31,507 nt of DNA, taken from a virus. A program made the position numbers and the translations under genes. How positions within the stretch are numbered: position 1 is the first letter of the stretch; the number at the start of each line of letters is the position of its first letter. Under the pieces are notes generated by a model that had not been told where the DNA came from, did not search any database, and worked only from the letters and a program-made list of their open reading frames with translations. Shown here piece by piece: positions 1-31,507 of this stretch. Location of the stretch: the IMG/VR virus record IMGVR_UViG_3300005514_000004, positions 1 to 31,507 of that record, one strand, 5' to 3'.

Positions 1-19
1 AAAAGCAGGCATTTATAGT

Positions 20-35
20 TTGGCACGCCTTATGC
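20..35 (+). promoter_or_regulatory. sigma-54-like promoter motif (weak candidate)
   Basis: The sequence TTGGCACGCCTTATGC carries the GG and GC dinucleotides exactly ten bases apart, as in the sigma-54 -24/-12 element (consensus TGGCACG-N4-TTGC), with one mismatch in the -12 box. Transcription would start about 12 bases after the GC, at or next to the ATG at 48, giving an essentially leaderless message. This fits the absence of a Shine-Dalgarno box there. Only 19 bases precede it in the window, so no activator site can be judged. Chance occurrence is quite possible. Confidence 0.22.
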
Positions 36-47
36 GATACTATTGGC

Positions 48-335
48 ATGAGTTACGAGATAGGCGACACAGTAGAGGGAGAGACGGTAGCAGAGACGGG
101 GAAGTATTATCGGGTTTGGGGGTGGATTGAAGAGGATGTGGAGGTTGAAGATTTTTACTCTCACAAACTGGCCGAGGCAAAACGGTATGCCAAGAAAGTA
201 AACAAGACAGGTTGCTGTCAGATCAAGGAATACGAATGCTGCTTCAATGAGTGTGGTGAGATGATTCAGCACCTCGATGATGAAACGGCAATATTTGATC
301 CGGTTTGGGGAATGGCTAGACAGGTAGTAATTTAA
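48..335 (+). CDS. Small acidic hypothetical protein (95 aa)
   Basis: I do not recognise this protein. It is 95 residues, acidic in the first half, with a basic helix-like stretch (KLAEAKRYAKKV) near residues 41-52. Four cysteines follow, two of them paired (CC near 57 and CC near 64), plus one near 69; that could bind a metal or form disulfides, but no known zinc-finger spacing is obvious. No signal peptide or membrane segment is visible. The ATG at 48 has no Shine-Dalgarno sequence in front of it. It stands alone at the left edge, ahead of a terminator, and is separated from the scaffold gene by almost 700 bases, so it may be the last gene of an operon lying to the left of the window. Confidence 0.6.
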   Translation: MSYEIGDTVEGETVAETGKYYRVWGWIEEDVEVEDFYSHKLAEAKRYAKKVNKTGCCQIKEYECCFNECGEMIQHLDDETAIFDPVWGMARQVVI

Positions 336-349
336 ACTCAATTTACCCC

Positions 350-469
350 ATGTCAACATACCCGGCCATCAATCAAAACGCCTTAGAACGCAATCCTGGC
401 CCTGTTTTTTTAGGCTAAAACGCCTCAGATTACTACCGGAAGATTCGTGCCGGGAAGAAGCCCAAATAA
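350..469 (+). pseudogene. Mini-ORF interrupted by an in-frame TAA (22 + 16 codons)
   Basis: An ATG at 350 opens 22 codons (starting MSTYPAINQNALE) and stops at TAA 416-418. The same frame then continues at once for 16 codons that read like a natural protein tail (NASDYYRKIRAGKKPK) to TAA 467-469. The stop follows a run of seven T residues (405-411). Read through, the product would be a basic peptide of about 39 residues. The SDYYRKIRAGKK ending resembles the C-terminus of small phage proteins, but I cannot name a family. No Shine-Dalgarno sequence precedes the ATG. It may be a decayed gene, a sequencing error, a recoding event or chance. Confidence 0.25.
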
Positions 470-492
470 CCCAACCTCACATGGAAAAGAAG

Positions 493-527
493 ACGGGCGG
501 CCCGAAATGAGCCGCCCGTTTCTGTTT
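493..527. terminator. Bidirectional intrinsic terminator
   Basis: A perfect 9-bp stem, ACGGGCGGC (493-501) with GCCGCCCGT (511-519), encloses a 9-base loop. It is followed on the plus strand by TTCTGTTT and preceded by AAAAGAAG, which reads CTTCTTTT on the minus strand. It can therefore stop transcripts from both sides: the left-hand plus-strand gene(s), and the small minus-strand gene whose stop codon lies at 526-528. Confidence 0.8.
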
Positions 528-633
528 ACTGTTTTTCCCTCCTGATGACGTAAGCCACTGCTGCACATCCCAGCGCAACATTAGCTGCGGTATCAATGAG
601 GGCCATAACTAGTCCCAGTTCGCTTCCACCCAT
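526..633 (-). CDS. 35-aa single-pass membrane microprotein
   Basis: Reading the minus strand from ATG at 633 gives 35 codons: MGGSELGLVMALIDTAANV, then a hydrophobic stretch (ALGCAAVAYVI) and a basic tail (RREKQ). This looks like a one-pass membrane peptide with a positively charged C-terminus. A good Shine-Dalgarno sequence (AGGAAGGGGG on the minus strand, plus-strand 641-650) lies about 7 bases before the ATG. Its stop codon abuts the terminator at 493-519. It is the only convincing minus-strand gene in the window and is transcribed away from the morphogenesis operon. A TTGACA box (plus-strand 683-688) lies upstream, but no convincing -10 box matches it. The function is unknown; small holin-like or superinfection-related membrane peptides are possible. 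Confidence 0.55.
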   Translation of the reverse strand: MGGSELGLVMALIDTAANVALGCAAVAYVIRREKQ

Positions 634-695
634 AACATACGCCCCCTTCCTGATCAGTTAGACGCTAAACCTTACCATCTGGTGTCAATTAAAAA

Positions 696-747
696 TGGCG
701 GAATTTAATTAAAAATAAATGCGGGATAAGTGAGTTTATTTCCGCCA
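696..747. repeat. Inverted repeat TGGCGGAA / TTCCGCCA
   Basis: TGGCGGAA at 696-703 is the exact reverse complement of TTCCGCCA at 740-747, around a 36-base AT-rich spacer. The right arm overlaps the start of the first 28-bp direct repeat, so the two elements may belong to one protein-binding region. Confidence 0.5.
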
Positions 748-831
748 AATAATCAACGGACAAAATACCCCATTCAATTGGGTGTTCTTTAAGGTGATTG
801 TGTCCACCAAATAATAAACGGACAAAATACC
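742..831 (+). repeat. 28-bp imperfect direct repeat (two copies)
   Basis: Copy 1 spans 742-769 and copy 2 spans 804-831. They differ at two positions (CCGCC/CCACC and AATCAAC/AATAAAC) and share the block CGGACAAAATACC unchanged. The start-to-start distance is 62 bases, about six helical turns. Such paired long repeats upstream of an operon suggest activator or repressor sites, or a duplicated phage promoter. Confidence 0.6.
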
Positions 832-1009
832 ACCTCCTTCGCTATGTTGGTGCATTAAGATTCATTAACCATCCGTTCGGGAAGCACTCCCTTTCTTCAG
901 AGCCTTTTTTCTTGTCTACCTTAAAACGGCGAAATGTTTCTGCGTTTTTTTCGCCTCACATAATTAAACGCTGGGGATACCGACCCACTTTGCGGGTCAC
1001 AAAAAAGCA

Positions 1010-2023
1010 ATGGCGACAAAAGTTGGGCAAACGGACAGCCCCCAAACCGTGGAAGTTACAGACGAAGCCAGTTTGGCAGACGCTCTGAAACAAACATTGG
1101 AACTAGAGACTGTTCCGCAAGAAGAAACGCCAGACGAAACCCCTGCTGAAGCAGAGGCCGAGGAAGGCAAAGAGGACGTTCTTTCACATACCGAAGAAGA
1201 AGCAGAAGCAGAGGATGAACCGGCTGCCGATGAAGATGCAACGGAAGCAAACGCCGGGGAAGACGAAGCAGAAGCCGAAGATGCCGAGGAGGAGACTCCC
1301 CGTGGCGTTCAAAAGCGGATTGATAAGTTGACGAAAAAATGGAAGGGGGCCGAGGAGACGATAGCCGATTTAAAGGCTAAACTCGAATCCAAGGACTCCG
1401 AACCGGAGGCAGTTGCTACGGCTCCTGTCACCCCGGACAACCCTTTCGCGCATGTCACGAAGCTGGAGGACGTACAACGGGAAGAACACAACGCCGAGCA
1501 GGTGATGGATTGGTGCGACGACAACATGGACGGAGCAGTGGTCAACACCAGTGACGGTGAAGTGGAATACTCAGCCGAGGAGGTGCGCGAGATACGTAAA
1601 CAAGCATCGAAGGCGATCCGCAAATGGCTTCCGCAACGGACGCAATGGGTTCGGGAATATCAGCAGAATGAGGAGTACGCAGGCAAAGTATACAAGTGGT
1701 GGAATGATAAAGCCTCCTCCGAGTATCAGTCAGCCGCCTCAATCCTGCGTGAGTTTCCTGCGATTCAGCAGTTTCCCGATTACAAGATTATCGTGGGCGA
1801 TACCTTGGTTGGGATGACTAAGCGTCTTCGCGCGGAACATCAGGCCAAGCAGCCGAAGGAAACAGCGGCACCGAAGAAGGCACCGAAACAGCCAGCGGCA
1901 CCGACTGCCGAACCGGCCCCGGTGGATGAATCGACAGTCCGTTCATCTTCTGCACGAAAACGCTTCTCTGAGACGGGTGAAGTGGACGACCTCGCCCAAT
2001 TAATCGCCGCAGATCATTTATAG
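1010..2023 (+). CDS. Capsid scaffolding protein
   Basis: This 337-residue protein should guide assembly of the major capsid protein and be lost or cleaved before DNA packaging. The first 100 residues are extremely acidic (Glu/Ala/Asp runs). A basic coiled-coil segment follows near 100-125 (RGVQKRIDKLTKKWK), then a proline/alanine/lysine linker near 278-300 and a short C-terminal motif ending in FSETGEVDDLAQLI. This charge layout is typical of phage scaffolds, where the C-terminus binds coat protein. It sits 30 bases upstream of the coat gene, the usual order. The ATG at 1010 has only a weak upstream box (AAAAAAGCA), so translation may be modest or start elsewhere. The function rests on composition and position, not catalytic motifs. 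Confidence 0.8.
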   Translation: MATKVGQTDSPQTVEVTDEASLADALKQTLELETVPQEETPDETPAEAEAEEGKEDVLSHTEEEAEAEDEPAADEDATEANAGEDEAEAEDAEEETPRGVQKRIDKLTKKWKGAEETIADLKAKLESKDSEPEAVATAPVTPDNPFAHVTKLEDVQREEHNAEQVMDWCDDNMDGAVVNTSDGEVEYSAEEVREIRKQASKAIRKWLPQRTQWVREYQQNEEYAGKVYKWWNDKASSEYQSAASILREFPAIQQFPDYKIIVGDTLVGMTKRLRAEHQAKQPKETAAPKKAPKQPAAPTAEPAPVDESTVRSSSARKRFSETGEVDDLAQLIAADHL

Positions 2024-2039
2024 ACGAGTGGCACAAAAA

Positions 2040-2047
2040 AAAGGAGG
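2040..2047 (+). promoter_or_regulatory. Strong ribosome binding site for the capsid gene
   Basis: AAGGAGGG lies 6 bases before the capsid ATG at 2054 and is among the best Shine-Dalgarno matches in the window. This fits a protein needed in hundreds of copies, in contrast with the weak site before the co-transcribed scaffold. Confidence 0.75.
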
Positions 2048-2053
2048 GCTATA

Positions 2054-3049
2054 ATGGCCGTAACATTAGAACGCACACAAGTTGGTAAGAGAGAGGATTT
2101 AGCCGATCTTATTGCCAACGTGGATGCACACGATACTCCGGTGACTTCTGCCGCTAAAAAAGGCAGCAAGCCCGGTAATACATTAATGACATGGCAGGGA
2201 GACAGTTATGCCTCCGCCGTCAGCACAGGAACCGTGGATGGAACTGATGTGTCTTCTTACGAAGACCCCGGTGCCAATCGCGCACTTATACAAAACTACG
2301 TTCAAGTCTTTCGTCGCGCTTTTCGCGTATCGACGTTGGCGATGGACGTTAGCAATGTTGCTGGACTCAACTCTGAGTTGGCCGGTGGTATCGCTAAGAA
2401 GATCGTAGAACTGAAACGTGATATTGAGCTAACTGTTTGCTCTGCAAACGATGCTCAAGCTGATGACGGGTCTGACGCTTACCTCACTAAGGGGTTGGCA
2501 ACTTGGATCAGTACCGCTGGTGGTTCTGTGCTTCAGGTTCCGAGTGCATACCGCACTCCGTCTGCAAGTATTGAGACGACTGCTACCACTGCTAATATCA
2601 CTGACGAAACGGTGCAGGACGTGCTTAGTTCTATCTTTGCCCAAACCGGCAATATCAAGAGCTACATGATGCCCTGTGGACGCACTCTAAAGCGTGGTTT
2701 AACGGATCGCCTGACCGGCATTCGCACCGCTGCTGAAGGTTCGACTACCAGCACACCTGCAACTCAGGTTCGCACGTTCAGTCCGGTCAACGGCAAGAAA
2801 ATGACAGTCTCGCTGGATGTGTTCAGCGGAGATTTTGGCACAATAAGTTTGGTGCCAAGTAACTTCATGCCAGCCGCTACGGATGGACATGTTCTGGACA
2901 TGAGTGGTATCGAGTTGCGTTACAGCAGCCTGCCAGAAGTTAAGGAACTACCTGACGCTGGTGGTGGCCCGATCCGCATGATCCAAGCCATTGCAGCCCT
3001 TGTGGTTCATAACCCATTGGCACACGGTAAGTTCGACCTTGGCTCCTAA
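2054..3049 (+). CDS. Major capsid protein (SU10/DUF5309-like, HK97 fold)
   Basis: This 331-residue protein builds the icosahedral shell. The N-terminus (KREDLADLIANVDAHDTPV, then a TWQGDSYAS motif near 50) matches the pattern I know for the SU10-type major head protein family (DUF5309): a DL-x-D/L-I segment, a TP motif and a W-x-x-D box. The length is normal for that family. No membrane segment or signal is present. It lies between scaffold and portal-side genes. A Shine-Dalgarno box of high quality precedes it. The family call is from memory of the pattern, not a search. Confidence 0.88.
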   Translation: MAVTLERTQVGKREDLADLIANVDAHDTPVTSAAKKGSKPGNTLMTWQGDSYASAVSTGTVDGTDVSSYEDPGANRALIQNYVQVFRRAFRVSTLAMDVSNVAGLNSELAGGIAKKIVELKRDIELTVCSANDAQADDGSDAYLTKGLATWISTAGGSVLQVPSAYRTPSASIETTATTANITDETVQDVLSSIFAQTGNIKSYMMPCGRTLKRGLTDRLTGIRTAAEGSTTSTPATQVRTFSPVNGKKMTVSLDVFSGDFGTISLVPSNFMPAATDGHVLDMSGIELRYSSLPEVKELPDAGGGPIRMIQAIAALVVHNPLAHGKFDLGS

Positions 3050-3056
3050 AAGCTAA

Positions 3057-3434
3057 ATGCTCGAACATGCAATTCAATCTCTGCCTGAGGGTCTTGGTCG
3101 TCAAGTGACTGAGATTCTTGGGCAGAGACTTTTTGATCAACAGTCTGCCGCATTCACGGATGCAAAGGCTATTGCCACCAACAACAACAATCTTTCCTAC
3201 GCCAGAACCGATGGCCTTGGGGAAATGCGCGGCAGCATCCCGGCAGGTGCATACCATTACTGGGGTAACCGTTTAGGTTACGAGTGCTGGGGTGACAAAC
3301 AATTTATGGACGAATACCTGCGCGACAATCCTGAAGCGCGGGTAAAGACGCACGGTGATAAGATTCAGGTTGGTTATGATGGTGACGGATTTATTCATCA
3401 CCGGCCCGGTCGCAAGGTAAAGGTTTACAGGTAA
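3057..3434 (+). CDS. Small hypothetical protein between capsid and portal (125 aa)
   Basis: I do not recognise a family. It is a soluble, charged protein with a helical N-terminal third (LEHAIQSLPEGLGRQVTEIL), a central Gly/Tyr/Trp-rich part (YHYWGNRLGYECWGDKQF) and a basic C-terminus (HHRPGRKVKVYR). It starts 7 bases after the capsid stop and ends in a one-base TAATG overlap with the portal gene, so it is translationally coupled within the head operon. Position suggests a head decoration, head completion or assembly role, but nothing in the sequence proves it. Confidence 0.7.
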   Translation: MLEHAIQSLPEGLGRQVTEILGQRLFDQQSAAFTDAKAIATNNNNLSYARTDGLGEMRGSIPAGAYHYWGNRLGYECWGDKQFMDEYLRDNPEARVKTHGDKIQVGYDGDGFIHHRPGRKVKVYR

Positions 3435-5542
3435 TGGACGACAAACTTGCAAAGCATAGTGACTCACCTGATGTCGGTGAACTGATCAAGGAGTATAAGC
3501 GTTCATTGGATGAAGGACTGAGCCTGTCCGATATTCGTGACTCAGAGGATACCCGTTTCGCCCGTTGGTCAGGTCAGTCTGATGACGGCAAGAAGTGGAG
3601 CAAGAATTTAACTGAAGGAGTCCAAGCCTTCCCGTTTGACGGTGCATCCGACTGCCGGGTTTATCTAGCTGACCAGATCATCGGTGACTGCGTTGACATG
3701 TTAACCGTGGCCCACAGCAGGGCCGACCTTCGCGTTAACCCGGTTGAACTGACTGACACTGAACCCAGTGCCGCCGCGACCACATTGGTCAACTGGGTAC
3801 GCACCACGATGCAGAATGATTTACAGCGCGAGGCGGAACTGCTCGCCAACTACACCTCGACCTACGGATGGGCTGCCATGTTTGTTGGCTGGGAGCAGCA
3901 GGCGACTTTACGAAACAAACCGATCACGATGGAGCAGTTAATTATGATTGCCCAAGAGAGTGACCCGGCAAGTATACTGGCCGAGTTACCTGAGATGGTG
4001 GCGGACAAGGATCGTGCCGATCAGGCTTCCGAATTATTGATGCAGTTTGTGCCTGACCTGAAGAAGCGCAGGGCTAATAAGATCGTTAAGGAATTGCGTG
4101 AGGACGGGGCGACAGTCTTTCCAGAAGCCTATCTTTGCCGCAATCGTCCATCCATTGTTGCCCTGAAACCGCACGAGGAAATTTCCATCCCGCCTGAGAC
4201 AATTGATATTCAGAATGCGCGTGTGATATTCCGCAGGCAATACCTGACAGAGGTTGAGTTGCGAAGCAAGGTGACGACAGATAATTGGGATGAAAAATTT
4301 GTCGATGCGGCACTGAACACCTCTGGTCGTTCATTGAACTATCTGGATCAGACAACCCTGACAGGCTTGGTCAGTGAATTTAACCGGAGCGATAATTTGG
4401 TTGAGGTTGTTTACGCTTACACGCGCCAGATTGATGCCAACGGTGTTCCATCAATTTACTACACGATTTTCTGCCCGTTAATTTCGGACGTGGACGGCAA
4501 TAAACTTTTCGCCCTTCACGAGATGCTCGACTACGCCCACAACCAGTATCCGTTTGTCCTGTTCAGGCGTGAAAACGTCACACGGCGCGTGGTTGAGTCT
4601 CGCGGGGTGCCTGACATTGTTAAGACGTGGCAGAACGAGATAAAGGTGCAGCGTGATTCGATCTTTGATGCTACGAGCTTTGAGACGATGCCACCCTTGC
4701 AGGTTAGCAAACGTCTTGGCATGGCAAACAAGATAGGGCCGGGGGTTCAGTTGCCTGTTACCAAGCCCGGAGACTATGCGTGGCTACAGCCACCCTCCAG
4801 ACCCCCTGCAACGGCCTTCAGCTTGATTGAGGCGATCCAAGAGCAGGCAGACGCATATTTTGGCAGGCCCAACGCTAAAATCCCTCAGACGCAAACTATG
4901 ATGAAGCAACAGCGCATGGTGAATGAGTGGTTGCGGTCTTATTCGGAGGTGTACCGGCAGATGTTCAGGTTATGCGTCCAGTACCTTTCACCTGAAGAGA
5001 TTATGCGTATCACGAGCAGTCAGGCTTCTCAGGCGATCACTCAAGATGCTGTTCGTTTTGATTTTAATTTAAGGTTCAATGTGAGCGAGATGGACAACGA
5101 GATGGTGAAGCAAAAAATGCAAACCATCGCACAAGCCATTGTTCCGCTGGATGTTGGCGGTACCATTGATCGCAGCAAACTGGTTAACAAATTACTCAGG
5201 GCAGTTGCTCCTGAGAGTGCAGATGAATTGCTGACCGATCAACAGGGTGCCAGCCGAAAACTTTACGAGGAAACGAAGGGCGAGATTACCGGAATGTTGG
5301 TGGGCGTCGAGGCCACCTATCAGGACATGAGCAACGAACCCACTGCCGGGACTAAAATGCAATTCGCTCAAGAGATTGCGAGCAGCAGCCCCGGCGTTCA
5401 GGAGGCGATGCAGGGCAACGAGTTGTTCAAGGAATTGTTTGGCAAGTATATGCAAAATTTACAAATGGGGGTGTCCCAAATTCAGAATAAACAGGTGGGA
5501 CTCACCGGGGTAGCTCCTGCGGGTCAGGGAGGTGGACAATGA
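3434..5542 (+). CDS. Portal protein (P22 gp1-like size class)
   Basis: At 702 residues this is the size of P22-type portals, which form the twelve-fold ring at one capsid vertex for DNA entry and exit. Features consistent with this are an acidic N-terminus followed by an EDTRFARWSGQSDDGKKW segment, an aromatic early region around PFDGASDCRVYLAD, long helical C-terminal segments, and a low-complexity Gln/Gly end (QMGVSQIQNK, GQGGGQ) like the barrel of long portals. It overlaps the upstream gene by one base and the downstream connector gene by four (ATGA). It sits directly between the coat and connector genes. No terminase gene is next to it in this window, which is unusual. Confidence 0.82.
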   Translation: MDDKLAKHSDSPDVGELIKEYKRSLDEGLSLSDIRDSEDTRFARWSGQSDDGKKWSKNLTEGVQAFPFDGASDCRVYLADQIIGDCVDMLTVAHSRADLRVNPVELTDTEPSAAATTLVNWVRTTMQNDLQREAELLANYTSTYGWAAMFVGWEQQATLRNKPITMEQLIMIAQESDPASILAELPEMVADKDRADQASELLMQFVPDLKKRRANKIVKELREDGATVFPEAYLCRNRPSIVALKPHEEISIPPETIDIQNARVIFRRQYLTEVELRSKVTTDNWDEKFVDAALNTSGRSLNYLDQTTLTGLVSEFNRSDNLVEVVYAYTRQIDANGVPSIYYTIFCPLISDVDGNKLFALHEMLDYAHNQYPFVLFRRENVTRRVVESRGVPDIVKTWQNEIKVQRDSIFDATSFETMPPLQVSKRLGMANKIGPGVQLPVTKPGDYAWLQPPSRPPATAFSLIEAIQEQADAYFGRPNAKIPQTQTMMKQQRMVNEWLRSYSEVYRQMFRLCVQYLSPEEIMRITSSQASQAITQDAVRFDFNLRFNVSEMDNEMVKQKMQTIAQAIVPLDVGGTIDRSKLVNKLLRAVAPESADELLTDQQGASRKLYEETKGEITGMLVGVEATYQDMSNEPTAGTKMQFAQEIASSSPGVQEAMQGNELFKELFGKYMQNLQMGVSQIQNKQVGLTGVAPAGQGGGQ

Positions 5543-6246
5543 GGACATTAACATTCAGTAATGTGCTGAACGGAGTAGCCCAGTTGTCTGGGTTGGATCG
5601 GGACAATCTCTCCACGACCGAGTTTCAACGTATACGAGATTTGGCTGATGGCCGGTTGTCGATGTGCTGGGAGGGAGAATATTGGCCTGATACTATTCGA
5701 GTAGCCAGTGCAACTGTCACCACCACTGACGGGGTTGAGACTGCGCCTTTCCCGGCTGACGCAGGGGAGATACTGAATGTAAGCAGTAAGAACCCCCGGA
5801 AGACCACGGTCAATACTCAGTTAGGTTGGTCTATTTATGATGACGGGACGAATCGATATATTCAGTTGCGTGACGATGCTACACCGATCTGGCTGGAGTA
5901 CCGAATTGTTCGGCCTAACCTGACAGGATCAACCTACAGTAGCACGTCTGCTTACAGCAGCGGTGATCAGGTATACTTTGGCGGAAACTTTTATGATGCA
6001 AACACGAGTGTGGCTGTGACTGAGTCGCCCACTGCATCGGCGGCCAAGTGGGATGTCGTGAAAATCCCGGCAATCTTTCAAGTGTACCTGACTCGCGGAA
6101 TTTACGCTGATTACCTCCGCTCGACAGGCAATAACGAATTGGCGTTGTCGGCTGATCGTAATGCGGAGAGTTTATTAATGATGGAGGCTGACAAACTTTA
6201 TCGCCAGCAGGGGCAGGTGCGCCGGTTGGATGTTCAAACATATTAA
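5539..6246 (+). CDS. Head-tail connector / tail adaptor protein
   Basis: This 235-residue protein is probably the adaptor that docks below the portal, as gp4 does in P22 or the tube protein A in T7. The N-terminus (FSNVLNGVAQLSGLDRD, then FQRIRDLADGRLSMCWEGEYWP) is helical and recalls adaptor proteins whose helices dock on the portal. The middle is beta-rich and includes a short carbohydrate-module-like insert (YSSGDQVYFGGNFYDANT, residues about 137-154). The C-terminal helix (DRNAESLLMMEADKLYRQQGQ) is adaptor-like. It starts inside the portal stop (ATGA), indicating coupled translation. Assignment is by position and architecture. Confidence 0.65.
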   Translation: MRTLTFSNVLNGVAQLSGLDRDNLSTTEFQRIRDLADGRLSMCWEGEYWPDTIRVASATVTTTDGVETAPFPADAGEILNVSSKNPRKTTVNTQLGWSIYDDGTNRYIQLRDDATPIWLEYRIVRPNLTGSTYSSTSAYSSGDQVYFGGNFYDANTSVAVTESPTASAAKWDVVKIPAIFQVYLTRGIYADYLRSTGNNELALSADRNAESLLMMEADKLYRQQGQVRRLDVQTY

Positions 6247-6254
6247 GGGGAAAA

Positions 6255-8414
6255 ATGGCTAACAAGAAAATATCTGAACTCGACTCACTCGGTGCCGCAC
6301 CAGCGGCTGATGATGTTTTGCCGATGGTTGACACTGATGCTGTCGTGACCAAGAAGGTTACGGTTGAGAATTTCAGCAAAGGCATTATCAACACGACCTC
6401 CGTTGTTGATTCAAGTGATACGATTGGCAGTAACGATAACGACACCACACTGCCAACCTCTGCCGCTGTTAAGGATTATGTAGACTCCCAAATCCTCACC
6501 AAAGACAATTTGGATGAGATTGCTGAAGGGGCAACGAACCTCCATTTCACGGCCGATGATAATACCAAGCTCGATGCTATTGAAGCCTCTGCCGATGTAA
6601 CAGATGTCACCAACGTAACTGCTGCTGGTGCGTTGATGGACTCTGAGGTTACGAATCTGGCAGATGTAAAAGCATTTGATACTTCGGATTACGCTACCGC
6701 CGCACAAGGCACAACTGCTGACGCTGCTCTAGCTGCCTCTGCTGTCAGCGCATTCGGTGGAACTTTAATAGACGATGCAAATGCTGCTGCTGCCAGAACA
6801 ACTCTGGGGGTGGACGCTTCAGGCACGGACAATTCGACGGGGGTAACATTAGCAGGGACACCCGATTACATAACAATCAGCGGCCAAGAGATTACTCGGG
6901 GGCAGATTGATTTAACTGCCGATGTTACTGGTAATTTGCCTGACGGAAACATTGCCAGTGCGGCGACATGGAATGCATTAAACACAAACGTCCCAATCGC
7001 CACAGACGCGACATGGGCCGCTAAAGGCGACATCGCGGTAGCCACGGCTGACAACACCGCAACGGTACTTACTGTTGGGGATACTGATGACCATGTCCTT
7101 ACGGTAGACTCCACCACGGCAACTGGCCTGAAATGGGCTGCTGTTGCTGGCGGAGGCGGTTCAGGCGACATGACCGGCGTGGATATTACTGCCGGGGATG
7201 GTCTGGACATTTCGCAAAGCAACACGACCAGCGGCGATTACACTGCAACTCTTAGCGCAGACCTAAAGGCCAATGGGGGAATCGTAGTTGAATCGACTGA
7301 ACTAGGAATTGACCTCGCTGCATCCGCGATAACCGGAACACTTGCTGATGGATATATTGCCAGCGCATCTACATGGAACGCGAAGCAGGACGCACTTACT
7401 TTCGGGATTGCCGATGGGTCAGTGGCGAAGTGCAACGATGCTGTCGTGGATGATGACTTTTTACGAATCAGCGGAACTGAAATTGAAGGTAGAAGTGCTT
7501 CAGAAGTCCTGAGCGACATCGGTGCTTCGGCTTCGGGGCATACTCACAGCTATGCCGCCCAAGGAGCCAACTCGGACATCACTTCGCTCACTGGATTGAC
7601 GACAGCATTGACAGTAGCCCAAGGAGGCACAGGGGCTACCTCGTTAACTGACAAGGCTGTTCTGATTTCACAAGACACAGGGACAGACGCAATAGGCGCA
7701 GTTGCGTTAACCTCTAACGGTCAGTTGATTGTGGGCGGAGCAGACGGCCCTGCTGCTGCTACCATTACAGCAGGAACAAATGTTTCAGTTACCAATGCGG
7801 CAAACTCTATAACCATAGCATCCACTGACGAGTTCACTGGCACTGTAACCAGCATAGGGGTAACAGCAAATGAAGGACTGAAGACCAGCACGGGGAGTGC
7901 GCTTACTTCTTCGGGTACTCTCGGAATGGACATCAACAGTCTCTCCAGCATAACTGGCAGTGGAGATGCAAGCGGGTGGAGTGCGGGTGATGAGATTGCT
8001 GTAGTTGATTCGGATGCAACGGATGATCCAACCAAGAAGATCAAGATGCCAGCCGAGATTGGTATAGCTTGCTCGGATGAAACCACCCTGCTTACGGCTG
8101 GGATTAAGGCTAAAATTACTGTCCCAAGAGCCATGACTGTTACCGAGGTGAAACTGTCATTGAATGTGGCGGAGACTACGGGGCTTGCGATTAGCTTGGA
8201 AGATCGAGGAGCAACTCCGGAATCTACTGGAACATCTATGCTGGATGAGGACTTAAATTCGGGAACAGATTATACGGCAGCCGCAACTGCATTTGATTCC
8301 GCTGCAAGCTCTTACTCACTTGAAGAGGATGATTTTGTTTCGGTGGAGATTACGGACATTGGTGATGGGGCAGCAAAAGGGTTAAAGGTTTGGCTATTGG
8401 GTTATTGGACTTAA
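6255..8414 (+). CDS. Tail fibre protein
   Basis: This 719-residue fibre should carry receptor recognition. The N-terminus (MANKKISELDSLGAAPAADD) matches the KISELxxL virion-attachment start seen in many phage fibres. The body is Ala/Thr/Asp/Gly-rich with loosely repeated units (NLADVKAFDTSDYATAA, ASTWNAKQD, TWNALNTNV), as expected for a trimeric beta-stalk. The last about 115 residues (from about 605: IACSDETTLLTAGIKAKITV to LKVWLLGYWT) look like a beta-sandwich tip of a type common on marine phage fibres, and are the likeliest receptor-binding domain. A good ribosome site (AGGGGAAAA) precedes the ATG. No chaperone or autocleavage motif was seen. Confidence 0.8.
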   Translation: MANKKISELDSLGAAPAADDVLPMVDTDAVVTKKVTVENFSKGIINTTSVVDSSDTIGSNDNDTTLPTSAAVKDYVDSQILTKDNLDEIAEGATNLHFTADDNTKLDAIEASADVTDVTNVTAAGALMDSEVTNLADVKAFDTSDYATAAQGTTADAALAASAVSAFGGTLIDDANAAAARTTLGVDASGTDNSTGVTLAGTPDYITISGQEITRGQIDLTADVTGNLPDGNIASAATWNALNTNVPIATDATWAAKGDIAVATADNTATVLTVGDTDDHVLTVDSTTATGLKWAAVAGGGGSGDMTGVDITAGDGLDISQSNTTSGDYTATLSADLKANGGIVVESTELGIDLAASAITGTLADGYIASASTWNAKQDALTFGIADGSVAKCNDAVVDDDFLRISGTEIEGRSASEVLSDIGASASGHTHSYAAQGANSDITSLTGLTTALTVAQGGTGATSLTDKAVLISQDTGTDAIGAVALTSNGQLIVGGADGPAAATITAGTNVSVTNAANSITIASTDEFTGTVTSIGVTANEGLKTSTGSALTSSGTLGMDINSLSSITGSGDASGWSAGDEIAVVDSDATDDPTKKIKMPAEIGIACSDETTLLTAGIKAKITVPRAMTVTEVKLSLNVAETTGLAISLEDRGATPESTGTSMLDEDLNSGTDYTAAATAFDSAASSYSLEEDDFVSVEITDIGDGAAKGLKVWLLGYWT

Positions 8415-8417
8415 AGA

Positions 8418-10238
8418 ATGAGTAACATCATTAATTCATATCGGTATGCGACAGCGAGTGAAGGAGGGGAATACCCCGAAATCACTCCCGCCTCTTCTAC
8501 CGTGGTGACTGATGGTAATTATAAGTATGTCATATTAACTGGCTCTGAAGATTTTGACGTTGATTCCATCGGGAGTTCTTCGGGCAGTGACGAAGTGGAA
8601 TGGCTCCTTATTGCAGGTGGAGGTAGCGGCGGGAATGCAGGGAACATGGGTGGTGGTGGAGGGGCTGGCGGTTATCTCACTGGAACTGAAACTTTAACCT
8701 CAACAGGCAGTGGGTCTGTTACTGTCGGTGGCGGTGGGGCGGCGAATCGTAGTGCTTCTCAAGGTGCTGGTTCTGATGGCAATGATAGCACATTGGCTTT
8801 CCCCGATAATACTTATGAATCCACTGGGGGAGGCGAAGGCGGGTATGATATGTATTCGGGTACTTATACTTTTTATGTGGGTGACGGTGGATCGGGTGGC
8901 GGAGCCTCTGGAGGTTCTCTTGTGACTGGAGAAACAACCGACAGTAGTCAAGGAAATGACGGTGGTGCTGGCGGGACAGCAAAAGCAGGAGGCGGCGGAG
9001 GAGCAGATGCAGTTGGTATGAATAGTAGCACATACTACGGAGGGGCAGGCGGAAACGGATTATCTTCATCAATCACAGGATCAGCAGTTACGCGAGCAGG
9101 TGGTGGCGGGGGGTCTGCTTATAATGGCACTGGCGGTGATGGCGGAACTGGAGGTGGCGGAGCCGGAGCAACGTGGAACGTAGCCCTAGCAACCACTCCA
9201 ACTGCCTTTACAGGTTCGGGCGGAGGTGGCGGAAACACGCTATCAACCTCATACCCAAGCAACGGTGCTGATGGTGTAGCAATTTTAAGGTGGCAATTCC
9301 AATCGGGTGGAGGCAGTGATTATGTAACCATCGACGTAGACTCCTCGCTTACGATTGAGGAGGATCAGTATGACACCGACTACAAGTATTTCGTTGTGGA
9401 TGGAACTCTTGCAAGTGCCTTTGAAGTAACTGATGCGGGAAGTGAATCGGGAAGTAACACTATTGAAGTCTATCTGATTGGTGGAGGTGGTGGAGGAGGT
9501 GCTGCTCAAAATACTTCTGCGGTCGGCACTGGGGGAGGCGGAGGTGCAGGAGGTTTCATTCGCAACACTTCCTTTAATAATGGAGGTTCTTTAGAACAGA
9601 CCTACGATGTGACGATTGGAGGATCGGGAACTGCTGGCACAACTTCAGTGACAGCGGGAGACGGCACTGATTCAGTGCTTACTCCCGTAACAAGCGGTTC
9701 AGCACAGACTGCTGTTGGTGGCGGAAAAGGGTCAGATTATTATGCCTCCCCTGCTGATGCCGGAGACGGAGGAAGCGGTGGCGGTGGAGGCTATACTGGG
9801 CAAGGCGGAACCGGAACCACTGACCAAGGAAATGACGGTGGAGGAGCGGACGGAACTGGCACTCCTCCGTGGGACGGGTACGACCCTTACGCTGGCGGAG
9901 GTGGTGCTGGAGGAGCCGGAAGCAACGGCTCTGATGGCGGTGATGGCGGAGCAGGTTGGACTGATGATGATGGATGGATGGACGGAAACTTCCTTGGGTT
10001 TAACAGCGGCTACTTTGCTGGAGGGGGCGGTGGTTCCGGCTACACAAATGCAGGTGTTGGCGGTGATGGCGGTGGCGGAGATGGGGGAAATGCCTCTGCG
10101 GGGTCAGATGGCGAAACCAACTCCGGCGGTGGCGGTGGCGGTGGAGGTAAATCGGCCTATGGCACTGGGGCAACAAGGTACAATGGAGGCGCAGGTGGAT
10201 CGGGTAAATTAATTATCCGCTGGAAATACCGAAACTAA
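8418..10238 (+). CDS. Glycine-rich two-unit adhesin-like tail protein
   Basis: This 606-residue protein is about one third glycine. It has two homologous halves of roughly 290 residues. Each begins with a short beta segment (DGNYKYVILTGSEDFDV near 34; DTDYKYFVVDGTLASAFEV near 315), then a hydrophobic strand leading into GGGG runs (WLLIAGGGSGG; VYLIGGGGGGG), and ends with a strand after the glycine block (GVAILRWQF; GKLIIRWKY). This is the phage glycine-rich domain pattern; in some T-even-like adhesins such glycine runs pack as a polyglycine-II lattice at the fibre tip, so a receptor-binding tip is plausible here by analogy. It follows the fibre gene by 3 bases. Overlapping frames are open only because the GGN repeats lack stops. 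Confidence 0.75.
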   Translation: MSNIINSYRYATASEGGEYPEITPASSTVVTDGNYKYVILTGSEDFDVDSIGSSSGSDEVEWLLIAGGGSGGNAGNMGGGGGAGGYLTGTETLTSTGSGSVTVGGGGAANRSASQGAGSDGNDSTLAFPDNTYESTGGGEGGYDMYSGTYTFYVGDGGSGGGASGGSLVTGETTDSSQGNDGGAGGTAKAGGGGGADAVGMNSSTYYGGAGGNGLSSSITGSAVTRAGGGGGSAYNGTGGDGGTGGGGAGATWNVALATTPTAFTGSGGGGGNTLSTSYPSNGADGVAILRWQFQSGGGSDYVTIDVDSSLTIEEDQYDTDYKYFVVDGTLASAFEVTDAGSESGSNTIEVYLIGGGGGGGAAQNTSAVGTGGGGGAGGFIRNTSFNNGGSLEQTYDVTIGGSGTAGTTSVTAGDGTDSVLTPVTSGSAQTAVGGGKGSDYYASPADAGDGGSGGGGGYTGQGGTGTTDQGNDGGGADGTGTPPWDGYDPYAGGGGAGGAGSNGSDGGDGGAGWTDDDGWMDGNFLGFNSGYFAGGGGGSGYTNAGVGGDGGGGDGGNASAGSDGETNSGGGGGGGGKSAYGTGATRYNGGAGGSGKLIIRWKYRN

Positions 10239-10245
10239 TAATATT

Positions 10246-10644
10246 ATGGCACACTTTGCAGAAATAAATGAAGAAGGAATCGTCCAGCGCGTGCTGGTAC
10301 TTTCAAATAAAATTATCACTAAAGACGGTGAAGAGGTTGAAGAGCTAGGCACAGCATACCTTCAAAAGATGTTTCCTGACACTGACTGGGTACAGACTTC
10401 TTATAACGACAATTTCAGAAAACGGTATGCAGGCAAGGGCATGAAGTATGATGTGGAGCGGGATGCTTTTATCTATCCACAGCCCTTCCCTTCATGGCTA
10501 TTAAACGAGGAAAGTCTTTCTTGGGAAGCCCCTGTTCCTATGCCGGAACAGGAAGCAGAGTTAGGTGATGAGGACTTTATCCATTATATGTGGGACGAAG
10601 AGAATCAATCTTGGGTGGAGATAGATGAACAACTAATACCATAA
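10246..10644 (+). CDS. Conserved small phage protein, MAHFAEI type (132 aa)
   Basis: The N-terminus (MAHFAEINEEGIVQRVLVLS) and the central SYNDNFRKRYAGKGMKYD box match a family of unknown function that I recall as frequent next to tail genes in cyanophages and other marine phages. It is acidic, with repeated Trp/Pro segments (FPSWLLNEESLSWEAPVP, then YMWDEENQSWVEID near the C-terminus). No membrane or signal segment is visible. The position straight after fibre genes suggests a virion-associated or fibre-assembly role, which is inference. Confidence 0.75.
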   Translation: MAHFAEINEEGIVQRVLVLSNKIITKDGEEVEELGTAYLQKMFPDTDWVQTSYNDNFRKRYAGKGMKYDVERDAFIYPQPFPSWLLNEESLSWEAPVPMPEQEAELGDEDFIHYMWDEENQSWVEIDEQLIP

Positions 10645-10671
10645 TAACTTTAGATGAATCGGGTGGAGATA

Positions 10672-10830
10672 ATGAATGACCTAGAATGGATGAAAGTGTT
10701 TGGAGTAAACGGGGGAGTGCTTGCCACTGTCTCACTCTCGGACATTGAACTCGTTCTGAAGATTGTCCTTTTGATTATGACGTGCATTTGGACAGGAGTT
10801 AAAATCGTTAAACTAATAAAAGAAGAATGA
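10672..10830 (+). CDS. 52-aa single-pass membrane protein of the lysis cassette
   Basis: From ATG 10672 the frame encodes 52 residues: MNDLEWMKVFGVNGGVLATV, then a transmembrane helix of about 22 residues (IELVLKIVLLIMTCIWTGVKIV) and a lysine-rich end (KLIKEE). GGGTGGAGA (10661-10669) supplies a Shine-Dalgarno box. An in-frame ATG at 10654 would add six residues but has no such box. The TGA overlaps the ATG of the next gene (ATGA at 10827). Position and topology suggest a holin, pinholin or antiholin partner; no known holin family is recognisable. Confidence 0.7.
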   Translation: MNDLEWMKVFGVNGGVLATVSLSDIELVLKIVLLIMTCIWTGVKIVKLIKEE

Positions 10831-11048
10831 AAGAGACAATAAAGACCAAGATCGTCAGCCGAAAACTCTGGGTAGCCATTGGAGGTCTATTGACCGTGGC
10901 TGCAACTGAATGGCTGAACCTATCACCCGAACTAACCGAGCAGATTGTCGGTGCAATTATCATCATCGTCCCGGCTTACGTTGGTTCGCAAAGTATTGTG
11001 GACGCAATGAAGGAGTATTCCAAGAAGGATAACCCGCCAACCAGCTAG
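10827..11048 (+). CDS. Holin-like membrane protein (73 aa)
   Basis: This 73-residue protein has a basic N-terminus (MKETIKTKIVSRK), a first hydrophobic segment (LWVAIGGLLTVAATEWL, about 14-30), a polar turn (NLSPELTEQ), a second one (IVGAIIIIVPAYVGSQSIV, about 40-58) and a charged tail (KEYSKKDN). Two short membrane segments with both ends charged is a class II holin layout. Holins time lysis by making lesions in the inner membrane. It is coupled by ATGA to the gene before and followed immediately by the spanin-like pair. Confidence 0.65.
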   Translation: MKETIKTKIVSRKLWVAIGGLLTVAATEWLNLSPELTEQIVGAIIIIVPAYVGSQSIVDAMKEYSKKDNPPTS

Positions 11049-11225
11049 ATGTGGGCGGGGATAATCAAATCATTGCTAGAATGGTTTTCAGGGTTCCTGA
11101 AGGCCGAGATAAAACAGGATGTCAAAGGAAGCGATGCAGAGACTGAGCCTGAGATTCGCAATCGTATGCGGTCTTCTTTTCGGAGGAGGCTGCGGGACGA
11201 CGAGAGTGGTGTTCGTAAAGACTGA
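11049..11225 (+). CDS. Candidate inner-membrane spanin subunit (58 aa)
   Basis: The ATG at 11049 directly follows the TAG of the holin-like gene. It encodes 58 residues: a short hydrophobic or amphipathic N-terminus (MWAGIIKSLLEWFSGFLKAE) and a highly charged helical remainder (EIRNRMRSSFRRRLRDDES). The downstream lipoprotein gene begins inside it in another frame, the nested or overlapping arrangement typical of Rz/Rz1 spanin genes. The membrane segment is only about 14 residues and the periplasmic part is shorter than in classical Rz (about 150 residues), so the role is uncertain. No clear Shine-Dalgarno box is present; re-initiation after the overlapping stop is likely. Confidence 0.55.
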   Translation: MWAGIIKSLLEWFSGFLKAEIKQDVKGSDAETEPEIRNRMRSSFRRRLRDDESGVRKD

Positions 11226-11364
11226 CTCTGACGTTGTGAGAATCGGTCCGAACGTGAGCGGCAAGGTTTACTTCCGCAAGGGAGGCGAATGGGTTTTGAG
11301 CAAGAACAAGGTGAAGCTACCAGAAGGCTGGTACGCTGGAGCCTTGGGTGACGAAGAAGAATAA
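11134..11364 (+). CDS. Candidate outer-membrane lipoprotein spanin subunit (76 aa)
   Basis: I prefer ATG 11134, which has AAAGGAA just upstream; an in-frame ATG at 11119 would add five residues. The N-terminus MQRLSLRFAIVCGLLFGGGC is a lipoprotein-type signal with the acceptor cysteine at residue 20, though the -3 position is Gly rather than Leu. The mature part is about 56 residues (VVFVKTDSDVVRIGP..., VYFRKGGEW..., KLPEGWYAG). I recall similar VRIGP/EGWY small lipoproteins in lysis regions of other phages. Its 5' end overlaps the 58-residue gene by 92 bases in a different frame. Outer spanin is the most likely role. Confidence 0.6.
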   Translation: MQRLSLRFAIVCGLLFGGGCGTTRVVFVKTDSDVVRIGPNVSGKVYFRKGGEWVLSKNKVKLPEGWYAGALGDEEE

Positions 11365-14207
11365 TGCCGAGAGACGCACAACAACAGGTAGACGGAGACA
11401 GCCAGTTCACAGGGATGAACAGTCGGCTTGATCCTGCACTGCTGCCCCCCGGCATGGCGAGCGAAGCTCGGAACATGCGTTTCCGCAATGGGGTTGCCGC
11501 AACTCGCCGGGGAGTTTACAAGCCAAGCTGGGTAAACAATCTCACGCCTGAAATTGATAACAAGGTTCGTCCGTTTGGCGAGATTCACGGTGTTGGAATA
11601 TTTCGCAATCCTGACACAAACTTGGAGTTTGTAGTAATCGCAGCGGACGGGAAAGCGCACTACACTCGACAGGGTAATAACCCGATTGAGCTGGCATTAC
11701 CAACTGGAGTCACGTTAGTCGGTGAGGTTAATTTTGTTCAGGCATTTAATAAGCTGATCATGTTCCGGGGTGACGACTTTGCTCCACTGGTTTTAGTCAG
11801 CGAAGACACCGGATTCGGTGATCAAGTTGATCAGTGGGACAGCACCACTGCCTATGCTGTGGATGATGAGGTTGCTTTCGGCCCGTTGGTGTCAGTTAGC
11901 GGGATTACATTCAGCAGCGGCACAGCAACCGTAACCACAGGCGCAGCGCACGGTTTCATCACTGGCGCGGATGTTACCATCGCCGGAGCGAACGAGTCTG
12001 AGTTCAATGGCCGCTTTGCCATCACCAAGACCAGCGACACGACATTTACTTTCACGACAACCAGCAGCAACTCAGCCGCTACTGGCACGATCACCGCCAC
12101 TAACAATAAAGAGTATTACCAGTGCGTCACACTTCCTAGCCGGAGTCTGTCTGAGGCTTTATATGCGCCAGCCGCCACTGCGTTAGATGGCGCGTTGTAT
12201 GCGCCAGCAGCCACTGCGTTAGATGGCGGCATAGATGACCAGACAACAACCACCACCGTGACTGTCGATTCGACGGCAGGCTACCCAGACGCAGGAACTA
12301 TATTAGTAGGCACCGAGCAAATTACTTACACAACCAAGACCGGAACTGAGTTTTCGGGCGGCGCACGCGCACAAGGCGGAACAACTATTGCGGTACACGC
12401 AAACGATGCGGCGGTAACTTACGTCCACCCGGCGACTGCTACGATTACAGTAAACAGCACTATCGGCTACCCAGACTCAGGAACCCTATTAGTAGGCACC
12501 GAGCAAATCACTTACACATCCAAGACTGACACGGAGTTTTCAGGCGGCGCACGCGCACAGGGTGGAACGACTATTGCCGCCCATTCAGACAATGCGGAGG
12601 TCACTTACGTTCATCCGGCAACTGTTACGGTTACGGTAAACAAGACTGATGGCTATCCCACAAGCGGCACGATACTTATCGGGTCTGAAAAGCTGACCTA
12701 CACAGGCAAGACATCAACGACCTTCACGACCTGCACGCGAGGCGCAGAATCAACAACAATAGCAGCGCATTTAATAGGAGCCGCCGTATCTTCAACATCA
12801 ACATTAACCAGCGCGGGAGACAGCCCCTCCACAGAGCCAGACCACTGGCAGCAGTTAAGTACGATCATGCCCAACGCAACGCATGGGGTTCATATTGCAA
12901 ACCGAATTGTCGTACCGACAAAGTTTGATGCGAGTAGCACCGCTTATGGTAATAAACAGGATTTTGTTGCGGTCAGCGATTCGCTGGATAATGTCCATAC
13001 CTATTTTGATCAATTGTTCAGAATCAACTTTGGTTCTAACTCTGAGATTCAGGATTTAGTGGTATTCGATGAGCAGAGATTAATTATCTTAAAGGACAAG
13101 GATGTCCACATGGTAACGGGGTTCATTCCGACCGGCACTAATGCTACCCTCTCTTCAAGTTGTTCGGTGCAGCCAGTTGTTCAGGATTATGGTGTATCGA
13201 ATCGGGGGGCTTCGGTTGTTGTGGGAGGTAATGTTTACTTTTATGCCAGCCGAAGGGGCATAGTGAGTCTGGCCCAGACGGAGCAGAGCAAGGTCCGTGG
13301 AGTTGACCTTCCACTCTCCGAATCAATCAGCAAGATTATTGATCGCATTGATGCCCGTAATGAATCAAAGGTAAGATTGGCGTATTGGGACAACAAGCTG
13401 TGGGTAGCCTGCCCTATCGACGGAGGGAATGGTGGCGAAAATAACGCGCTACTCGTTTACGACTTCCTAAACCAGACATGGAGCGGGTACGACAGCGGCA
13501 ACGCGATCAAGCCCAAGGAATTTTTTATAGCGGAATATAATAAAAGCCAACGCCTGTACTTCATCGACACTGATGGGTTCATCAATCTGGTGGAGGAGAA
13601 TTTTGAAGGTGATGATGTTGCTGACCTGACCAAGGAGGATGGCTTGAAGAACGAGGAGATTGAATCCTACATCCTCACGCGAGGCTACGGACAGGAATCC
13701 ATCGATCATAAAACTTATCGCACAGCCTCGATGAACATCAGCGTCTGGAATCCAAAGTATACTGTCAAAGCGAAGTGCGATGGAGTCGAGGAGTCTCAAA
13801 CACTTTGCACTGACCGAACGAAAAGCAGGACCAACTACTATAGACCATTCGACGCATTACCATTTGAGCAGAGCAATCGTGATGACGATATTGCGAACCC
13901 GTATCGCGAGGACTACAGTGTTACGCTTGACGTAGACTTGGATACCCTGCTCACCGAGGCGGGAGACACGATTATCTCAGAAACAGATGAACCGATACTT
14001 CAGGAGGTATCCGTTGAAGGCTTCTCGCTCGGCACAAACGGAGTTCGGCTGGACCGTATGCAGCAGACGATGGAGCCGTTTGCGTTGTCACCGAGGACAG
14101 GTCGTTACACGCAATTCGAAGTAACCAACTCGCAGGGTCGAATTGAATTGACCCAAGCACATTTAACAACTGGACAAGGTGACCGTACTGTCACTGTCAA
14201 ATCATAG
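11364..14207 (+). CDS. Large tail (nozzle/stabilisation-like) protein with tandem domain inserts
   Basis: This 947-residue protein probably forms the lower tail tube or nozzle, as P22 gp10 or T7 gp12 do. The N-terminus (DSQFTGMNSRLDPALLPPGM, then SEARNMRFRNGVAATRRG) is typical of such proteins. After about residue 260 comes an insertion with a duplicated 12-residue unit and three 62-residue beta-rich repeats; the propeller-like body resumes near 500 (HGVHIANRIVVPTKFD) and runs on (VVFDEQRLIILKDKDVHMV, KVRLAYWDNKLWVACP, LLVYDFLNQTWSGYDSG). The C-terminus is beta-rich. It begins in a one-base TAATG overlap with the lipoprotein gene, which links lysis and tail genes in one transcript. Confidence 0.72.
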   Translation: MPRDAQQQVDGDSQFTGMNSRLDPALLPPGMASEARNMRFRNGVAATRRGVYKPSWVNNLTPEIDNKVRPFGEIHGVGIFRNPDTNLEFVVIAADGKAHYTRQGNNPIELALPTGVTLVGEVNFVQAFNKLIMFRGDDFAPLVLVSEDTGFGDQVDQWDSTTAYAVDDEVAFGPLVSVSGITFSSGTATVTTGAAHGFITGADVTIAGANESEFNGRFAITKTSDTTFTFTTTSSNSAATGTITATNNKEYYQCVTLPSRSLSEALYAPAATALDGALYAPAATALDGGIDDQTTTTTVTVDSTAGYPDAGTILVGTEQITYTTKTGTEFSGGARAQGGTTIAVHANDAAVTYVHPATATITVNSTIGYPDSGTLLVGTEQITYTSKTDTEFSGGARAQGGTTIAAHSDNAEVTYVHPATVTVTVNKTDGYPTSGTILIGSEKLTYTGKTSTTFTTCTRGAESTTIAAHLIGAAVSSTSTLTSAGDSPSTEPDHWQQLSTIMPNATHGVHIANRIVVPTKFDASSTAYGNKQDFVAVSDSLDNVHTYFDQLFRINFGSNSEIQDLVVFDEQRLIILKDKDVHMVTGFIPTGTNATLSSSCSVQPVVQDYGVSNRGASVVVGGNVYFYASRRGIVSLAQTEQSKVRGVDLPLSESISKIIDRIDARNESKVRLAYWDNKLWVACPIDGGNGGENNALLVYDFLNQTWSGYDSGNAIKPKEFFIAEYNKSQRLYFIDTDGFINLVEENFEGDDVADLTKEDGLKNEEIESYILTRGYGQESIDHKTYRTASMNISVWNPKYTVKAKCDGVEESQTLCTDRTKSRTNYYRPFDALPFEQSNRDDDIANPYREDYSVTLDVDLDTLLTEAGDTIISETDEPILQEVSVEGFSLGTNGVRLDRMQQTMEPFALSPRTGRYTQFEVTNSQGRIELTQAHLTTGQGDRTVTVKS
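12156..12227 (+). repeat. Tandem 36-bp coding repeat (2 x 12 aa)
   Basis: Two adjacent 36-base units (12156-12191 and 12192-12227) each encode ALYAPAATALDG. They differ at three third-codon positions only, which suggests a recent duplication kept under protein-level selection. They lie just ahead of the larger 186-bp repeats in the tail gene. Confidence 0.85.
12258..12815 (+). repeat. Three tandem 186-bp coding repeats (62-aa domains)
   Basis: Units start at 12258, 12444 and 12630, an exact 186-base period. Each encodes a small beta-rich domain with the pattern V-T-V-x-x-T-x-GYP-x-xGT-(I/L)-L-(V/I)-G-(T/S)-E. Units 1 and 2 are nearly identical in their middle (LVGTEQITYT, EFSGGARAQGGTTIA); unit 3 is more diverged (LIGSEKLTYTGK, CTRGAESTTIA). 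This is domain amplification inside a tail protein. Confidence 0.85.
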
Positions 14208-14218
14208 GAGATATAAAG

Positions 14219-14767
14219 ATGGCAATTAGCGCAACAGTAACCCCCGGAGCCACCTTGAGTGATGGCGAGACGGTAACCATTTCCAAACTTAATGCACTCG
14301 GCACACCAACCGTGGACATCAGTGGAGCGGTTGGCAGCTTGTCCCTTGCGGATGGGTCGGTGACCAATGCGAAGGTTGCAACCTCGGCAGGTGTCCAGTA
14401 TGACAAACTGGCAACTCTGACCACGGGTCAATTGGTAGTCGGCAACGCAGGCACTCCAACAGCGACCACCGTCTCTGGCGATGTGACGATTGCCGCCGAT
14501 GGTGCGGTGACTGTGGCAGACGATGCAATCACTCCAGCCAAGATGGAGGACGGCACTCAGGGAGATGTTTTGGTATATGGCACAGACGGCGCACCGGAGA
14601 GGTTAGGCACTGGCACATCCGGTCAGGTGCTGACTGCGGGTGGCACGGATGCAACTCCGTCTTGGGTTGATGCTGCGGTCAGTGGCCCAACCCACACATA
14701 TTCAACCAGCGACCCAGATAACAACGATGGGGCTGACGGAGACATCCACTTCCAATACTACAACTAA
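14219..14767 (+). CDS. Short fibre-like / tail appendage protein (182 aa)
   Basis: This Ala/Thr/Gly/Val-rich protein consists of fibre-stalk-like units (SLADGSVTNAKVATSAGVQYDKLA, spread over about 43-66; DDAITPAKMEDGTQGDVLVYG near 101-121) and a distinct C-terminus (HTYSTSDPDNNDGADGDIHF). ADGS/TxAK stalk units are common in phage side fibres. A clean ribosome site (AGGAGATATAAAG) precedes the ATG, and the stop overlaps the next ATG (TAATG). It may be a secondary fibre, or a stalk whose tip is encoded by the next gene. Confidence 0.65.
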   Translation: MAISATVTPGATLSDGETVTISKLNALGTPTVDISGAVGSLSLADGSVTNAKVATSAGVQYDKLATLTTGQLVVGNAGTPTATTVSGDVTIAADGAVTVADDAITPAKMEDGTQGDVLVYGTDGAPERLGTGTSGQVLTAGGTDATPSWVDAAVSGPTHTYSTSDPDNNDGADGDIHFQYYN

Positions 14768-15390
14768 TGGCTACCACCTCCAATTGGGACACAGACACCT
14801 CCACCGGCGGGAAGGGTTTTTCTCGGCTATGGGTGAAGGACGGTAGCACTTGGGATAGGGCTAACGTCATGAACGTGAAAGTGTCCAGTGATTGGAAGTC
14901 TGTCCGAAAAGTTTGGACTAAAGTGTCTGGTGTTTGGAAGCCAGTCATGTGGTGTCCTGAAATCGATGAGGAAATCTATCTAGGGTCAATCACGTTTACT
15001 TCTAAGGATAGCCAGTCTGCGGTTGGGCATGGCTGGATTAAGTATTTAGGTGGTGATGTTCTCGACGCGGACTCTTGGAGCACCAAAGCAACTTCATCCC
15101 AAACCAGTGGAGGATATTCTGACGACACAGGATGGGTGACAGGAATGGCTTGGGCGCAGGCAAATCAGTCAACTGCAAAGTTCAAATTACCGAGTCCAAC
15201 TGAATACGACCTTCCCAGTGCTGGAGTTGGGTGGCGTGAGCCGGAAGGGGCTTGCACTCCGGTTTTCCATGTTCGCGGAAACCACGGTTTGTATGACTTT
15301 TGGATGGGTCGGATTTGCTATGACAATACTAATATTAGCCACGGGAATACATGGCAGACCACAGTCAACCCTTGGGGATATACACTTTGA
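14767..15390 (+). CDS. Tail appendage protein, possible receptor-binding tip (207 aa)
   Basis: I do not recognise a family for the whole. It is Ser/Thr/Trp-rich. Near residues 35-60 are two short related segments (VKVSSDWKSVRKVWTKVSG, then VWKPVMW) like the VxVxxxWKxVxxxxxKVxGxWK segments found in phage tail proteins. The second half (EIYLGSITFTSKD, GWIKYLGGDVL, CTPVFHVRGNHGLYDFWMG) looks like a beta-sandwich. Translation is coupled to the stalk-like gene by TAATG. A receptor-binding or fibre-tip role is inferred from position and composition. Confidence 0.6.
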   Translation: MATTSNWDTDTSTGGKGFSRLWVKDGSTWDRANVMNVKVSSDWKSVRKVWTKVSGVWKPVMWCPEIDEEIYLGSITFTSKDSQSAVGHGWIKYLGGDVLDADSWSTKATSSQTSGGYSDDTGWVTGMAWAQANQSTAKFKLPSPTEYDLPSAGVGWREPEGACTPVFHVRGNHGLYDFWMGRICYDNTNISHGNTWQTTVNPWGYTL

Positions 15391-15734
15391 AACCGTGGCA
15401 CGCAGCAAAGAAATGGCAGCAGGAGCAATCACCGATACCGTTCGAGGTGGTGCTTGGGGAGTATTTAAAGGATGGCTATGTGTGGTCATCCCCCGGAGAG
15501 TTTGTGCTTGGGCGAACGGCCTTCTGGGATGGGGAAGACATGATCTTCGAGGGCAACAATCACAACTGCTGGGTGGTTCAGTTGGCGGCAGGGTTAAACC
15601 CGATGAAGAGGTTTTTGAAGGTGGCACCTATGAAGCTGGAGTTCGTTTCTTGGCAGCGAGATGGCTCGCAGCGGTGGCACGTTTGGGAGTGGAACAAGTT
15701 TAAGAAAAAGGTATATAATAATGGGAAGCACTAA
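15387..15734 (+). CDS. Conserved phage protein of unknown function (115 aa, TTG start preferred)
   Basis: The clearly protein-like part begins LKPWHAAKKWQQEQSPIPF, and a TTG at 15387 overlaps the previous TGA. An ATG at 15351 in the same frame would overlap the upstream gene by 40 bases and add 12 residues; both starts remain possible. The protein has characteristic segments (FEVVLGEYLKDGYVWSSPG, NCWVVQLAAG, HVWEWNKFKKKVY). I recall a family with this layout next to ejection-protein genes in other phages, but know no function. T7 gp13, also small and located before ejection proteins, is a positional analogue only. It overlaps the next gene by 14 bases. Confidence 0.7.
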   Translation: MKPWHAAKKWQQEQSPIPFEVVLGEYLKDGYVWSSPGEFVLGRTAFWDGEDMIFEGNNHNCWVVQLAAGLNPMKRFLKVAPMKLEFVSWQRDGSQRWHVWEWNKFKKKVYNNGKH

Positions 15735-16593
15735 GATTCAGCAACCGGCTCCAAGAGATTATGGGGAGGACATGGCCAGCACACTTCGCGCACAGGCCGA
15801 GGCGATGAGTGGCACAGGGAGGTTTGCGGACATAGGGCCGTTGGCCGACATTGAGGCTGCACAGCGACCGAAGTGGACTAACCTTGAATTGCAGACATTG
15901 TCCGACACGATGCGCGGCACAGCGGATCAGCCGGGAGTGCTGTCGTTATACCGCGACTACATTACACCGAGCTTATCCGAGACGGAGGCTGGTGCTAACC
16001 GTTACCGGCGAATGCAGGACTTAGCTGATGTCCGTTCTATGGGTCAGGACGCGACCAGCGCATTCCTTGATGCCGACCCTTTGAAGCGTGAGGCGAGTGA
16101 TGCTTTGCTTGAGGGTGCAATTTCTGATTACAAACTGGGTGCGAAGCTAGACCCGTCATTGGCGAGGGAAGTACAGCAGGGCTATAGGAATGCAGCCACA
16201 GCGCGTGGGATGGCCTATAGCCCCTATTCAGCAGCCGAGGAGTCATACTGGCAGGGTATGCAGGCTAATCAGCTCAAGCAGCAACGTCAGGCCGCCTTGT
16301 CCGGGTTACTGGGTCAACGTCAACAGATGGTTGGTGATCCGTTTATGCAGGTACTGGGCCGACAAGGTCAGGCGTTTGGTGCTGCGGGTGGATACGGCCA
16401 ACAAGGTCTTGGGATGGGTCAGGCATTGGGGCCACGCATCTTCCAAGGAGAATCGCAAATGGCACAAGATTTGTACGCTGGGAATCAGGCTACCCAGCTT
16501 GCTGTGGCGCAGGCTAATGCGGCGAATAAAACTGCGATGAAAACTGGGCTTATGGGAATGGTTGGCAGAATTGGTGGAGGAATGTTTGGATAA
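15721..16593 (+). CDS. Internal virion / DNA ejection protein candidate (290 aa)
   Basis: I place the start at ATG 15721 (MGSTKIQQPAPRDYGEDM) with AAAAAGG upstream; an in-frame ATG at 15661 would overlap the previous gene by 74 bases and adds an atypical Arg/Gly-rich leader. The protein is helical and Ala/Gln-rich (LREVQ-like helices; QGYRNAATARGMAYSPYSA near 151-169), with a Gly/Met-rich C-terminus (GLMGMVGRIGGGMFG) that could insert into membranes. Such endings are common in short-tailed phage ejection proteins that leave the capsid with DNA. Its place, first of three genes of growing size before the giant protein, matches the T7/P22 ejection gene order. Confidence 0.65.
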   Translation: MGSTKIQQPAPRDYGEDMASTLRAQAEAMSGTGRFADIGPLADIEAAQRPKWTNLELQTLSDTMRGTADQPGVLSLYRDYITPSLSETEAGANRYRRMQDLADVRSMGQDATSAFLDADPLKREASDALLEGAISDYKLGAKLDPSLAREVQQGYRNAATARGMAYSPYSAAEESYWQGMQANQLKQQRQAALSGLLGQRQQMVGDPFMQVLGRQGQAFGAAGGYGQQGLGMGQALGPRIFQGESQMAQDLYAGNQATQLAVAQANAANKTAMKTGLMGMVGRIGGGMFG

Positions 16594-16608
16594 TAGGAGA
16601 TAATTATT

Positions 16609-18873
16609 ATGGCAATATTTGGACAGTACACAGGACAGCGGGTGAGTCCACTTCCGAGTGGATTCTTGGGTGCGGCAATGCAGCAGGCCAAGATGACCAA
16701 GGATACGATGACCGACATTGGGGATGTACTCGGCAATGCTATTGCTGGTTACGGTCGCCAGAAAAAGGAGGAGCGTGAGCGTGCTGAGAAACTTGCTGCC
16801 TTGAGGAGCCATTTCGATACTGGCGACACGACCGCATCCGTTATGCAAGGCATCGAGAAGGCGCGTGCAATGGATAGCAGGATGAACACTGCGGCCAAGC
16901 AGCAGCATGATGCGGAGAATTTGCATTTCCATAGGGGGTTTGCTGAAGAAAAAGCAATAAAGCTGTATCAGATTGATGAGAAGGCAGCGCATAATAAGGC
17001 AATGGCTGATGTGCTTGAGAAGCGTGTGTTTGGTGAGCGTGAAACTTACAAGGGTAAAAGTGCGGAAGGGTTACCCGCGCCTGACCTTGAGAGATGGAAG
17101 ACGAAGCCTGAAGCCCTTTCTCCAAAGAAACAAATAGAAGCGGTCGCAGAGATGCATCGTTTGCGTGAAGGGTTGAAGGATACGGATGCCCAAAAGAAAG
17201 CGGTCATTGATCAGTATAACAGGAGCATTGCATCAACTGAATACAAACCTGTTAGGCCGAATGAAGACAGAATCTTGGCTAACCCGGATCAGTACGCACA
17301 GGAGGTTGTGACTGAGAAGGGCCAGCTACAGGAGGAAGCGGTTAACCGTCTTGGGCCGAAGTTGCTTGGCAAGATGGAGAAGGGCGACATGACCAAGGCA
17401 GACGAGTTGCTGGTCATAGACATCCTGAGTAATTTACGGGCTGAAGGAGATGCTGCCCGGACACCGAAAGGGCGGTTAAATCAAATAGCCCTGCAACTTG
17501 CAGAACAGAAACTGAAGGACGAAAAGGGGCTGCGTAATGCGCTGGAAGGTTTGTCTGTATTGCCGGGGCAACAGGGTGTGAATGTTAGCGAGCAGGTTAC
17601 TCCATCCAATATAGAGGCTTACGTTAATAGGCGAGTAGAGCAAAATCCTGACATCGATGTAAATGTTTTGCAGGATGAAATAGAAGGCAAACTTCGTGCG
17701 TACCAGCAGTCGCAAACCGATGAGCTTGAGGGTATGCCGGTAGGAATTCCCCCTGTAGGCGCACCTAAACACTGGAACCCTATTGATGTTTATCAAGAAT
17801 CAAAGAAAGGGGCGGCAGGCATGGACGTGGAGTACCGTAAGCGAACGGGAGAGGAAAGGAGTCCCAATGATCCTGTCATCGCCCGTAAGACAACTGTTCC
17901 GGGTACGGATTCAGTATTCGCAATGCAGGGAGACTATGCTGCGGTTCCGGGCGAGCCGGGAGTAGATGGGCCAAGGGGAAGCAGGTGGTATGAGCCGAAG
18001 GAGGTTTTCGCTGTGATGGATCGCATTGAGCAACAACCGCTTACCCAGCCTCAGAAGCGTCAACAGGCATTGCAGTTTATCGAGTCTCAAGCCAACAAAC
18101 TTGGCCCAGCCGGTTTACAGGCTGCACGGGTAGAGGTTGACCGGAGGTATCCTGTGCAACCGCCAGCGGGTATGGTGCCTCACCAGATGGTGAGTGACGG
18201 TAAGGGCGGAACCCAGATGACCTATAAGGCACCTGCTCCATCAGGCACAACTGCTCAACCGATACTGATGTCCGGCCCTGACGGCAATCATTATAGAACC
18301 GGCAAGGCGATAACACCTCAAGGTGATGTGGTTGATGATCCTTTTGTTGCTGAAGCTGGAGAAGATGAGGCTGCTGTTTCTATAACCGGGAAAGCTGGAA
18401 CATTTAAAGGCACGGCAAAGTCGAAGCAGGAAGCAATTGCATTCAGGAAGCAATACGTTGCAGCTTCTGAGTCTATCCCGATGATAGACAGGCTCATTGA
18501 AATGTCTAGAGAAGGTGAGTCCGAGTTGTTCGGCCCGAAACTGGCTAAAGCTACAGCGATTCAAAACATATTGGTTGGCAAACTCAGGATAGCCTTAACT
18601 GGCGGCGGGCCGTTAACCAAGGAGGAGCGTGAGATGATTAAGAGTGCTGTTCGTAATCCTTACGCATTCTTTTCCTTAGAGGAGTCGAATGTTTCGGCAC
18701 TTGAAGCAGTTAAGGAGTCAATGTTGGATGCTGTTAATGCGTCTGCTGAAGCTCAAGGATTGCAATCAGTAATCGGTTCACCCGCCCAAGCCGACCAAGC
18801 TGGTGGTGGCTTGTCTGCTAATCCGAATTTCTCGCGTGGCCCCGGCGGTAAACTAATCCCAGAAAAAAGATAG
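16609..18873 (+). CDS. Large internal virion / ejection protein candidate (754 aa)
   Basis: This is a mostly helical, charged protein. Residues 40-150 form coiled-coil-like segments (GRQKKEERERAEKLAALR), followed by long helices and a proline-rich linker (about 370-385). A C-terminal domain near 600-720 (RKQYVAASESIPMIDRLIEM, GKLRIALTGGGPLTKEERE, ESMLDAVNASAEAQGL) has the layout of a helical segment I recall from other phage internal virion proteins. No catalytic motif is evident. A strong ribosome site (TAGGAGATAATTATT) precedes the ATG, and the stop is 2 bases before the giant gene. A tape-measure role is less likely, as no long tail genes are seen. Confidence 0.62.
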   Translation: MAIFGQYTGQRVSPLPSGFLGAAMQQAKMTKDTMTDIGDVLGNAIAGYGRQKKEERERAEKLAALRSHFDTGDTTASVMQGIEKARAMDSRMNTAAKQQHDAENLHFHRGFAEEKAIKLYQIDEKAAHNKAMADVLEKRVFGERETYKGKSAEGLPAPDLERWKTKPEALSPKKQIEAVAEMHRLREGLKDTDAQKKAVIDQYNRSIASTEYKPVRPNEDRILANPDQYAQEVVTEKGQLQEEAVNRLGPKLLGKMEKGDMTKADELLVIDILSNLRAEGDAARTPKGRLNQIALQLAEQKLKDEKGLRNALEGLSVLPGQQGVNVSEQVTPSNIEAYVNRRVEQNPDIDVNVLQDEIEGKLRAYQQSQTDELEGMPVGIPPVGAPKHWNPIDVYQESKKGAAGMDVEYRKRTGEERSPNDPVIARKTTVPGTDSVFAMQGDYAAVPGEPGVDGPRGSRWYEPKEVFAVMDRIEQQPLTQPQKRQQALQFIESQANKLGPAGLQAARVEVDRRYPVQPPAGMVPHQMVSDGKGGTQMTYKAPAPSGTTAQPILMSGPDGNHYRTGKAITPQGDVVDDPFVAEAGEDEAAVSITGKAGTFKGTAKSKQEAIAFRKQYVAASESIPMIDRLIEMSREGESELFGPKLAKATAIQNILVGKLRIALTGGGPLTKEEREMIKSAVRNPYAFFSLEESNVSALEAVKESMLDAVNASAEAQGLQSVIGSPAQADQAGGGLSANPNFSRGPGGKLIPEKR

Positions 18874-18875
18874 TC

Positions 18876-21800
18876 ATGCCCCAAGTAGTCAATCTATCAA
18901 GCCGGGGCATTTCGGTTAACTTCCCCGATGACGCAACGCCTGAAGAAATTCAGGAGGCACTGGATGAGTATTACCCCCGCAATGGTGCTGACGTTGCCCA
19001 CGACATTGCAACTGAGAGAAACTTTCACCTGAAAGGCATGACCCTAGATGACTATGAAATGCTTCGAGGCCACGAGGGTAAGATTGCTGAAGGGAAAGGG
19101 GCTTTGGAAAAAACAATGGAAGCGGCAGGTATGCTTGCCGAGGATATAGGCAGCGGATTGAAGGCAGCTTACCGGGCTGCCAAGAAGGGGCAGTACGGCC
19201 CAACCCTTTCAGGGTCGCTTAATCTAGGGCGTGATATTGCAGTGGGTGGCCTTACTGGCACCTACGATCTTGGTGAAGTTATTCATGGCATTTTTGAGGT
19301 TGAAGATGCAGAGGACACATACAACCGCCACCTTAGTGAAAATGATTTAAAGGATACCCCGGAAGCCCGGAAGGATTACAGGAGCAGGCTTGCAAATGAC
19401 TTCAAGGACTTTAAGAAAAAGATGGATCGTGCCGACTTCAGGCAGGGCATCATTGACCTTGCTGTTGTTCCTGAAGTAGCCCATGCCGCATCTTACGGGC
19501 TTGATGCGTCAGTGCCTGCGACTTTCGGGCTGGGTGCGCTTGCAAAGGCACCCGCGATGGCAGCGACAAAGACTGCTGGCCGTACTGTCGGTCAGGTTGT
19601 TGGGGGTGGATTTAGGCAAGCGGGGAGGGCTGCCACGGTTGTTGGTGAGGTTCCTGAGAGGGTTGCAGGCAAATTACTTGGTGAGGGTGCTGAAGCCGCA
19701 ACTAGGGGTGTTACCACTTTAGGTGGTGGACTTGGCGTTGCCACCGGCACAGTTATCCCTGCGGCTCCTGCGGCAGCAAAGGCGGCAGGGGCTATCCTTG
19801 ACGTTGCTGGAGATGTCCTTGAGTCTGCATCCAGAGCGGCAGCGGAGGGTGGTCGTAAGGGTACTTTTGCCAGAAGCGCAGAACTGGCTGAAACCACTGC
19901 TGGAAAGAACATCTCAGAGCTTCTTGCTCGCGTGGAAACGCCCCTCTCATACGCCGGGGAGGCTATTAAGGGTGCAGGTGCCGGGATGGCCATCGGAGGC
20001 ACGCTAGGCGGCCTTGCAGAGGGCGAAGAGGGCTTCTGGCACGGCATAGGTATAGGAGGCCCGTTAGGCATTGGCGGCAGCCTCGTCGGTCGCGCAGTGG
20101 GTGATGCGTTTGGAGTCAGGCGTGCAGCCCTCTCCTATGAAGACGCTAAGAAATACCTATCAAGTCATCGCGATGCACATTATGCGATCAAGGCTCTGGA
20201 CAAACTTTCCCCGGCTGATGCGGCACACCTAGCCGATTCGGTAATGCACATGGAAAAGTTGGGTGTGAAGGTTACGTTCCACGATGACAACGTGCCGCCG
20301 CCTGCGCTTTCACCTGAGAAGGTTGCGCGTAAATCTTATTCGGGTGTGATGGTGGATGAGTCAGGTGTGTTCATCAATACTGACAGGGTTACAGAATCCA
20401 CAGGACTGCACGAAGCCTTTCATGCGACAGCTTACGCGATGGAGCGAGGAAAGTTTCTTGGTGAAGTGCAGGGGATGCTACTTGGTAAGACTGACCCGGT
20501 GGAGGGTTTGATCGTCAGGCCGGGTGCCTTGTCGATGGAGAATTTTGCAAAGTTTGTTGAGTCCTATGCGGGGATGATGGAAAGTTCAGCAGCCCGTTTG
20601 CGTGTTGCCGGTGATGAGATTGGGGCGGCCAAGCTGGAGGTTCAGTCGATGGAGTTTCGGAGGAAGGTTGCCGAGGGCGACCTACAACATGCGGTGGATG
20701 AGTTTGGTGCATTCTACTGGGATGCATTTGTTCGTGGGGAAGAACCAAAGTTGTTTATTGGCGGCGAGAAAGACCTTGTAGTTAACGCATTAAACTGGGC
20801 GAAGAAAAAGGCTTCAAAGGCTTTTATGCGTGACGCTCAAAAGGCTGGTCTGGACTTCAGTCAAGGAACGCAGGCCGCATTCATTAGAGGCAAGCAGAGA
20901 CAGTTTGCCATCCCAGAGTTTGACGCTGCCATCAGGAGGCTTGTTAAGAATGGCGACATGGAGGTGACGCACAGTGTGCCTGTCACTGGCATACCGAAGG
21001 CACAGGCATTCGCTCTGGCGAAGCTGCATGGTGCTGAACATTTGTTTGAGGTAAGCGATAAGGGTGAGCCTGTAAGGGTGAAGACAATCAAGGAGATTGA
21101 AACTGAATCAAAGGCCGATGTGGAGGCTGCCTTGGATGCAATCGAGGTGCTGCCTGATAATGTGAGGCGGTCAGAGATTGTTGTTGATGAAAAGGGAAGG
21201 CGCAAACTTGTTGCCCGTAACTTATCGAATGAAGAGAAGGCGGTGTTGCTGCGTACAGTACGGCACATGAACAATAGTCAGCGGCAACAGCTTGAGGCTT
21301 TTGTTGCAGGCATGGATTCACCGGACGGCAAGCCGGTCTATAAGGTGAGTTACTGGAAGGCTTCAGGGGCAGGCCGTGGAAAGCGGAAGCCTTACGGTCA
21401 GTTTGAGGTAAGCGAAAGGGACGCACTACCCTACTCTCTGGAGATGAATGCAACCGGAGGGCTTTACCTTCGATTCGTGGACATGGATTCGGTTAATAGT
21501 AACCTGTTAAAGGCACGCAGGCTGAAGGTTTATAAGAACCTGCATTCCAGCCACCGGGAAGCTGTTGCAGAGTTTCATAGTTACCTTGAGAATCTTGACT
21601 CTGACAGTCCGATACCTAGCGCAGAGTTCTTCGGGGGTGGAGAGGTTGGGCGACTCAAGCGCAATTTATTTTATGAGGCACTGGGTACTGTTCCAAGAAA
21701 AGATGATCCACCCCTGCACAACATGGGAAGGGAAGGGTACACGCCAAAGCGTGGGCGAAACTTTGCATTCAAAAACTTCAGGGTAGAACGTCTGGGCAAT

Positions 21801-24800
21801 GTTGAGGACACAGGGGTACGGGTTAAGTTTGGTGAGAGTGCATACGAACGTAGCATAGTCAATATGCTGCCTGACGAATCACCGGCACGCTTCATGCCTG
21901 ATGTGGAGGGTGGAGGGAGAATGGATGCGCCAGAACTTAAAGGCCCAGCTAAGAAGAGGGTAGGAACAACAGGCCAGTACGTTGGCGCACCACGAGGCAT
22001 GTCCACCCCTCAGTCACTGGGTGCGCTTCGTAAGCGAATAGACATGCTTACTGTTGAAGGTCAGCCCGGTAGGTTCTGGTATGAAAATAGTAGTGACGCA
22101 ATTTTAGAGGCTACTGGTGGCAATCTCAAAGAGGCTGAAATAGTTGCCGCCTTGGTGGCTGTCTATTCCCCAGCTAACAGGGTCTACCCTAATTTCTCTC
22201 AGGCAATAAAGGCATACCAGCAGCACATCTCAGGTAAGCCTATCAAGGCAGGACGCTTTGGCCGTATTGATCGGGAAGCTGCCCGTGTCTTGAATGGTGA
22301 AAGGTGGCAGGGTGTAAAGACCAACAACTTCTATGTTAACCTTATGAGGAACGTAGACCCGTCACTTAAACAGGGCGTGACTGTCGATATGTGGATCATG
22401 CGCCTGTTCGGTTACGACACTGACTCACCCTCTACACAACAGTATGCATTTGCTGAAAAGGAAATTAAACGAATAGCCAAGAAGCTGGGATGGGAAGCAC
22501 AGCAGGTTCAGGCGGCAATGTGGGTGAGCGGTAAAGCTAGGTGGGAGTCGGTTTGGGGTGATGTAAAGAAGTCTGCAATAAAGAAGAAGGATTTATTCCA
22601 GAACGAAGAAACTGATAAGTGGGAATGGAAATCCAAGGCTGTTGAAAAGAAGTATCGCAAGAAGGCACGGGTAAAAATGTTTGCGATAAAGAATCAGGAC
22701 GTATCAAAGTCCAAGTTTGATTTTTCTGATGCAGCAAGGCGTGACCTCGGACAGTTAAGTCTGGAGAGTAGGCCCGGTGACAGTGCTGGAATAATACCGG
22801 GCATAGCTCGCGCTTCATACATCGAACAGATTGAATATCATGCTGCAATGGAACGCGCACTGACTGACCACACTGGTCGTGACGTTCTATCTACCGAGCT
22901 AGGCTTGATGGAGATTATGGCTGTAAACGCTCCGGGCGTTTGGCTTGATCAGGTTAACCCCAGCAAGCAGACTTCGTTTATTGCTCCAAAGCAGGGCAAG
23001 GAGGTTCATCCTGCACTCAGGGAGACGCTAAACGAATGGGCTGCATTTCAGGGTCTTCTCAGGAGGCAGGAGGCAGTCGGTTGGCATAGACCGTTTTACA
23101 CTGATTTTGCCGAGGCAAAGGTTGGCGAGGCTAACGGGATGCAGCTTGATTTCGGACGGACGCTGACACCAGAGGAGACTCGCGCCTTAAGCGAGGCAAT
23201 GTTGCAGCTTACGGGCGGGGATACGTTTGCGGCCATAGCTCATAAGGATGGAATTAGGTTCTTGAACTTTGCGGAAGACAATGTAGCTTTCCACAGGCAG
23301 GTGCGTGCAGCGACTGATACTGTCTTTGCGATGCGTCCTGAAGTTGAGGCTACGGGCCGTAGATTTTTTGCAGATAGCGATTTAATAAGTAATAACTGGA
23401 AGGAAAATCCACATGGCGACATTTATAGACAAAGGCTTTTGCGAAGCAGACGATCCGATCTTTACAGAAGGCATTACCGGCTTCTCGCTCCGAAGATCGA
23501 CCAAGTCAACGCAAGTTTCTCAGAAAAGTACGGATGGGGTGAACCCGGAAGACATCTCTCAGACCTCGACCCCGCCAGTACAGCCCCCTCAAAACCAGTA
23601 GACACTTCTACCCGCTTCATGCCTGACGTAGGCGGCCAAGATGCACTGGGTATGTTCAGTGCAGCAGAGCGTGCCACTGTTGATTTGAAGCAGGAGAAGG
23701 GTGGTGCCTCGCAGATGCTTGCCATGATCAAGAAGGCTGGTGTTAAGGATGAGGAGTTGAAGGCACTCGGTCTGGACAAATTCCTTGAGGGCAATCGTAA
23801 GGTGACCAAGGACGAGATTATCGATCACCTCGTGGAGAATCAGATTACTGTTGAGGAGACGGTGTTGGGTGAGGTTCTTCCACCTCTGGAGAGACTCCCT
23901 AGTGAATACGAAACAGGCTCGCGTGAGCGTGTTATCCGCAAGCATGAGTATGCTAAAGAGTTAAAAGCCAAATACGATCAAGTTTTAGACAGGCTAACGA
24001 AAGCGCATGATAAGTTGTCGCCTAACGAGCAAAAGCAAGTTGAGGTGTGGGACAAGAGTTTTAACGATTGGGTGGATTACTGGGGGCAACCTCGTATCCA
24101 GAACGAGCCTAGCGGCAGTCATACAGACGTTATGAAGTGGGCTAATGAGGTTCTGCCGGGGGCGTTTAATGAATCACTGTTCCGCCCTGACGTAGTGAAG
24201 GAATGGATCGTTTTTGAGGGCGGCGATAGGCGAAAAGTCAAAGGTCGTGGACGTTCAAAGAACGAAGCCGAATCTGATGCGCTTCAGAACATTAATGATT
24301 TAAGGAGTCGCCCTGATGCAGCCACCAAACACGACTCCTACGTCGAACCCGGCGCAGTCGAGGGCAGCTACCGGGAGTTGTTGCTGCGGTTGCCGGAGAA
24401 GGCAGCGAAGGCTCGCGTAATCCAAGCCGAAGACGGTCTTTTCTACATCCAGCATTCCCCGCATGAACGGTCAGAGGTCGCTCACGCCTCTCGTCAGTCG
24501 GCAGAAAGTGTTCTGGCAAAGTCACCGCCGAGCATGGAACCGCCGTCAGAAACCTACAAGGGCGGCCACTACGGCGACACCCCGAACACCCTCGCCCATG
24601 TCCGGTTCAACGACCGCACATCTGAGCATGGTAAGACGCTATTCATCGAGGAGATTCAGAGCGATTGGCATCAGGAGGGTCGGAAGAAGGGGTATAAGAC
24701 GGACGTTGATCCTGCTATTTTAAAGAAAATAAACGACCTTAAAAAGGCCGAGGATAAGTTGGACTCTGAGATTCAGGCAAAAAGTGTTGCGGATGATGTG

Positions 24801-26180
24801 CCGCAGCACATTATTGATGCCGGTGAAAGTGCTGATGGTTTGAATAGTCTGGTGGAATTCATAGCGGAATCAAACCGGAATGACCCTCGTTATCAAAAGA
24901 GAGAAGCTATCATGGCTGAAAGGATGTCTTTAGAAAGTCAAGTCGCCCAGCGCGACACCGTCCCAGACGCCCCCTTCAAGACCAGTTGGCACGAGTTGTC
25001 GATGAAGCGCATGATCAGTTACGCTGCCAAGCATGGTTACGATGCTATCAGTTGGACGAAGGGTGAGACACAGTTTCAGCGGTACGGTTCCTCAGAGATT
25101 GCATGGGTGAAGGACGGTGACGGTTGGAAGGTCAAGGCTACTGAGCAACGAGGTGGCGAGGCAGACGGCATTAACATTGAGACTGCTGCCCGTGCAGAAG
25201 GTATACTCAAGGAAGGCGGCGACACGATCACTAGCAAGGAACAGTTACACGCCTTAATCAAGGAGACGGTAATGGATCGTGAGCGAGGGCAATGGTCACC
25301 GGAGAATTTCGAGAAGCAGGTTGATAAGTTAACCAGCCGCACTTGGGAGAGAATGCAAAACGAGGATGCCGGGACATCGCTACCGCGCAAGGAAGGCATG
25401 GGAGGTTTCTACGACCGTATGCTGCCCAAGATGAAGACGTGGAAGAAGCTGGGGCTAAAGGTGGAGACGGATGACCTCGGTAAGCTGACCCCCGAACAGA
25501 GGGAGTTCGCTGAGATTGATAAGCTAGGAAAATACGATAACGCCGATCATCCGCTAACTGATAGGTATTGGGAGTTACATGATTTGCTTGGCCGGGAAGA
25601 GGCGTTGCAAGCAGTTGATCCGAAATCCCTTCCCGCCCACCTCGTCAAGCTCACCCCGGAGGTTAAGGCGAAGGTGCTGGACACCGGCATTGCACGATTC
25701 ATGCCTGATGCCGCAGTACCGGGTGCCGAGCGTAACAGCATAGGCTGGTCGATGCTTATGAGTAAGGCTGGTAACTGGAGGGTGTACAGCCCGGACGGTG
25801 TACTGGCTGGGGTTGCAGGCAGCAAGCAACGTGCTGAACAAATCTTTAAGACCAAGTACAAGCGGGAGTTGCGGAAGAAGGAGAGGAGCAGTAGCGTTAG
25901 GTACATGCCAGATGCAACAGAATACAGGGTTACGTTACCTGATGGAGGAACAAAAACAATTTCATCAAAAAGAACCGTCACTCATGTGGGGCTGATGAAG
26001 CGTGGGGGTGAGTGGGGTGTCCACAGTATGCATTCTCGTCGAGAGTTAGCGGAACGTAGTATAGATTCCGAGACAAAGAGGATTAACGATCATTACCGGC
26101 TGGAAGAGAAGCACGGAAGGTCAACCGCTGGCAATAGGGTTGATGAGACTAGGGTGGTTGAAGTGGAGAAGGTCAAATGA
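18876..26180 (+). CDS. Giant polyvalent virion protein with metallopeptidase-like domain (2434 aa)
   Basis: At 7.3 kb this is almost a quarter of the window and is one intact frame. It was probably built for ejection into the host. The N-terminus (FPDDATPEEIQEALDEYYP, about 15-33) is a short motif common at the start of phage ejection proteins. A Gly/Ala-rich region (about 200-410) has glycine-zipper membrane-insertion character. HEAFH at 512-516 is a zinc-metallopeptidase HExxH signature. About 1043-1226 resembles a helical domain of phage polyvalent proteins that I compare with HhH DNA glycosylases (VYSPANRVYPNF, VDMWIMRLFGYD). About 1594-1661 holds the LKQEKGGASQML domain, and about 1895-2110 the LAHVRFNDR / EEIQSDWHQ / VPDAPFK domain. 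RFMPD-type motifs at 1005, 1580, 2274 and 2342 mark boundaries. Domain activities are inferred. Confidence 0.75.
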   Translation: MPQVVNLSSRGISVNFPDDATPEEIQEALDEYYPRNGADVAHDIATERNFHLKGMTLDDYEMLRGHEGKIAEGKGALEKTMEAAGMLAEDIGSGLKAAYRAAKKGQYGPTLSGSLNLGRDIAVGGLTGTYDLGEVIHGIFEVEDAEDTYNRHLSENDLKDTPEARKDYRSRLANDFKDFKKKMDRADFRQGIIDLAVVPEVAHAASYGLDASVPATFGLGALAKAPAMAATKTAGRTVGQVVGGGFRQAGRAATVVGEVPERVAGKLLGEGAEAATRGVTTLGGGLGVATGTVIPAAPAAAKAAGAILDVAGDVLESASRAAAEGGRKGTFARSAELAETTAGKNISELLARVETPLSYAGEAIKGAGAGMAIGGTLGGLAEGEEGFWHGIGIGGPLGIGGSLVGRAVGDAFGVRRAALSYEDAKKYLSSHRDAHYAIKALDKLSPADAAHLADSVMHMEKLGVKVTFHDDNVPPPALSPEKVARKSYSGVMVDESGVFINTDRVTESTGLHEAFHATAYAMERGKFLGEVQGMLLGKTDPVEGLIVRPGALSMENFAKFVESYAGMMESSAARLRVAGDEIGAAKLEVQSMEFRRKVAEGDLQHAVDEFGAFYWDAFVRGEEPKLFIGGEKDLVVNALNWAKKKASKAFMRDAQKAGLDFSQGTQAAFIRGKQRQFAIPEFDAAIRRLVKNGDMEVTHSVPVTGIPKAQAFALAKLHGAEHLFEVSDKGEPVRVKTIKEIETESKADVEAALDAIEVLPDNVRRSEIVVDEKGRRKLVARNLSNEEKAVLLRTVRHMNNSQRQQLEAFVAGMDSPDGKPVYKVSYWKASGAGRGKRKPYGQFEVSERDALPYSLEMNATGGLYLRFVDMDSVNSNLLKARRLKVYKNLHSSHREAVAEFHSYLENLDSDSPIPSAEFFGGGEVGRLKRNLFYEALGTVPRKDDPPLHNMGREGYTPKRGRNFAFKNFRVERLGNVEDTGVRVKFGESAYERSIVNMLPDESPARFMPDVEGGGRMDAPELKGPAKKRVGTTGQYVGAPRGMSTPQSLGALRKRIDMLTVEGQPGRFWYENSSDAILEATGGNLKEAEIVAALVAVYSPANRVYPNFSQAIKAYQQHISGKPIKAGRFGRIDREAARVLNGERWQGVKTNNFYVNLMRNVDPSLKQGVTVDMWIMRLFGYDTDSPSTQQYAFAEKEIKRIAKKLGWEAQQVQAAMWVSGKARWESVWGDVKKSAIKKKDLFQNEETDKWEWKSKAVEKKYRKKARVKMFAIKNQDVSKSKFDFSDAARRDLGQLSLESRPGDSAGIIPGIARASYIEQIEYHAAMERALTDHTGRDVLSTELGLMEIMAVNAPGVWLDQVNPSKQTSFIAPKQGKEVHPALRETLNEWAAFQGLLRRQEAVGWHRPFYTDFAEAKVGEANGMQLDFGRTLTPEETRALSEAMLQLTGGDTFAAIAHKDGIRFLNFAEDNVAFHRQVRAATDTVFAMRPEVEATGRRFFADSDLISNNWKENPHGDIYRQRLLRSRRSDLYRRHYRLLAPKIDQVNASFSEKYGWGEPGRHLSDLDPASTAPSKPVDTSTRFMPDVGGQDALGMFSAAERATVDLKQEKGGASQMLAMIKKAGVKDEELKALGLDKFLEGNRKVTKDEIIDHLVENQITVEETVLGEVLPPLERLPSEYETGSRERVIRKHEYAKELKAKYDQVLDRLTKAHDKLSPNEQKQVEVWDKSFNDWVDYWGQPRIQNEPSGSHTDVMKWANEVLPGAFNESLFRPDVVKEWIVFEGGDRRKVKGRGRSKNEAESDALQNINDLRSRPDAATKHDSYVEPGAVEGSYRELLLRLPEKAAKARVIQAEDGLFYIQHSPHERSEVAHASRQSAESVLAKSPPSMEPPSETYKGGHYGDTPNTLAHVRFNDRTSEHGKTLFIEEIQSDWHQEGRKKGYKTDVDPAILKKINDLKKAEDKLDSEIQAKSVADDVPQHIIDAGESADGLNSLVEFIAESNRNDPRYQKREAIMAERMSLESQVAQRDTVPDAPFKTSWHELSMKRMISYAAKHGYDAISWTKGETQFQRYGSSEIAWVKDGDGWKVKATEQRGGEADGINIETAARAEGILKEGGDTITSKEQLHALIKETVMDRERGQWSPENFEKQVDKLTSRTWERMQNEDAGTSLPRKEGMGGFYDRMLPKMKTWKKLGLKVETDDLGKLTPEQREFAEIDKLGKYDNADHPLTDRYWELHDLLGREEALQAVDPKSLPAHLVKLTPEVKAKVLDTGIARFMPDAAVPGAERNSIGWSMLMSKAGNWRVYSPDGVLAGVAGSKQRAEQIFKTKYKRELRKKERSSSVRYMPDATEYRVTLPDGGTKTISSKRTVTHVGLMKRGGEWGVHSMHSRRELAERSIDSETKRINDHYRLEEKHGRSTAGNRVDETRVVEVEKVK
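21888..25913 (+). repeat. Four dispersed RFMPD/RYMPD coding motifs
   Basis: The pentapeptide R-(F/Y)-M-P-D is encoded at 21888, 23613, 25695 and 25899 (residues 1005, 1580, 2274 and 2342). All four lie in low-complexity linkers, after short Ser/Thr/Ala/Pro segments and before a new domain. Codons vary (CGC, CGC, CGA, AGG for Arg; TTC or TAC second), so conservation is at the protein level rather than by recent DNA copying. Confidence 0.8.
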
Positions 26181-26187
26181 ATTTCGG

Positions 26188-26592
26188 GTGGTGGCAATTA
26201 CGAAGTACAAACAGCAGGGTAACTGTCATGAACTGGCTGTAGCTCTGAAGGTAGCTGAATTGGGTGGGACAGTCTTATGGCCATACGGCGATGGGCAGGC
26301 TTACGATTTGGTCGCAGACTTCAATGGTAAGATCAGTCGGATTCAGGTTAAGGGTACATGCCAGATCGCTAAGAATGGATCGACTAAAGTTAACCTCCAG
26401 AAGGGTAGCCGTAAGCACTCCCCGTACAACCTCCGAGACTGCGACCTTGTTGTGGCTGTAACCCCGCTGGGCAATTTCGTCATCCCGATAAGCGCATTAG
26501 GCACTTACCGTCTGGTAGCTTGGCCGGTCGGCGTGAGGAAGAAGCCCCCATACTATGAACCTTATAAGGAGGCATGGCATTTACTAAAATGA
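26188..26592 (+). CDS. PD-(D/E)XK endonuclease-like protein
   Basis: The protein shows the nuclease core: Glu in NCHELAVALKVAELGG (E15), Asp in GQAYDLVAD (D40) and the QVK strand in RIQVKG (Q53-x-K55), counting from GTG 26188. This is the pattern of small PD-(D/E)XK endonuclease families related to archaeal Holliday-junction resolvases. The start is uncertain: GTG 26188 or 26191 gives about 134 residues, while ATG 26140 (150 residues) overlaps the giant gene by 41 bases. It could resolve branched DNA before packaging or act in recombination near the att site. The stop overlaps the next gene. Confidence 0.7.
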   Translation: MVAITKYKQQGNCHELAVALKVAELGGTVLWPYGDGQAYDLVADFNGKISRIQVKGTCQIAKNGSTKVNLQKGSRKHSPYNLRDCDLVVAVTPLGNFVIPISALGTYRLVAWPVGVRKKPPYYEPYKEAWHLLK

Positions 26593-26840
26593 AGAGGTTA
26601 CCACCAGTAGGAACTAGGGTGCGCTGCCTGTGGCAGGACATCGTTGGTTATATCAATCAGCCGCTGAAGGATGTTAAGATTGCTGACGTTTGGACGGAGG
26701 GAAAATTGGTAAAGGCCGACAAGGAATTTTTGGTAATAGCGACCTCACAATATATCGATGACGGGCCAGTTGATGAGACGCTAGGAGACTACACCGCCAT
26801 CCCGCGAGGGGCGGTAAAGTCGATCAAACCCCGGCGGTAA
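26574..26840 (+). CDS. Small hypothetical protein (88 aa)
   Basis: I do not recognise this protein. It starts at ATG 26574 behind a near-perfect Shine-Dalgarno (TAAGGAGGC), overlapping the nuclease gene by 19 bases. The sequence is basic and beta-rich (VGTRVRCLWQDIVGYI, WTEGKLVKADKEFLVIATS, PRGAVKSIKPRR), which would suit a small SH3- or OB-like barrel, possibly nucleic-acid binding. It is the last gene of the long rightward operon before the att-like segment; no U-run terminator follows it. Confidence 0.65.
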   Translation: MAFTKMKRLPPVGTRVRCLWQDIVGYINQPLKDVKIADVWTEGKLVKADKEFLVIATSQYIDDGPVDETLGDYTAIPRGAVKSIKPRR

Positions 26841-26861
26841 AAACGTACAAGAAACGTACAA
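26841..26861 (+). repeat. Left pair of AAACGTACAA repeats (candidate integrase arm sites)
   Basis: AAACGTACAA occurs at 26841-26850 and again at 26852-26861, an 11-base step that places both on the same helical face. A matching pair lies about 240 bases away on the other side of the tRNA-like core. This is the layout of arm-type sites bound by the N-terminal domain of tyrosine integrases. The first copy starts immediately after the stop of the preceding gene. Confidence 0.6.
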
Positions 26862-26870
26862 GTCAGTGCT

Positions 26871-26888
26871 TCTAATATGTCTAATATG
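26871..26888 (+). repeat. Tandem 9-bp repeat TCTAATATG
   Basis: TCTAATATG is repeated head to tail at 26871-26879 and 26880-26888, ten bases after the left arm repeats. Excisionase or host-factor sites often occupy this position in phage att regions, but there is no direct evidence for that here. Confidence 0.5.
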
Positions 26889-26917
26889 AGGTGTTTTTGA
26901 GGGTGAGTGATTTACAG

Positions 26918-26960
26918 TTTATGCCTGTGAATGAGGATGAATGACTGTGTGAGGCATAAA
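26918..26960. repeat. 9-bp inverted repeat TTTATGCCT / AGGCATAAA
   Basis: TTTATGCCT (26918-26926) pairs perfectly with AGGCATAAA (26952-26960) over a 25-base loop. It ends five bases before the anticodon-arm-like core. It may bind a protein in the recombination complex or form a hairpin that ends the structural operon transcript, although no U-tract follows. Confidence 0.55.
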
Positions 26961-26964
26961 TAAT

Positions 26965-26985
26965 GCGGACTGAAAATCCGTGTGT
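26965..26985. other. Candidate attP core matching a tRNA-Phe anticodon arm
   Basis: GCGGACTGAAAATCCGT folds as a 5-bp stem (GCGGA with UCCGU, one G-U pair) and a 7-base loop CTGAAAA with the Phe anticodon GAA in the right place; the next bases TGTGT also suit a tRNA-Phe 3' continuation. No D-arm, T-arm or acceptor stem is present, so it is not a tRNA. Phage tyrosine integrases very often recombine at tRNA anticodon arms. The integrase gene lies 1 kb to the right, and paired repeats flank the core at about 115-120 bases on each side. I infer integration into a host tRNA-Phe gene. Confidence 0.65.
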
Positions 26986-27079
26986 TAACGAGCCACACAA
27001 TATTCCTGACCTCGCTCATACCCTTGTATATCAGTGCTGATACGAGTTTCTGCATCAAACCCTACCCCTCGGAAATAGC
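26980..27079. other. Gene-free att region between core and right arm
   Basis: A short hairpin GTGTG/CACAC (26980-26984 with 26994-26998) directly follows the core. A palindrome TATCAG-TG-CTGATA lies at 27029-27042. No open frame with a ribosome site is present on either strand. The length and content fit the P' side of an attachment site. Confidence 0.4.
27029..27042. repeat. Palindrome TATCAGTGCTGATA
   Basis: Six-base arms TATCAG and CTGATA flank a TG centre. It lies in the non-coding att region, 44 bases past the core. It could be an operator or an accessory-protein site. Confidence 0.45.
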
Positions 27080-27100
27080 CACCTTACAAAAAACGTACAA
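27080..27100 (+). repeat. Right pair of arm-type repeats (one degenerate)
   Basis: AAACGTACAA is exact at 27091-27100. CACCTTACAA at 27080-27089 matches it at 7 of 10 positions and lies exactly 11 bases upstream, the same step as the left pair. The mirrored placement around the tRNA-like core supports the attP reading. Confidence 0.5.
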
Positions 27101-27127
27101 ATAATGCTTGGCAGGAGTGGCCGTACA

Positions 27128-27157
27128 GGTGTAAAACACCAATGTCCCACGGGACAT
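27128..27157. promoter_or_regulatory. Operator-like palindromes upstream of the integrase operon
   Basis: Two palindromes stand next to each other: GGTGT-AAA-ACACC (27128-27140) and ATGTCCC-AC-GGGACAT (27142-27157, 7-bp perfect arms). They lie 26-55 bases before the first ATG of the operon that ends in the integrase gene. A repressor site is the likeliest reading. Without a U-run they are poor terminators. TGTCC-type arms recur upstream of the 30716 gene. Confidence 0.5.
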
Positions 27158-27169
27158 CTAAAAACAACT

Positions 27170-27180
27170 GGAGCTACTAA
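27170..27180 (+). promoter_or_regulatory. Translation-start box GGAGCTACTAA, copy 1
   Basis: GGAGCTACTAA lies just before the ATG at 27183. The identical 11-base box recurs before the next two genes. GGAG is the Shine-Dalgarno core; the shared downstream CTACTAA is not needed for ribosome binding. Confidence 0.7.
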
Positions 27181-27182
27181 AA

Positions 27183-27704
27183 ATGAAAAACGAAAACCTA
27201 CTGAACGAAACGAACAAGGTATCAATCCGCATCGCCTATGCCTATGACTCTAAAGCCCCCGCCCACTGGAGCCAAGGGGTAGTCGGACGCTACGATGTTT
27301 ATTCTGAGCACTACGGCAGTCCGCAAGAGATTTACAGGTGCGACAAAGTAAGTGCCGATCAGGCGTTGCTCAATGAGATTTGGGCCGGTTGGAATAACGG
27401 CAGTGGCGAAGAGTGTGACGCTTTTCGTGGAGCCAATGCCCGCTCGATGATGATCGGCGATTATGTTGAAATTACTTTTCGTGACCGTATTGATTATTAT
27501 CGGGTCGAAAGTACCGGATGGAGTCGCGTTAGCTGGCGGGATTTATGGGCCGAGGTAGACGCTTACGAAGCCAGCCATCAGTTTGCTGAACTTCAAGCGC
27601 ATCAATTGGAAAGCGATGGGGTTGAGCAAGAATCACTGAAGCAAGCCGAAAGCGCACGCGAGTTCTGGAGTTGCCTCGATGAAGAACCCGAAGACCGTTA
27701 TTAA
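27183..27704 (+). CDS. Hypothetical protein of the integrase operon (173 aa)
   Basis: I do not recognise a family. The protein is soluble and acidic, with aromatic-rich segments (YDSKAPAHWSQGVVGRYDVY, about residues 21-40; FRDRIDYYRVESTGWSRVSW, about 99-118) and a Glu/Gln-rich helical C-terminus (FAELQAHQLESDGVEQESL). No membrane segment or DNA-binding motif is visible. It is the first gene after the att region and its operator-like palindromes, and it shares its translation-start box with the next gene and the integrase. A role in the lysogeny module is suggested by place only. Confidence 0.65.
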   Translation: MKNENLLNETNKVSIRIAYAYDSKAPAHWSQGVVGRYDVYSEHYGSPQEIYRCDKVSADQALLNEIWAGWNNGSGEECDAFRGANARSMMIGDYVEITFRDRIDYYRVESTGWSRVSWRDLWAEVDAYEASHQFAELQAHQLESDGVEQESLKQAESAREFWSCLDEEPEDRY

Positions 27705-27719
27705 TCTAAAACAAAATCA

Positions 27720-27730
27720 GGAGCTACTAA
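27720..27730 (+). promoter_or_regulatory. Translation-start box GGAGCTACTAA, copy 2
   Basis: An exact copy of the box precedes the ATG at 27732 by one base (A). The sequence just upstream (ACAAAATCA) resembles that before copy 1 (AAAACAACT). Confidence 0.7.
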
Positions 27731-27731
27731 A

Positions 27732-27980
27732 ATGGAAACACTAAATTACCTTCACCGTAAGTTTGAGTGCATCACCACCCATTGCAATTGCAGCGAAGAG
27801 GCAGAGGAACGCATCTTTACCTGCCTAGCAATAGGTGATGGCCCAAAGGATGCATCTTACAAGAGACGGACTTATGTTGTTCGTGCAATCGATTCAGCCC
27901 ATGCGGATCGTATCGTGCGTAACCGGCTGTGGCCTTTTGGCTCTTGCCAAATATTCATCAACCTCGAACCAAAAAACTAG
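27732..27980 (+). CDS. Small cysteine-containing hypothetical protein (82 aa)
   Basis: I do not recognise this protein. The first third has Cys/His residues in a close cluster (FECITTHCNCSEE, about 12-24, with another Cys near 31), which could bind zinc, though the spacing does not match a standard finger. The remainder is a short mixed alpha/beta segment (RTYVVRAIDSAHADRIVRN; GSCQIFINLEP). The TAG stop overlaps the start box of the integrase gene by one base. It may be a regulator or integrase accessory factor; this is inference from context. Confidence 0.6.
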   Translation: METLNYLHRKFECITTHCNCSEEAEERIFTCLAIGDGPKDASYKRRTYVVRAIDSAHADRIVRNRLWPFGSCQIFINLEPKN

Positions 27981-27990
27981 GAGCTACTAA
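27980..27990 (+). promoter_or_regulatory. Translation-start box GGAGCTACTAA, copy 3
   Basis: The third exact copy begins on the last base of the upstream stop codon, and its final A is the first base of the integrase ATG at 27990. Confidence 0.7.
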
Positions 27991-29216
27991 TGAAGATCGA
28001 AAAATACATAGGCCGAAACGGCAAGCCGGTTGACAACAAGCGCAAGGTGTCTGCGAAGGACGGCACCACCGCAGTGATCGAACTGCGCCACAAGAACTGG
28101 ATCACCCGATTCCAGCTTGACGGTAAGCACCATCAACTCAACCTCCGCACCACGGATGAACGTACAGCAGCCGCTACCGCTCTGGACAAAGTCCGGGCAG
28201 CCAACCGCGACCAGTGGGAGGTCGTTCATGCCGGTCAAACGAAACGTGATGTGATTACGATTGGCAAGATCGTCGAACTGTTTACAGGCCAACCCGTTGC
28301 TTCCGCTGGCGAACGTCAGTTACAGGACGCGAGCAATCGACTCCGCAACCTGATCCGCACCGCATTCGGCCACGGCCCCAAGCATGATGTGGACAGCTAC
28401 CCTGCGACCATTCTCGATAAGGAGCTGGTTAAGAAGTTTTTCACCAAGAGGCTCAAGGGCTTCTCCAAGGGTGAGGCACGCGAGAGTCGCATCCGTGGAG
28501 CTAACAGCCTGCTGTCCGATGCCAAGAGCCTCTTCACCAAGGCCATCCTGTCCGACGACCTGTACCCCGGACTGCCTGACATCAGCACGTTTGTTGATGC
28601 GAATCATTTGAAGGCAACCCCGGTAAAGTTCCTGTACGAAAACATCGACGCACAGGTTGTCAGCTTAAAGGCTAACCTGCCTGCACTGAAGGAGTCGGAT
28701 GTATCGGCCTACCTGTTATTCCAACTGGCCGCAGGATGTGGCCTGCGTCTTACTGAAGCAACTCAGGCACGCAAGGAATGGATCACGACATTCAAGGGCA
28801 AGCGGGTGCTGTACGTTCAGCCTACTGACACTTGGATTCCGAAGGGTCGCAAGGTTCGCCGGGTGCCATTGCCAGAGGCCGTGTATCAGGAGATACTTTT
28901 GCTCAGTGACGACTCCGAGTTCATCATCCCCGCGATCAGTGATAATGATCGCAACTGGGCGATTGGCCGCAGACTCAGCAAGTGGTTTACCTCTGTTGGA
29001 TGGACTGCCAAGAAAAAGGCGCATGAACTTCGGAAATGGTTCGGAGCACAGGTAGCCACCCAGACCAAGAGCCTGTTCGCAGTGCAACGGATTCTGGGCC
29101 ACTCATCGGCAGCGACCACTGACCAGTATTATGCTGATCTGGTGAACCTACCTGACTACGATATTAACCTGACCGCCGATGAGCCTGTTAACAAACAGGT
29201 TGCGGTTGGGGAATAA
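27990..29216 (+). CDS. int: Tyrosine-type site-specific integrase
   Basis: This 408-residue protein should integrate and excise the phage genome. The catalytic set is complete: Arg253 (CGLRLTEA), a lysine in the KGRKVRRVPL hairpin, His345-x-x-Arg348 (AHELRKWFG), His371 (LGHSSAATT) and nucleophile Tyr380 (TTDQYYADL). The N-terminal part (about 1-60) is an AP2-like arm-binding region with beta strands (AVIELRHKNWITRFQL), and 85-200 is the helical core-binding domain. The length is normal for a full phage integrase. A GGAGCTACTAA start box precedes it. The flanking att-like segment and the excisionase-like gene at 30.1 kb complete a lysogeny module. No repressor gene is visible. Confidence 0.95.
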   Translation: MKIEKYIGRNGKPVDNKRKVSAKDGTTAVIELRHKNWITRFQLDGKHHQLNLRTTDERTAAATALDKVRAANRDQWEVVHAGQTKRDVITIGKIVELFTGQPVASAGERQLQDASNRLRNLIRTAFGHGPKHDVDSYPATILDKELVKKFFTKRLKGFSKGEARESRIRGANSLLSDAKSLFTKAILSDDLYPGLPDISTFVDANHLKATPVKFLYENIDAQVVSLKANLPALKESDVSAYLLFQLAAGCGLRLTEATQARKEWITTFKGKRVLYVQPTDTWIPKGRKVRRVPLPEAVYQEILLLSDDSEFIIPAISDNDRNWAIGRRLSKWFTSVGWTAKKKAHELRKWFGAQVATQTKSLFAVQRILGHSSAATTDQYYADLVNLPDYDINLTADEPVNKQVAVGE

Positions 29217-29234
29217 CATATAGTGCGTTATGGG

Positions 29235-29264
29235 TTGACTTTGGCGTGTCGTCCGGGGTACAAA
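29235..29264 (+). promoter_or_regulatory. Candidate sigma-70 promoter for the right-hand operon
   Basis: TTGACT (29235-29240) and TACAAA (29259-29264) are separated by 18 bases, matching 5/6 and 4/6 consensus positions. It lies between the integrase stop and the endolysin ATG at 29319. A 5-bp hairpin GGTGG-TTCAT-CCACC lies in the leader. It would drive the tightly overlapping operon that runs to the window end. Confidence 0.4.
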
Positions 29265-29318
29265 CCAACACTTCGGGTGGTTCATCCACCTGAACCTAAA
29301 AGGAGAAAGTGAGCTAGA

Positions 29319-29918
29319 ATGAAGAGCATAAATATAATCGTCAGCAATGCTGCTGCCAGTAAATTCTACCACCTAAATTCAGGTGACAAGCAGGCACTCA
29401 TGGATCAGGTTGATAGCCTAATCTTCAAGGCACCGGCACCGGCAACGTCAATCGGGTTAAAGATAATAGCCGCACTGCTGCTGACAACCACCCTGTTATT
29501 TTCCGCGCCACAACCAAGCCGAGTCAACGCAAAGCTAATCGAAGCGGTATGCCAAGTGGAGTCGAACGGGCGAGCCACGGCGATTGGAGACGGCGGTAAG
29601 GCTTCAGGCGCATTTCAATTCTGGCAGCCTACATGGCAGCACACCACGCAAATCCGTCAACGTGACGGACTTCCCACCACATCCTACAAGGAGGGGTCTA
29701 AAGACATTAAGTGGAGTCGCCTGTACGCTGTCAGCTATTTAAGTTGGATCGAGAAATACATTCGTGACCGAGGTGTAAAATACCCCACGGCAGGCCAGAT
29801 ATACATGGGCTACAACTGGGGTGTTGGTAATGCACGCAAGGTTAAATTCGATGTCAGCAAATCCCCGGCCACCACTCAACGTGCGATCCGAAAGATTGAG
29901 GCATGGTTGAAGAAGTAA
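29319..29918 (+). CDS. Membrane-anchored lytic transglycosylase / lysozyme-fold endolysin
   Basis: The 199-residue protein should cut peptidoglycan. A cytoplasmic N-terminal stretch (1-43) is followed by a hydrophobic helix (about 45-63, IGLKIIAALLLTTTLLFSA) that can act as a signal anchor or SAR sequence. The rest is a lysozyme-superfamily domain with the catalytic Glu81 in CQVESNG, the SGAFQF box (96-101) typical of SLT-type enzymes, and YNWGVGN (165-171). AGGAG lies 13 bases before the ATG, rather far. It sits with integrase, excisionase-like and recombination genes, not with the holin/spanin cassette at 10.7-11.4 kb. A virion-associated role is less likely given this location. Confidence 0.8.
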   Translation: MKSINIIVSNAAASKFYHLNSGDKQALMDQVDSLIFKAPAPATSIGLKIIAALLLTTTLLFSAPQPSRVNAKLIEAVCQVESNGRATAIGDGGKASGAFQFWQPTWQHTTQIRQRDGLPTTSYKEGSKDIKWSRLYAVSYLSWIEKYIRDRGVKYPTAGQIYMGYNWGVGNARKVKFDVSKSPATTQRAIRKIEAWLKK

Positions 29919-30082
29919 CATTCAAAGTGGGCGACCGGGTGAAGCACAAGGATAACCCGGCAATCAAGGGACGCATTGTGGGCGATGCCTTTGGCAAGCC
30001 AGAAAAGCGAAACGTCAGGCTGCAATTAACTAACGGGCTACTCTTCGACGTGACCCCATACGCATTGAAAACATGGAAATAG
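29903..30082 (+). CDS. 59-aa SH3-like small protein
   Basis: The frame opens at ATG 29903, inside the endolysin 3' end (16-base overlap), behind TTGAGG. It encodes 59 residues with a KOW/SH3-like beginning (VGDRVKHKDNPAIKGRIVG) and a beta-rich remainder (RNVRLQLTNGLLFDVTPYAL). It overlaps the next gene by 10 bases. Small barrels of this kind often bind nucleic acid or proteins. I cannot name a family. Dense overlap on both sides supports it as a real gene. Confidence 0.65.
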   Translation: MVEEVTFKVGDRVKHKDNPAIKGRIVGDAFGKPEKRNVRLQLTNGLLFDVTPYALKTWK

Positions 30083-30273
30083 ATAAACAATTAGAAGCAA
30101 TGCAACTCGTCTCCCGCAAACATGCGGCTGAGTTGATGGATTGCAGTATCCCGCACGTCGACACTTTATTGAAGCGAGGCGACCTTGTGCCAATCCGAAT
30201 AGGATCGCAGGGTGTTCGTATTACCCTCGCTTCCCTCCAGCGGTTCATCGGCACCCCCACACCCCGCCGATGA
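30073..30273 (+). CDS. Excisionase-like HTH protein (66 aa)
   Basis: The 66 residues contain a MerR/excisionase-type helix-turn-helix: SRKHAAELMDCSIPHVDTLL (about 14-33), then a wing with RGDLVPIRIGSQGVRIT and a final helix SLQRFI. This is the pattern of the HTH_17 excisionase family: DNA-bending proteins that direct integrase toward excision, or small regulators. Being 0.9 kb from the integrase in a lysogenic phage, it is the best candidate directionality factor. It overlaps its neighbours by 10 and 4 bases (ATGA). Confidence 0.72.
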   Translation: MEIDKQLEAMQLVSRKHAAELMDCSIPHVDTLLKRGDLVPIRIGSQGVRITLASLQRFIGTPTPRR

Positions 30274-30647
30274 GCCGCATTAATTCCAGAGCGAAAGGTG
30301 CCAGAGCCGAGAGGGCTTGGTGCCTGTACCTCAAGTCCATTGGGTTCAACAAGGACGGCACCCCAATGTTTGATGCAAAGCGCGGCTGCCAGAACGCTGG
30401 CCGTGATCAGTTTGGTCAGGACTTCCCCGATGTCGTTTGCCCGTCACTGAATTACATCCACTGGGAGGTGAAGGCCGTAGAACGCCTGAACATCCATGAC
30501 GGAATCGATCAGGCCAAGCGTGATTGTGACGGCACAGGTAAGGTGCCTATTGTGGCGCATAAAAAGAACCACAGCCCGTGGCTGGTCACGATGCCAGCCG
30601 ATGAGTTTGCTAAGTTTTTGCGAGGCGATTTGCCTCCAGCAGAATAG
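30270..30647 (+). CDS. PD-(D/E)XK Holliday-junction-resolvase-like nuclease (125 aa)
   Basis: The start is ATG 30270, coupled to the HTH gene by ATGA. The sequence begins RAKGARAERAW, like archaeal-type Hjc resolvases and phage relatives, with E14, D54 (DFPDVVC) and E66-V-K68 (HWEVKAVE) as the catalytic set, followed by IDQAKRDCDG and WLVTMPADEFAKFL. Such enzymes cut branched recombination intermediates or debranch DNA before packaging. It is a different protein from the PD-(D/E)XK gene at 26.2 kb. A 68-base gap with operator-like palindromes follows. Confidence 0.78.
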   Translation: MSRINSRAKGARAERAWCLYLKSIGFNKDGTPMFDAKRGCQNAGRDQFGQDFPDVVCPSLNYIHWEVKAVERLNIHDGIDQAKRDCDGTGKVPIVAHKKNHSPWLVTMPADEFAKFLRGDLPPAE

Positions 30648-30655
30648 TTATTTAG

Positions 30656-30699
30656 TGGGACAGCGTTTGTCCTAGAGGAGGTGTATGATACCTACACCT
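30656..30699. promoter_or_regulatory. Operator-like inverted repeats between nuclease and ssDNA-binding-type genes
   Basis: GGACA-GCGTT-TGTCC (30658-30672, extendable outward to 30656-30674 with one G-T pair) is followed by AGGTGTA-TGATACC-TACACCT (30679-30699, perfect 7-bp arms). GGTGT/ACACC and TGTCC/GGACA arms also occur side by side at 27128-27157 upstream of the integrase operon, so one regulator might act at both places. The second palindrome overlaps a TATGAT box that could be a -10 element, but no good -35 was seen. Confidence 0.45.
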
Positions 30700-30732
30700 A
30701 AAACAAAAGGAGCTTATGAGAATGCAAATTGA
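30685..30732 (+). CDS. Possible 15-codon leader peptide
   Basis: ATG 30685 follows GAGGAGG (30675-30681) and opens a frame of 15 codons (MIPTPKTKGAYENAN) that stops at TGA 30730-30732, inside the start of the next gene. The Shine-Dalgarno box is strong but close. It could couple or attenuate translation of the 50-residue protein. It may also be a by-product of the palindrome overlapping it. Confidence 0.2.
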   Translation: MIPTPKTKGAYENAN

Positions 30733-30868
30733 TTACCCGCAGGACATGCGGAATGAAACCCAAGACCGCAAAGAATTTGGCTACTGGCTGGAGGCATGTG
30801 CCGACATTCAGTCCCGAAACGAACAAACCGAAACAACCGAACAGAAGGAAAAAAATGATACTGAGTGA
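30716..30868 (+). CDS. 50-aa charged small protein
   Basis: ATG 30716 follows AAAAGGAGCTT, a clear Shine-Dalgarno. The 50 residues are hydrophilic: MRMQIDYPQDMRNETQDRKE, an aromatic centre (FGYWLEACADIQ) and a Glu/Gln/Lys/Thr-rich end. The TGA overlaps the start of the next gene by 14 bases, so translation is coupled. I do not recognise it. It is probably an accessory factor of the replication/recombination operon. Confidence 0.55.
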   Translation: MRMQIDYPQDMRNETQDRKEFGYWLEACADIQSRNEQTETTEQKEKNDTE

Positions 30869-31322
30869 AGCGAAGCAAGAAGAGTGGGAGAAGCCCACGG
30901 TAGGAATACACCCGGCAGTCTGTGTTGATGTTATTGAGCTTGGCCCAAAAACAAGCACCTACGAGGGTAAGACACGAACGACCAATGAGATTAAGGTAGT
31001 CTTTCGCATTGGCGATCAAGATACGAAGGATGGTGATCCTATCTACCTCGGAGCTTGGTTCAACGCTACCTTGCATCCGATGGGCAAGTTCAGGGAGGCA
31101 CTTATAGAGTGGCGCGGCCAAGACCTGTCGAATGAAGAGAAAAGTAACTTCAACACCGAGCAACTGGTAGGCGCACAAGCCAGTGTGAACGTGATCGAGA
31201 AAAAGAAGCAAGATGGCTCAGGGGTATCAATTAGGATAAGTTCAATAATGCCCCCCGCAAAAGGTCAGGATGTTAAAGTACCTGATGAGTACGAGAGAGT
31301 AACTGCTGACCCAGATTGGTAA
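30855..31322 (+). CDS. Phage ssDNA-binding/OB-type protein candidate (155 aa)
   Basis: The start is ATG 30855 (MILSEAKQEEWEKPTVGIHP) with AGAAGGAAAA upstream; the in-frame ATG at 30729 lies inside the previous gene and adds an atypical basic leader. The pattern GIHPAVCVDVIELGPKTSTY, then VVFRIGD, LGAWFNATLHPMGKFREALI and EWRGQDLSNEEKSNFNTEQL, matches a family I recall from phage replication modules and that is thought to be OB-fold and single-strand DNA binding. Its C-terminus (EYERVTADPDW) is acidic and aromatic, as in SSB-like tails. The following RecB-like nuclease gene supports a recombination role. Confidence 0.65.
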   Translation: MILSEAKQEEWEKPTVGIHPAVCVDVIELGPKTSTYEGKTRTTNEIKVVFRIGDQDTKDGDPIYLGAWFNATLHPMGKFREALIEWRGQDLSNEEKSNFNTEQLVGAQASVNVIEKKKQDGSGVSIRISSIMPPAKGQDVKVPDEYERVTADPDW

Positions 31323-31324
31323 TC

Positions 31325-31507
31325 ATGGCATCTCTATTCGTTAAACCAGACGGTGGCGGCCATTGGTATACAGCCGATGGTGAGCCAAGGTACGATGCTA
31401 ACCTGCGTGATGCACGCAAGGAACAGCTTTTACCCTCACCTACTTCAATCCTGTCGATTGTCCGATCTGATGGCTTAGAGCGATGGAAGCTCAATCAGAT
31501 GGCGGTT
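31325..31507 (+). CDS. RecB/Cas4-like PD-(D/E)XK exonuclease, 5' part only
   Basis: Only the first 61 codons lie in the window; the frame is open at the edge. The visible part (GGGHWYTADGEPRYDANLRD, then ARKEQLLPSPTSILSIVRSD, and GLERWKLNQMAV) is the start pattern I know from phage RecB-like nucleases: a HWY motif, DARK, an LxPSxTSIL strand and a LExWKxxQ helix. The catalytic residues would be beyond the window. It begins 2 bases after the ssDNA-binding-type gene. Pairing of a nuclease and a binding protein suggests end-resection in phage recombination. Confidence 0.6.
   Translation, partial: MASLFVKPDGGGHWYTADGEPRYDANLRDARKEQLLPSPTSILSIVRSDGLERWKLNQMAV

Follow-up and report, generated by a model that had tools for sequence, protein, structure and literature searches.

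The 2434-residue protein encoded on the plus strand at positions 18876-26180 of the window (the whole 31.5-kb virus record analysed here) is likely a phage polyvalent polyprotein, in which four R[FY]MPD motifs would act as recognition sites cut by the zincin-like metallopeptidase (HEAFH) carried in the same chain. The motif recurs between the modules of the protein, and the form of such separators co-varies with the type of peptidase across phage proteins; cutting by that peptidase, in cis and at about the time the protein is ejected into the host, would account for both. Comparison of sequences from other phages indicates that separators are probably a general feature of domain ends in phage polyvalent proteins. 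At least three classes can be recognised: [FY]MP[ADESP], the class of the window; xxQ (e.g., NILNQ, LFFQG), found with [DN]xS[ST]xxHExxH peptidases; and [FY][SA][RK] (e.g., DIRFSR), found mainly with HExxxH peptidases. With somewhat less confidence, we favour the wider reading of phage polyvalent proteins as genuine polyproteins governed by a readable cleavage code, in which clades of zincins would have their own short sites (FMP, xxQ, F[SA]R), co-evolving at every junction, and modules bearing the right separator could be plugged in.

Gene Context and Modules of the Protein

The window belongs to a tailed phage, with genes for a major head protein, an SU10-type portal, tail proteins and an integrase. 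The gene of interest is the final large one in the run of head and tail genes, preceded by the genes for portal, major head protein and tail and followed by that for the integrase, as described for polyvalent proteins (Iyer et al. 2017), and by gene order its position matches that of Bbp10 of Bordetella phage BPP-1 (L445). The protein also joins several unrelated domains in one polypeptide, as its DUF7178 module, EIQSDW module and bead domain occur alone or in other orders in other phages. Gene order and a Gly/Ala-rich core hint that it may enter the host together with the genome. Two other reading frames of the window (6255-8414 and 11364-14207) match tail-fibre and baseplate families over short stretches (phrog_24456, phrog_708 and others), suggesting mosaic receptor-binding or baseplate proteins.

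The first module (aa 1-1004; 18876-21887, plus strand, as are all features below) is a core conserved over its full length in two relatives, L001 and L003, and contains the metallopeptidase. From its composition, a Gly/Ala-rich stretch (aa 270-420; 19683-20135) appears membrane-active, resembling internal ejection proteins. It is followed by the zincin-like metallopeptidase domain (about aa 430-640; 20163-20795), assigned from an invariant HExxH with a downstream Glu and from the predicted order of its elements. Sequence and alignment with relatives predict E513, within HEAFH (aa 512-516; 20409-20423), as the general base, and E609 (20700-20702) is a candidate third zinc ligand; H512, E513, H516 and E609 are invariant across the window, L001, L003 and L157. 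The order of strands, HExxH helix and Glu helix in a low-confidence AlphaFold model is as expected for a zincin. The metallopeptidase domain had no Pfam match, DUF7178 being the only one in the whole protein, and AlphaFold models of two fragments from the window found no match in the PDB.

The core ends at separator 1 (RFMPD, aa 1005-1009; 21888-21902), where L001 has RFMVD and L003 RFQPD at the matching end. Directly ahead of it, in the stretch spanning aa 996-1009 (21861-21902), lies a degenerate copy of the motif, NMLPDESPARFMPD; since L157 reads NNLMPK there, the junction may comprise two sites. Module 2 (aa 1010-1579; 21903-23612), with DUF7178 at aa 1063-1218, is for the most part found in a separate protein in L004, and separator 2 (RFMPD, aa 1580-1584; 23613-23627) leads into module 3 (aa 1585-2273; 23628-25694), the GMFSAAE...EIQSDW domain, which shares 61-81% identity with L001 and 56-68% with L003. 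The end of the EIQSDW domain is marked by separator 3 (RFMPD, aa 2274-2278; 25695-25709), the homologous site elsewhere reading RFQPA, PQFSK, PLFQG or PLFSR. Module 4 (aa 2279-2341; 25710-25898) is a small bead domain, separator 4 (RYMPD, aa 2342-2346; 25899-25913) was assigned as a motif match, and module 5 (aa 2347-2434; 25914-26177) forms the C-terminal domain.

The Repeated Motif

As reported in the first-pass annotation, copies of R[FY]MPD begin at residues 1005, 1580, 2274 and 2342, in the same protein as HEAFH at 512-516, and all four copies sit between modules. Composition predicts 0.0007 occurrences (Poisson P (≥4) = 9e-15), an unbiased scan for repeated short patterns returned the motif as the top repeat of the protein, and the other reading frames of the window contain none. 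The four copies had been described as using different codons; three are near-identical and one is recoded (CGCTTCATGCCTGAT, CGCTTCATGCCTGAC, CGATTCATGCCTGAT, AGGTACATGCCAGAT). All four fall in low-confidence AlphaFold stretches and are predicted as coil, except for a three-residue turn at the first copy; with mean pLDDT values of 52 and 44 for the two fragments, these poor models lend the coil placement weak support.

The proposal that MPD itself defines the site was rejected. Among relatives neither R nor D is fixed, and the invariant core of the separator is [FY]MP followed by A, D, E, S or P.

Module Shuffling at the Junctions

In the IMG/VR comparison, the core of about 1000 aa is common to the window, L001 and L003 and ends at a separator in all three, while the order of modules beyond it differs. 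The GMFSAAE/EIQSDW module follows RFMPD in the window and L001 and RFMAA in L003, it opens an independent gene in phage record MW202675, and the proteins P0001, P0002 and P0003 share it after unrelated upstream sequence. The bead domain, about 60 aa long, is flanked by separators at two places in L003 and also in L009. A search with the whole core for further relatives returned only those already known.

Domain shuffling at the separator junctions is therefore real, as the first-pass annotation had suggested in its alternative reading, and it is compatible with polyprotein cutting. That the separators are nothing but conserved linkers, i.e., recombination joints used for shuffling without any proteolysis, fits the exact exchange of modules at these points and the nearly identical codons of three of the four window copies; however, it leaves unexplained why separators vary in amino-acid form with the peptidase type at the ends of three unrelated domains, in held-out loci and in both strata of phage backbone, as detailed below, and the synonymous recoding together with the R/M/Q variation argues for selection on the peptide. 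We consider shuffling alone an unlikely explanation. The polyprotein reading is much better supported, because at the ends of unrelated domains alike the separator form goes with the kind of metallopeptidase that the protein contains.

Separator Dialects in Other Phages

Sites of the ARF[MQ][PA] type number seven in L003 and four in L009, L101 (HEAFH) has six FMP[DEP] separators, in each case at junctions that are not homologous to those of the window, and L157 has two of [FY]MPP form. A DNA scan for DIRFMP added about a dozen ART-bearing reading frames, most of them with several FMP separators. Other dialects prevail elsewhere: the 4178-aa protein of L010 has five copies of QFSK and one VQFSV, Dolichospermum phage Dfl-JY45 mostly uses F[SA]R forms, and the ART domains from 159 further viral or bacterial loci mostly end in NPDIR[FY]S[RLK] or NPNILxQ forms. 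No dialect is enriched outside its own class: Q is enriched in Q proteins, F[SA][RK] in S proteins and FMP in FMP proteins. For the FMP motif, 36 copies were observed against 0.6 expected in FMP-class reading frames, an excess that is partly ascertainment (about one copy per scanned locus), against 1 versus 2.2 in the Q class and 4 versus 4.3 in the S class. Only a minority of EIQSDW proteins showed clear separators in the unbiased repeat scan, because many have a single junction.

The motif might alternatively be the C-terminal edge of certain domain folds, such as the last strand of the ART or EIQSDW domain, kept for structural reasons. ART and EIQSDW domains do often end in such residues, even in proteins in which no HExxH was found. 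In the window, however, the motif follows four different modules, PQFSK occurs in L010 also inside low-complexity linkers, and separators at homologous domain ends differ according to the peptidase, which together make a purely structural role very unlikely.

Separator Form and Peptidase Type

Peptidases were grouped as class A ([DN]xS[ST]xxHExxH), class B (HExxxH) and others. At the ends of ART domains, the data set on which these classes were set after it had been viewed, Q was found in 22/22 class A proteins, 0/28 of class B and 2/34 of the others (Fisher A vs. B, 1e-14). Because the classes were defined after the fact, three further checks were made, on EIQSDW ends, on a held-out scan and on the HNLTA domain. 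At the ends of the unrelated EIQSDW domain, Q occurred in 10/10 class A proteins, three of them shared with the ART set, versus 3/37 of the rest (P about 5e-8). In the held-out scan, for which the prediction had been recorded first, class A gave 15/19 as scripted, missing the stated 90% threshold, and class B 0/14. The four class A misses were regex artefacts inside another domain rather than ART ends, and without them the result is 15/15 versus 0/14. At the homologous end of the third domain, HNLTA, class A proteins read LFFQ[GSN] and the class B protein of L180 LMFSRG, and on its other side NIL[HKN]Q or NIFNQ is found in class A versus KYSRQ in L180. As expected, Pseudomonas phage F116 (DILFSR) and a crAss-like phage (DIRYSS), both without a class A peptidase, lack Q at their ART ends.

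A repeated domain-boundary site is thus matched to an embedded protease, as in a self-processing polyprotein, with partial clade support for the FMP class. This class comprises fewer proteins, 6/10 of its peptidases fall in one weakly supported group of the peptidase tree, and the HEAFH domain of the window itself lies on a long branch outside that group; support for the class of the window is accordingly weaker than for the Q class. The earlier idea of a polyprotein cut at MPD sites is therefore supported, strongly if indirectly, by the co-variation between separator and peptidase, with [FY]MP in place of MPD as the site.

Phage Lineage as an Alternative Cause

On the peptidase tree, separator labels are strongly clustered, requiring 17 changes against a shuffled mean of 42.1 (reached in 0/200 shuffles). 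Peptidase class on the ART tree is scattered (18 changes vs. a shuffled mean of 20.3), so descent of the adjacent domain does not dictate the dialect; an origin of the separator class in ART lineage was not supported. Both trees are poorly resolved, and the ART tree offered too few supported branches for an independent-pairs comparison to be informative.

We also weighed the possibility that a different protease cuts the motif, be it a host enzyme or a distinct prohead protease, or that the motif serves in docking or packaging, with the co-variation reflecting phage lineage. BPP-1-like tail genes are present in about half of the Q-class phages (19 class A phages carry these families), so that lineage explains part of the association, and separators also occur in proteins without a recognised HExxH, though many of these contigs are partial. 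Phage backbone is thus a partial cause. However, the association holds inside the BPP-1-like group and persists outside it (13/13 vs. 4/82), both peptidase classes are present in betaproteobacterial genomes, and L128 and L180, the only non-A phages with BPP-1-like tail genes, deviate from that backbone as their peptidase does: it is of the HExxxH type, and all their separators are [FY][SA]R. An enzyme or signal of this kind seems improbable to us, and of the two agents first proposed, the protein itself or a host protease, the co-variation points to the protein's own protease.

Proposed Processing

In the polyprotein reading, the HEAFH metallopeptidase would cut its own chain at the four R[FY]MPD junctions, which would free the core (about 1004 aa) and four cargo modules with lengths of roughly 570, 689, 63 and 88 aa; in class A proteins the cut would likely fall after Gln (LFFQ/G). 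Processing at or after ejection would fit the release of separate effectors, and processing during assembly is equally possible. Most proteases disfavour Pro at P1', where a cut directly after M in FMP would place it, and this counts against the polyprotein reading. The cargo part of L003 possibly includes a second peptidase module, as a further HExxH (HELRH) lies at aa 1719 (about 15110-15124).

Relation to Known Systems

The polyproteins of RNA viruses contain an embedded protease whose sites, of 3C or NIa type, are repeated at domain boundaries. The proteins described here likewise combine an embedded protease with repeated boundary sites, and the Q class (LFFQ-G/S) is even similar in look, but the protease fold and genome type are unrelated and the resemblance is convergent at most. 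LFFQG- or LFFQS-like sites at the end of the HNLTA domain in five class A phages (L149, L240, L243, L304, L352) strikingly resemble the Gln-specific sites of RNA-virus proteases, the phage enzyme being a metallopeptidase.

The same analogy was drawn by Iyer et al. (2017; PMC5512222), whose accessible text predicts autoprocessing by embedded zincin domains and cites P1 DdrB as processed. It also notes that such domains are present in the virion RNA polymerase of N4 and in ArdC/TraC1, which are nonetheless packaged or transferred uncut; we count this against the polyprotein reading. The proteins analysed here resemble the polyvalent proteins of that study in being giant and multidomain, in their zincin-like peptidase, ART and LPD domains and in being encoded among late phage genes. 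In contrast, the accessible part of that study mentions neither a separator motif nor a cleavage site and does not pair sites with peptidase types, and neither there nor in the openly accessible literature did we find an earlier description of separators or of their co-variation with peptidase type. Literature searches for RFMPD or NPDIRYS gave nothing relevant, and those for experimental cleavage of polyvalent proteins gave only the 2017 proposal and work on prohead proteases. Self-processing as a proposal thus dates from 2017, while the separator code and its match with the protease appear to be new with respect to the openly accessible literature.

The questions of whether polyvalent phage proteins are processed, at which sites and by which enzyme date from that study. 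Separators readable from sequence and paired with a peptidase would predict exact cut sites and mature pieces, and hence the fragments of thousands of unannotated giant phage proteins; they would further point to candidate metallopeptidases of three distinct sequence specificities, and the matching would account for the tolerance of domain shuffling in such proteins.

According to the accessible part of its description (PMC3650047), the CLCA_X metalloprotease family, one seed of which is Bbp10 of BPP-1, is the sister of the CLCA proteases, which cleave themselves at a conserved site. Class A peptidases are of this kind, Bbp10 being among them. The window peptidase differs, as it reads HEAFHATAY and does not follow the CLCA_X active-site consensus HExxHxxxD, and cut sites in phage proteins are not discussed for CLCA_X in that part. 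Bbp10 itself (L445, 6001-12159) is a class A protein with LPD22 and PBECR1 domains, labelled in RefSeq only as a crystallin beta/gamma motif-containing protein or endolysin. The prohead protease gp245 of giant phage SPN3US (A-X-E; PMC10052503) offers another parallel, in that several virion or ejected proteins are cut after a short motif, but gp245 is a separate enzyme acting in trans on one motif, mainly to remove N-terminal propeptides, and not a zincin parting modules in cis.

Further Observations

The Limnohabitans phage DC33 (L447, PQ492659.1) has a 39-kb genome and a giant polyvalent protein with BPP-1-like relatives, yet is classed in the Inoviridae, a label that looks wrong. A Cupriavidus pampae contig (L203) carries an ADP-ribosyltransferase array, with five, four and three tandem ART domains in three adjacent reading frames, and each of these domains ends in a separator of the DIRF[ARS]R type.

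Follow-up and report, generated by a model that had tools for sequence, protein, structure and literature searches.

A candidate tRNA-Phe attachment site of a podovirus-like phage with arm-type repeats that changed together with the integrase N-terminal domain

Genes and repeats of the attachment region

The window, that is the whole stretch of 31,507 nucleotides analysed here, encodes a tyrosine integrase along with a major head protein, an SU10-type portal, a 2434-residue protein and a transglycosylase, the latter four identifying the phage as podovirus-like. The phage would be temperate and is probably marine. A contig colinear with the right end of the window, L004, extends about 15 kb further there, hence the 31.5-kb linear window represents only a part of the genome. 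Searches against annotated phages yielded no DNA match for the attP-int region and no protein match for the integrase, while the plasmid search returned only distant XerC and no integrase relatives were found in genome contigs. The coordinates of the features are collected in Table 1.

Table 1. Features of the attachment region and the integrase gene in the window.
Feature	Position	Strand	Remarks
Left arm-type site 1, AAACGTACAA	26841-26850	+	Exact copy; aligns to TTTTGGACAA in L002
Left arm-type site 2, AAACGTACAA, 11-bp step from site 1	26852-26861	+	Exact copy; aligns to TTTTGGACAA in L002
Spacer, left arms to core	26863-26952		1 difference in 90 bp versus L002
Putative attP core, matching positions 27-47 of tRNA-Phe (the anticodon arm with the greater part of the variable loop)	26965-26985	+	20-mer found in tRNA-Phe genes; in register with L002 tRNA-His arm
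Right arm-type site 1, degenerate CACCTTACAA (7/10)	27080-27089	+	Aligns to a GGACAA copy in L002
Right arm-type site 2, AAACGTACAA, 11 bp past the degenerate copy	27091-27100	+	Exact copy; aligns to TTTTGGACAA in L002
Tyrosine integrase, 408 aa	27990-29216	+	PF00589, E 1e-12; PHROG 1 and 216
Integrase codons 30-46, hypervariable patch, predicted arm reader	28077-28127	+	Residues 34, 38 and 42-44 change versus L002

Several neighboring genes deserve mention in their own right. Just upstream of attP resides a PD-(D/E)XK nuclease-family protein (26140-26592; PF11645, E 1.1e-13) with relatives upstream of attP also in L002 and L009; a scan with this protein recovered one extra record, L031, in which no integrase relative was found. 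The interval from the right arm to int, 27183-27980, is occupied by two short reading frames of 173 and 82 aa that lack a Pfam match; in L002 there is nothing of the kind, int coming directly after attP. The 2434-residue protein (18876-26180) includes four copies of R[FY]MPD (at residues 1005, 1580, 2274 and 2342), located at apparent joints between unlike segments, and two of the copies are kept in L002 though the adjacent segments differ; the motif may serve for cleavage or as a linker in a virion protein made of several domains.

A preliminary description of this DNA had proposed an attP with a tRNA-Phe anticodon arm as core, flanked by paired arm repeats. The pairs themselves were readily recovered, two exact copies of AAACGTACAA at an 11-bp step to the left, and to the right one exact and one 7/10 copy at the same step. 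Both pairs had been placed about 115-120 bp from the anticodon arm; measured from pair centre to core centre, the distance is about 115 bp for the right pair and about 124 bp for the left, with the nearest arm copies about 95 and 104 bp from the core, respectively. In dinucleotide-preserving shuffles of 26800-27180, three copies of an exact 10-mer appeared in 4 of 5000 cases, and only 1 of 5000 contained an exact 10-mer pair spaced by 11 bp. Moreover, if a GGC-type run near 10 kb is set aside, AAACGTACAA is the sole 10-mer of the window with three copies inside 300 bp. With two mismatches allowed there is no window-wide enrichment (27 found versus 24.5 expected), and the signal of AAACGTACAA is thus one of tight exact clustering only. 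We also tried the arm-pair pattern AACGTACAANNAACGTACAA as support and rejected it: seven other viral stretches matched, with a phage integrase in two records only, neither evidently related.

The integrase has few relatives, those of L002/L004 being 73% identical over the aligned protein and those of L003 and L009 51%. These records supply three distinct related attP sites (L002/L004, L003 and L009) with the same layout as the window, each with a tRNA-His core that stretches from the anticodon stem through the terminal CCA. L002 displays two arm copies per side at step 11; in L003 and L009 a single copy can be recognised to the left and two to the right, the latter again at step 11. Since the layout is shared by three related attP sites, the window feature can be assigned as an attP with arm-type sites. 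The sequence of the arms is phage-specific rather than common to near relatives, a point missed in the preliminary description. The window tRNA-Phe anticodon arm aligns free of gaps to the tRNA-His anticodon arm of L002, which we consider the best sequence evidence for the attP identity and for a crossover at or close to the anticodon loop. Regulators, too, often have tandem 11-bp repeats close to a gene start, and the repeats might accordingly be operators, of Xis or a repressor for instance, rather than integrase arm sites; however, they bracket the core in the window as well as in L002, L003 and L009, and they co-vary with the integrase N-domain (below), rendering an operator role improbable.

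The short core and the tRNA-Phe gene

The core, GCGGACTGAAAATCCGTGTGT, comprises a five-pair stem (GCGGA with TCCGT) enclosing the seven-base loop CTGAAAA with anticodon GAA, and continues into a tRNA-Phe-type variable loop, GTGT. The anticodon arm had been termed perfect, which is slightly generous considering that the outermost stem pair is G-U. The sequence GGAYTGAAAATCC occurs a single time in the window.

The first 20 core bases are present in 11 other IMG/VR viral stretches, in nine of them inside a complete tRNA-Phe gene. In the remaining two, L015 and L017, the tRNA-Phe gene is reduced to its 3' half, which starts exactly where the window core does, and in L015 this half is placed after the end of an integrase gene; both resemble att sites through which other elements target tRNA-Phe at an identical point. 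As all 11 viral matches are tRNA-Phe genes or such half-gene att sites, sequence comparison identifies the core as derived from tRNA-Phe, with CTGAAAA (26970-26976) as the probable overlap. Judging from L015:1600-2412 (minus strand) and L017:7123-7180, att sites seem to be bounded repeatedly at tRNA-Phe position 27.

Longer or wider searches were negative. No other viral contig contained the 22-mer that ends in GTT, plasmids and phages searched by BLAST with the core region yielded no tRNA-Phe at that sensitivity, and two scans of genome contigs, both empty, revealed no host tRNA-Phe, attB, attL or attR. The lack of a host attB in these scans would be in agreement with integration at some other host site with a chance anticodon-arm-like inverted repeat, and inverted core repeats around a 7-bp overlap resemble an anticodon arm anyway. 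Nevertheless, in viral contigs the first 20 bases are confined to tRNA-Phe genes and half-genes, and the core matches the tRNA-His arm of L002 position for position in the alignment, so that we regard a target outside tRNA-Phe as very improbable.

An attP with a tRNA-Phe anticodon-arm core and paired arm sites thus finds support in the three related attP sites and in the tRNA-Phe genes from which the 20-mer derives, but the preliminary description overlooked that the tRNA 3' half is missing from the core. With this half missing, ordinary reconstituting integration into a tRNA gene does not fit. We simulated attL by joining a tRNA 5' half to the phage core and scoring the product with ARAGORN, the tRNA-His 5' half having been designed to match the acceptor strand of the phage. 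Accepted tRNA genes were obtained with the tRNA-Phe 5' half and the L015 or L017 core, and with the tRNA-His 5' half and the L002, L003 or L009 core. The tRNA-Phe 5' half joined to the window core gave no tRNA; the 21-bp block is without T arm and too short to rebuild one, and the window consequently lacks the defining feature of reconstituting tRNA integration.

Integration should instead break the tRNA-Phe gene, and with that gene broken the lysogen should need another tRNA-Phe. A short core within a tRNA gene is what tRNA-dependent lysogeny entails, and the window core has this property for a predicted host tRNA-Phe target. No tRNA gene was detected in the 31.5-kb window, Rfam included, the record being a linear fragment, and tRNA-dependent lysogeny would predict a phage tRNA-Phe gene outside it. 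A short core and no phage tRNA in the window would also fit a host with more than one tRNA-Phe gene, where one copy is broken without any rescue tRNA, but the close relatives retain a core that rebuilds tRNA-His, and we view such host redundancy as rather unlikely.

Concerted change of arms and integrase N-domain

Over many flanking stretches the window is 91-97% identical to L002/L004, whereas all four arm copies differ from those of L002. The arm blocks accumulate 22 differences in 49 bp, compared to 33 in 447 bp for other non-core DNA (Fisher p ~9e-11). The pair L003 and L009 shows a related pattern at three matching places, with GAGCAA twice and GTGCAA once in the former versus GGACAA twice and GGTCAA once in the latter; 6 of the 24 differences between them fall in the 18 bp of arms (p ~5e-4), in sequence terms a second, independent arm switch.

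As a separate observation, a TTGTC/TTGCC difference is located upstream of the right arms, around 870-880 of L009 and at the matching place of L003. It could represent an inverted arm-like site (reverse complement GACAA/GGCAA) that changes in the same way as the direct arms.

Within the integrase, codons 30-46 display a pN of 0.24 and 0.26 in the two phage pairs (window/L002 and L003/L009), versus 0.015-0.06 in the rest of the N-domain, and residues 34, 38, 42 and 44 are altered in both. For L009/L003 the maximum along the entire gene falls on these codons (0 of 5000 permutations). For window/L002, on the other hand, permutations fail to single them out gene-wide and are marginal inside the N-domain (1170 of 20000), because the C-terminal part has diverged throughout, with 73% DNA identity versus 97% downstream. 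This divergence is consistent with a swapped core-recognition part that would suit the changed core. Synonymous divergence is also higher in codons 30-46, and import of a short segment is therefore as possible as repeated selection. Arg38 combined with GGACAA is common to L002 and L009, the integrases of which are distant, while the window has Ile38 with CGTACAA and L003 Glu38 with GAGCAA; resting on four integrases, the Arg38-GGACAA rule is to be taken as a lead only.

Modelled at full length, the integrase scored poorly (pLDDT 51), and we therefore used a model of the N-domain alone (pLDDT 88.6), which contains strands at 27-33, 36-43 and 46-51 and a helix from 57. Foldseek returned no significant fold match for this model, while VIA-align placed the arm-type domains 3rmp, 3jtz and 3ju0 in the top 12, with modest Z-scores of 4.3-5.2, modestly pointing to the expected arm-type fold. 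From these comparisons the integrase N-domain is predicted to bind the arm repeats, and at the sequence level the arm repeats and a few integrase residues have changed together relative to close relatives.

The concerted change also bears on whether the attP is still in use. The failing simulated attL, the fragment without tRNA gene and the degenerate first right arm would be in line with a relic, in which the tRNA-Phe 3' half was once present and then lost, such that stable tRNA-Phe lysogens are no longer made. However, only one of the four arms deviates, the reading frame of the integrase is uninterrupted, and the joint change of arms and N-domain patch suggests recent function, and loss of function thus seems unlikely to us.

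Proposed integration and comparison with known systems

We favor, with a probability of roughly 85%, that 26841-27100 is an attP whose arms are read by the integrase N-domain, that arms and N-domain changed together, and that integration breaks tRNA-Phe such that another tRNA-Phe is needed. The N-terminal domain would sit on the arm repeats and the C-terminal part on the core, with strand exchange in or adjoining the anticodon loop of the host tRNA-Phe gene, probably over CTGAAAA. The arm repeats and the recognition strand of the N-domain would have changed together in an attP scaffold otherwise nearly identical to that of close relatives, and the broken tRNA-Phe would be covered by a phage-borne gene beyond the record or by a second host copy. 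The protein-DNA binding, the crossover position, the host and the rescue by another tRNA we infer.

Far more tentatively, the data may disclose a natural arm-recognition code, where residues 34, 38 and 42-44 and the dispersed arms are rewritten together (Arg38 for GGACAA), coupled to a shift, outside the actinophages, from rebuilding tRNA-His to a tRNA-dependent lysogeny that breaks tRNA-Phe. The two pairs of close relatives would then be cases in which a presumably heterobivalent integrase had its specificity swapped by nature in an unchanged scaffold. Such a code is directly testable and would help retargeting of integrases as tools, and a core as short as this one, in tRNA-Phe, provides a concrete candidate for tRNA-dependent lysogeny in phages other than actinophages.

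The proposed arrangement resembles lambda attP and Int, where a heterobivalent integrase engages arm-type and core-type sites (PMC4880445), the binding being a prediction here. Unlike in lambda, the window core lies in a tRNA gene, the arms are regular tandem pairs, and no convincing IHF consensus was found in the attP spacers. The arm-type domains retrieved by VIA-align belong to P4-like integrases and may be similar in fold to the window N-domain, which is without Pfam arm-domain match and only about 10-12% identical.

In tRNA-dependent lysogeny, as described for Fionnbharth, LeBron and Gaia, a short core lies in a tRNA gene that it cannot rebuild, and the loss is made good by a tRNA of the phage (PMC10865867). 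Boilgate and Fionnbharth have cores of 43 and 10 bp and integrases that are 78% identical (PMC10865867), and L002 and the window offer a parallel, with related integrases and a longer core that rebuilds the tRNA in the former. The window differs from these phages in being a fragment without phage tRNA and in not being an actinophage, and tRNA-Phe is not among the targets in Table 2 of PMC10865867. A relic attP would liken the window to Rumpelstiltskin or Daredevil (PMC10865867).

Finally, 11-bp arm-type repeat pairs flank the core in the cluster K1 mycobacteriophages CrimD, Anaya and Adephagia, and between close relatives the arm consensus covaries with N-terminal integrase residues (PMC3203893). 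There the change affects consensus position 7 along with residues 17 and 19, one of the pairs being in inverted orientation (PMC3203893), whereas in the window about 5 of 10 positions change per site, all repeats are in direct orientation and the patch comprises residues 34-44. The case described here is a larger, repeated version of K1-type covariation, in a different phage group.
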